Shown piece by piece: positions 1 through 44,160 of a stretch of 44,160 bases of DNA; positions within the stretch are counted from its first letter, which is position 1; each line of letters opens with the position of its first letter. Location: assembly GCA_028291405.1 (NCBI GenBank), contig JAQGID010000321.1, positions 1 through 44,160 on the forward strand, read 5' to 3'. The position numbers and the translations under genes are program-made. The stretch comes from Rhodospirillales bacterium. Its GTDB lineage: Bacteria > Pseudomonadota > Alphaproteobacteria > ATCC43930 > CGMCC-115725. The notes under the pieces are model-generated. The model saw nothing but the letters and a program-made list of their open reading frames with translations. It did no database searches and was not told the DNA's origin.

Positions 1-1
1 C

Positions 2-241
2 CTGTTCGCGTCGCTAAAAGTCGCGATCACTCTCGCGTTCATCGGCTCGGTCGTCTCCGAAACGATCGCTTCGAACAACGGCATCGGTTTTCTCATGCTG
101 TCCGCCGCGTCGCGGTTCCAAGTCGCGTTGGTCTTTTCTGGGGTTATCATCATAGCGATCATGAGCATCGTCGTATTCGCGATCTGCGTTCAAGCCGAGC
201 GCCATTTGGTGAGCTGGGCTTATCGCGGCCAGCAGGGCTAA
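2..241 (+). CDS. ABC transporter permease, NitT/TauT (SsuC) type, C-terminal part
   Basis: Only the last 79 codons are inside the window; the frame is open from base 2 to a TAA at 239-241. The fragment has the permease pattern of the nitrate/taurine/sulfonate ABC family: a segment ending in GSVVSETIASNNGIGFLM, which matches the usual end of the SsuC/TauC inner-membrane domain, then a hydrophobic helix (VALVFSGVIIIAIMSIVVFAI) and a short basic cytoplasmic tail. It would form the membrane channel of an importer whose binding protein is probably the NMT1-like product at 1853-2899. The matching ATPase is expected just upstream, outside the window. Family assignment is by pattern; the substrate is unknown. 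Confidence 0.88.
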   Translation: MFASLKVAITLAFIGSVVSETIASNNGIGFLMLSAASRFQVALVFSGVIIIAIMSIVVFAICVQAERHLVSWAYRGQQG

Positions 242-259
242 CACGCCGAGTCACTTGAA

Positions 260-1774
260 ATGAGAGCCGCCATGTCATCGAGCTACCAGATCACGGGTGC
301 AACAGTCGTCCCGCTCGGCAAGGAAGCCGGTGTCCTCGACGCCGTCGATCTTTGGATCCGCGATGGACGAATCGCCGCGATGACCCCGAACGGCGGCGTG
401 GCACCGTTCGATGGCCCTTATGAGACCTGCGCCTTCCGGAACGCGGTCGTCCTGCCCGGTCTCGTGAATGCGCATTCCCACTCAGCATCCGCGTTGCAGC
501 GCGGCAACGTCGCGGGAGCCCCGCTCGATCTCTTCGTCATGGAAGCAATGTCCCGCCGATCGCGCCGCACCGCGAACCACGTTCGGGTCGCCGCCTTGCT
601 CCACGCGACCGAAATGTTGAAGCGAGGCATCACCGGCGTCATCGACCACCTGCGTCACGGGGCCGTACCTACGGTAGAGGCCGTCGGAGCTGCGGTGCGC
701 GCGTATCAAGACATTGGCATGCGCGCTGTCGTTGCGCCGATGTTCGAGGACAAGCGCTACATCGACTCGATGCCGATCGACCACGCCCGGTTGCCGGCTC
801 AGGTTCTGGATCGCTGGCAGCACATGAACCCGCCGGCACCAGAAGATTACTTCGCGATGATGGAGGAAGTCGCAGCGGAAGCGCGCGGTCACGACCGTGT
901 CCGGATCATGCTGGGCGTCGACGGTCCGCAAAGATGCACCACGCGACTCCTCGAGATGGCCGGCGACTTTGCCGATCGGCACAAACTGGGGCTGCACACT
1001 CATCTTCTCGAAGCAAAGACGCAGGCGCTTATGGCGCCCGTCGAATTCGATGGGAGCTTCGTCGCCTATTTGGATCACTTCGGTCTGATCGGTCCAAGGA
1101 GCTCGTTGGCGCATTTCGTCTGGTGCACCGATCGCGACATCGAGATCGCAGCCGAAAAGGGCGTGAACGTCGTCAACAATCCCGTCAGCAATCTTGTGCT
1201 CGGCAGCGGTCTGCAGCCGACCGCACGCCTCCTCGCGGCAGGTGTCAGCGTCGCGCTGGGTACCGACGGGTGCAGCAGCAATCCCATCAGTATTCTCGAA
1301 CAGGCGAAGGTTTCGATGCTGTTGAGCCGCATCAGCGAGCCCGATTGCGACCGCTGGATCACGGCACCTCAGGCGCTGCGCATGGCGATCGAGGGTGGCG
1401 CGGCAGTGCTCGGTCGGTCTGGGGAGACGGGCGTCATCAAGGTTGGAGCGTTGGCCGACCTCGCGATCTTCGATTTCGACGATGCGAACCATCGCCCGCT
1501 CGGCAACATCTGGAACCACCTCGTGATGTACGAAAGCGGCCAAGCTGTCGACACGGTATTCGTCGGTGGAGACATGGTGCTGAAGCGCGGCCGCTGCACG
1601 AAGATCAACGAGGATGACGTCTACGCCGAAGCAGCGGAAATGGCAGCGAAGGACGACGCGGACAACGAACAATACCTCGCCGTGACTCGCGCTGAGCGTC
1701 CCGTGTTCCAACCCCTGATCACGGAAGCGCTTGGGTCGGACACGACGGTCAACCGGTTCGCTCGTCTGACCTGA
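260..1774 (+). CDS. Amidohydrolase family protein (ATZ/TRZ, cytosine/guanine deaminase-like)
   Basis: A 504-residue metal-dependent hydrolase of the amidohydrolase superfamily, close to the chlorohydrolase/aminohydrolase branch (AtzA/TrzA, SAH deaminase, guanine deaminase). The first metal-binding HxH lies in LPGLVNAHSHSA (about residues 65-75), a further histidine in GLHTHLLEA (about 245), another in AHFVW (about 285), and the metal/catalytic Asp in ALGTDGCSSN (about 330). Residues near the two ends form the usual composite beta-sandwich domain. The enzyme probably deaminates or dechlorinates an N-heterocycle or related amine in the cytoplasm. It starts 18 bases after the permease stop, so it belongs to the same transcript. 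ATG 260 has no clear ribosome site; ATG 272, preceded by GAGAG, may be the true start. Confidence 0.88.
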   Translation: MRAAMSSSYQITGATVVPLGKEAGVLDAVDLWIRDGRIAAMTPNGGVAPFDGPYETCAFRNAVVLPGLVNAHSHSASALQRGNVAGAPLDLFVMEAMSRRSRRTANHVRVAALLHATEMLKRGITGVIDHLRHGAVPTVEAVGAAVRAYQDIGMRAVVAPMFEDKRYIDSMPIDHARLPAQVLDRWQHMNPPAPEDYFAMMEEVAAEARGHDRVRIMLGVDGPQRCTTRLLEMAGDFADRHKLGLHTHLLEAKTQALMAPVEFDGSFVAYLDHFGLIGPRSSLAHFVWCTDRDIEIAAEKGVNVVNNPVSNLVLGSGLQPTARLLAAGVSVALGTDGCSSNPISILEQAKVSMLLSRISEPDCDRWITAPQALRMAIEGGAAVLGRSGETGVIKVGALADLAIFDFDDANHRPLGNIWNHLVMYESGQAVDTVFVGGDMVLKRGRCTKINEDDVYAEAAEMAAKDDADNEQYLAVTRAERPVFQPLITEALGSDTTVNRFARLT

Positions 1775-1852
1775 CGCTCTTCCTCCTTCGGAACATGGGA
1801 CGCACGTCAATCGAGACCGCATCATCACGCTGTAGCAACAAAGGACGAAGCA

Positions 1853-2899
1853 ATGCCTAGGATGTCTTGGAATGCGCTGTGTCGCGCGGCTCTCGTTGCC
1901 CTCGGCATGTTGCTCGGACTCGTGTCGGGTGCGCAGGCCGAGGACAAAGCGCTCATTCCGGTCCGCCTCCGGCTCGATTGGGTCTGGCAGGCGCCGCAAT
2001 CGATCTTCACCATCGCCTACGAGCGCGGCTATTACCGCGACGAAGGATTGGACGTCACGATCGATCGTGGCTACGGCGGTCTCGAGAACGCTTCGGCACT
2101 CGCATCGGGTAATTATGAGTTTCTGTTCGGTGACATGAGCAGTGTGATCCTGTTCAACGCCAAGAGCCCTGATCGCAAGCTGATGAGCGTCTTCACGATC
2201 TACGATGCTTATCTCGGCTCCGTCATAACCCGAGCCGGTAGCGGGATTAACAAACCGAACGACCTGGAGGGCAAGACAATCGGTGCCCCGCTCACGACCG
2301 GCGGTCGTACGATGTTCCCGGCGTTCGCGAAGGCCAATGGGATCGATGAGAGCAAGGTGAACTGGCAGACCATCAGCATCCAGCTACAGGATCAGCAGTT
2401 CGCACAGGGCCAATTCGATGCGGTGGCGAGCTTCACGACCACATCTCTGCTCAATCTTAAGCAACTCGGCGTACCCCGCGACAAGCTGACCATTTTCAAT
2501 TTCGCGGACTATGGCGTCGATCTGTACGGAAGCGGCATCGTGGTGCGCTCGGATTACGTGCAGTCGAACCCGGACGTCATCCGGAAATTTGTCCGTGCCA
2601 CAATGCGCGGGCTCACCACGATGCTCGCCAACAAGGTCGAGGCCATCGAAACCCTCAAGAAGCGTGATCCGCTGCTCGATACTAGCATCGAGTTGGACCG
2701 GCTCAACCTGATGATCGAAATGACGCTGAAGCGTCCGGCCGTCGAGAAGTTCGGCGTCGGCCACGTCGATCCGGCACGAGTCCAGAGCAGTATCGACACG
2801 ATTACGACGGTCTTCAATGTTTCGCCGGTACCGCCGCCGGAAGAAATCTATACCGACAAATTTATACCCTCTGACGCAGAACGGATGCTGAAGTTCTGA
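1853..2899 (+). CDS. ABC transporter substrate-binding protein, NMT1/THI5-like (SsuA/TauA family)
   Basis: A 348-residue periplasmic binding protein. It opens with a typical Sec signal peptide (basic MPRMSWNALCR, hydrophobic AALVALGMLLGLVSG, cleavage near AQA-ED). The mature part starts with RLRLDWVWQAPQSIFTIAYERGYY, the lobe-1 pattern of NMT1/THI5-like proteins that bind pyrimidine precursors, sulfonates, nitrate or aromatic acids. AAAGGA about eight bases before ATG 1853 supports the start. It follows the permease and amidohydrolase genes in the same direction and should deliver the substrate to that importer. The neighbouring deaminase and molybdenum hydroxylase favour a nitrogen-containing small molecule; that is inference. 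Confidence 0.92.
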   Translation: MPRMSWNALCRAALVALGMLLGLVSGAQAEDKALIPVRLRLDWVWQAPQSIFTIAYERGYYRDEGLDVTIDRGYGGLENASALASGNYEFLFGDMSSVILFNAKSPDRKLMSVFTIYDAYLGSVITRAGSGINKPNDLEGKTIGAPLTTGGRTMFPAFAKANGIDESKVNWQTISIQLQDQQFAQGQFDAVASFTTTSLLNLKQLGVPRDKLTIFNFADYGVDLYGSGIVVRSDYVQSNPDVIRKFVRATMRGLTTMLANKVEAIETLKKRDPLLDTSIELDRLNLMIEMTLKRPAVEKFGVGHVDPARVQSSIDTITTVFNVSPVPPPEEIYTDKFIPSDAERMLKF

Positions 2900-2967
2900 T
2901 GGTTGGCTTGAGCAATGATTGGTCTGCGCAACTCTCCGCACCGGCCGCGGGAGGGTGAAGGCGCATT

Positions 2968-3837
2968 ATGCTCGATGACACTGCGATTGCGTCCTCGCGA
3001 AAACGAATCGCGAGGTTCGAGCTACATCGGCCATACTCAGTTGCCGAAGCTTGCGACGTCCTTGCTGCGTATCCGGGACTGGCAATGATACATGCTGGTG
3101 GAATCGATCTCGCAAATCGCATGAAGCGCGGCGCAGTCCCCGAACATGTCGTGACTCTGGGTCAGATTCCCGATCTCTGCGGCATTCAGGAGATCGGCGG
3201 CAGGATCGAGATCGGCGCGGCGACGCGGCATTGGGAGATCGAGAATGATCCAATGCTGCGATGTCGGCTCCCCATGGTCGCCGGCTACATCGCAGGGCTT
3301 GGCAACATCCGCATTCGCATGCAAGGCACAATCGGCGGCAATATCATGGCGGGAGAGCCAGGCTACGAGATGCTTCCGCTCCTCGCCGTACTGGGTGCTG
3401 ATCTCGTTTTCGCAGATTGGTCCACCGGCGGCCAGGAGATCACCGCTGCGCGCGAGTGGGTTCTCCCCCGGGCTTCTTCTTCGAAAACGCTGCTCCTCAC
3501 CTCAATTAGGATTCCTCTTCGGCCCATAACGGTTGCCTGGAACCGTGAACTGCGACCGGCTCTCGGACTCGTTGCTTCGCTCGAATGGAGCGGTGACCGA
3601 GTCCTCCATGGAGCGGCGGCGGTCATCGGCGACCATCGCGGCCCTATGGTCAGGGAGCACCATTTTACCGAGGCGTTGCCGGCGGCGGATGCTGCTCCGC
3701 GGGCTGCGAATATTGCAGAGGTCTGGGCAGACAAATTTCCCGACATCGACGTTTTGGTCGGACCGGACCGCGACTACTGCCGTCATGTCCTCAGCGTCAT
3801 GCTGCGCCGTGTCCTTCATACGATGTTGAAGACATGA
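2968..3837 (+). CDS. Xanthine dehydrogenase-family FAD-binding subunit (CoxM-like)
   Basis: A 289-residue medium subunit of a molybdenum hydroxylase. It binds FAD and passes electrons from the 2Fe-2S subunit to the acceptor. The N-terminal FAD motif AGGIDLANRMK (about residues 41-51; normally AGGTDL) and the second motif GNIRIRMQGTIGGNI (about 112-126; normally GSxQIRNRGTIGGN) are clear. The C-terminal CoxM-type lobe follows. The stop overlaps the next start by ATGA, so translation with the iron-sulfur subunit is probably coupled. Substrate class (xanthine, nicotinate, CO, aldehyde, quinoline types) cannot be decided from this subunit. Confidence 0.9.
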   Translation: MLDDTAIASSRKRIARFELHRPYSVAEACDVLAAYPGLAMIHAGGIDLANRMKRGAVPEHVVTLGQIPDLCGIQEIGGRIEIGAATRHWEIENDPMLRCRLPMVAGYIAGLGNIRIRMQGTIGGNIMAGEPGYEMLPLLAVLGADLVFADWSTGGQEITAAREWVLPRASSSKTLLLTSIRIPLRPITVAWNRELRPALGLVASLEWSGDRVLHGAAAVIGDHRGPMVREHHFTEALPAADAAPRAANIAEVWADKFPDIDVLVGPDRDYCRHVLSVMLRRVLHTMLKT

Positions 3838-4322
3838 CCACTAGGGATCGACTAACCATCCGGCTCACTGTCAACGGAGAGGCTCACACGGTCGAGATCT
3901 CCTCGAACCTGATGCTTGTGGATCTGGTACGCGAGCGACTTAACCTTCAAGGGACAAGGGTCGCTTGCGATCAGGGCGCCTGCGGCGCCTGTACCGTCCT
4001 TGTCGACGGGCGGCCGATAACCGCGTGTCTTAGTTTCGCATTCACGGCGGACGGCGCGGCTGTCCTGACTATCGAGGGCGTGGCCGGATCCGACAACACG
4101 CTCGATACAGTGCAGCTTGCCTTTCATGATAGCGGAGTGCCGCAATGCGGCTTCTGCACACCTGGCATGGTCCTCTTGGCGAAAGCCTATTACATGCAGC
4201 AACCGATGCCGGAAGGCGCGGATGTTGAGAGGTGGCTTGACGCCAATATCTGCCGCTGCTCGGGCTATCAGGTCTTTCGCCGCGCATTGCACTCCACCCC
4301 GCCGCGCGAGGACGCACCTTGA
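3834..4322 (+). CDS. Molybdenum hydroxylase 2Fe-2S subunit (CoxS-like)
   Basis: A 162-residue small subunit with both cluster motifs in the usual order. The plant-ferredoxin-type site is CDQGACGACTVLVDG with an upstream VRERLNLQGTR region (about residues 33-57). The second, helical cluster is formed by CGFCTPGM (about 102-109) and ICRCSGY (about 138-144). Length and spacing match CoxS/NdhS/QorS proteins. It carries electrons from the molybdopterin site to FAD. The start ATG overlaps the previous stop, and the stop TGA at 4320-4322 overlaps the TTG start of the large subunit, giving a tightly coupled M-S-L order. Confidence 0.95.
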   Translation: MTTRDRLTIRLTVNGEAHTVEISSNLMLVDLVRERLNLQGTRVACDQGACGACTVLVDGRPITACLSFAFTADGAAVLTIEGVAGSDNTLDTVQLAFHDSGVPQCGFCTPGMVLLAKAYYMQQPMPEGADVERWLDANICRCSGYQVFRRALHSTPPREDAP

Positions 4323-6631
4323 ACATTCGCACGAACACGCTGACGCAGGTCGGCCAAAGCATCCCGGACGTCGACAGCCGCGCAAAATTGACTGGGTCGG
4401 CGAGATACACGAGCGACATCGTCATCGACGAAATGCTGCACGCGAAGGTGCTGCGGAGTCCGCATCCGCATGCTCTGATCCGGTCCGTCGATGTGTCACG
4501 CGCGCTCGCAATGCCGGGCGTTGCCGCGGTCGTCACGGGCGATGATCTCACAGCACTTGACTTCACCTATGGCATGTTCATCCGCGATCAGCCGGTCCTC
4601 GCGAAAGACAAGGTGCGCTATGTCGGCGAACCCATCGCGGCCGTGGCCGCCTCAACCGAAGAACTGGCTTGGCGCGCGCTTGCTGAAATCCGCGTTGACT
4701 ACGACGTCCTTGCGCCGGTGTCATCGATCGCGGCTGCCCTCGATGAACGTGCGCCGATGCTTTTCGGCGACGAGCTGCATGCATCCGCCCTGCCGCCCCC
4801 TCCACCCAATAGCACTTGGACCCAGGAACCGTCGCCGAACATCCTGTTCGACTTTAATCATGGTTTCGGCGACGTCGACGGCTGGTTCCAGCGATGCCAT
4901 CACGTGTTTGAAGATCGCTTCACCATCGGCCGCCAAAGTCATTGCGCCCTGGAGCCGCATGTCAGCTTGGCACGCTTCGTCGCTGATCATGCCGTCGAGG
5001 TCTGGTCAAATAATCAGGACCCGTTCCTGTTACGCCAGGATATCGCGCGGATCTTCCGGCTTAAGCTTGACGACGTACGCTTTCATGCAGGCCTCGTCGG
5101 CGGTGGATTCGGCTCCAAGAGCTACTGCAAAATCGAACCGATCGCTGTACTGCTCGCCCGCAAGGCGCGGCGCGCCATCCGTCTTGCGTTGACGATGTCG
5201 GAAAGCATGATGACGGTTTGTGACCACGGTGCCGAAATTTGGCTCCGCAGCGGAGTGAGTGCGTCGGGTGAGACGCTCGTACGTGAAGCCGTCGTCAATC
5301 TGGATGGCGGCGCCTATGCCGATGCAAGTCCTTCCGTCGCGATGCGTATCGGGACTCGTTTCAACGGCCCCTACCGTTGGCGTGCTGTAAGGTCCAGGGT
5401 TCGCGTAGTGCGCACCACGACGATTCCTGCTGGTTCCTTTCGTGGTTTCGGGGCGGGACACGTGACCTGGGCTTGCGAATCTCAGATGGACATGATCGCG
5501 CGTCGGCTCGGGCGTGATCCCTATGCGATCCGCGCCGACAACTTCGTTCGTTTGGGAACCGCCGGCGCTCCAGGTGAAAGCGTGCTCGACAGCGACCTCA
5601 TGGAGGGTCTCCAAACGGTCGGGGAACGCGTCGGTTACAAATCGAAAGAACGCGTGCCGAAGCGAGGGATTGGCTTCGCTGTGGCCGTCAAGGGCGGCGG
5701 CGGATCTCATCGTGCGGATGCGCGCGTGCGCGTTTGGGCGTCAGGGGCCGTCTCGCTGGCAGCCGGGGTGACTGAGATCGGACAGAGCACCCGCACGGTC
5801 TTGACGCAGATCGCTGCAGAGGTCCTCAACATAGATCCAGATCGTGTCGCAGTAGAGGACATTGACACGGATACGACGCCCTTCGACTCCGGCACGCATG
5901 CCAGCAACGGGGCGACAGTCGCCGGTCTTGCCGTTCGCGAGGCCGCAGAGAAGGCACGCGTGCGGATCCTCGAGTTCGCCGGCGGGATTTTGCAATGTAC
6001 TTCGGCGGAACTCGACTTTTGTAATTTTCAGGTTCGGCGGGGAGAGAACCGCTATTTATTAGCGGACCTCGTCGCCCAGCGCGGCCCCGGCGTCGACACT
6101 ATGTTCGCCGGCGAGGCGTCGGTACAGACCGGCAGTGGCTCCTTTTTCTGGATGCCCGTATGGACGGCAGTTGAAGTCGAAGTCGACGCCGAAACAGGGG
6201 CCTTCAAGATACTGCGCCTCATCAACGCCACCGACGCCGGACGTGCGATCAATCCGCAGAGATGCGTCAGCCAGATTGAAGGCGCAGCCGTTCAAGGGCT
6301 GGGACAGGCATTATTCGAGAATCTCGCCTACTGCGAGGCGCAACCGCTGAACGCAACTCCTCTGAAGTATCGCCTCCCCCGGATAAGCGACGTTCCACAT
6401 CAATTTGAGACCATCATCCTAGAACAAGGGCATGGCCCAGGCGCCTATGGCGTGAAAGGTCTCGGAGAGAGCGGAAACCTTACCATTCCTGCGGCGATCG
6501 CCAACGCGATTGCCGATGCCGTCGGAGCCCGCGTGACGGATTTGCCGATAACACCCGACCGCGTTTTGAAAGCGCTCGGTGTGGCGTCTAAGCCCAACAC
6601 CAACGTCACCCGAACCGTGGAAGCTAATTGA
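4319..6631 (+). CDS. Molybdenum hydroxylase large (molybdopterin-binding) subunit, CoxL/XdhB-like
   Basis: A 770-residue catalytic subunit. The N-terminal hammerhead domain begins DVDSRAKLTGSARYTSDI, and the molybdopterin domain has the GGGFGSK loop (about residue 260). The segment that is often RGFGxPQ reads FRGFGAGHVTWACE here. The catalytic base Glu is seen in GVKGLGESGNLT (about 715). The enzyme hydroxylates a carbon, usually next to a ring nitrogen or an aldehyde carbon, using water. The start is a TTG at 4319 with GAGGA seven bases upstream, overlapping the preceding stop. The local amidohydrolase and importer suggest an N-heterocycle, but CO dehydrogenase is unlikely because the CSFR-type loop is absent. 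Confidence 0.92.
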   Translation: MNIRTNTLTQVGQSIPDVDSRAKLTGSARYTSDIVIDEMLHAKVLRSPHPHALIRSVDVSRALAMPGVAAVVTGDDLTALDFTYGMFIRDQPVLAKDKVRYVGEPIAAVAASTEELAWRALAEIRVDYDVLAPVSSIAAALDERAPMLFGDELHASALPPPPPNSTWTQEPSPNILFDFNHGFGDVDGWFQRCHHVFEDRFTIGRQSHCALEPHVSLARFVADHAVEVWSNNQDPFLLRQDIARIFRLKLDDVRFHAGLVGGGFGSKSYCKIEPIAVLLARKARRAIRLALTMSESMMTVCDHGAEIWLRSGVSASGETLVREAVVNLDGGAYADASPSVAMRIGTRFNGPYRWRAVRSRVRVVRTTTIPAGSFRGFGAGHVTWACESQMDMIARRLGRDPYAIRADNFVRLGTAGAPGESVLDSDLMEGLQTVGERVGYKSKERVPKRGIGFAVAVKGGGGSHRADARVRVWASGAVSLAAGVTEIGQSTRTVLTQIAAEVLNIDPDRVAVEDIDTDTTPFDSGTHASNGATVAGLAVREAAEKARVRILEFAGGILQCTSAELDFCNFQVRRGENRYLLADLVAQRGPGVDTMFAGEASVQTGSGSFFWMPVWTAVEVEVDAETGAFKILRLINATDAGRAINPQRCVSQIEGAAVQGLGQALFENLAYCEAQPLNATPLKYRLPRISDVPHQFETIILEQGHGPGAYGVKGLGESGNLTIPAAIANAIADAVGARVTDLPITPDRVLKALGVASKPNTNVTRTVEAN

Positions 6632-6816
6632 TCATCAGGGCTATCTTCGTTAGCGGACTTGAGATAGCGGGCACATAACCGACGGGGCTGGCTATGGCCG
6701 TGAGCGGGCGGCCGAACGGCTGAATGCACTCGTCGACGAGATCGCGCGCGATCCAATGGACCGTATGATCGTCACTACAGCATATTGCCCTGCCGGAGGG
6801 GCAAGGAGCACCAGCC
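6632..6816 (+). other. Intergenic stretch with a coding-like open frame
   Basis: This 185-base gap between the large hydroxylase subunit and the FAD oxidase keeps an open frame from about 6652 running on to past 6840. It reads roughly GYGRERAAERLNALVDEIAR then DRMIVTTAYCPAGG. The composition looks like former coding sequence, but no full-length gene or clear start fits. It could be the tail of a deleted gene or chance. The ribosome site AAGGAG for the next gene lies at its end. Confidence 0.3.
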
Positions 6817-8205
6817 ATGTATCGTATCGCCGACCTCGTTAAAGAACTCGATACAATAGAGTGCACAACCGATCCGGTAAAGATCAGGGTCAAGAGCCGC
6901 GATCACTACGCTGTCAGCCCCTTGCTGAAGCAAATGCTTGCAGGAAAAACAGCCGACGTGGTCGCGTCGCCGAAGACCAAGGACGAGCTTCTGCAATTGG
7001 TACGCGCGGCGGTAAAATTCGGCATCCCGATCACTGAACGAGGCGGTGGAACGGCCAACTACGGGCAAAGCGTGCCATTACGGGGCGGTATTCTTCTCGA
7101 CATGTCCGGGTATAGCGGCATTGTCTCGCTTCGGCCGGGAATGGTGCGGGCGAAGGCAGGAACGATCATGGCCACCATCGACGAGGAGGCACGCAAGATC
7201 GGCTGGGAACTGCGCTTTTATCCAACAACGAAAAAGCTGGCGACGATTGCGGGCCACGTCGCGGGAGGCCAGGGCGGCCCCGGATCGGTCGTTTATGGCA
7301 CCTTGCGGGACCGTGGCAATGTCGCCGCTGCCCAAGTCGTGACGATGGAAGCCGAGCCTCGCATCTTGGAATTGAGGGGGCGGGATGCACAGCTGATCCA
7401 CCACACCTATGGAGCCACGGGCATCATCACGGAGATCGAGATGCCGCTGGCTCCTGCATGGGACTGGATTGAAGCCATCGTTGCTTTCCCTGAGTTCATG
7501 CAAGCGGTCCGCTTCGGCGTTGGTCTGGCAAACGCCGCGGGCATCATCAAGAAGCTGGCGTCCATCCAGGAATGGCCCACGCCGCAACTAATCCGCCAGT
7601 TTGCCCCCCTTGTGCCTGAGGGACATTCGATCATCTCGACGATGATCGCTCGGGAAAGCTGGGAAGAGTTTCAACAGTTTGTCGCCGAATTTGGCGGGAC
7701 CATCGCGTCGTCCTCACCCGAGGGCGCTGGACCTTATGGAGCGCCAATCACCGAATTTGCCTTCGGCCATGCCCTGTTCCAGATTCAGAAACATCAACCA
7801 AATCGTGCCGCCCTTGAGGGATTTTTCCGCGGTACTGATCTGATCGCGCTGATCGAACGGGTCCACCAACAGGTGAAATCCTTCGGACCGATGCGCATGG
7901 AGCTGATCCGAATTGGAGGCGAAATCGTCGGCACGGGATCACCCTACTTCCTGTATGAAAGCCCCGAGCAAATGGCTGAACTTGTGCGGCTGATGCAAAC
8001 CGCAGGTGCTGGCGTATCCAACTCACACACGTCCAATGTACGCGCGGTCGGCAAGAAAGAAGTCACCGAGCGTGATCTCGCCTTCAAGCGGGACGTTGAC
8101 CCGTATGGCCTGCTGAACCCGGGTCGCTTCGAGGCCGATAGCCGTGCCGACGAACGCTTCACCTTGGAGTTGCCAACCGATAGCTGGGACAGACGCCTCG
8201 CCTGA
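6817..8205 (+). CDS. FAD-binding oxidoreductase (FAD_binding_4, glycolate/lactate oxidase-like)
   Basis: A 462-residue flavoprotein of the PCMH/VAO fold. The N-terminal FAD domain (about residues 40-210) shows KTKDELLQLVRAAVKFGIPI, then the pyrophosphate-binding ERGGGTANYGQ, then ATIAGHVAGGQGGPGSVVYG and THTYGATGIITEIE-like strands. The C-terminal half carries the oxidase cap and ends with DPYGLLNPGRF, typical of GlcD/DLD-like enzymes. It would oxidise an alpha-hydroxy acid or a similar intermediate. It follows the hydroxylase genes by 185 bases in the same direction and has a good AAGGAG site, so it probably acts later in the same pathway. The exact substrate is not predictable. Confidence 0.88.
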   Translation: MYRIADLVKELDTIECTTDPVKIRVKSRDHYAVSPLLKQMLAGKTADVVASPKTKDELLQLVRAAVKFGIPITERGGGTANYGQSVPLRGGILLDMSGYSGIVSLRPGMVRAKAGTIMATIDEEARKIGWELRFYPTTKKLATIAGHVAGGQGGPGSVVYGTLRDRGNVAAAQVVTMEAEPRILELRGRDAQLIHHTYGATGIITEIEMPLAPAWDWIEAIVAFPEFMQAVRFGVGLANAAGIIKKLASIQEWPTPQLIRQFAPLVPEGHSIISTMIARESWEEFQQFVAEFGGTIASSSPEGAGPYGAPITEFAFGHALFQIQKHQPNRAALEGFFRGTDLIALIERVHQQVKSFGPMRMELIRIGGEIVGTGSPYFLYESPEQMAELVRLMQTAGAGVSNSHTSNVRAVGKKEVTERDLAFKRDVDPYGLLNPGRFEADSRADERFTLELPTDSWDRRLA

Positions 8206-8632
8206 CCAGGATGAAATCCTACAGATCAGAACCTGCGAATACGCGGAAGCGCGTGCAGTCGACCTTGAATTACTTCACGCGATAGCGAGCGCGGCTTGTC
8301 GGCCGTGGCGCTTCTCAAATGCGCGTCCCAGCGCGATCAGTCGCTTCGGCACGCACGAGACATTGCCGCCGCCGTAGCGCCACTCGAGGCGGTCGAGGGC
8401 TCGCACGATCTCCCACGCATGAATGCATTGGGTCGTGTTGCAAACGCTGAGACGACACGAGCGAAGTGTCCGAGGCTTAAGCACTCCGACGTATCCTCGC
8501 CAGGTACGACCCAACCTGCGGAACCTCAAAGCTTTCCTATGCCCCGCGGCCATAAGCTTCTGGGCATGAGTGTCGTTTCACGGGGGAGGAAGGTTGGCCA
8601 CCGCTCGATCTGGCGAACGCCGGACCAGGGGA
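8206..8632. other. Non-coding or degraded stretch after the hydroxylase cluster
   Basis: About 430 bases with no convincing gene on either strand. The reverse strand holds an open frame (8275-8553) with a fairly protein-like middle (WEIVRALDRLEWRYGGGNV), but no start site, family or neighbour supports it. It marks the boundary between the co-oriented catabolic cluster and the accessory genes that follow. Confidence 0.35.
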
Positions 8633-8983
8633 TCAGGACCGGCCGGCGCCGCTTCGTCGCCTCGGGACCAGCTTCAGCCAAGGCACCGAATGGAAGGCGC
8701 TCATCAGCAAGTACATCGGGACCATTCCGCTCAGCGGTGACGCATCTTGCGTCGCCGAGCAGAGCATATCCCGCGGGCCGCCACCCAGAACACCCGTGAG
8801 CAGCGCCATGATTGCGAAGGTCGGCGCGGCGGCGAGGCATAGAAAATCCGCCGCGCCGAGGGCGGTCGCATTGTCGCTTCGGGCGTCCCCGCCCGCAGTT
8901 TCACACTGGGTAGCAATCATCGTGGCGCATCCGCGAACGGCCTGCGGCATCTTCTGCGTGCTGACGGAGCTGGAAGACATCAA
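8633..8983 (-). CDS. Small predicted membrane protein, conserved hypothetical
   Basis: A frame of 116 codons. The second half reads like a genuine membrane protein: LGAADFLCLAAAPTFAIMAL then a loop with GGPRDMLCS, a polar stretch, and SGMVPMYLLMSAFHSVPWLKL with a basic tail RRRSGAGRS. Two membrane helices are expected, with the C-terminus in the cytoplasm. I have seen similar proteins in rhizobial genomes without an assigned function. The first about 45 residues are polar and may not be translated; internal ATGs are possible starts. It ends up directly 3' of the DUF899 gene, in the same direction, with a 3-base gap. Confidence 0.6.
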   Translation of the reverse strand: MMSSSSVSTQKMPQAVRGCATMIATQCETAGGDARSDNATALGAADFLCLAAAPTFAIMALLTGVLGGGPRDMLCSATQDASPLSGMVPMYLLMSAFHSVPWLKLVPRRRSGAGRS

Positions 8984-8986
8984 ATG

Positions 8987-9751
8987 TCAGCGCTTGTCGT
9001 ACTCGTCGTGGCGGCGCCACCAGATGCCCGTCTCGTTGCGCCCCTTGGGGGCGCGGTCGAGCCACTGGTACATGCCCCAGAGACCGTCCACCCCGCGGGA
9101 ATAGGTAGAATAGGTGTGGTAGACGGCGCCGTCCTCGAGCACGAACGCGCTCATTCCCGGCCGGTCGCGCGCGTACGTGGCCGCATCGGTTCCGCACGTG
9201 GCCGCTAACTGGACAACGGGCTCCAGGGCCGGGATCGCGTCCATCGCATGGCCGCCGCGCTCGTAGTTGTACTCGACGCTGCCATTGCGCTGCTGCTCCT
9301 CGGTGAAAGAGACGTTGAAGTCGAAGTTGAAGTCGCCGCCGCGGGAGGAGGCCCAGGGAAACGCCCACCCCATCCGTTGCTTGTACGCCTGCAGCTTGGC
9401 GAGCGGCGCCCGTGACACCACCGAGAGCGTGACGTCGTGGTTCGCCAAGTGGACGACGACGCCGTTGAATCCGTCGGCGATCGACGAACAGGACGGACAC
9501 CCCGCCTTGTAGTCGGGCCCGAACATGAAGTGGTAGACGAGCAGTTGCGAGCGCCCCTGAAAGAGGTCCGCCAGCGAGGCTTCCCCCTCGTCGGTCTCGA
9601 ACCGATATTCCTTGTCGACCCGAACCCATGGCAGCGCCTGGCGTTGCCGTACCAGCTCGTCGCTGCGCCGCGTGAGCTCCTTCTCCGCCTCGAATACCGC
9701 GAGCCGCGCCGACAGCCACTCTTCCCGTGTCCCGGTCATATGCATCGTCAT
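8987..9751 (-). CDS. DUF899 family thioredoxin-like protein
   Basis: A 254-residue protein with the complete DUF899 pattern: ALPWVRVDKEYRFETDEG, SQLLVYHFMFGPDY followed by GCPSCSS (about residues 73-79, the CxxC-like site with Ser in the last place), then SVVSRAPLAKLQAYKQRMGW and VYHTYSTYSRGVDGLWG near the end. The fold is thioredoxin-like; the biochemical role of the family is not established. The start at 9751 is preferred because GGAG sits nine bases upstream; ATG 9766 is an alternative. It is divergent from the helix-turn-helix protein at 9881, with about 130 bases between, so the two probably share a control region. Confidence 0.93.
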   Translation of the reverse strand: MTMHMTGTREEWLSARLAVFEAEKELTRRSDELVRQRQALPWVRVDKEYRFETDEGEASLADLFQGRSQLLVYHFMFGPDYKAGCPSCSSIADGFNGVVVHLANHDVTLSVVSRAPLAKLQAYKQRMGWAFPWASSRGGDFNFDFNVSFTEEQQRNGSVEYNYERGGHAMDAIPALEPVVQLAATCGTDAATYARDRPGMSAFVLEDGAVYHTYSTYSRGVDGLWGMYQWLDRAPKGRNETGIWWRRHDEYDKR

Positions 9752-9880
9752 CGTTCTCTTCTCCATCGGATGTCCGCGTCGTGTCGCACCGTTCTCGGTA
9801 CGACCCGCTGGTTGGTGGTCGCGAGATAGGCTAGGACCGGAGATTCGAACGGTGAGAGTTACAAGTGTGGCGGGAGTCAG

Positions 9881-11101
9881 ATGGATTCGCTGATCACTGC
9901 CGCGGCGCGCGCGCTCGCCGCGGGCGATGCCCTCGGCGCATTGAACCGGGTCGCATTGCGCGACGACGCGCCGGCGCTCGCCCTTCGCGGCATCGCGATG
10001 GCGCAGCTCGGCGATCTCGTTCGCGCGAAGACTCTGCTGCGCAGAGCGGCACGCGCCTTCGGTCCGAAAGAGGCCCTGGCCCGCGCGCGGTGTGTCGTCG
10101 CCGAGGCCGAGATTGCCCTCGTCTCGCGCGACCTCGCCTGGCCGGCGAAGTCGCTCGACGTTGCACGGGCGACGCTCGATGAGCACGGCGACCAATTGAA
10201 CGCCGCCCATGCGCGGCATCTCGCGGTCCGGCGCCTGCTGCTGATCGGACGCCTCGACGATGCCGAGCATGCGCTGGCAGCGCTCGACCCCGCGCCCTTG
10301 CCGCCCGCGTCACTGGCGGCCCACGAGCTGGTCGTGGCCGGGATTGCGATGCGGCGCCTGCGGACGCAGACGGCGCGCGCAGCCCTCACCCGGGCCGCGC
10401 ATGCCGCGCGCCAGGCGGGCATCGCTGCGCTCGCGGCGGAGGTCGAAAGCGCATCGCTGGTCCTCGCCACGCCCGCGGCGCGCCTGATTGCGCGTGGCGA
10501 GGAACGCCCCCTGCTGCTCGAAGAGGTCGAGGCGCTGCTGGCGTCGGAAGCGCTCGTGGTCGACGCGTGCCGTCATATCGTGCGGGGCGCGGGCACGGTA
10601 GTCTCGCTCGCCGGGCGCCCGGTGCTGTTCACGCTCGCCCGCGCGCTGGGCGAAGCCTGGCCGGGGGACGTGTCGCGGGACACGCTCGTCGCGCGCGCCT
10701 TCGGCGCGAAGCTCGCCGACGAATCGCACCGCGGGCGGTTGCGGGTCGAAATCGGACGGCTGCGCACGATGCTACGGCCGCTGGCCGACGTGCGCGCGAC
10801 GAAGCGAGGGTTTGCGCTGTTGCCGCACGGGACGCACGAGGTCGTCGTGCTGGCGCGGCCGGTCGAAGAGCAGCATGCCGCCGTGCTGGCCTTCCTCGCC
10901 GACGGCGAATCATGGTCGAGCTCGGCCCTGGCGCTGGCGCTTGATGCCAGCCAGCGCACCGTGCAGCGGGCACTGGACTCGCTGGCGGCAGCAGGCAAGG
11001 TGCAGTCGTTTGGTCGCGGGCGGGCGCGTCGTTGGTTGAGCTCGCCCGTGCCGGGATTCACGACGACTTTGTTACTCCCCGCTCCGCTGGCGAACGGCTA
11101 G
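9881..11101 (+). CDS. Winged-helix/TPR-like regulator with C-terminal HTH
   Basis: A 406-residue Ala/Arg-rich protein. The first about 200 residues are helical and repeat-like (ALALRGIAMAQLGDLVRAKT, ARHLAVRRLLLIGRLDDAEH), resembling tetratricopeptide-type scaffolds. Residues about 255-315 look like a winged-helix domain of the transcriptional regulatory type (SRDTLVARAFGAKLADESHRG and RVEIGRLRTMLRPLADVRAT). The C-terminus has a second HTH (SSALALALDASQRTVQRALD, then GKVQSFGRGRARRW). I infer a DNA-binding regulator of the divergent DUF899 gene and the downstream propeller gene. Very high GC, with strong codon bias. Confidence 0.75.
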   Translation: MDSLITAAARALAAGDALGALNRVALRDDAPALALRGIAMAQLGDLVRAKTLLRRAARAFGPKEALARARCVVAEAEIALVSRDLAWPAKSLDVARATLDEHGDQLNAAHARHLAVRRLLLIGRLDDAEHALAALDPAPLPPASLAAHELVVAGIAMRRLRTQTARAALTRAAHAARQAGIAALAAEVESASLVLATPAARLIARGEERPLLLEEVEALLASEALVVDACRHIVRGAGTVVSLAGRPVLFTLARALGEAWPGDVSRDTLVARAFGAKLADESHRGRLRVEIGRLRTMLRPLADVRATKRGFALLPHGTHEVVVLARPVEEQHAAVLAFLADGESWSSSALALALDASQRTVQRALDSLAAAGKVQSFGRGRARRWLSSPVPGFTTTLLLPAPLANG

Positions 11102-11110
11102 GGTGGCGGC

Positions 11111-11743
11111 ATGAAACGAGCAACCGCCGAAATCCTCCGCGAGCATGGCCCCTTTCCGGGTGTCGACCGCGTCCACGGCGTCACCTATGACGGCCAACAC
11201 GTCTGGATAGCCGCGGGCGACAAGCTGAACGCCCTCGACCCGGCGAACGGGAAGACGGTGCGCTCGATCGACGTCGCCGCGCACGCGGGCACGGCCTTCG
11301 ACGGCCAGCACCTGTTCCAGATCGCCGAGGATCGGATCCAGAAGATCGATCCGACGACCGGCCACGTGCTCTCGACGATCGCGGCACCGGGCGGCGGCGG
11401 TGACTCGGGCCTCGCCTGGGCCGAAGGGACGCTCTGGGTCGGGCAGTATCGGGAGCGGAAGATCCACCAGGTCGATCCCCAGACGGGGGCGATCCTTCGC
11501 ACCATCGAAGCGAACCGCTTCGTCACCGGGGTCACCTGGGTCGACGGCGAGCTCTGGCACGGCACCTGGGAAGGCGATGAGAGCGATCTGACTCGCGTCG
11601 ATCCGCAAACGGGAGAGGTTCTGGAGCGGCTCGAGATGCCGCCCGGCGTCGGCGTGTCGGGGCTCGAGTCCGACGGCGGCGATCAGTTCTTCTGCGGCGG
11701 CGGCAACAGCGGGAAGCTGAGAACCGTCCGCCGACCGAGGTGA
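11111..11743 (+). CDS. YncE/PQQ-like beta-propeller repeat protein
   Basis: A 210-residue protein made of repeated four-stranded blades: VHGVTYDGQHVWIAAGDKLN, ALDPANGKTVRSID, GTAFDGQHLFQIAEDRIQK, IDPTTGHVLSTI, VDPQTGAILRTI and VDPQTGEVLERL. The repeat DPxTGxxLxTI is that of glutamine-cyclotransferase/YncE-like propellers. No signal peptide is seen, so it is probably cytoplasmic. It starts nine bases after the HTH gene and should be cotranscribed with it. The function is unknown. The same trio (DUF899, HTH protein, propeller) seems to travel together in other proteobacteria, which is from memory and not checked. Confidence 0.82.
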   Translation: MKRATAEILREHGPFPGVDRVHGVTYDGQHVWIAAGDKLNALDPANGKTVRSIDVAAHAGTAFDGQHLFQIAEDRIQKIDPTTGHVLSTIAAPGGGGDSGLAWAEGTLWVGQYRERKIHQVDPQTGAILRTIEANRFVTGVTWVDGELWHGTWEGDESDLTRVDPQTGEVLERLEMPPGVGVSGLESDGGDQFFCGGGNSGKLRTVRRPR

Positions 11744-11845
11744 GGCTGCAGCGGCCGGCCGGCTCCGAGATCCCCATCGACTCCATGAGCAAGTAATCGA
11801 CGCGGCCCTCAAAGCCCTTGCCGGCGGTCGACGCAGGACGAATTT

Positions 11846-12184
11846 TTAGATCGCGCCGCGCCGTCGTGCGACCTGCTCCGAAAGATCGAGAAGCGCGTGG
11901 CCGAGGTCGTTATACTGCTTCAGTAGCCGCTGCAAAGGGGTCCGCGGCTTGAGCCCAGGGTCGACCATTTCGGCGTTCTTTGACCAGCGCTCTTCGGCAT
12001 CCTCAGCTTCGGCCTCCACCGCGTCCCGCTCATCGGGCGTTAGGCTTGTGAGGTCACTGTACCCAAGGTCTCGCGCGATCATAGCAATGATTTCGTCCAT
12101 GGTCCGGTTGCGTTGACTGTGAAGATCCGAGCGCGCCGCGATCTCCGCCGGGCTGAGATTAGGTCCGAATCCGCCGTTGCTCAT
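11846..12184 (-). CDS. Hypothetical protein, 112 residues
   Basis: No family recognised. The protein is acidic and helical in the middle (MDEIIAMIARDLGYSDLTSL, then a Glu/Asp-rich stretch with PDERDAVEAEAEDAEERW), followed by a second helical segment (LQRLLKQYNDLGHALLDLSE) and a basic end RRRGAI. No signal peptide or membrane helix. An AGGG lies before ATG 12184. Amino-acid composition and codon use look real. It stands alone, between the propeller gene (convergent) and an AT-richer intergenic region. Confidence 0.6.
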   Translation of the reverse strand: MSNGGFGPNLSPAEIAARSDLHSQRNRTMDEIIAMIARDLGYSDLTSLTPDERDAVEAEAEDAEERWSKNAEMVDPGLKPRTPLQRLLKQYNDLGHALLDLSEQVARRRGAI

Positions 12185-12567
12185 CTGGGCGCCCTATCAA
12201 ACGATAGCAGCCAGTAGGGTAACGCTACAAATTCCAATCCAACACGACTTCCGAGGGCAGGAAACAGTTAAATTATGTCAAATTTTGGTTCACATAGATC
12301 GAATCGGTCTTTATCGATCTATTGTCGTGACCTTTGCGAACTTTTAGAGGCGGGCCACGCTTGCCGGCGACTAGTTATTAGCCGATTGGATTGAGCGCTT
12401 ATGGGCGGTGCGGTTGGCGAGCGAATCGCTGCAGGAACCTCTCGTCCTTGAAACTGAGGGGGCGACAATCAAAGTCTCCGTGCTGAAAGTACCTGCCGCA
12501 GCTTCAAAGGCGCGGATAAGCGTCGCTTAAGCTTACGGTTGTAATATAGGCGCCCATCGCGTTTATC
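12185..12567. other. AT-richer intergenic region
   Basis: About 380 bases with no gene I can support. The base composition drops clearly below that of the flanks around 12225-12330. It holds the inverted repeat at 12294-12322, listed separately. The stretch may be a promoter/operator region for the reverse-strand gene at 11846-12184 or a remnant of inserted DNA. Confidence 0.5.
12294..12322. promoter_or_regulatory. Perfect 9-bp inverted repeat, candidate operator
   Basis: ATAGATCGA at 12294-12302 is mirrored exactly by TCGATCTAT at 12314-12322, with an 11-base spacer. There is no T-run after it, so a terminator is less likely than a protein-binding site. It lies about 110 bases upstream of the hypothetical gene that starts at 12184 on the reverse strand. 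Confidence 0.4.
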
Positions 12568-12768
12568 GTGAGGTTCGTCTTGGCTTCGAAAGCATATTAT
12601 CCCGACCAGGCTGGCGCAGCGCAATTTCGAATGAGGGCTGATCGCTTGCGCAGCCAAATCAGTCAGACAGATGACGCTGAGGTCATTCGCCATCTGTCGA
12701 AGCTGGCCGAAGAATACGATCTGCTCGCATCTGCATTCGACGCACTTGGGGCAGCTTATGAATGCTAG
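12568..12768 (+). CDS. Small hypothetical protein, about 66 residues
   Basis: A short, mostly helical protein with the pattern AAQFRMRADRLRSQISQTDD then VIRHLSKLAEEYDLLASAFD. The arrangement (Arg-rich helix, a Asp/Glu turn, then LAxEYxxLA) resembles the small proteins of 60-80 residues that are common and uncharacterised in rhizobia. The start is either GTG 12568 or TTG 12580; the latter has GAGG six bases upstream and would give MASKAYYPDQ. It lies on its own between the AT-rich spacer and the LysR gene. Function unknown. Confidence 0.5.
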   Translation: MRFVLASKAYYPDQAGAAQFRMRADRLRSQISQTDDAEVIRHLSKLAEEYDLLASAFDALGAAYEC

Positions 12769-12962
12769 CCGGGAATCTTTGGCTATTGTCGTAAGCCCTA
12801 CCTTCCCTTTGGCATCGAGTAAACAAGCTTCCCGCAATTGGTGGCGGTCTGTCCTTCTTTGAACCGCGGTGATCGACGCCTTTTCGCAGTGGGAGCATTA
12901 CAGCGAACGTCGCTCTCGATGCGGATGCTGGCTCCTGAAGGCGAACCCGCAGGGAACGCCAA

Positions 12963-13889
12963 TCAGAGAGAATGTTCGAGGCTATCTGTCCGGATCCGTT
13001 GCGCGACCTGACGCAACTCCTTAATGGCGAATTGCGCCGCCGTCGATGGTACGCTGCGTGCTCGCCTGATCACGCCCGTCGGCTGGGATGGAAATTTGAA
13101 GCCGATATCGATGACGGTAAATTCCTTCTGCAACCAAGTGCCGCGAAAAATCTGTTGCGGAGAAATCCCGAGCAGATCGGTCTGTGACAGAATGGTCAGC
13201 ATTGTCATGAAGCTGTTGCTCTCAATGGTGCTCTGCGGCATCGCCCCGGTGTGATCGTGAAACGTCCGCTGGAAAGCCGTGCGTGCCGGACTGTCGACGC
13301 CCGGTAAAATCCATTCGCAGCCATCCCGCTCGGCTTTGGTTAGGCGCCTGGCCCTTGCAAAAGGGTGATTCTTGCGGGCGAACACGACAAGGCTGTCGGT
13401 AAAGAGAACCTCGAAGTTGAATTCGCGCGGGTCAATCGAGTCGTAGAGGCGCCCAAGGACGAAATCGAAATCGCCTTGCCGCAACTGATTCAACAGCCCC
13501 GCCCCCATTCCTTCGGTTACGCCAACCCGCAATTGCGGCCGCCCTTTTTTGAAGCGCGAGAGCATCAACGGCAAAAGGCTAAAGGCCGAAACCGGCGTCG
13601 CGCCGATTCGCAGATCGCCATGAGTTGCGGCCAGTAGATGCGCAATGTCATCGCGCGCCTGGCGCAATTCAGCGTCGACGAGCTTGCTGCGCATTATCAA
13701 GGCTTTGCCATAGACCGTCGCTTCGACGCCGCGGGTGGTCCGCTCGATCAGCTTAACGCCGAGCTCGTGCTCGAGCTCCCGGATGCTGCGGGTGAGTGCC
13801 GGCTGGGATAGACGCATCTTTTCGGCGGCGCGGCGTAAGCTGCCGGCCTCGATGGCGGCGACCAGGGCGGAGAGTTGATGCAGTTTCAT
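12963..13889 (-). CDS. LysR family transcriptional regulator
   Basis: A 308-residue LysR-type regulator from ATG 13889 (an upstream TTG at 13910 is possible but less likely). The N-terminal winged HTH is clear: GSLRRAAEKMRLSQPALTRS followed by IRELEHELGVKLIERTTRGV (about residues 17-57). The linker helix and the type-2 periplasmic-binding-like effector domain follow, with GDLRIGATPVSAFSLLPLML and FDFVLGRLYD. It is divergent from the cupin/ABC operon starting at 13997 and, by the usual LysR layout, probably controls it with a small-molecule co-inducer taken up or processed by that operon. Confidence 0.95.
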   Translation of the reverse strand: MKLHQLSALVAAIEAGSLRRAAEKMRLSQPALTRSIRELEHELGVKLIERTTRGVEATVYGKALIMRSKLVDAELRQARDDIAHLLAATHGDLRIGATPVSAFSLLPLMLSRFKKGRPQLRVGVTEGMGAGLLNQLRQGDFDFVLGRLYDSIDPREFNFEVLFTDSLVVFARKNHPFARARRLTKAERDGCEWILPGVDSPARTAFQRTFHDHTGAMPQSTIESNSFMTMLTILSQTDLLGISPQQIFRGTWLQKEFTVIDIGFKFPSQPTGVIRRARSVPSTAAQFAIKELRQVAQRIRTDSLEHSL

Positions 13890-13929
13890 CGGGCGGACCG
13901 CGATAATCAAATTGTATCACTTTTGACGC

Positions 13930-13949
13930 ATTAGTTATAGTCTGGTAAT
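13930..13949. promoter_or_regulatory. Candidate LysR-type operator between divergent genes
   Basis: ATTA at 13930-13933 and TAAT at 13946-13949 form a dyad with a 12-base centre, close to the T-N11-A plan of LysR boxes. It sits between the LysR gene (start 13889) and the cupin gene (start 13997). A TTGACG at 13923-13928 could be a -35 element of the rightward promoter. Confidence 0.45.
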
Positions 13950-13996
13950 CGCCGCTGTCATGCTAAATCAAAGGAAAGCAGCATAGGGAGGTACTT

Positions 13997-14863
13997 ATGA
14001 AGATCGTCTCCGTGGACAAACTGGCGTGGAGGAAGGACCATCCGACCGGCTCCCTCTCGTTCAAGTATCTGTTGAGCGGCGACGACGCAGCCCCCGATAA
14101 TTTCGTCCTTTTGCTAGCGCGGCAGGAGACGGATTTTGCCACGTCTCGCCATCGCCACAATTTCGATCAGTTCCGCTATCCCCTTCGCGGCGACATGAAC
14201 GTCGGCAAGGGTGTGAGGTTGCGTGAAGGACACCTCGGCTATTTCACGGAAGGCGCGATCTATGGTCCGCAAGATGACCAGCTCGGCAACATGCCACCGG
14301 GCGAACCGATGCACGTCACGCTGCAATTTGGCGGCGCCACTGGCTACGGCTATTTGAGCCCGGACCGTTTGCGCGCGATACGCGATGAGCTGCGCAAAGA
14401 CGGGGAGTTCGTCGATGTGATCTATCGCCGGAATGACGGACGGACGCAGGGTGGCCTCGAGGCAGTATGGGAACGAGCCTTTGGCCGCAAACTCGAATAT
14501 CCGAAACCCCGTTATGACGCCCCGATCATTATGAACCCGGAATCTTTCCCCTGGGTTGCGGATGGCGACAATCGACAGGTGGCGTACAGGAACTTAGGGT
14601 CGTTCACCGAGCGTGGTATTTGGGCGGAGACGCGTCGATTGAGCGGAGATGTGCATTGGACGTCCCGCGACGATCATGCGCGGCGCCTGCTTTTCATCCT
14701 CAGCGGTACCGGAGAATGCGGCGGCGAGGCGATCGGGCAATACTCTGCGATCCAGATCGAGCGAGGGGAGAAAGCCGACATCTTCGCCGCCGACGATGTG
14801 GAAATCCTGCTTTTCGGCCTTCCGCCTGTGGTTCGATCGACAGAAACGGCCGCTGCTGCCTGA
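13997..14863 (+). CDS. Cupin-fold protein, two cupin-like halves
   Basis: A 288-residue soluble protein. The first half shows a cupin metal motif, TSRHRHNFDQFRYPLRGDMN (about residues 50-69), with two histidines and later turn GHLGYFTEGAIYGP. The second half starts near residue 195 (YRNLGSFTERGIWAETRRLS) and has the cupin turn LLFILSGTGECGG, but its metal ligands are less obvious. GGGAGG precedes ATG 13997. As the first gene of an operon with a complete ABC importer, it may modify the imported compound or sense it. Cupin fold is well supported; the reaction is unknown. Confidence 0.75.
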   Translation: MKIVSVDKLAWRKDHPTGSLSFKYLLSGDDAAPDNFVLLLARQETDFATSRHRHNFDQFRYPLRGDMNVGKGVRLREGHLGYFTEGAIYGPQDDQLGNMPPGEPMHVTLQFGGATGYGYLSPDRLRAIRDELRKDGEFVDVIYRRNDGRTQGGLEAVWERAFGRKLEYPKPRYDAPIIMNPESFPWVADGDNRQVAYRNLGSFTERGIWAETRRLSGDVHWTSRDDHARRLLFILSGTGECGGEAIGQYSAIQIERGEKADIFAADDVEILLFGLPPVVRSTETAAAA

Positions 14864-14925
14864 GTACCGGCTCGCAGGGCGAGCGCCCCGGCTCGTCTTT
14901 CCTCCGACGAAAGCGAGAGCTGGTC

Positions 14926-16035
14926 ATGTTGGCAATACGTCACCTGTCGAAGACCTATCATGCCGACCGGTCCTTGGTACCGGCCGTCAACGACGTGTCG
15001 CTCGACGTTCCGCGCGGCTCGTTCTTCACGCTGCTCGGCCCGAGCGGCTGCGGCAAGACGACGATCCTGCAGTGCATCGCCGGTCTGGAAACTCCCGACC
15101 GCGGTGAGATCGAGATCGACGGCGCGCCTGTCTATTCCTCCACGCTAAACATCAATGAGCCGCCGAACCGGCGGCGGCTCGGTATGGTGTTCCAGAGCTA
15201 TGCGGTCTGGCCGCATATGACCGTGTTTGAAAATGTAGCGTTTCCACTGCGCCAAAGCCGCCCGCGGCTGAGCCGGCAGGAGATCGGCACACGTACGAAA
15301 GCCGCGCTGGCTAGTGTCCGGCTCGACGGGGTGGCCGACAAATTGGCGCCATTCCTGAGTGGCGGACAGCAGCAACGCGTGGCATTGGCGCGCGCGCTGG
15401 TGCACGAACCGCGGTTGCTTCTCCTCGACGAGCCGCTCTCCAATCTTGACGCAAAGCTGCGCGAGGAGATGCGGACCGAGATCGGACGGCTGGTGCGCGA
15501 GCTCGGCATCACCGCCGTATTCGTCACGCACGATCAGATCGAGGCTCTGACGATGTCTGACTCGATTGCGCTCATGGACGGCGGTCGCGTGGTGCAGCAA
15601 GGCGCGCCGCATGACATCTACTACCGTCCGCAGTCGGCTTTCGCCGCCCGCTTCGTCGGCAACGGCAACATCATCCCCGGGAGGGTTGCCTTAGGCCCGG
15701 ACGCTGAGGGCAATGCCGAGATCGTGACGCCGTTCGGGCGCGTCGGCTGCCGTCTGCCGACGGGGGTGGCGCACGGCAGCAATATCGACGTCATCGTTCG
15801 ACCGGACGCCATGCGCGTCTGCAATGGCGAGGCTCCGACCGAGGAAACGCTCAATTTCTTCCGCATCCAGATATCGCAGGCGAGTTTCATCGGCGATTTC
15901 ATCGAGGGCATCGCGCATGCCGGCCCGGCGACGTTGCGCGTGAGGCTGGGGCCTCACACCGCGATCCAGCCGCCGTATGTGGCCGTCGTCGAAGTGCTCA
16001 CCGACCGCTGCGTCGTCCTGCCGCGCCGGGATTGA
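14926..16035 (+). CDS. ABC transporter ATP-binding protein (ferric/polyamine/sulfate class)
   Basis: A 369-residue ATPase with all motifs: Walker A GPSGCGKTT (about residues 37-45), Q-loop MVFQSYAVWPHMTVFENVAF, signature LSGGQQQR (about 144-151), Walker B LLLLDEPLSNLD and switch histidine FVTHDQIEALTMSD. A C-terminal TOBE-type extension (about 240-369) is typical of the FbpC/PotA/UgpC group. ATG 14926 is chosen because homology starts at MLAIRHLSKTY; the frame is open further upstream through the cupin gene but is not coding there. It energises the fused permease encoded immediately downstream, whose first codons overlap its stop. Confidence 0.96.
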   Translation: MLAIRHLSKTYHADRSLVPAVNDVSLDVPRGSFFTLLGPSGCGKTTILQCIAGLETPDRGEIEIDGAPVYSSTLNINEPPNRRRLGMVFQSYAVWPHMTVFENVAFPLRQSRPRLSRQEIGTRTKAALASVRLDGVADKLAPFLSGGQQQRVALARALVHEPRLLLLDEPLSNLDAKLREEMRTEIGRLVRELGITAVFVTHDQIEALTMSDSIALMDGGRVVQQGAPHDIYYRPQSAFAARFVGNGNIIPGRVALGPDAEGNAEIVTPFGRVGCRLPTGVAHGSNIDVIVRPDAMRVCNGEAPTEETLNFFRIQISQASFIGDFIEGIAHAGPATLRVRLGPHTAIQPPYVAVVEVLTDRCVVLPRRD

Positions 16036-16040
16036 CGCCA

Positions 16041-17807
16041 ATGCCGCCGACCGTCTCCGCCCTGCCCGCCGCCGTGCCGACCCGCAGCCGGCGCATCCAC
16101 TTGAGCGAGGAGCGGGTGATCGGCGCGATCGCGCTCGCCGTCGTCGTTTTTCTGGTCGGCGGGCCGCTGCTGATGCTCGTGAGCACGAGCCTCAACCCGA
16201 GCGGCGAAGCCACGCTGATGCCGGCCGGCGTCGCTGCAACCAACTACCTGCGCGCGTTCAGCCCGCCTGATACCTTTACGCTGATCGCCAATACCGCCTT
16301 CTACACGGCCGGCAGCGTCGTCATTGCATTGGTGGTCGGATCGTCGTTGGCATGGCTGACGGAGCGGACGGACTTCAGGCTCCGCATGCTCGTGCGCCTG
16401 ATTGTCTTTGCCTGGCTCGCCGTGCCGCCGTTCGTCTCCGCGCTCGGCTGGATTCAGCTGCTGAATCCCGGCAACGGCGCGATCAACGTTCTGCTTCGGA
16501 CCCTGTTCGACCTGCCGGCCAGTCCGCTGAACGTATACTCGCTGCAGGCGATGATCTTCGTCACGGGCATCTCGATGTCGCCGACCACGTTCATCATGAT
16601 CAGCGGCGTCATAGGCAACATGGATCATCGTCTCGAGAGCGCAGCACAGGTTCACGGCGCCGGCCGGATGGTGGCCTTCCGCCGGGTGACATTGCCGCTT
16701 TTGACCCCGGGGCTGCTGGCCGTCGCCATCTTCCAGGCAATGGTCGTCGTGCAGATGTTCGACATCCCGTTCGCGATCGGTCTGACCGCCCGCGTGCCGG
16801 TCATGAGCACGCGGATCTATGCGCTGGCCACCGCGGCCGATGCCAAGCCGGAATATGGCTTAGCCGCGGCATTTGGCGTCGTTCTGCTGGCGATCGCAAT
16901 CCTGCTGATCGGTCTCTATTTGCGGATCACCCGCGTGAGCGAGCGCTTTCGTGTGGTCACGGGCAAAGGATATCGGCCCGTCAGGCAAAAGCTGGGACGG
17001 GCCCGTATTCCGGCCACGGTCCTGGTCCTGCTGTATTTCCTGGTCATGCTGCTGCCGCTCGCGATCCTGCTGTGGAACAGCCTGCTGCCGTATTACCAGA
17101 CGCCCAGCGTCAGCGCTCTTGCCAAGCTTACGCTGCAGAACTACCGGCATGTCGGGTCGGAGCCCCTGATCACCCGCGCGTTCTGGAACACCATCGTTCT
17201 CGTGCTGTCGACGGCGACCATCTCGATGGGGCTGTCGATCGTGGTGAGCTGGATTTCGGTTCGCAGCAAGGCTGCGCTCGGGCGGGCGACGACGGTCCTG
17301 ACTTTCGCGCCGATCGCCATCCCGCAGATCGTCTTCGCCTTCGCCATCCTGCTGCTGTATCTGCGCACGCCGCTCTATGGATCGCTCGCGGTCATCATCG
17401 TCGCGCATATCACGATCTTCACCGCCTTCGGGACGCGGATGGTGAGCAGCTCGATGCTGCAGCTCCACCACGAGCTGGAGAACGCCGCGAAGGTCAGTGG
17501 AGCCTCTTGGCTGGTGACGATGCGGCGCGTCGTGGTGCCGCTGATTTTCCCGCAGGTACTCAACGGCTGGCTTTGGATCGCGACGCACAGCGCGCGCGAC
17601 CTTACCGTGCCGATCCTGCTGATGACCAGCAGCAACGTCGTGCTGGCATCCGCGCTCTGGACCATCTGGGAATACCCGAACATTCCGGAAGCATCGGCGC
17701 TCGCCGTCATGATGGTGGTCGGTCTGATGGTGATCGTCGTTCCGCTGCAGATCTGGTCGGTGCGCTATGCCGACCGGAGCGGATCGTCCGGCAAGGACGA
17801 TCGATAA
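16041..17807 (+). CDS. ABC transporter permease, fused two-domain type (FbpB/ThiP-like)
   Basis: A 588-residue inner-membrane protein with two copies of the BPD permease domain. Each half has six predicted helices and an EAA loop for the ATPase: ESAAQVHGAGRMVAFRRVTL (about residues 196-215) and ENAAKVSGASWLVTMRRVVV (about 482-501). This duplicated architecture is the ferric iron/thiamine/phosphonate type. ATG 16041 lies five bases after the ATPase stop; a TTG at 16032 overlapping that stop is an alternative. It forms the importer with the ATPase and the binding protein that follows. Confidence 0.95.
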   Translation: MPPTVSALPAAVPTRSRRIHLSEERVIGAIALAVVVFLVGGPLLMLVSTSLNPSGEATLMPAGVAATNYLRAFSPPDTFTLIANTAFYTAGSVVIALVVGSSLAWLTERTDFRLRMLVRLIVFAWLAVPPFVSALGWIQLLNPGNGAINVLLRTLFDLPASPLNVYSLQAMIFVTGISMSPTTFIMISGVIGNMDHRLESAAQVHGAGRMVAFRRVTLPLLTPGLLAVAIFQAMVVVQMFDIPFAIGLTARVPVMSTRIYALATAADAKPEYGLAAAFGVVLLAIAILLIGLYLRITRVSERFRVVTGKGYRPVRQKLGRARIPATVLVLLYFLVMLLPLAILLWNSLLPYYQTPSVSALAKLTLQNYRHVGSEPLITRAFWNTIVLVLSTATISMGLSIVVSWISVRSKAALGRATTVLTFAPIAIPQIVFAFAILLLYLRTPLYGSLAVIIVAHITIFTAFGTRMVSSSMLQLHHELENAAKVSGASWLVTMRRVVVPLIFPQVLNGWLWIATHSARDLTVPILLMTSSNVVLASALWTIWEYPNIPEASALAVMMVVGLMVIVVPLQIWSVRYADRSGSSGKDDR

Positions 17808-17829
17808 ATCGAGGAATTGGGAGGACAAC

Positions 17830-18909
17830 ATGCGGGCAATCCTTGGCGCCGTCGCGCTTTTGGCATCGGCAACGTGCACGGTGATATCGGCGAGCGCGCA
17901 AAATTCATCCGCGGCGCCGGATTTTCAAAAAGTGATCAATGCGGCGAAGGCGGAGGGTAAGCTCGATCTCTGGATCGCGACCCCGACGCTTCCCCGCACC
18001 CACGCCGCGTTATTCGAAGCGTTCAACAAGCGCTTTGGATTATCGATCAAGTACGAATGGCTGCCGATGCATCCGACCCGATCGCTGCCGCGTCTCGTTA
18101 CCGAAGGCAAGGAAGGGCGCGCGCCGGTGGACGTCGCGGGCTCGTTCACCTATGACGATCTGCTGGTGCTGAAGAAAGCCAATCTGCTCGCACCCTATCC
18201 GTGGGTCGAGGTATTCGGCAAAGAGCTCCCGACCATCAAGGAGCCGTCCGATCGGCTGATCCCCGAGGCCCGCGGCTTGGGACTGACGTTTTTCGATCAG
18301 GTCTTTCTTCTCGCCTGGAACAAGGATCAGATCAAGGAAGCCGACCTGCCGTCGAAGCTGACCGAGCTGACCGACCCAAAATGGAAGGGGCGCTTTGTAA
18401 CCAATGCCGTGTTCGGACTGCCCCTCGATACCCTCAGCATTGTACTCGGCAGGGACGGCACGCTGGCGCTTGCGCGGAAGCTTCTCGACAACTCCCCCTT
18501 GCTGAAGAACGGCAGCCCGGCGGTCTCGCAGGCCGTTACGTCGGGTGAGGCGCCGGTCGGCATCAGCACCTATCTGGAGTCGAGCACTGCCGCAAAACAC
18601 GGCGAGCCTCAGGGTTACCGACTGCTGGACGATTATGTACCGGTCATGCCGCTGCACGTCGTCGTTCCGGAAGGCGCGCCCCATCCGAATGCCGCGCGCC
18701 TCTTTGCCGCCTGGTTGGCGACCGAAGGCGTCGGCATCATCAGCGAGATGGAATCGACCGGCCGGGTGACGGACCCGCACTCGGAACTGGCGCGGATGGT
18801 TGAAAAGCGCGCGCCCACGGCGCAGGTGGTGATCGCGAAGAATGCAGAGCAGGTGCAAGATATCCTTGATATCCGTCGCGAACTCAACCTCATGTTTACG
18901 GGTCGCTGA
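17830..18909 (+). CDS. ABC transporter substrate-binding protein, Fe3+/organic-anion type
   Basis: A 359-residue periplasmic protein. The signal peptide (MRAILGAVALLASATCTVIS, cleavage near ASAQ-NS) and the opening PDFQKVINAAKAEGKLDLWI are typical of the extracellular solute-binding family 1/6 proteins with FbpA-like fold (INAAKxEGxLxxW). GGGAGG lies seven bases before ATG 17830, 22 bases after the permease stop. It completes the importer. Despite the iron-type label, many members with this pattern bind phosphonates, thiamine or organic acids; the cupin gene upstream makes an organic ligand more likely. Confidence 0.93.
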   Translation: MRAILGAVALLASATCTVISASAQNSSAAPDFQKVINAAKAEGKLDLWIATPTLPRTHAALFEAFNKRFGLSIKYEWLPMHPTRSLPRLVTEGKEGRAPVDVAGSFTYDDLLVLKKANLLAPYPWVEVFGKELPTIKEPSDRLIPEARGLGLTFFDQVFLLAWNKDQIKEADLPSKLTELTDPKWKGRFVTNAVFGLPLDTLSIVLGRDGTLALARKLLDNSPLLKNGSPAVSQAVTSGEAPVGISTYLESSTAAKHGEPQGYRLLDDYVPVMPLHVVVPEGAPHPNAARLFAAWLATEGVGIISEMESTGRVTDPHSELARMVEKRAPTAQVVIAKNAEQVQDILDIRRELNLMFTGR

Positions 18910-19048
18910 TGCTTGAACAGCTTTGTCGAGAAGCGACCGGTCGGTTTTGAAAGCCTGTCTTGTTGGGCGGGCCTTCTGGATCGAATTCGAGTTCTGATTT
19001 GATTGCGGGGAAGCGCAACAAGCGAGAGTTCAATGTATCAGTGTTGAT

Positions 19049-19375
19049 CGAGGTGCAGAGCTGCTGACCTCGGCGGGCGGCACCTTCACGTCGCGGGCTC
19101 TGTTCCCGTTCGACGCCGAGCGACGCGTCGAGTTCTACAAGCAGACGCTGGCGCCGCGCGCCGAGGAGATCGCCGATCCCCACGCTCCCGGCACGACGGA
19201 GAACCTCACGGTCGCCAGCGGCCAGGTCGAGATCGTCGCCGACGGCGTCTCCTACCTACTGCAGCCCGAGGACGCGATCCTCTTTCAGGCCGACGTGCCG
19301 CATTGCTATCGCAATCTCGGCGCGAAGACGGCCGTCATGTACCTCGTCGTGACCTACGCCGACACGGTCGGCTGA
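19049..19375 (+). pseudogene. 3' remnant of an XRE-family HTH regulator with cupin sensor domain
   Basis: In one frame, from about 19049 to TGA 19373-19375, the sequence reads like the last 108 residues of an XRE-cupin regulator: LLTSAGGTFTSRALFPFD, RRVEFYKQTLAPRAEEIADP, HAPGTTENLTVASGQVEIVA, LLQPEDAILFQADVPHCYRN. The N-terminal HTH domain and any start codon are missing; a stop at 18995-18997 closes the frame and the first residues (FDCGEAQQARVQ) do not match. Cupin residues are intact, so the truncation looks recent. Immediately after its stop a second gene fragment begins on the other strand. Confidence 0.75.
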
Positions 19376-19377
19376 AC

Positions 19378-19506
19378 GCGCAACGCCGGCTGACCCGGAC
19401 CGTCGCGGCGGTCCTCGAACCCGGGCACGTGACGGCGCAAGGTGTGATCGAAGATGAAGACCCGGTCCGCCCCGGTCGCCTCCTTCACGAGCGACTCCGC
19501 TTCCGG
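19378..19506 (-). pseudogene. Internal fragment resembling a CmcJ/NvfI-type oxidoreductase gene
   Basis: The reverse strand encodes about 43 residues that match the middle of CmcJ/NvfI family proteins (Fe/2-oxoglutarate-related): EAESLVKEATGADRVFIFDH followed by TLRRHVPGFEDRRDG. In intact proteins this is followed by a RVHND-type motif; here the frame runs into unrelated sequence after QPALRV and stops. The other end is closed by a TAG upstream. Both ends are missing, so this is a relic. Identification is from pattern memory. Confidence 0.55.
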
Positions 19507-19681
19507 ATTGATTTTTAAGGAGGCGAGCGAAGGTAACTATTTTTTTGCCTTCATTTTGGGCCACGGTGGGCGGCTCGATCTTTACCAATAAGCAATACGT
19601 AGATGCCACATTCGTCGTCCGTCGAACGGTACGATTGGTCGCGAACGATCGCCGCGGCGGATGAGTGCGACTGGTGGTGAG

Positions 19682-21397
19682 ATGAAGATTCCTGCGATTT
19701 TTGCCAAGGCTGGCAAGCTTCGGCTGACGTTGACCATTCGCCAGAAGATGCTGGCGATGGCCGTGTGGTCGCTCGGCACCATCGCCGTCCTCGCCGGCAT
19801 AAACCTGCAGCTCAGCGCGAATATCGCGCAGCAAATGGAGCTGAGCGACCAGCAGCGCCAGATCCGCGACAGCCTCGCCGCGATGCGGACGTCGGTGCTG
19901 CAGTCCGAGCTCATCGCCACGGAAGCAATCGGCAAGAAGGCCGATTTCACGAAAAGCAACCTTGCCGACCTCGCCCTCGGCCGCAAGGATTTCGAGCGCG
20001 AGTTCAAGAAAGTCGCCGATTTCCTGCGCGACATGAGCAAGGCTCTCGGCAATCGCGATGCGCAGCGCGAGTTCGGCGAGCTCAACGACATGATCGAGAA
20101 GCGCATCCGGCCGGCGCTGCAGAGCGGCAAGGCCGACGGGCTGGAAGATGCGGCAACAGAGTACAGCGACCGCGCGACCGACCTCAACGAGATGCTGCAA
20201 TCGCTCGCCGACGTCGCGACCTCGGAGCTGCGCAAGCATTTCACCGAGACGCAGGCGGTCATCCGCAATACCGGGTATTTCGACATCGCGATGTTCGGCG
20301 GCGCGCTGGTCATCCTGCTGCCGCTGTTCTTCGTGACCACCATCAGCATCCTGCGGCCGCTGCGTCGTCTGACGCGGATCATGCAGGACCTCGCGTCCGG
20401 CAGCACCGCGATGGAGATTCCGGAAGGCAAGCGGCGCGACGAGATCGGCGCCATGGCGGTGACCGTCGAGGTGTTCCGCAGCAATACCGAGAAGATGCAC
20501 GCGCTGGAGCTGGAGCGCGTCGAGACGCAGGAACGCGCCGCCGTCGAGCGGCGCGCCGCAATGGGCGAGTTGGCGACCCAGCTCGACGTCAAGACGCGCG
20601 ACATGATTGCGACGATCGCCAGCGAATCGGCGAAGCTGCGCGACTTCGCGGCGGCGATGACGACCGTCGCCGACACGACGCATGAGCGCAGCGCGACGGC
20701 GAGCGAGACCTCCCAGGAGAACACGACCAACGTCAAGGCGGTCGCTGCCGCCGCCGAGGAGCTGTCCGCCAGCATCCAGGAGATGGCGCGTCAGGTCGAG
20801 CGCTCGGCGACGATCACCCGCAAGGCGGTCGACGGCATCGAGGCGACCGCGAAGGACGTCGAGGGCGTCGCCGAGACCGCCTCGCGGATCAACCATGTCG
20901 TCAAGTTCATCGAGGATATCGCCAGCAAGACCAACCTGCTGGCGCTCAACGCCACGATCGAGGCGGCGCGGGCCGGCGAGGCCGGCAAGGGCTTCGCCGT
21001 CGTAGCATCCGAGGTCAAGTCGCTGGCGACTCAGGCGGCCAAGGCGACCGAGGACATCGGGACCCAGATCCGCGAGCTGCACGCTGTCGTGACGCGCTCC
21101 GTCACCTCGATGGGCGAGGTCCGCAGCGTCGTCCTCGAAGCCGACGGCATCGCCGCCACCGTCGCCAGCGCCATCCAGCAACAGGGTGCCGCGACCGACG
21201 AGATCGCCCGCAACGTCGCCGCCGCCGCCGCCGGCAACGAGGCGGTCTCGACCTCGATCGAAGCGCTTGAGAGCAGCGCCGGCGAAGGCCAGCGCGCCGC
21301 CGCCTCGGTACGCACCACCTCCGAGGTTCTCGCCGGCGCCTCGGTCAGCCTTGGCGACGATCTGCGCGCCTTGCTCGACCAGGTTCGGGCAGCGTAG
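19682..21397 (+). CDS. Methyl-accepting chemotaxis protein
   Basis: A chemoreceptor of about 571 residues. One membrane helix near the N-terminus ([18 protein letters not shown]) and another about residues 205-225 ([19 protein letters not shown]) enclose a helical periplasmic domain of about 165 residues, a four-helix-bundle type without an obvious Cache domain. A HAMP linker follows ([20 protein letters not shown]), then the signalling rod with the hairpin tip [19 protein letters not shown] and [21 protein letters not shown] 19682 gives [15 protein letters not shown] 19661 is an alternative. Its signalling tip is nearly the same as in the receptor at 31140-32831. Ligand unknown. Confidence 0.95.
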
Positions 21398-21425
21398 TTT
21401 GCCAATCCCCAACGAAGGAAGACCA

Positions 21426-21794
21426 ATGCGAATCCTCCCCATTCTCGCCGCCGCCGGCCTCGCCCTCGGCTTCGCCTCTGCCGCCGATGCCGCCGACTCC
21501 GCGAAGGGCAAGCAGCTGTTCCAGAAATGCGCCGAGTGCCACTCCGACACCGGCGCCAGCACCGACGTCGGGCCCAGCCTCAAGGGCATCGTCGGCCGCA
21601 AGGCCGCCGCGCTCGACGATTTCCGCTACTCCGCGGCGATGAAGCGCAGCGGCATCACCTGGGACGAGGCGAGCCTCAAGGAGTACGTCGCCAATCCGCA
21701 GGAGAAGGTCCGCGGCAACCGCATGCCCTTCTCCGGCTTCGCCGCTCCCGGCGACATCGACGACATCATCGCCTATCTGAAGACGCTGGGCTGA
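21426..21794 (+). CDS. Class I cytochrome c, exported
   Basis: A 122-residue periplasmic cytochrome. Signal peptide MRILPILAAAGLALGFASAA, cleavage near ADA-AD; haem site CAECH (about residues 37-41); axial methionine in NRMPFSGF (about 102) and a C-terminal helix DIDDIIAYLKTLG. The pattern VGPSLKGIVGRKAAALDDFR then YSAAMKRSGITWD matches the mitochondrial/cytochrome c2-like family. AAGGAAG precedes ATG 21426. It lies 28 bases after the chemoreceptor stop in the same direction and ends in a strong hairpin. It would shuttle electrons in the periplasm, perhaps to a terminal oxidase or a dehydrogenase encoded elsewhere. Confidence 0.96.
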   Translation: MRILPILAAAGLALGFASAADAADSAKGKQLFQKCAECHSDTGASTDVGPSLKGIVGRKAAALDDFRYSAAMKRSGITWDEASLKEYVANPQEKVRGNRMPFSGFAAPGDIDDIIAYLKTLG

Positions 21795-21825
21795 GTACCG
21801 GCGCCGCCCAGCTCGGCGCCGGTAC
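21795..21825. terminator. Bidirectional hairpin between cytochrome c and sppA
   Basis: GTACCGGCGCCG at 21795-21806 pairs perfectly with CGGCGCCGGTAC at 21814-21825, a 12-bp GC-rich stem with a seven-base loop. It starts at the base right after the cytochrome c stop and ends three bases before the sppA stop. No T-run follows, but its place between convergent genes fits a shared terminator. Confidence 0.75.
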
Positions 21826-21828
21826 GCC

Positions 21829-23604
21829 TCACCGCGCTCGGACGACCGGCATCTGCGTCACGCCGGCGCCGTTCGTCACGCCCGCGAGCTCGCGGGCCAA
21901 CGGCGCGACGATGCCGCCGAGACGGGACGCCGCGGCGAGCAGCGCGACGCTGCCCGAGGCATCGTCGTCGCTGTCGCGCCCGGTCAGCCAAGCAAGCAGG
22001 AGGGCCCGCACATCGCGCTGCGGCGGGTAGGTCCGCAGCGTGATCGGCGCTGCCGCGTCGAGATTCGCCGAGACCCGCGCCAGGCGAAGCGCCATGTCGT
22101 AGCCGCCGAGCTCGTCGACGAGCCCCTTCGCCTTGGCATCCTCGCCGGTCCAGACCCGTCCCTTGGCGACCTTCTCGACGGAAGCGGCATCGAGCTTGCG
22201 CCCGGCCGCGACGCGTTCCTTGAAACCGGCGTAGACGGTATCGAGAAACTCCTGGAAATGCTTCTCGCCCTCCGGCGAGAAATCCTCGAGCGTCGAGAAC
22301 ATCGCGGCGTTCTCGCCCTGCTGCACGGCGCCCCAATGGATGCCGAACTTGTCCCACAGCCCGGCGGTCAGCAGCTTGCCGGCGACCACGCCGATCGAGC
22401 CGGTCAGCGTCGCCGGCTCGGCGACGATCTTGTCGGCTCCCGCAGCGATGTAATAGCCGCCCGAGCCGGCGACGTCGCCCATGCTGGCAATCACCGGGAT
22501 ATGGGCGGCCTGCGCCCGCACCGTCTCCCGCCAGATCGTCTCGGAGGCGACGGCCGAGCCGCCCGGGCTGTCGATGCGCAGCACGACGGCGCGCACCTTG
22601 GGATCGTCGAGCGCGGCGCGGAACGCCTTGGCGACGCTCTCGGCGCCGACGATGCCGCCGATCGGCGACGAATCGCTGGTGCCGCGTCCGATTAGCCCGT
22701 CGGCATGGATCAGCGCGATCACCGGCCCTTCGCGGTTCGGCCGTCCCGCACGCGACAGATAGGTCAAGGGGCCGAGCAGCGCGGCGATGCCGCCGGCCCG
22801 CATCCGCGCCGCCGCGATCGCCTCGTCGCGGTAGCCGAGATGGTCGACGAGGCGCAGCTTCTCGGCGGCATCCGCCATATAGGGCCCGCCGTCGACGATC
22901 TTTCTGACGTCGCTCTCGCGCAGTCGCCGCGCCTTGGCGATGTCGCGTACCAGCTGGCCGCCGATGCCGTCGACGATCGCCTGCAACTCCTCGCGCTCCG
23001 GCGGTCCCATCGCGCTGTCGGTCAGCATGTTCATCGCCGATTTGTATTCGGAGCGATGGTCGAGCCGCGGCACCACCGCGAGCTTGTCCAGGAGACCGCG
23101 GAGATGCGGCGTCTCGGCGCGGATGCCGGTCAGCCCGACATGGCCGAGCGGCTGCAGCCAAACGTCGTCGAAGGCGGTCGCGAGGTAATAGGCGCGGTTG
23201 CCGGCCGAGAACTCGCCGAAGGTGTCGGCGAAGGCGATCGCGAACTTGCCCTTGGCGCGGAACGCATCGACCGCCTGGCGCAGCTCCTGCACCCTCGCGG
23301 TCCCGATCCCGTCGTTGCCGACACGGGCGAAGACGCCCTTGATGCGGGGATCGTTGCCGGCGCGCTGCAGCGCGTCGAGCAGGTCGCGGAGATCCGGTTT
23401 TTCGTCGAAGACGATGCGCGAGAGCGGATCGCGCGGCGCCGATTCGGCCACGTCCTGGGTCAGATCGAACTCGAGCACCGTCGAATCGGCGATCTGCGGG
23501 CTCTTCGGCGCGTAAACTTTCCAGGCGACGAAGCCGCCGACCACCGCCAGCACCACGACGATGCCGATGATGGCGAAGAACCAGACGACGAAGCGACGGA
23601 TCAC
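21829..23604 (-). CDS. sppA: Signal peptide peptidase SppA, 67K type (protease IV)
   Basis: A 591-residue membrane-anchored serine protease that degrades cleaved signal peptides. One N-terminal membrane helix (VVWFFAIIGIVVVLAVVGGF) is followed by two tandem ClpP-like domains. The catalytic Lys is in HRSEYKSAMN (about residue 188) and the Ser nucleophile in GDVAGSGGYYIAAGADKI (about 381), close to the Escherichia coli Lys209/Ser409 pair. DSPGGSAVASE and TLTGSIGVVAGK are further family motifs. The start is GTG 23604, with GGGAGAG upstream; an ATG 48 bases further up is possible. It converges on the cytochrome c gene. Confidence 0.96.
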   Translation of the reverse strand: MIRRFVVWFFAIIGIVVVLAVVGGFVAWKVYAPKSPQIADSTVLEFDLTQDVAESAPRDPLSRIVFDEKPDLRDLLDALQRAGNDPRIKGVFARVGNDGIGTARVQELRQAVDAFRAKGKFAIAFADTFGEFSAGNRAYYLATAFDDVWLQPLGHVGLTGIRAETPHLRGLLDKLAVVPRLDHRSEYKSAMNMLTDSAMGPPEREELQAIVDGIGGQLVRDIAKARRLRESDVRKIVDGGPYMADAAEKLRLVDHLGYRDEAIAAARMRAGGIAALLGPLTYLSRAGRPNREGPVIALIHADGLIGRGTSDSSPIGGIVGAESVAKAFRAALDDPKVRAVVLRIDSPGGSAVASETIWRETVRAQAAHIPVIASMGDVAGSGGYYIAAGADKIVAEPATLTGSIGVVAGKLLTAGLWDKFGIHWGAVQQGENAAMFSTLEDFSPEGEKHFQEFLDTVYAGFKERVAAGRKLDAASVEKVAKGRVWTGEDAKAKGLVDELGGYDMALRLARVSANLDAAAPITLRTYPPQRDVRALLLAWLTGRDSDDDASGSVALLAAASRLGGIVAPLARELAGVTNGAGVTQMPVVRAR

Positions 23605-24323
23605 GGTACTCTCCCACCCCAGACCGCGGCTGAGGATAGACCGAAGCGGCAAGGGCGCAAGCGGCAGGATCGCCGCGACGGGGTCATCGAAAGCGGGTGC
23701 GCCGGGCGGCCTGCTGAATACAGGAAAAATACAGGAGCGGAAAAAGCACGCTGCCAGACAACCGATTGCAACTGCTCATTTTTCTTCCGCACAAGACCGT
23801 GTTCCTCATCCACGGAACAGGACCCCGCCTCGTAAGCACCTCAGCGAGCTGCGCTTTCGCCGCTTCGCTGCGCCCTCGGGGCAAGTTGTCCCGGTTCCGT
23901 CCATCTCATCCCGCATTGAGCCGATCTCTTCTCGTACATTTCACTAAATGGATATTATAATATCCAATAAAGAAATGCAAGCGGCTTTGCGAACGCCGGG
24001 GTGCTTGCCGGCACGGCCGGGTGCCCCGGGCTTCATCCTTGACCTGCATCAACGTGTCTCAATCGGCGCCGGATCGGGACGCCTTATAGGCCTCAAAAAG
24101 GGATCCCTTGAGCGCGTCGTCCAGGTAGTCCATGGACGGGACCCATGCGTGACGCGACGTGCCTCCACGAGCGACAAAGCGGCACGCGTGGGAGATCCCT
24201 GTTTGCCCACTGTGCAACCCGAGGGGGCGGCGGATTCAAAGGTACGAATTGGTCACGCGGTTGACGTTTCAGGCCGGACAGATGAATTGACATGTTCCAG
24301 TCGCTGGCGGGGAGGACCTGCCG
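23605..24323. other. Gene-poor region upstream of sppA
   Basis: About 720 bases with no gene that I can support. An open frame of 185 codons (23948-24505) has no family resemblance in its first two thirds and no ribosome site. Some tracts around 23930-23985 are AT-rich. The region contains an FNR/FixK-type box at 24039-24052 and leads into a transposase stub at 24324. It looks like a site of past insertion and deletion. Confidence 0.5.
24039..24052. promoter_or_regulatory. FNR/FixK-type box without an obvious target
   Basis: TTGACCTGCATCAA matches the FNR/FixK/DNR consensus TTGAT-N4-ATCAA at nine of ten defined bases. Such boxes activate low-oxygen genes in alphaproteobacteria. There is no intact gene directly downstream on either strand; sppA starts 435 bases to the left. 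It may be what remains of a lost microaerobic gene. Confidence 0.5.
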
Positions 24324-24395
24324 GTGCCTTGGAAAGTCAGCGACGTGTACGACCAGCGCGTGCGGTTCGTGTCAGCGGCCCTGCGAGGCGATCTA
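24324..24395 (+). pseudogene. N-terminal stub of an integrase-core (IS481-like) transposase
   Basis: From GTG 24324, with GGAGG about nine bases upstream, the frame reads VPWKVSDVYDQRVRFVSAAL then RGD, very like the first residues of IS481-type transposases (MPWKxxxVxxxRxRFVxxxL). Similarity ends after about 24 residues; the frame continues with unrelated sequence. No DDE core is present, so the element is dead. Terminal repeats were not identified. Confidence 0.5.
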
Positions 24396-24510
24396 AGCCT
24401 GGGCGCTTCGGCCAGCGTCATCTCGCCCGCCCATCCCATCCCGTCCTTCTTCTTATCGACGGGAACAGCTTAACCGACTGTCCGGATTTCAGGGGCCACC
24501 TCTGATTTGT

Positions 24511-25677
24511 TCAATCCCAGGCAACCGGCAAGTTAAGCAAGCCGCGAAACGCCCAGCCGCCGATTCGAACGGGCACTAACGGATTCAGCCGAGGTCGCCG
24601 TGCATGCGCGAAGAACGCCGGTAGAGCAACATCGGCAACCATCGCTCTCGATGCCCAGGCGCCGACGCAAAAATGCGGCCCGGCGCCGAATGCGATGCTT
24701 TTGGCGGTGTCTCGGGTAATGTCGAATCGTACGGCGTCCGGAAAATGGGCCTCGTCGCGATTTGCCGACCCGATCAGGAAGAAGGCGCGGTCCTCCGGTT
24801 CAAGATCGATCCCTTTGACGGACCACCGTTTCGCAACGCGCCGGGGTATCATGCCAATGGGTGACATCCATCGGATATATTCTTCAAACACCTGAAGCCA
24901 CGAGACTTCGCCGCCCAGTACGTTGGCCAGCTGGTCGGGGTAAGTGAGCAGAGCCCAAACCGCGCCCGCGATGGCATCGCGCGGCTCATTCTGGCCTCCG
25001 CTGATCGCCAGTTTGATATTCGCGCGCACGTTCCGCACGTCCATACCGGCGGCGAGCATCAAACTCAGCATGCTCTGATCGGGCTTCCGCGTGGCCGACG
25101 CACGCCGGTCATCGATCGCGGCGTCGATAGCAGCGGTCGCAACGTGGCACTTTGTCTCGACCGCCTGATCGCCGGTGTAGTTGGCGATGCCATCGATCAT
25201 GGCCTGGGACCAGGCATCCATCTCTTGCCAGGTGATGTTTGTCAGCCCGGTAATGTCTTTGAGGCACTCTGCGGATAGCGGCATGGCGTAATCTCTGACC
25301 AAATCCGCTTGGCCGGAGGGGATCAGATCGGCCAGCAACCTGTCCGCATGGACCTGAAACCGCGCAATCCAATGATCCTTCACAGTTCGCGGTGAGAACC
25401 CGGGAAGGACCACTTTGCGCTCCGCCATATGAGCGGCGCCGTCCTTCCGCATCATGTTCTGGCCAATCAGCCGGTTCATCAGACCGCCTGGTTGATGCGA
25501 GCTAAACACGTCGATTAGTTTCTCGGACGCAACGATGTCGTCGCGGCGCGCGAACACCATGCCGTTGAGTTGCGGGACGAAGGCGATAGGCGCCTCCGCG
25601 CGGAGGCGCGCGAGCACCGGATAGGGATCCTGCCAGAATTCGTTCAGGTTGATCTCGAACCGCGGAGCGTTGCTCAT
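24511..25677 (-). CDS. Cytochrome P450
   Basis: A 388-residue soluble bacterial P450. The haem-binding loop FGAGPHFCVGAWASR carries the Cys ligand at about 337, the K-helix ExxR is EEYIRW (about 267-272), and the I-helix segment reads ISGGQNEPRDAIAG (about 227-240). In most P450s this helix has an acid-Thr pair (AGxxT); here Glu-Pro stands in that place, as in a minority of families with a GGxxEPRD pattern. AGAGGAAA lies before ATG 25677. No ferredoxin or ferredoxin reductase lies next to it, so electron donors must come from elsewhere. Substrate unknown. Confidence 0.95.
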   Translation of the reverse strand: MSNAPRFEINLNEFWQDPYPVLARLRAEAPIAFVPQLNGMVFARRDDIVASEKLIDVFSSHQPGGLMNRLIGQNMMRKDGAAHMAERKVVLPGFSPRTVKDHWIARFQVHADRLLADLIPSGQADLVRDYAMPLSAECLKDITGLTNITWQEMDAWSQAMIDGIANYTGDQAVETKCHVATAAIDAAIDDRRASATRKPDQSMLSLMLAAGMDVRNVRANIKLAISGGQNEPRDAIAGAVWALLTYPDQLANVLGGEVSWLQVFEEYIRWMSPIGMIPRRVAKRWSVKGIDLEPEDRAFFLIGSANRDEAHFPDAVRFDITRDTAKSIAFGAGPHFCVGAWASRAMVADVALPAFFAHARRPRLNPLVPVRIGGWAFRGLLNLPVAWD

Positions 25678-26090
25678 GGAGTTTCCTCTTGTTGGCCCGA
25701 CTTCCACCATTTCGCCAGAAAAGCGCCGGGAGTCAGCCAGCACCTCCTCTGAAGCGTGGTGGCGAGACGCAATCGCCCGCACTTCCCCGTCTGAACGGCG
25801 CACCGTAATTGGAAAGGCAAGCCGTTACAGGGTGATTTCGAGTGGGGTTACCGGTGTAACTTCTTCCTGAACTCAGGCTTCGCGCGCTCGCGGACTGGAT
25901 CTCGTCGCCCGCTGACCCTGCAATTCCGAGACGACGCCGCGCTGTTCGCGTCGTGCATCACCAATCACCGGTTTGTGTAGAGATCTTCGCTGCCGGGAAG
26001 CGCGCGATAAGCACCTTTCCTTATGTCTCCCGCCAGAATCCGGTCATGATCGCCGCAACGCGCGCTACGCGGGCCCGCCGGAGGAACAAC
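25678..26090. other. Divergent spacer between the P450 and the lactate-type permease
   Basis: About 410 bases without a gene on either strand. It should contain the promoters of both divergent genes. The only clear internal structure is the short dyad at 25847-25860. The last bases include the strong ribosome site GGAGG of the permease gene. Confidence 0.55.
25847..25860. promoter_or_regulatory. Short palindrome, candidate operator
   Basis: GTTAC and GTAAC flank a CGGT centre (GTTACCGGTGTAAC). A related half-site CGTTACAGGG lies about 25 bases to the left (25822-25831). The pair sits about 170 bases upstream of the P450 start and 230 upstream of the permease start. The regulator is unknown. 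Confidence 0.35.
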
Positions 26091-27755
<1,665 letters not shown>

Positions 27756-27823
27756 GGGAGCGAGCGGTGCGAAAGGCAGGCGCTCGCGACGGAGTTCTTT
27801 GGCCTTCCTCGCACGTATCCGGC

Positions 27824-27904
27824 CGTCATTGCGAAGAGCGAAGCGAGGAAACAATCCAGATTCTTGCCGCTGCTCTGGATTGCTTCGCTTCGCTCGCAAT
27901 GACG
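27824..27904. repeat. Dispersed palindromic (REP-like) element
   Basis: CGTCATTGCGA (27824-27834) is mirrored by TCGCAATGACG (27894-27904), with inner complementary parts CAATCCAGA and TCTGGATTG and GAAGCGA/TCGCTTC-type tracts. The whole 81 bases can fold as a long imperfect hairpin. Elements of this sequence are familiar as dispersed intergenic repeats in Bradyrhizobium and relatives. It lies between two convergent genes and could end transcription from both sides. Confidence 0.8.
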
Positions 27905-27929
27905 AAAGGGGCAGATGCCTCGCCCCGCC

Positions 27930-28973
27930 CTACTCGGCGGCGACCTTTCCGGTTCCCTGCTGCTCCTCCGCGATCAGGCGCTCGACGATGCGGCGGGCGG
28001 CGATGCCGCCGGCGTCCTGCTGGAGGTCGATCGTCGGACGCGGCGCGAGGTTGATGTTGCGCTGCTGCTCGCGGACGATCGCAAGATCCTCGCCGAAGGC
28101 CTTGGTGACCTGGCTGCGCACGAGATCCGACATCCAGCGCTGGTCGATTTTGAAATTGTAGACCTGCGCCCAGAAGTAATGCGTCGAGCCCTGCGTCTCA
28201 GGCGTCAGGGCGTTCAGGTTCATCATGCTGACGCCCTTGCTGCGATCGCCCTGCCGGGCGCCGCTGCCGGCGAGGGCGGAGCCGACGTCGAGCTTGACGA
28301 AACAGGGCGGCGCGAAGGTGGCGAGCTGCCAGCGGTCGACGTTGGCGCCGTCGGGGAAGCCGCCCATCCGCTTGTGGAACGGCGCCGGCGGCCGGTCCAT
28401 CAGCCAGCGGTCGACATTGACTCGCCGCTCCTCGCGCCGGGTCGTGACCTCGGAGCTCGCGAAATCGTCGGTGCCGAGCGTCGTCGGATGCACGAAGGTC
28501 AGGTGCGTCGTGTCGAGCAGATTGTCGACCAGCAGCAGATAATTGCCCTCGAGGTGCAGCCGGTCACCGCCATAGCCCCATGCCGGATCGTCGATCCAGT
28601 GGAAATCCTCGATCAGATCGGGATCGGCCAGAGCCGGGTCGCCCATCCAGATCCAGATCCAGCGGTTGCGCTCGACCACCGGATAGGCCGTGACGCGGGC
28701 GCCGGCGGGGATGCGGTCCTGGCTGGGGATGTGGACGCAGGCACCCGTCTGGTCGAAGCGCAGCCCGTGGTAAGGGCACTCGACGATGTCGCCGCGCAGC
28801 TTGCCGAGCGACAGCGGCGCCTGACGATGGCAGCAGCGATCCTCGAGCGCGACGGGGGTGCCGTCCTCGCGGCGGAAAAAGACGATGGGCTCGGCGAGGA
28901 TGATACGGCGCAGCATGTCGCGTCCGACCTCGTGATCCCAGGCGCCGACGTACCAGGCGTTGCGGATGAACAT
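27930..28973 (-). CDS. Rieske non-haem iron oxygenase, VanA-like (second in pair)
   Basis: A 347-residue oxygenase alpha subunit. The Rieske 2Fe-2S ligands are Cys47 and His49 (EDRCCHRQAPLSLG) and Cys66 and His69 (CPYHGLRFD); the residue between the first two ligands is Cys rather than the common Pro. The mononuclear iron site is seen in NLLDTTHLTFVHPTT (His157, His162; Asp154 bridges the two centres). The pattern is that of the vanillate O-demethylase/toluenesulfonate methyl-monooxygenase group. GAGGAG precedes ATG 28973. It is transcribed 41 bases after its paralogue, in the same operon. No reductase (VanB-type) is present nearby. Confidence 0.94.
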   Translation of the reverse strand: MFIRNAWYVGAWDHEVGRDMLRRIILAEPIVFFRREDGTPVALEDRCCHRQAPLSLGKLRGDIVECPYHGLRFDQTGACVHIPSQDRIPAGARVTAYPVVERNRWIWIWMGDPALADPDLIEDFHWIDDPAWGYGGDRLHLEGNYLLLVDNLLDTTHLTFVHPTTLGTDDFASSEVTTRREERRVNVDRWLMDRPPAPFHKRMGGFPDGANVDRWQLATFAPPCFVKLDVGSALAGSGARQGDRSKGVSMMNLNALTPETQGSTHYFWAQVYNFKIDQRWMSDLVRSQVTKAFGEDLAIVREQQRNINLAPRPTIDLQQDAGGIAARRIVERLIAEEQQGTGKVAAE

Positions 28974-29014
28974 GACTGACTCCTCGCTTTCAGAGCGTGG
29001 TGACGGCGACGATA

Positions 29015-30055
29015 TCACTCGGCGGCAGCGGCCAGTCGCGCCTGCTCGTCGAGCTTCGTCGCGATGATCCGGCGGGCGGCGGCGCCGCCGCGGTCGCCGC
29101 GGAAATTGACGAGCGGCGCGCCGGAGCGGTCGCGATCCATCGAGTTCTGCTGCGCCTCGAGAATAGCCGCGTCCTCGTCGAAGGCGGTATAGGTGATCTC
29201 GAGAAACTTGCGCGAGAGCTCGAGGTCGTCGGTCTTGATGCAGCGTGTCACGGACCAGAAATAATGGGTCGTCGTCGCGGTCTCCGGCGTCGCGCTGTTG
29301 AGGACGAGGTGCGAGGGCACCTGCAGCGCCTCGGTCGTGCCGGCCGGCTCGGCACCCAGCGTCACCAGGATGTAGATCGGCGCCCGGAACTCGGAAAGCT
29401 GCCAACGGTCGATCTTGCCGTTCAATCCCTTGGTCGCACGATGGATCGGCGCCGGGTCGACGTTGCGAATGATCCGCTGCGTCTTGACGACTTCGTCCTC
29501 GACGAAAACCTCCATCGGCACGTCGTCGACGCCGGGTCCGGCGAGCGTCGTCTTGTGCGTGTAGGTGACGTGGCTGAGGTCGAGCAGATTGTCGACGACG
29601 AGCTGGTAGTTCGCCTTGACGTAATGATAGCCGTGGACAGCCGCCCAGCCCGGGGCTGTGTTCGTGCTCCAGTCGGGGATCAGCGCCGGGTCGGCCCCGG
29701 CCTCACCCATCCACAGGAAGACGAGAGCATGGATCTCGATGACCGGGAAGCTGCGGGCGCCGAAATTGCGCGGAATCGGTAGGTCCTTCTGGCTCGGGAC
29801 CAAGGTGCAGCGGCCGCTGCCGTCGAGCCTGACGCCGTGATAGCCGCACTGAATCTCGTCGCCGACGATCTCGCCCAATGACAGCGGCGCCTTGCGGTGC
29901 GGGCAACGGTCCTCGAGTGCGGCGATGCTGCCATCGCGCCGGCGGAAGAGGACGATGGCCTCGTCGCAGATGATGCGGCGGAACGGAGTCGTGCCGATCT
30001 CCGCAGAGGTCGCCGCGACATACCATTGATTGCGGAGAAATTCGCCGGTCGCCAT
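29015..30055 (-). CDS. Rieske non-haem iron oxygenase, VanA-like (first in pair)
   Basis: A 346-residue oxygenase with Rieske ligands Cys51, His53 (EDRCPHRKAPLSLG), Cys70 and His73 (CGYHGVRLD), and an iron site in NLLDLSHVTYTHKTT (Asp159, His162, His167). It is clearly paralogous to the product of the next gene, with the same layout and a similar C-terminal tail (AARRII). GGGAGG before ATG 30055 is strong. The gene is divergent from a TetR regulator 102 bases away, which probably controls the pair. O-demethylation or ring hydroxylation of a methoxylated or carboxylated aromatic is likely for the family; the real substrate is unknown. Confidence 0.94.
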   Translation of the reverse strand: MATGEFLRNQWYVAATSAEIGTTPFRRIICDEAIVLFRRRDGSIAALEDRCPHRKAPLSLGEIVGDEIQCGYHGVRLDGSGRCTLVPSQKDLPIPRNFGARSFPVIEIHALVFLWMGEAGADPALIPDWSTNTAPGWAAVHGYHYVKANYQLVVDNLLDLSHVTYTHKTTLAGPGVDDVPMEVFVEDEVVKTQRIIRNVDPAPIHRATKGLNGKIDRWQLSEFRAPIYILVTLGAEPAGTTEALQVPSHLVLNSATPETATTTHYFWSVTRCIKTDDLELSRKFLEITYTAFDEDAAILEAQQNSMDRDRSGAPLVNFRGDRGGAAARRIIATKLDEQARLAAAAE

Positions 30056-30101
30056 CTCACCTCCCTGGCCTCCAGGCCGCGTTGATCGCGGATCGTCGTG
30101 T

Positions 30102-30111
30102 TGTCCGGACA
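30102..30111. promoter_or_regulatory. Palindrome TGTCCGGACA, candidate TetR operator
   Basis: A perfect 10-bp palindrome in the middle of the 102-base spacer between the divergent Rieske and TetR genes. The position fits an operator through which the TetR protein could control both promoters. It is short, so chance cannot be excluded. Confidence 0.4.
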
Positions 30112-30156
30112 TCTTATCCGATTGCAATTTTTTAACAGCCCTATTAATTGAGGTCA

Positions 30157-30909
30157 ATGACGCAGAGCGGGTCGCGGATGCAAATGCCGACCGGGCGAGA
30201 CGGCGGCCGCCGTGCTCCAGGACGGCAGAAGGCGGGCACCCGCCCGCTGACGCCGCATGACATTTTCGCCAGCGCTCTCGAGCTGTCGAAGAGGATCCCG
30301 TTGCACGAGATGTCGATCGTGCGACTCGCATCTGCGCTCGGCGTCACGCCCGCCTCGATCCATTATCACCTCGACGGCCGCGACGCCGTGGTCGCGGGGG
30401 TCATCGACCTCTTCATCCGCGACCTTCTCGACCGCTGGCCAAGCCCGACGGGAAACTGGCGGGCCGATCTCGAGGGCGTCGCCGATGCGCTCTACCGGCA
30501 GTATTTGCGCTATCCCGGCGTCACCAGCTATTTCGCCCTGCACAACCGATTTCTGGCGCTGAAGCCGGTCATGGAAGAGGATGACGGCGGCGGTCTGCTG
30601 CTCTTCATGGAGCGCTATTTCGCAGCCGTGCGGGCCGTCGGGCTGGAGGCGCGGCGCTCCGCCACCTATGCCGTTCTGCTGCTGCAGTTCATCCACGTCG
30701 CGGCGCATCGCACCGCGAACCATCAGTGGCCGGGCGAGCAGGCGGCGCTGCACAGCTATTTGACGGGTCTCGATCGCAGCAGCTTTCCCAGCATCGACTT
30801 CATGCGCGAGAGCTATCTGGAACTCGCCGGCGATGCCGCCTTCGAGGCGGGCTTGCGCCTGATCTCCGCCGGGCTGGAGATGGAGCGCCGCAGCGCCCGG
30901 ACGCCCTGA
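30157..30909 (+). CDS. TetR family transcriptional regulator
   Basis: A regulator of about 250 residues. After a basic, disordered N-terminus (GRDGGRRAPGRQKAGTR) the HTH reads MSIVRLASALGVTPASIHYH followed by LDGRDAVVAGVIDL, the TetR pattern LAxxLGVxxxxxYxHxxxKxxL. The rest is the helical ligand-binding domain. The start is uncertain: ATG 30157 (GAGGT just before), 30178 or 30184. It is divergent from the two Rieske oxygenase genes and is the obvious candidate to control them in response to an aromatic or acyl ligand. Confidence 0.88.
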   Translation: MTQSGSRMQMPTGRDGGRRAPGRQKAGTRPLTPHDIFASALELSKRIPLHEMSIVRLASALGVTPASIHYHLDGRDAVVAGVIDLFIRDLLDRWPSPTGNWRADLEGVADALYRQYLRYPGVTSYFALHNRFLALKPVMEEDDGGGLLLFMERYFAAVRAVGLEARRSATYAVLLLQFIHVAAHRTANHQWPGEQAALHSYLTGLDRSSFPSIDFMRESYLELAGDAAFEAGLRLISAGLEMERRSARTP

Positions 30910-31139
30910 CCCCGCTCGACTTGAGGTCGCGCGCTTCGTTAATTTTCCGATCGACGCGGCATCGATCCGCCTTACCCACAACGTATCGAACATCGTTTGA
31001 TATCAGCGGATCGCGCTCGGATGTGGTTCCTGCTTGCTGGATCGCCGTTAACGGATTCCTCAACCCGTGCCGCATAGCTTGCCGCTCGATTCTCATTCAC
31101 CGGCGGCAAATCGCCGTCGCCCCGGCAAAGGTCCCCTCG

Positions 31140-32831
31140 ATGAAATTCCTCAGCAATCTGAAGGTCACGGCGAAGCTCAGCCTGCTGCTCGGGCTTTCCG
31201 CGATCTCGCTTGCCCTGGCGATTTCGGTCGCCGCGTTCTTCATGCACGAACGGATGCTGCACGATCGCCTCGGCGAGATCCGCGCCGCCATCGACATGGC
31301 GCGCGGCCTCGCGGAAGGGCTCGAGGCCGAGACGAAAGCCGGCCATTTCACCGCGGACGAGGCGCGGAAACGTTTCGCCGAGGCGATCTACGCGATGTCC
31401 TACGAGAACCGCTTCGGCTATATCGTCGCGGTCCGCCAGAGCGACGGCGTCTTCATCGCCAACGGCGCCAACCGGAAGGTCGAGGGAACGACCGGGACCA
31501 AGGACGCCAAGGGGAACTCGGTGTTCGCGATGATCCTCAATCCGGCCCGCCTCGCCGACGAAGGGACGGTCATCACCAACTTCGCCAAGCCCGGGCAGAG
31601 CGATCCCCTGCCCAAGCTCTATTACTTCAAGCATTTCGCACCGTGGGACATGGTCCTGGCCTCCGGCGTCTGGGTCGACGACATCGAGACCGATTTCAAC
31701 GGCATCCTCACCAAGCTCGGCCTCATGGCCCTGGCGATCCTGGCGGTGAGCATCGGAATCGCCTATCTCGTGAGCCGCAACATCGCCAAGCCGCTCGGCA
31801 CCCTCAAGGGCAAGATGGAGCGGCTCGCTGCCGGCGATCTCGCAACCGAGGTCGACGATCAGGACCGCCGCGACGAGATCGGCGGCATGGCAAAGGCGGT
31901 CCAGATCTTCAAGGACAACGCCCTGGCGATGCAGCGTCTCGAGGCGGAGCAGGCCGCCAGCAAGCAGCGCGCCGAAGCCGAGCGCAAGGAAGCGATGAAC
32001 GAGATGGCGAAGACCTTCGAGCAGAACGTCAAGAGCGTCGTCGAGCACGTCGCCTCGGCGGCAAGCGAGATGCGGTCGAGCGCCGAATCGATGTCGGCGA
32101 CCGCCGAGCAGACGCGGCGGGAAAGCACGACGGTCGGCGCGGCGAGCGAGCAGGCCTCGCAGAACGTCGAGACCGTCGCGAGCGCCGCCGAGGAGCTGTC
32201 GGCCTCGATCGCCGAGATCACCCGCCAAGTCGATCACTCGGCGAAGATCGCGCGCCATGCCGCGGGCGAGGCGGAGAGCACGGGCGAGGCGGTCGACGGG
32301 CTGGCCCGCGCCGCACAGAAGATCGGCGACGTCGTCCAGCTCATCCAGGACATCGCCTCGCGCACCAATCTGCTGGCATTGAACGCGACGATCGAGGCGG
32401 CCCGCGCCGGCGACGCCGGCAAGGGTTTCGCGGTCGTCGCATCGGAGGTGAAGGCGCTGGCCAATCAGACGGCGAAGGCGACCGACGAGATCAAGGTTCA
32501 GATCGACGAGATGCAGGCGGCGACCGGCCAGACCGTCGCGGCGATCAAGGGCATCGGCGGCACGATCGGCCAGATCAACGAGATCGCCGGGTCGATTTCG
32601 GCGGCGGTGCAGCAGCAGGCGGCGGCCACCGGCGAGATCGCCGGTAACGTCCAGCGGGCGGCGCAGGGGACGACCACCATCTCCGACACGATCAGCGGGG
32701 TGACCGCGGCGGCGGCCGAAACCGGCTCGGCGGCAACGCAGGTCCTCGACGCCGCCTCGGAATTGGCCAATCATGCCGAGACGCTGCGCCGCGAGGTCGG
32801 TAGCTTCGTCGGCCATTTGCGCGCCGGGTGA
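31140..32831 (+). CDS. Methyl-accepting chemotaxis protein with single Cache domain
   Basis: A 563-residue chemoreceptor. A membrane helix (LSLLLGLSAISLALAISVAA) is followed by a periplasmic sCache_2-like sensor of about 150 residues, with YENRFGYIVAVRQSDGVFIA, GTTGTKDAKGNSVF and FAPWDMVLASGVWVDDI. The second helix is LGLMALAILAVSIGIAYLV, then HAMP (RNIAKPLGTLKGKMERLAAG) and the signalling tip [19 protein letters not shown] and [18 protein letters not shown]. sCache_2 receptors usually detect small organic acids, so this may sense the same compounds that the nearby transporters take up. AAAGG lies nine bases before ATG 31140. Confidence 0.95.
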   Translation: MKFLSNLKVTAKLSLLLGLSAISLALAISVAAFFMHERMLHDRLGEIRAAIDMARGLAEGLEAETKAGHFTADEARKRFAEAIYAMSYENRFGYIVAVRQSDGVFIANGANRKVEGTTGTKDAKGNSVFAMILNPARLADEGTVITNFAKPGQSDPLPKLYYFKHFAPWDMVLASGVWVDDIETDFNGILTKLGLMALAILAVSIGIAYLVSRNIAKPLGTLKGKMERLAAGDLATEVDDQDRRDEIGGMAKAVQIFKDNALAMQRLEAEQAASKQRAEAERKEAMNEMAKTFEQNVKSVVEHVASAASEMRSSAESMSATAEQTRRESTTVGAASEQASQNVETVASAAEELSASIAEITRQVDHSAKIARHAAGEAESTGEAVDGLARAAQKIGDVVQLIQDIASRTNLLALNATIEAARAGDAGKGFAVVASEVKALANQTAKATDEIKVQIDEMQAATGQTVAAIKGIGGTIGQINEIAGSISAAVQQQAAATGEIAGNVQRAAQGTTTISDTISGVTAAAAETGSAATQVLDAASELANHAETLRREVGSFVGHLRAG

Positions 32832-32904
32832 TCCTGGCCGGAGCCGGGAGTCGACTCGACCTTCGCCGCACGGCGGAGAATCGTGTCATTTTCGGGAGAA
32901 GCAG

Positions 32905-33219
32905 ATGCGCCGATCCACGCTCGCTCCGATCGCGGCCGCCGCGCTGGTCGCGATCTTGATCACCTCGGCGCCGCGCGCCGCCGAGGACGCCGCGGCGCCG
33001 CCGGCCGCGTCACACGACAACGGCGCGGACGGCAGCGGTCCGACGGTCGCGCCCGCCCGCAAGCCCGCGGCCAAGCCGGCCGACCCGGGACCCGGCCCGG
33101 CGATCGCGAAGGCGGCGGAGGAAACCGGCCACGCCCTCGATCGCGGCACCAAGGATTTCCGCGACGGGGCAGAGAATTTCTTCAAGGACGTCGGACGCTT
33201 CTTCTCCGGCGGCAAATGA
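32905..33219 (+). CDS. Small exported hypothetical protein, 104 residues
   Basis: A signal peptide (MRRSTLAPIAAAALVAILIT, cleavage near PRA-AE) is followed by a Pro/Ala-rich disordered segment (GPTVAPARKPAAKPADPGPG) and an amphipathic C-terminal end (DRGTKDFRDGAENFFKDVGR then FFSGGK). It is probably periplasmic, perhaps attached to a membrane or the wall through its last helix. GGGAGA lies six bases before ATG 32905. It is followed, 16 bases later, by a dehydrogenase gene. No known family recognised; composition and spacing support a real gene. Confidence 0.75.
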   Translation: MRRSTLAPIAAAALVAILITSAPRAAEDAAAPPAASHDNGADGSGPTVAPARKPAAKPADPGPGPAIAKAAEETGHALDRGTKDFRDGAENFFKDVGRFFSGGK

Positions 33220-33235
33220 CTTGGCGGGTGCCCGG

Positions 33236-34216
33236 ATGAGCCCCGGACCGCTCGTCGTCACCTACGCGGTCGAGGAGCGCGGGCGAGCGATCATCGCCGA
33301 AGCGCTCGGCGGCGAGGCCGTCTACCTGACCGATCTCGCGGACAGCCTGCGGGCCGAAGCCTTGCGCGGCGCCGGCGCGCTGCTCGCGCGCAACACCGCC
33401 GAGGAACTGCGGCAGCACGAGGTGCCGCTGATCGCGGGCGCGCGGCTGCTGCAGTTCATCTTCGCCGGCATCGATTTCATTCCGCTCCGCGACCTGCCCG
33501 AGGCGCTGCCCGTCGCCGTCAACGGCGGCGCCTCGGCCGAGCCGATGGCGGAGCACGTCCTCGCGATGGCGCTGGCGGCGGCCAAACGCCTCCTCGTCGA
33601 GCACCGCAGCATGACGCAGGGCGCGTTCAATCAGTTCGTCCCCAACCGGATGCTGGCCGGCGGGGTCTGCGGCGTGCTCGGGTTCGGCGGCGTCGGCGCG
33701 GCGACCGCCCGGCTCATGCGCGGCATCGGCATGGCAATCCACGCGATCAACCGGCGCGGCGCCACGACCGAGCCGGTCGATTGGATCGCGACGCCGGACA
33801 GGCTCGACACGCTGCTTGCCGCCGCCGACGTCCTCGTCGTCAGCCTGCCGCTGACCCGCGTCACCGCGGCGCTGCTCGGCGCCCGCGAGCTGGCCCTGAT
33901 GAAGGACGACGCCATCCTGATCAACGTCGCGCGCGGCGAGATCCTCGACGAGGCTGCGCTCTACGCGCATCTGACGGCGAAGCCGGCATTCACCGCCTGT
34001 ATCGACGCTTGGTGGGTCGAGCCGATCCGCCACGGTCAGTTCCGCATGGACCGCCCCTTCCTTGACCTGCCGAACGTGATCGCCTCGCCGCACAACTCCG
34101 CCTCGGTGAGGAATTGGCGCGACGTCAGCCTGCGCCGCGCGGTGGCCAACTGTCGCCGCGCCCTCGCCGGCGAGGTGCCGCTGCATCTCGTCGGGCAGGA
34201 CGAGCGCCTGGCGTAA
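33236..34216 (+). CDS. D-2-hydroxyacid dehydrogenase, NAD(P)-dependent
   Basis: A 326-residue enzyme of the D-isomer-specific 2-hydroxyacid dehydrogenase family. The Rossmann glycine motif is GVLGFGGVGAATARLM (about residues 144-159). Catalytic Arg is in NVARGEILDEAALY (about 228), Glu in DAWWVEPIRH (about 262), and His in SPHNSAS (about 286). It would interconvert a 2-oxo acid and a D-2-hydroxy acid in the cytoplasm. ATG 33236 is chosen over an upstream TTG. A lactate-type permease and Rieske oxygenases lie in the same region, which suggests a role in handling a hydroxy acid, not a specific substrate. Confidence 0.92.
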   Translation: MSPGPLVVTYAVEERGRAIIAEALGGEAVYLTDLADSLRAEALRGAGALLARNTAEELRQHEVPLIAGARLLQFIFAGIDFIPLRDLPEALPVAVNGGASAEPMAEHVLAMALAAAKRLLVEHRSMTQGAFNQFVPNRMLAGGVCGVLGFGGVGAATARLMRGIGMAIHAINRRGATTEPVDWIATPDRLDTLLAAADVLVVSLPLTRVTAALLGARELALMKDDAILINVARGEILDEAALYAHLTAKPAFTACIDAWWVEPIRHGQFRMDRPFLDLPNVIASPHNSASVRNWRDVSLRRAVANCRRALAGEVPLHLVGQDERLA

Positions 34217-34322
34217 CGCCCCCGCCCCGGCAAAGCTCCGACTCGTTGTCGACTCTCGCGCATGGTACCCTCTGAGCAACCGGGAGAATTTTCCGGACAT
34301 CGATGATCGGGAGGAAGAAACC

Positions 34323-35342
34323 ATGACATTGCGGAGATCCGTCACTCGCGTCGTCGCTGCGACCGCGATCGGTTGCGCCCTGAGCCTCGGCGGCGCCGTC
34401 CGCGCCGAGCCGGTGAAGATCCGCATGGGCTGGGTCGCGACGCCGGCCTCGCTGGTGCCGATCCTCTTCGCCAAGGAAGGCGTCGCCAGGCACAACGGCA
34501 CGACCTACACGGTCGAACCCTTCTACTTCAAGGGCTCGCCGCTGCAGATCACGGCGCTGCAGAGCGGCGATCTCGATATCGCGGGCCTCGGCTTCTCCTC
34601 GATCGGGCTGGCGGTGCAGAACGCCGGGCTCAGCGACCTGCGGATCATCGCCGACGAGATCCAGAACGGCGTGCCGGGCTATGGCGGCACCGAGTTCGCC
34701 GTCCTCAAGGATTCGCCGATCAAGACGGTCGAGGACCTCAAGGGCAAGGTGCTGGCGACCAACGGCATCGGCGGCGGGCTCGACACGATCGTCAAGGCGA
34801 TGCTGCTGAAACACGGGCTCGTCGACAAGCGCGACTACAGCGTCATCGAGATCGCCTTCCCCAGCATGCGCGCCGTCATGATGGAGCATAAGGCCGATCT
34901 CGTCGATTTCGCGCTGCCGTGGTCGCAAGAGCCCGAGTTCAAGAACAATGCCCGCATCCTCTTCACCACGAACGAGGCGATGGGCAACGTCGCGCTGTCG
35001 TTCTGGGTGGCGCGCACCGGCTTCCTCGAGAAGAACCGCGCCGCGATGGTCGACCTGCTGGAGGACTACATCCGCATCATCCACTGGTACACCGACCCCG
35101 CCAACCACGACGAGGCGGTGACGATCGTCGCCAATTTCCTCAAGCTGAAGCCGGACATGCTGCAGGCCTGGCTCTTTACCAAGCAGGACAACTACCGCGA
35201 CCCGAACGGCATGCCGGACCTCGACGCGATCACGCGCAACGTCCACGTCTCGAAGGAGCTCGGCTTCGTCAAGGCGGACCTCGACGCCAGGCAATACGCA
35301 GATCTCAGCCTCATTCAGGAGGCGGGGCAACGGCTGAAGTAA
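34323..35342 (+). CDS. Orphan ABC substrate-binding protein, NMT1/TauA type
   Basis: A 339-residue periplasmic binding protein with signal peptide (MTLRRSVTRVVAATAIGCAL, cleavage near VRA-EP) and the family start KIRMGWVATPASLVPILFAK. The central pattern DLKGKVLATNGIGGGLDTIV is typical of SsuA/TauA/aromatic-sulfonate binding proteins. GGGAGGAAG precedes ATG 34323. No ABC ATPase or permease gene lies beside it, so it must work with a transporter elsewhere or serve as a receptor ligand carrier. It differs from the NMT1-like protein at 1853 in length and motif details. Confidence 0.93.
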   Translation: MTLRRSVTRVVAATAIGCALSLGGAVRAEPVKIRMGWVATPASLVPILFAKEGVARHNGTTYTVEPFYFKGSPLQITALQSGDLDIAGLGFSSIGLAVQNAGLSDLRIIADEIQNGVPGYGGTEFAVLKDSPIKTVEDLKGKVLATNGIGGGLDTIVKAMLLKHGLVDKRDYSVIEIAFPSMRAVMMEHKADLVDFALPWSQEPEFKNNARILFTTNEAMGNVALSFWVARTGFLEKNRAAMVDLLEDYIRIIHWYTDPANHDEAVTIVANFLKLKPDMLQAWLFTKQDNYRDPNGMPDLDAITRNVHVSKELGFVKADLDARQYADLSLIQEAGQRLK

Positions 35343-35502
35343 CCGGGGTCCGCTCGCGACTTCCGCCCGTGTGATCTAGCGATGGGGCTATCGGTCGCTG
35401 TCGCTTCGAATGCGGGCTTGCGACGCTGGACGTCACCGGTGTGTTCTGATTGACTTCCGCGACGCACGGCGTAAACGCCGGCAGACGCGGGAGGAGACAT
35501 CG

Positions 35503-36720
35503 ATGACGGGTCGGATGACACGCCCTGCCCTGCTGATGCTCGCGGCGCTGGCCATGCTCGGCGCCGCGCCGGCCTTCGCCGGCGGCACCTATGGCCCCGG
35601 CGTCAGCGACACAGAAATCAAGCTCGGCCAGACGATGCCGTACAGCGGTTTCGCCTCGTCGGTCAGCTCGATCGGCAAGGGCGAGCTCGCCTATTTCGCC
35701 AAGGTCAATGCCGAGGGCGGGGTCAACGGTCGCAAGATCACGTTGATCAGCCTCGACGACGGCTACAGCCCGCCGAGGACGGTCGAGCAGACGCGGCGGC
35801 TGGTCGAGCAGGACAACGTGCTCTTCATCTTCGGCTCGCTCGGCACCGCGCCGAACGCAGCGATCCGCAAGTATCTTAACGGCCGCAAGGTGCCGCAGCT
35901 CTTCATCAACAGCGGCGCCACCGAGATGGCCAATCCCGAGCTCTATCCCTGGACGATGAAATGGATGCCGAGCCTGCGCCTCGAAGGACGGATCTATGCA
36001 CAGTATATCCTGCAGGATAAGCCCGATGCGAAAATCGGCGTGCTGTACCAGAACGACGATTTCGGCCGCGACTATCTCAGCGGCTTCATCGACGGGCTGG
36101 GCCCGGACGGCGAAACGCGCATCCTCGGCAAGGAGGCCTACGAGACGACCGACCCGACGATCACCTCGCAGCTCATCAAGCTGCGCGGCCGCGGCGTCGA
36201 CACGCTGTTCCTCATCACCCAGGGCAAGTTCTCGGTGCAGGGAATCCGCGCCGGGCGCGAGCAATTCGGACCGGACGCCACGCTGATCGTGCCGACAGTC
36301 GCGACCTCGATGGTCGGCATCCTGCAGCCGGCCGGCCTCGACAACGCCAAGGGCGTCATCTCGGCGTCGCTGACCAAGAACCCGGCGGACAAGAGCTGGG
36401 CCAACGATCCGGGATATCTCGGCTATCTCGCTTTCATGAAGCAGTACCTGCCGGACGCCGACCCCGCCGATGCCGGTTATTCGACCGGCTATACCGAGGC
36501 GCAGGCAATCATCGAAGTCATCAAGCAATGCGGCGACGAGTTGACCCGCGAGAACGTCATGAAGCAGGCGACGAGCATCAGGGGCATGTCGCTGCCGATG
36601 CTGATCCCCGGCATTACCGTGACGACAGGTCCAGCCGATTACAATCCGATCAAGCAGATGCGGCTCCAGCGTTTCGACGGCGAGCAATGGGTGTTGTTCG
36701 GCGAGCCGACCGGCGGCTGA
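35503..36720 (+). CDS. Orphan ABC substrate-binding protein, branched-chain amino acid (Peripla_BP_6) type
   Basis: A 405-residue periplasmic protein with signal peptide (MTRPALLMLAALAMLGAAPA, cleavage near AFA-GG). The mature start GVSDTEIKLGQTMPYSG and the segments NGRKITLISLDDGYSPPRTV and KIGVLYQNDDFGRDYL mark the type-1 LivJ-like fold. Family members bind amino acids, amides or aromatic acids such as benzoate derivatives. GGGAGGAG precedes ATG 35503. As with its neighbour, no ABC membrane genes are nearby. Its stop is one base from the stop of the convergent cupin gene. Confidence 0.94.
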   Translation: MTGRMTRPALLMLAALAMLGAAPAFAGGTYGPGVSDTEIKLGQTMPYSGFASSVSSIGKGELAYFAKVNAEGGVNGRKITLISLDDGYSPPRTVEQTRRLVEQDNVLFIFGSLGTAPNAAIRKYLNGRKVPQLFINSGATEMANPELYPWTMKWMPSLRLEGRIYAQYILQDKPDAKIGVLYQNDDFGRDYLSGFIDGLGPDGETRILGKEAYETTDPTITSQLIKLRGRGVDTLFLITQGKFSVQGIRAGREQFGPDATLIVPTVATSMVGILQPAGLDNAKGVISASLTKNPADKSWANDPGYLGYLAFMKQYLPDADPADAGYSTGYTEAQAIIEVIKQCGDELTRENVMKQATSIRGMSLPMLIPGITVTTGPADYNPIKQMRLQRFDGEQWVLFGEPTGG

Positions 36721-36721
36721 G

Positions 36722-37255
36722 CTACGCCGCCAGCTCGGCCCAGCGATAGGGCGCCAGGTCGATCGCCGGATGCACCGCGCCGCAGACGGTGCAGCTGCGG
36801 CGGGCTGCATCGGCGTTGAAGACGCGGCAGGCGCGGAGATAACCCGCCTGCGCCGTCTCGGCGGACAGCTCCCAGGTGTCGCGGCAGAGCGCTGCGCCGC
36901 AGCTCTCGCAATACCAGGCCACGGCCTCGAGCTCTGATTCGGGGAGCTTGTAGCGATACTGGATCGACTCCGTCGCCGGCACGATGCGGTGCGGCGTCCC
37001 GGCCGGGACGTAGAGGAAGTCGCCGGGAACGTAGCTGTGCCACAGCACCGGCGCGTCCTTGAACTGGACGCGGCCCTCGCCCGACATGACCACGATGACG
37101 CTGTCGTACTGGCAGACCAGGAAGAACGGCTGCGGCCGGTCGTTGCGGCTGAGGTGGATCTGCAGATCGATCGACTCCGGCAGCATCGGCCGCTCGTCGT
37201 AGGGGCCCGCCGTCGCCGCCGCGGCGAAGGTCGAGAACATGATGTCCCGTGCCAT
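36722..37255 (-). CDS. 3-hydroxyanthranilate 3,4-dioxygenase-like cupin, metal site degenerate
   Basis: A 177-residue protein with the cupin plus zinc-ribbon plan of bacterial 3-hydroxyanthranilate dioxygenase. The second cupin motif GDFLYVPAGTPHRIVP (His89) is present, and the C-terminal ribbon has Cys116/Cys119 (YCESCG) and Cys155/Cys158 (CTVCG). The first cupin motif, where the enzyme has a His and a Glu (H-x5-E), reads LVCQYDSVIVVMSGEG and lacks both. It begins three bases after the stop of the following relative, in an operon with it. It may be a partner subunit instead of a full enzyme; that is inference. Confidence 0.75.
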   Translation of the reverse strand: MARDIMFSTFAAAATAGPYDERPMLPESIDLQIHLSRNDRPQPFFLVCQYDSVIVVMSGEGRVQFKDAPVLWHSYVPGDFLYVPAGTPHRIVPATESIQYRYKLPESELEAVAWYCESCGAALCRDTWELSAETAQAGYLRACRVFNADAARRSCTVCGAVHPAIDLAPYRWAELAA

Positions 37256-37258
37256 GGC

Positions 37259-37966
37259 CTAGGCCTCCCGACCGCGCGCCGCGGCGGCGGTCGCCGCGGT
37301 CAGCGAATCGTGGCCGATCTTGGCGATCGCGCTCTGGTCGATATGCGTGTTCCAGGCCCAGGATTCGATCGGGAACGGCGGGTTGTCGTGGCCGCAATGC
37401 TTGCAATGCCGCGCCTCGGGATCGGCGTTGAAGCGCCGCGCCGCCTCGTAGGTTTCCGCGATGGTGATAAAGGGCGCGTAATCGCCGAGCGTCTCACGCT
37501 GCTTGCCGCGCTGCGGCGGCGTCGCATCGACCTCGTAGACGAAGAGCCGGCGATCGCATTTGTCGCAGACGAAGCGGTATTCCTCGCGATGCGGCTTGCC
37601 GATCAGCTGGCGCTGCGTAATGGCGACGACACGCACCGATTCTTCGCGCTCGGGATCCTCGAAGGGTGCCGTCACCATGTGCAGCTTGGGGCCGACGCGG
37701 ACGAGGCCGGAGGCCTGGCGCAGCGCGCCCTCGGCGCCGAAGACGAGCAGCACCTCGTCGACCGTGTTGAAATGCTGGAAGCGCCCGAAGCGCCGTCCCG
37801 GCGCGCCCCGGAAAGTCGCGGCGCAAGGCACGATGGCGCCCTCATCGACATACGGGAAGAGCGGCGCCAGCGCCGACTGCGAGTTCTGCACGAAGGCGAA
37901 GATGTTGGTCTTGAGGGGCTCGCGGTCGCCGCTCGGCGGCGGGATCTGTCGTGTCGTCGTGCTCAT
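37259..37966 (-). CDS. 3-hydroxyanthranilate 3,4-dioxygenase-like cupin, metal site conserved
   Basis: A 235-residue protein with the same cupin plus zinc-ribbon plan. The first motif RFQHFNTVDEVLLVFGAEG has His65 and Glu71 at the spacing of the dioxygenase iron ligands, and the second has His96 in VGPKLHMVTAPFEDP. The ribbon cysteines are 134/137 (CDKC) and 188/191 (CKHC). GAGGAGGGG lies before ATG 37966. It probably binds Fe(II) and cleaves an aromatic ring with adjacent hydroxyl and amino or hydroxyl groups, but it is well diverged from classical NbaC. It sits in an operon after an MFS transporter and a TAXI-like protein. Confidence 0.72.
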   Translation of the reverse strand: MSTTTRQIPPPSGDREPLKTNIFAFVQNSQSALAPLFPYVDEGAIVPCAATFRGAPGRRFGRFQHFNTVDEVLLVFGAEGALRQASGLVRVGPKLHMVTAPFEDPEREESVRVVAITQRQLIGKPHREEYRFVCDKCDRRLFVYEVDATPPQRGKQRETLGDYAPFITIAETYEAARRFNADPEARHCKHCGHDNPPFPIESWAWNTHIDQSAIAKIGHDSLTAATAAAARGREA

Positions 37967-37999
37967 GGCGTCCCCTCCTCGAATCGTCTGGCGGTCAGG

Positions 38000-38977
38000 T
38001 CACAGCAACTTTGCCTCGCGGTAGTAGCGTTCCGCACCGGGGTGCAGCGGGATCGCCGTCCGCGCGATCTTCTCCGGCGCCAGCGGATAGGTCACCGGGC
38101 TGCGCGCCGGCGGGATGTGGCGATAGGCCTGATCGATCACCTGACGCCGCTCGCACAGGCACCAGGCGATGAGATAGGCGACGTCGTCCGGCAGATCGGC
38201 GCGCGCGATCATCAGGAAATCCGAGAAATCGAGCGTCGCGAAGGGCCCGTCCATGCCGCGCAGATAGCCTTCCGGCAGGCTGGCGCGCGGCCAGTCCTCG
38301 TCGCGCTCCATCGCCGCGAGGGTTTCCTCCTCGAGCGGCAGGAAGCAGAGATCGGTGGCGTCCGCGAGATCCTGCCACCACTGCGTCATGATCGCCTCGT
38401 GGATGATCGCATCGGCCGCGCCGTCGGCGACGAGGGCGATGCATTCGTTCGGCCGCACCCGCTCGACATAGGTCCCGCCCCAGGCTTCGATCGTCGCGCG
38501 CGGCAGGCCGGCGGATTCCATGACGCGCTGCGCCGCATAGCCGACCGTGTTGATGCCGTCGTCCTGCGAGGTCGCGATCCGCAGCGCCGGGGCCTTGCGG
38601 CGAAGATCGTCGAAGCTGCGGATGCCGAGGCTCTCCCTGACGGCGACGACCAGCCGATCGGTCTGCGGCATCGTTCCGAGGGCGCGCAGCTCGGGGAAGG
38701 CCTCGCCCGCGGCGATGCCCTTGCCGGTCAGCGTCATCGGGACGAAGGCGGTCGGCACCGCCAGCGCGACGTCGACCTGGCCGCGTCCGACGGCGCTCAC
38801 CGAATCGAAGCCGCCGTGGCCGCTCCAGATGCCGACGCGCGAATAGGGCCCGGCGCGGCTGGTGACCTCTTGCGAGAGGAAGCCGAAGATACGGTGCAGA
38901 TTGGCCTGGCCCCAGTCGCCCTGAAACTGCAGCGTCAGCGAGCGCGCGATGCGCGGCTCCGGCACCGTGTAGCTCAT
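38000..38977 (-). CDS. TAXI/TRAP-like substrate-binding-fold protein without signal peptide
   Basis: A 325-residue protein with the TAXI-type binding-protein pattern: LTLQFQGDWGQANLHRIFGF, AVGRGQVDVALAVPTAFVPM, RALGTMPQTDRLVVAVRESL, then SFDDLRRKAPALRIATSQDD. It starts MSYTVPEPRIARS, with no signal peptide or membrane anchor, and no start further up because its ATG overlaps the MFS stop (ATGA). Hence it should be cytoplasmic. No TRAP membrane genes are nearby. Signal-less proteins of a binding fold can be enzymes (for example 4,5-dihydroxyphthalate decarboxylase), so a catalytic role in the operon is possible. Confidence 0.8.
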   Translation of the reverse strand: MSYTVPEPRIARSLTLQFQGDWGQANLHRIFGFLSQEVTSRAGPYSRVGIWSGHGGFDSVSAVGRGQVDVALAVPTAFVPMTLTGKGIAAGEAFPELRALGTMPQTDRLVVAVRESLGIRSFDDLRRKAPALRIATSQDDGINTVGYAAQRVMESAGLPRATIEAWGGTYVERVRPNECIALVADGAADAIIHEAIMTQWWQDLADATDLCFLPLEEETLAAMERDEDWPRASLPEGYLRGMDGPFATLDFSDFLMIARADLPDDVAYLIAWCLCERRQVIDQAYRHIPPARSPVTYPLAPEKIARTAIPLHPGAERYYREAKLL

Positions 38978-40242
38978 CGTCCCGGTTCCGGCGCCGGCAC
39001 CGCGACGAGCGTCGTTCCCTCCGCCGCGCCTGCGACATAGACATAAGGGCCGAGCCGCGCGACGAGGATGACCGAGATCGCCAGGGCGACGTCGAAGGCG
39101 ATGAGCATCGGCGCATAGGAATGCGCGCGGTCATAAACCGTTCCCATGAGTGCCGGCCCGACGCCGCTGGCGATCGCGACGAGAGCGAACATGTAGCTGT
39201 AGATCTCGCCGAAGGCCCGCAAGCCGAAGTAGCGGCTGACGAAGAATCCCATGAGGTCGATCTCGGCGCCGACGCCGAGGCCGCAGAGCACGGCGCCGAT
39301 GAACGGAGCAGCGCCGCCGGCGCCGCTCACGAGCAGAAGGATCCCGACCAGCGGCAGGGTGAAGAACAGGGCCGCCGTATAGGGTCCGTTGAAGCGGTCC
39401 ATGCAGTAGCCGGCGAGGACGCGGCCGACGATGATCGCGATGCCGGCCGCCGCCAGGGTCGCCGTCGCCTGCTCGGCCGGAACGCCGCGGTCGGTGAGCA
39501 GCGCGACGATATGTGCGAGCGTGCCATTGACGGCACCAGCGGTCAGCAGGAACGCGAAAGTCAGTGACCAGAAGCTGCGCGTTTCCAGCGCCGCCTCCTT
39601 GACGGTGAGGCCGGGCAGCAGCCGGTTCAAAGTGAGATTCCGGCTGCGGTCGGCCTTGAGCGGCTCCTTGACGAAAATCGCGACCGCCGGGACGGAGAGG
39701 ACGAAGATGAAGATCGCGAGAGCGACCCAGGCCATGCGCCAGCCGAAGGCATCGATGAACCGCCCCGAGAGCGGCGGCACGATCGCCGTGCCGAGCCCGA
39801 CGCCCGCCATCGCAATCCCGAGCGCGAGGCCGCGCTGCTGGTCGAACCACGACGCCACGGCCTTCGAATAGCCCATCGGCGTCGTCGTCGCCGCGAGCAG
39901 GCCGAAGATCGCATAGAGGCCGAAGAGAACGAGCGGCGAGGTATTCACGAGCGACATCGCCGCCGTCGCCAGGGAGAACAGGACGGCGCCGGGTAGCAGC
40001 ACCGGCCGGACGCCCCACCGATCGATCAGCCGCCCGACCACCGGCAGCATGACGGCCGTGCTGGTGGTCGCCAGCGCCAGCGCGCCGCCGAGCGCGCCAC
40101 GGCTCCAGCCGAGCTCGGCGGAGATCGGCTTGAGAAAGACCGCGAAGGTGAAGATGATGACGGCGCCGCCGTTCACGATCAGGGCGACGAGACAGGCGAC
40201 GACTACCCACCAGCGGTTGCGCAACGGGTCCGATGAGCGCAT
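38974..40242 (-). CDS. MFS transporter (oxalate/monocarboxylate-like)
   Basis: A 422-residue major facilitator with 12 hydrophobic segments. The loop 2-3 motif appears as GRLIDRWGVRPVLLPGAVLF, helix 5-6 has GIAMAGVGLGTAIVPPLSG, and a long hydrophilic central loop (EPLKADRSRNLTLNRLLPGL) separates the halves. This is the pattern of OxlT/MCT-type carriers, which often move monocarboxylates or aromatic acids. GGGAGGATCGG lies before ATG 40242. First gene of a reverse-strand operon with the TAXI-like protein and the two cupins; it may import their substrate. Divergent from the gene at 40393. Confidence 0.93.
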   Translation of the reverse strand: MRSSDPLRNRWWVVVACLVALIVNGGAVIIFTFAVFLKPISAELGWSRGALGGALALATTSTAVMLPVVGRLIDRWGVRPVLLPGAVLFSLATAAMSLVNTSPLVLFGLYAIFGLLAATTTPMGYSKAVASWFDQQRGLALGIAMAGVGLGTAIVPPLSGRFIDAFGWRMAWVALAIFIFVLSVPAVAIFVKEPLKADRSRNLTLNRLLPGLTVKEAALETRSFWSLTFAFLLTAGAVNGTLAHIVALLTDRGVPAEQATATLAAAGIAIIVGRVLAGYCMDRFNGPYTAALFFTLPLVGILLLVSGAGGAAPFIGAVLCGLGVGAEIDLMGFFVSRYFGLRAFGEIYSYMFALVAIASGVGPALMGTVYDRAHSYAPMLIAFDVALAISVILVARLGPYVYVAGAAEGTTLVAVPAPEPGR

Positions 40243-40392
40243 CCGATCCTCCCGGTATTTCCCGCTTTCGCCGAGTCCTCGAAACCACGCGGGTGTTGAG
40301 AAAAGCATATTTGGAATGGCGACTGGAAGCAACGGAGCCTCTTGCGCTTTCGGCGTGACGGTCGCACCTTAAGAGCGCGGAGTAGAAGGATC

Positions 40393-40815
40393 ATGCAGTT
40401 CATCTGTGACGCGCCAGGCAACAAGACTTGGTTTCGCATCGAGACCGAAGGCGAGGCAGCGGTCGAATCCGAGTTGATGCGCCATGCCGTGGAAAAGCAT
40501 TTCCGCGTCGAGTGGGAGAAGGCGGCGCGCAGCTTCCGTCCGGCATCGACCGCGTTCATCGAGCAGGAGATCGGGCTGAAGGCCCATATCCGCAACGAGA
40601 TGCCGCTGTTCCTGACGCTGCGCGACGACGAGGGCAACGGGCTGGCCACGGCCATGCTGCCGCCCTGCGGCAAGGACAATGCGACCTGCAAACCGATCAT
40701 CGTCGGCGTCGAGAACCACGATCCCTTCGTCGATCAGGCCGACGCGATCCGGGCGCTGGCCGACCACTTCGGCCTGACGCTCGACCGGGTGCGCTGCTAC
40801 CCCTACCGGCGCTAA
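40393..40815 (+). CDS. Conserved hypothetical protein, 140 residues
   Basis: A cytoplasmic-type protein with no signal peptide or membrane segment. It begins MQFICDAPGNKTWFRIETEG and contains FLTLRDDEGNGLATAMLPPC and a C-terminal HFGLTLDRVRCYPYRR. Four cysteines are spread along the chain without a zinc-finger pattern. AAGGA lies five bases before ATG 40393. Similar proteins are frequent in alphaproteobacteria as far as I recall, but I cannot name a function. It is divergent from the MFS operon and convergent with the desaturase gene. Confidence 0.75.
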   Translation: MQFICDAPGNKTWFRIETEGEAAVESELMRHAVEKHFRVEWEKAARSFRPASTAFIEQEIGLKAHIRNEMPLFLTLRDDEGNGLATAMLPPCGKDNATCKPIIVGVENHDPFVDQADAIRALADHFGLTLDRVRCYPYRR

Positions 40816-40848
40816 GTCCGCCCGCAGAATCAGCTTCGCGGCGTGTCT

Positions 40849-41889
40849 CTAGGAACGCGCCGCGTTGAGCGCGCGAAACGGCACCAGGCGCTTCAGCTCC
40901 TCGTCCCACAGCGCCAGGCGCATGCAGGCGAGGCTGCCGAGCAGGCTCAGCCGCTTGGCGTTCCAGAACTCGCGGTTCTCGTCGAAGCAGGCGCGCAGCC
41001 GGTAGTTCGGAATGCGGCTCGACAGATGGTGCAGATGGTGCAGCCCGAGGTGCGCGGTCACCCAATGCAGCACGCGCGGCAGATCGTAGTAGGAGCAGCC
41101 CTCGAGCGCGGCGCTGTGGAAATCCCATTCGGCATCGGCGCGCCAATAGGTCTCCTCGAACTGATGCTGGACATAGAAGAGCCAGATGCCGATCGAGGCG
41201 GCGATCAGCATGACCGGGAAGAAGCCGAGCAGGAACGGCACCAGCCCGACCGAGAAGATCAGCCCGCCCGCGGCGGCGGCGATCATCAGATCGGTGCCGA
41301 GCACGCTCAGCCAATCCTCGCGATCGCGCCACGGCCGGCCGGCCGGAATGCGATGGCTGATGAAGAACTGATAGGCGGGGCCGACGCCGAACAGCACGAT
41401 CGGGTTGCGGTAGAGCCGGTACATCATGCGCCGCCACTTGGGCAGGGCGCGATATTCGCAGACCGTCAGCACGTCGATGTCGCCGGCGCCGCGGCGGTCG
41501 AGATTGCCCGAGCTCGCGTGGTGGACGGCGTGACGGCGCCGCCAGAAGCCGTAGGGCGTCAGGGTCAGGACGCCGAGCGAGCGGCCGAGCCAGTCGTTGG
41601 CGCGGCGCGAGGCGAAGAACGAGCCGTGGCCGCAATCATGCTGGATCGCGAAGAGGCGGACGAGCAGGCCGGCGGCGGGCACGACGAGGATGAGGGCGAA
41701 CCAGATATCGAAGGCGAGGCCGACGAAGATCGCCGCCATCAGCGCCAGAAAGGGGAGTCCGGTATCGCAAAGCTGCACGAGCGCGGCGCGGAGATCCGGG
41801 CGGGCGTAACGGGCAACGATGTCGCGCCACGGGCGGGGCGGGGCGTCGGCGGGAGTTCGGGCGCGATCCATGAGGGTTGTATGGAGCAT
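40849..41889 (-). CDS. Fatty acid desaturase, membrane-bound (acyl-lipid type)
   Basis: A 346-residue inner-membrane diiron enzyme with the three histidine boxes: HDCGH (residues 84-88), HAVHH (120-124) and HLGLHHLHHL (about 270-279). Four to five membrane helices lie around them (LALMAAIFVGLAFDIWFALI and others). The pattern is of the DesA/FAD2-type desaturases that act on membrane-lipid acyl chains. GGGAGG precedes ATG 41889. The cold-shock gene lies directly upstream in the same direction, but a hairpin at 41951 probably separates them. Confidence 0.95.
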   Translation of the reverse strand: MLHTTLMDRARTPADAPPRPWRDIVARYARPDLRAALVQLCDTGLPFLALMAAIFVGLAFDIWFALILVVPAAGLLVRLFAIQHDCGHGSFFASRRANDWLGRSLGVLTLTPYGFWRRRHAVHHASSGNLDRRGAGDIDVLTVCEYRALPKWRRMMYRLYRNPIVLFGVGPAYQFFISHRIPAGRPWRDREDWLSVLGTDLMIAAAAGGLIFSVGLVPFLLGFFPVMLIAASIGIWLFYVQHQFEETYWRADAEWDFHSAALEGCSYYDLPRVLHWVTAHLGLHHLHHLSSRIPNYRLRACFDENREFWNAKRLSLLGSLACMRLALWDEELKRLVPFRALNAARS

Positions 41890-41950
41890 TCCGCGCCTCC
41901 CTGCACCAGAAGAAAAAGATTAACGGACGTTATTTTTGCGGTTCGGCGCG

Positions 41951-41981
41951 ACGACGGCGGCCCATGGGGGACCGCCGTCGT
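41951..41981 (-). terminator. Hairpin after the cold-shock gene
   Basis: ACGACGGCGG at 41951-41960 pairs perfectly with CCGCCGTCGT at 41972-41981 (10-bp stem, 11-base loop). It lies 46 bases past the cold-shock stop on the reverse strand, before the desaturase start. No U-run follows, but an A/T-rich tract comes about 10 bases on. Confidence 0.6.
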
Positions 41982-42026
41982 TCAGGCTTAGCCGAGATTG
42001 GTTAGCGCTTGATGGAGACGCCTGAG

Positions 42027-42230
42027 TTAGGCGGCCTTCAGATCCGAGGCGGCGAGCTTGCCGCGCTCGCTGACGACGCTGAAGCTGAGCTTCTGGCCCT
42101 CGACGAGGCTGGCCATGCCGGCCTGCTCGACGGCGCTGATATGGACGAAGACGTCCTTCGTGCCGTCTTCCGGCTCGATGAAGCCGAAGCCGCGTTGCGC
42201 ATTGAAAAACTTGACGGTACCGATAGCCAT
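42027..42230 (-). CDS. Cold-shock protein, CspA family
   Basis: A 67-residue OB-fold RNA chaperone. RNP1 is RGFGFIE (about residues 13-19) and RNP2 [10 protein letters not shown] (about 26-35), both intact; the start is [19 protein letters not shown] before ATG 42230 is a strong ribosome site. About 185 bases separate it from the next gene upstream on the same strand, which is long enough for its own promoter and structured leader, as usual for csp genes. Confidence 0.97.
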
Positions 42231-42415
42231 GATGGCCTCCTTAGATGAGATTGCGCGCCCCGCGAAATCGTCGTGGCGCGGCACAGTCGGCGGCTTCATG
42301 GAGTTCTTGGAGGAGCGTGCCCCGCAGGGCCGAGCGGCAAGAGCCGAAGCGAAAACTGACGATCTGAAAGTGGGGACGCCGCGGCCGATTACAATGGCCG
42401 CCCGCTCGGACCCCA

Positions 42416-43576
42416 TCACTCCGGCTCCTGGCGGAACGGCGAGAGCTCGGCGAGGTCCTCGATCTGCTCGGCCACTGCCGCGGTCTCGCGGGCCAGGAAA
42501 TCGGCGACGGCGCGGCGGAATCCGGCGTCGCGGATCCAATGCGCGCTGTAGGTCGGCGTCGGCAAATAGCCACGTTGGATCTTGTGCTCGCCCTGGGCGC
42601 CGGCCTCGACCCGTTTCATCCCCTGGGCGATCGCGTAGTCGATGGCGCGGTAGTAGCAGGCCTCGAAATGCAGGAAGGGGTGGTCGCCCGAGCAGCCCCA
42701 ATTGCGGCCGTAGAGCGTGTCGCGGCCGCGCAGATTGAGGGCGCCGGCGATGATCTTGCCGTTCTTCTCGGCCATCACGAGAACAATGCTCTCGGGCATG
42801 CTGGCGCCGATCAGATCGAAGAACGAGCGGGTCAGATAGGGCGAGCCCCATTTCCGGTTCGAGGTCGAGATGTAGAAGCGGAAGAACGCGTCCCAATGCC
42901 GCTTCTCGATCGCGGCGCCGGTTAGCGTCTGGATCTCGATGCCGCCGGCGAGCGCGTCGCGGCGCTCCTTGCGGATCGCCTTGCGCTTGCGCGAGTTGAG
43001 CGAGGCGAGGAAATCATCGAAGCTGCCGTAGCCGTGGTTCTCCCAGTGGAACTGCCGCCCCATGCGCTGCAGGAACCCGGCCTCGCCGAGGCGCTCGAAC
43101 TCCTCGCGCTGGGGGAAGGTCACGTGCAGCGAGGAGACGCCGAGTTTGCCGCCGAGCTCGACCATCGCGGCGACCAGCGTATCGGCGACGCCCGCCGGGG
43201 CGTCCGGGCGGACGAGGAGCCGCGGCCCGGTCGCCGGGGTGAAGGGCACGCAGCATTGCAGCTTCGGATAATACCGCCCGCCGGCGCGCTCGTAGGCATT
43301 CGCCCAGCCGTGGTCGAAGACATATTCGCCGTAGGAATGGCTCTTGAGATAGAGCGGCACGGCGCCGTCGAGGCGGCCGCCATCGTCGTAGAGCGCGAGG
43401 TGCTGCGGCTGCCAGCCGGTCTCCGCCGTCGCCGAGCCGCTCTCCTCCAGCGCGTCGAGGAAGGCGTGCGAGACGAAAGGGTTGTCGTGCCCGGCGCAAT
43501 CGTCCCATTCGGCGGCGGGAATTTCGGCGATCCGATCGATCACCCGCACCGTCACGCACTTGCCGCCGTCAGCCAT
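42416..43576 (-). CDS. FemAB-like acyltransferase (GNAT fold, former DUF482 family)
   Basis: A 386-residue cytoplasmic protein with the peptidoglycan-synthesis FemAB-like pattern (PF04339): [20 protein letters not shown] near the start, then [54 protein letters not shown], and the conserved core [20 protein letters not shown] followed by [20 protein letters not shown]. Function in this family is inferred, not proved. It is 20 bases after the RidA gene in the same direction, so the two form an operon. The substrate is not known. Confidence 0.93.
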
Positions 43577-43596
43577 GCCGCAACCCGCTCCTCACC

Positions 43597-44064
43597 TCAT
43601 CGCACCTCGACGACCGCCTCGACCTCAACCGCGACGCCGCCCGGCAGCGCGTTGACGCCGACCGCGGCGCGCGCGTGGCGGCCGGCGTCGCCGAAGATCT
43701 CGACCATCAGATCCGAGGCGCCGTTGACGACCAGCGGCTGCTGCGTGAAATCCTCGGCCGAGTTGACGAAGCCGCCGAGGCGAACGACCCGCACGACGCG
43801 GTCGAGATCGCCGTCGAGCGCGGCGCGGAGATGCGCGACGATGTTGAGCGCGCAGAGCCGCGCCGCCTGCTGCCCCTCCTCGACCGAGAATTCGCGGCCG
43901 AGCTTGCCGATGAAGCGGCGCTCGCCGTTCCATTGGCAGACCTGGCCGGAGACGAAGAGCAGGCTGCCGCTGCGAACCACCGGCACGTAATTGGCCGCGG
44001 GCGCGCTCGCCTGCGGCAGCTCGATCTGACGCTCCCGCAGCAGGGCTTCGATCTTTCCGCTCAC
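43597..44064 (-). CDS. RidA family protein (YjgF/YER057c/UK114)
   Basis: A 155-residue protein of the longer RidA subgroup. The opening LPQASAPAANYVPVVRSG and LLFVSGQVCQWNG match the family, as does RHARAAVGVNALPGGVAVEV near the end, where the Arg that binds the imine substrate's carboxylate is in RHARAAVG (about residue 134). RidA proteins hydrolyse reactive 2-aminoacrylate or related enamines. The start is GTG 44064, with AAAGGAGAG upstream. First gene of an operon with the FemAB-like protein. Confidence 0.95.
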   Translation of the reverse strand: MSGKIEALLRERQIELPQASAPAANYVPVVRSGSLLFVSGQVCQWNGERRFIGKLGREFSVEEGQQAARLCALNIVAHLRAALDGDLDRVVRVVRLGGFVNSAEDFTQQPLVVNGASDLMVEIFGDAGRHARAAVGVNALPGGVAVEVEAVVEVR

Positions 44065-44160
44065 GCTCGCTCTCCTTTGCGCTCGACTGTGGCGACGAGG
44101 ATAACGTCTCGTGGCCGGGCGAATCCAGTTCTGTCGGTCTGGATGTTTTTTGGGCGGCGC

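Follow-up and report, generated by a model that had tools for sequence, protein, structure and literature searches.

The DNA analyzed here, a stretch of 44,160 nucleotides that we call the window, carries on its minus strand an operon of four genes, which the ORF calls place between positions 40242 and 36722 in the order MFS transporter, signal-less TAXI protein, CupA, and CupB (Table 1). The operon itself is real. A 4-base ATGA overlap joins the stop of the MFS gene to the start of the TAXI gene, the TAXI and cupA genes are spaced by 33 bases (37967-37999) and cupA and cupB by 3 bases, and GGAGG-like ribosome sites lie upstream of the MFS gene, cupA, and cupB. A sequence-only reading made earlier had described the same four genes as an operon, with the overlap of the first two and gaps of 22 and 3 bases; of this, the 22-base value gives way to 33, and the rest is borne out. 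That reading had also held that a gene order conserved in no relative would speak against it. The TAXI-cupA-cupB order recurs in two relatives (L002 and L018), so the arrangement is not due to chance; the exact four-gene order, including the window's type of MFS gene, was found in no relative examined.

Table 1. Genes of the operon and neighboring features in the window
Feature	Position	Strand	Remarks
MFS importer candidate	38974..40242	-	422 aa; MFS_1 match; 4-base overlap with the TAXI gene
Signal-less TAXI/PBP2-fold protein	38000..38977	-	325 aa; clade motif GDWGxANxHR; profile matches
CupA, predicted catalytic cupin subunit	37259..37966	-	235 aa; no family match; conserved residues in 13/13
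CupB, HAO-like cupin, degenerate metal site	36722..37255	-	177 aa; predicted role structural or in electron relay; joined to CupA at five loci
Periplasmic binding protein (Peripla_BP_6)	35410..36720	+	convergent; ends 1 base from cupB
SsuA/NMT1-type binding protein	34323..35342	+	hydrophobic N-terminus
Two VanA-type Rieske oxygenases	27930..30331	-	ORFs 27930-29405 and 29015-30331, overlapping

Each of the two plus-strand binding proteins may perhaps belong to the system as a partner in uptake. The two VanA-type Rieske oxygenases, whose ORF overlap probably stems from spurious N-terminal extensions, provide an aromatic context 6-9 kb off, outside the operon, and were excluded from the electron-carrier count given below.

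The CupA-CupB pair and its relation to HAO

Judged by their sequences, CupA and CupB are a rare, unannotated pair that is related to 3-hydroxyanthranilate 3,4-dioxygenase (HAO; NbaC) but is not HAO. CupA has no Pfam or NCBIfam match, and CupB scores under the cut-offs of both HAO models (NF009763 and TIGR03037), at 34.5 versus 220 bits and 28.9 versus 145.95 bits. The likeness lies in the profile similarity of both proteins, mostly in the C-terminal half, in an HxxxxxE motif in CupA, and in a predicted C-terminal metal site of the form CxxC...CxxC. CupA His65, Glu71, and His96, invariant in all 13 aligned relatives, make up a probable iron site; the first two align with HAO His50 and Glu56 in 13/13, and His96 was paired with HAO His94 by inspection, the automatic alignment having left them unpaired. 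Both CxxC pairs of CupA (134,137 and 188,191) are invariant as well (13/13). An AlphaFold model of CupA built from a four-row alignment reached a mean pLDDT of only 44, too low for use in a fold search.

The substrate residues of HAO, Arg47, Arg99, and Glu110 (Arg46, Arg98, and Glu109 in the numbering of L042), are, as aligned, not conserved in CupA: the Glu110 position is Gln throughout (13/13), the Arg47 position holds Arg in 2/13, and the Arg99 position, in a poorly aligned loop, holds Arg in 3/13. The sequence-only reading had held that close orthology of the cupins to enzymes of some known pathway would count against it; a close HAO orthologue of the kynurenine or anthranilate pathway is ruled out by the cut-offs together with the substrate residues.

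CupB keeps one of the three metal ligands, His89 alone pairing with the HAO triad. A four-cysteine rubredoxin-like motif, by its pattern a predicted metal site, is found in CupB in 9/13 and is missing from the four fused forms in the alignment. At five loci (L019, L035, L036, L040, and L041) CupB and CupA occur in a single reading frame, and on account of these fusions into one polypeptide the two probably form one enzyme; since the fused CupB forms have lost most of their cysteines, the CxxC sites of CupB appear not to be essential. One of the five, L036, on a 6.5-kb contig, continues into a Rieske domain (CupB-CupA-Rieske, 570 aa; PF00355 at residues 469-555, 1.6e-15), for which two annotated matches are named "non-heme iron oxygenase ferredoxin subunit". 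The two HAO-type cupins of the sequence-only reading survive as kin of HAO but not as two HAO enzymes, and would instead be the catalytic and the degenerate subunit of one. The same pairing is seen in the two-subunit cupin hydroquinone dioxygenases HapCD/PnpCD, which consist of a catalytic and a degenerate cupin subunit and are not known to have CxxC sites or redox partners; no such enzyme was named among the 24 (CupA) and 16 (CupB) PDB sequences listed from the profile search. From HAO, CupAB differs in having two subunits, one of them degenerate, in scoring far below the cut-offs, and in the electron-transfer partners of its relatives.

Electron-transfer genes and aromatic context

Locus counts refer to the 14 cupAB loci with readable surroundings; the truncated L020 and L039 were left out, and L005 and L006 (13-residue matches) were dropped, their genomes having no CupA when searched. 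Other CupA or fusion queries of plasmid records returned the same 8 records with cupins, and a single-pattern search of viral contigs gave no relative. Within 12 kb of cupAB, 11 of the 14 loci have an electron-transfer gene of one of the four kinds sought (flavodoxin together with a ferredoxin reductase of the Rieske-dioxygenase type, flavodoxin by itself, Rieske ferredoxin, or PDR/VanB reductase), a raw and uncontrolled count. A Rieske ferredoxin gene directly adjoins the CupB-CupA fusion at L035, L040, and L041. Genes for a ferredoxin reductase and a MioC-like flavodoxin are located at cupAB in L037, L038, and Phaeobacter pGal_C110, whereas in Pseudomaricurvus they lie at a distance of 8-11 kb; in the Phaeobacter record an in-frame stop interrupts the flavodoxin gene. 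In Eremiobacterota, cupB is followed directly by flavodoxin, and on Sphingobium pANTQ-1 a PDR/VanB reductase gene lies 4 bases 3' of cupB. The ferredoxin reductases are of the HcaD/AndAa type, with scores below the HcaD/AndAa equivalog cut-offs and highest against oxygenase reductases. At L019 the Rieske ferredoxin gene lies 4.6 kb away on the opposite strand; its cluster includes two Rieske oxygenases, which may be the enzymes that it actually serves.

Strong flavodoxins (E<1e-20) numbered 1, 1, 1, 1, and 3 in five of seven genomes scanned and 0 in the other two; four of the five flavodoxin-bearing genomes have one within 12 kb of cupA, with a rough chance of 3e-8 for a distance set post hoc and with two of the genomes kindred. 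No partner was found in the window, in its nearest relative L002, or at L021, the second locus of G008, where the sequence extends over 6-10 kb of the shorter flanks; the G008 genome, listed as 100% complete, contains no strong flavodoxin. The only strong flavodoxin of the window's genome is encoded on a different contig, next to genes of the benzoyl-CoA (box) pathway, and this type of carrier is therefore not exclusive to cupAB. Because electron carriers recur at those 11 loci, the window not among them, we prefer a reductant-dependent oxygenase over a simple ring-cleaving dioxygenase.

The sequence-only reading had seen in the operon the import and ring cleavage of an aromatic compound; what remains of it is an operon that combines a carrier with an enzyme probably using oxygen, for a compound that is probably aromatic, and HAO-type cleavage has become less likely. 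On that reading there would be no electron chain and the redox genes would serve other parts of the pathways, which fits the Rieske oxygenases of several clusters, themselves in need of such carriers, as well as the three loci without partners and the HAO kinship of the cupins. We consider it quite unlikely, since such partners are found next to cupAB repeatedly, across several lineages and in one case as a fusion, and since CupA does not conserve the HAO substrate residues. Equally without reductant for turnover, CupAB might be a heteromeric ring-cleaving dioxygenase whose redox partner only re-reduces Fe(III), in the way that the ferredoxin XylT re-reduces the oxidized iron of catechol 2,3-dioxygenase. 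The relation of CupB, and of CupA in its C-terminal half, to a ring-cleaving cupin, the HAO-like HxxxxxE motif, and the absence of partners from 3/14 loci, fitting an accessory role, agree with this second explanation, but a reductase together with its carrier, or a Rieske domain fused to the enzyme, goes beyond the known needs of a reactivase, and some clusters have ring-cleaving candidates of their own (extradiol-like VOC genes at L065 and L025, the latter also with annotated homogentisate and intradiol dioxygenases); we regard it as unlikely.

The clusters of Pseudomaricurvus and Phaeobacter, like the truncated Eremiobacterota locus L020, contain genes for VOC (extradiol-like) proteins and FAH hydrolases; VOC genes occur in three loci only, and their best model match, 72.5 of 321.4 bits, is far below the cut-off. 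Related MarR genes number eight. LLM and HsaA-type flavin monooxygenase genes lie near some cupAB loci and could account for hydroxylation of the ring, and electron donors with a mononuclear metal site leave the reaction by themselves unspecified, so CupAB and its donors might also form a reductive enzyme, or one that demethylates or dehydroxylates its substrate, instead of a ring hydroxylase that inserts O2. This is highly unlikely in our view: the neighbors belong to aerobic oxygenase pathways, the reductases resemble oxygenase reductases most, and the fused Rieske domain matches oxygenase ferredoxin subunits. The cupAB loci share with Rieske-type multicomponent oxygenases an HcaD/AndAa-type reductase or Rieske ferredoxin next to an oxygenase core in aromatic clusters, but the core is a cupin pair instead of a Rieske alpha subunit, flavodoxin is the carrier at several loci, and no partner is adjacent in the window. 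A literature search found no cupin system combined with electron carriers, TAXI, or HAO, a weak negative, as all terms were required jointly; passages of PMC12746152 likewise describe no such system.

The TAXI-fold protein and uptake

The TAXI protein matches NMT1_3 in Pfam (7e-20) and, at 62.7 bits, lies under the 84.35 cut-off of TRAP_TAXI in NCBIfam; profile comparison supports a TAXI/PBP2 fold (1us4, 1.3e-10), and the Foldseek matches of its structure model (mean pLDDT only 58) are TAXI structures. It has no signal peptide: its N-terminal Kyte-Doolittle mean peaks at 0.25, whereas a TRAP-associated TAXI protein reaches 2.01 and three of the window's binding proteins reach 1.83-2.18, and the ORF listing gives no in-frame ATG, GTG, or TTG start further upstream. 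Nor did the ORFs and family searches reveal a TRAP permease in the operon. With signal peptide and permease both absent, a role as transporter subunit is unlikely. The protein shares fold and family with the TAXI solute-binding proteins of TRAP transporters (1us4 and others) but differs from them in these two respects and in forming a clade of its own, present at 13/14 cupAB loci (one copy broken); its identity to the TAXI protein that the Phaeobacter plasmid encodes beside a TRAP permease is 22%. 4,5-Dihydroxyphthalate decarboxylase (Pht5) is likewise a PBP-fold protein that lacks a signal peptide and belongs to an aromatic pathway, and a relative encoded upstream of cupA on pANTQ-1, of another subfamily, is only 19% identical to the window protein in alignment.

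The MFS protein matches MFS_1 in Pfam (2.2e-40), and its best NCBIfam match is the L-lactate MFS SfMCT at 159.9 bits, below the cut-off of 320. In another genus (L035, L040, and L041) the fused CupB-CupA, the Rieske ferredoxin, and the TAXI protein are followed by an MFS gene; aromatic acid/H+ symport is the top NCBIfam match, below cut-off, in the two tested, and these MFS proteins and that of the window belong to different families.

A proposed reductant-dependent cupin oxygenase

On balance we lean, by little more than an even chance, towards the operon encoding MFS uptake together with two parts, the CupA-CupB core and a cytoplasmic TAXI partner, of a multicomponent non-heme-iron cupin oxygenase that depends on reductant and acts on aromatics. 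The MFS protein would import an aromatic compound; CupA would bind Fe(II) via His65, Glu71, and His96, and the degenerate CupB would complete the heteromer. NAD(P)H would supply electrons that reach CupAB by way of a ferredoxin reductase and then flavodoxin or Rieske ferredoxin, or by way of one PDR/VanB-type reductase; there the CxxC pairs, as rubredoxin-like iron sites, may relay them to the active site; in the window's organism they would be supplied in trans. The active site would activate O2 and hydroxylate or otherwise oxidize the ring before its cleavage by a separate enzyme, in some clusters perhaps the extradiol-like dioxygenase. The TAXI-fold protein may work in the cytosol, either as an enzyme, possibly a lyase like other PBP-fold enzymes, or by binding the product. 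Of this picture, gene order, co-occurrence, fusions, and conserved residues are observed, and metal binding, electron flow, type of reaction, and substrate are inferred. Going further, we tentatively suggest, with some doubt, that CupAB could be the founder of a new class of multicomponent aromatic oxygenases, in which a heteromeric HAO-related cupin receives electrons at rubredoxin-like sites from donors that can replace one another (flavodoxin with its reductase, Rieske ferredoxin, PDR reductase, or a Rieske domain fused to the cupins) and works with a cytoplasmic TAXI-fold enzyme.

The known reductase-fed aromatic-ring oxygenases are mainly of the Rieske, diiron, P450, and flavin types. If our proposal is true, a cupin version adds a class to them and shows the conversion of a ring-cleaving fold into an electron-fed one; the four-cysteine site of HAO-like cupins would gain a function in the CupAB branch, and its role can be tested. 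The pANTQ-1, pGal_C110, and Pseudomaricurvus loci come from named isolates, which makes the idea testable. The TAXI clade, for its part, would represent a binding fold of the transporter type that has been recruited to a catabolic role in the cytoplasm.

The operon and the distribution of cupAB

The four-gene set proposed by the sequence-only reading, namely an MFS carrier, a TAXI-like protein and two cupins related to 3-hydroxyanthranilate 3,4-dioxygenase (HAO), here CupA and CupB, was recovered in full on the minus strand. The MFS and TAXI genes overlap by 4 bases; the 3-base cupA-cupB gap given earlier stands, and the TAXI-cupA gap is 33 bases rather than 22. The TAXI-like protein indeed lacks a signal peptide by hydrophobicity, in contrast to a TRAP-associated TAXI protein. 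A convergent periplasmic binding protein gene has its stop 1 base from the cupB end, and a fatty-acid desaturase gene lies upstream of the operon.

Locations of the operon genes and of other features discussed
Feature	Location	Strand	Assignment
MFS	window:40242-38974	-	MFS_1 (Pfam/NCBIfam)
TAXI-like	window:38977-38000	-	NMT1_3; TRAP_TAXI below its cut-off
CupA	window:37966-37259	-	unrecognised by Pfam and NCBIfam
CupB	window:37255-36722	-	weak HAO similarity, well short of both HAO cut-offs
Desaturase	window:40849-41889	-	PF00487, 7.3e-30
Possible heterocycle cluster	window:260-8205
Broken TAXI	L021:7720-8632
Pht5-like	L024:14725-15717
TAXI-like, second group	L068:5519-6472
TAXI-like, second group	L069:7962-9188
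Divergent cupB-like	L018:19261-19851
Flavodoxin region	L064:8563-14298

CupA is rare. It was found in 2/61 relatives (self included), in 2/43 genomes of the order, only in the window's own genome in class and phylum samples (1/385 and 1/398), and only in genomes already known in the phylum of the Eremiobacterota MAG (1/149) and the order of Pseudomaricurvus (1/194). One other alphaproteobacterial family had it in 5/298 genomes, all in a single genus (5/51); in the fifth (G1392), the contig breaks off at the cupAB locus. Plasmids had it in 8/72,556 records. Of five loci picked up by pattern in genome contigs, three were real. The genome samples overlap one another, and CupA misses are possible because the large samples scored only part of the first-look candidates per genome (e.g., 7/26).

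Fourteen loci with readable surroundings were counted: the window, its nearest relative L002 (the same place as L007, L010 and L022), L018 from Eremiobacterota (covering L003), L019, L021, L023 with L065 from Pseudomaricurvus (covering L004), L024 on Sphingobium plasmid pANTQ-1, L025 on pGal_C110 (one of seven similar Phaeobacter records), L035 to L038, L040, and L041. L020 and L039, cut by contig ends, stand outside these counts. About 9 to 10 kb was examined per side for most loci, more for L024 and L025, and less for the window (6.2 kb on one side), L018 (1.1 kb on one side) and L036 (1.7 and 3.1 kb). Since L037/L038 and L035/L036/L040 (in a tree without L041) are close kin, we group the loci into about nine lineages, seven of them with a redox partner.

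CupA and CupB as a putative single enzyme

Gene order and fusion, observed directly, tie the two cupins together: separate cupA and cupB genes are adjacent in all nine unfused loci, and L019, L035, L036, L040, and L041 encode a CupB-CupA fusion. L018 has another cupB-like gene, divergent in sequence, where its contig ends; this gene faces the flavodoxin gene, and its own partner is cut off.

In a 13-row alignment, CupA has invariant His65, Asn67, Glu71, His96, Gln118-Arg119-Gln120, and cysteines 134, 137, 188 and 191. The HAO ligands His50 and Glu56 pair with His65 and Glu71 in 13/13, and His96 would be the third metal ligand; CupB keeps, of the ligands, the third His alone. The substrate residues of HAO are not conserved in CupA. 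Profile comparison ties the C-terminal parts of CupA to CupB (97.6%) and to HAO (94.2%), and CupB to HAO (97.9%). As the AlphaFold prediction for CupA was of insufficient quality, its predicted cupin fold is based on the motif and on profile similarity, chiefly in the C-terminal half.

The TAXI clade and the catabolic surroundings

Close relatives of the TAXI-like protein occur at 13/14 loci, at spacings from 2 bases to 12 kb. The copy at L021 is in pieces, its reading frame disrupted; the cupA and cupB genes beside it are intact, and a gene for an HsaA-like monooxygenase adjoins as well. The sole locus where the clade was not found is pANTQ-1 (32.6 kb examined), which has, 229 bases upstream of cupA, a Pht5-like PBP-fold gene with 80% identity to an annotated 4,5-dihydroxyphthalate decarboxylase. 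Among the 51 genomes of the one genus, TAXI matches above 430 bits fell at six places, all cupAB loci, the next scoring 197 bits. Among the best 20 of 196 plasmid records, matches of about 49% identity were seven Phaeobacter records also carrying cupAB, and the other 13 reached at most 31%. The protein has the TAXI fold (1us4 and others) in a structure model of modest quality (pLDDT 58); an enzyme, Thi5, appears further down the Foldseek matches. Pht5, MqnA/MqnD, and Thi5 are PBP-fold enzymes, and by analogy we would guess that the TAXI protein may be an enzyme too. A second TAXI-like group (L068 and L069, stretches without cupAB) shares about 36 to 38% identity with the window's protein; its N-terminal hydrophobicity (1.14 and 0.87, with uncertain starts) gives no clear sign of a signal peptide.

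The gene content around cupAB is typical of pathways that degrade aromatic compounds: VanA-type Rieske oxygenases (window and L019), FAH hydrolases (L020, L025, L040, L041, L065), amidohydrolase_2 (L018, L021), dienelactone hydrolases (L025, L065), a below-cut-off HsaA-like flavin monooxygenase (L021), and extradiol-like VOC proteins (full-length in L065, at 72.5 of 321.4 bits versus HpaD; annotated in L025; a gapped stretch in L020). Eight of the 14 loci (L018, L023, L035 to L038, L040, L041) share related genes of the MarR type, with Pfam MarR confirmed for five of the proteins; the L021 MarR does not match this group. The host of pANTQ-1 degrades anthraquinone; cupAB, at 116 to 118 kb, lies outside the pathway genes as drawn at 68.7 to 106.7 kb (PMC9836352), and the main text of that paper does not contain the word "cupin." At its other end, the window has an amidohydrolase, an NMT1-type binding protein, a xanthine-dehydrogenase-type trio (FAD_binding_5, Fer2_2, MoCoBD), and an oxidase that binds FAD; together they may form a distinct cluster for heterocycle catabolism.

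Electron carriers near cupAB

The search covered Rieske ferredoxin, MioC-like flavodoxin, HcaD-like ferredoxin reductase, and PDR/VanB reductase; other carriers could escape it. Such a gene lies within 12 kb in 11/14 loci, and in nine of these it is beside cupAB, fused, or one gene away. The L018 flavodoxin match starts 3 bases past the cupB stop, and the L024 PDR/VanB reductase gene lies 4 bases past cupB. L037 and L038 have a divergent ferredoxin reductase gene 59 bases from cupA, then a flavodoxin gene. L025 has a reductase at 0.6 kb and a flavodoxin, split by an in-frame stop, at 0.9 kb, each after one intervening gene. A Rieske ferredoxin gene adjoins the fusion in L035, L040, and L041, and a C-terminal Rieske domain is fused on in L036 (PF00355, 1.6e-15). 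More distant are the reductase and flavodoxin of L023/L065 (8 to 11 kb; a TAXI gene adjoins the flavodoxin) and the Rieske ferredoxin of L019, which is encoded 4.6 kb off on the opposite strand, in a cluster that also contains two Rieske oxygenases. The three reductases tested best matched HcaD and AndAa, Rieske-dioxygenase reductases, below cut-offs.

Strong flavodoxins occur in 5/7 genomes, four of these having one within 12 kb of cupA; the chance is about 3e-8 under rough uniform placement, with a post hoc distance, two close kin genomes and no random-gene control. Flavodoxins of this type also occur away from cupAB: the strong copy of the window's genome lies on another contig among benzoyl-CoA (box) pathway genes. 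There (L064, contig C359), a MioC-like flavodoxin gene, its product 44% identical to that of a cupAB locus, is flanked by a regulator of the benzoate-catabolism type on one side and by a benzoate-CoA ligase/BoxC cluster on the other.

No partner of the four kinds was found in the stretches examined at the window, L002, or L021; the window's two VanA-type Rieske oxygenases, 6 to 9 kb away, were left out of the carrier count. That no donor is encoded at the window operon or its nearest relative is the chief weakness of the oxygenase reading. A search of the open-access PMC literature requiring all terms jointly found no description of such a system. Gene order, fusion, co-occurrence, and conserved residues are observed directly; the iron, electron route, reaction, and substrate of CupAB are inferred. 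The simplest account is that the operon would encode a reductant-dependent heteromeric cupin oxygenase, an importer for it, and a partner protein of TAXI fold.
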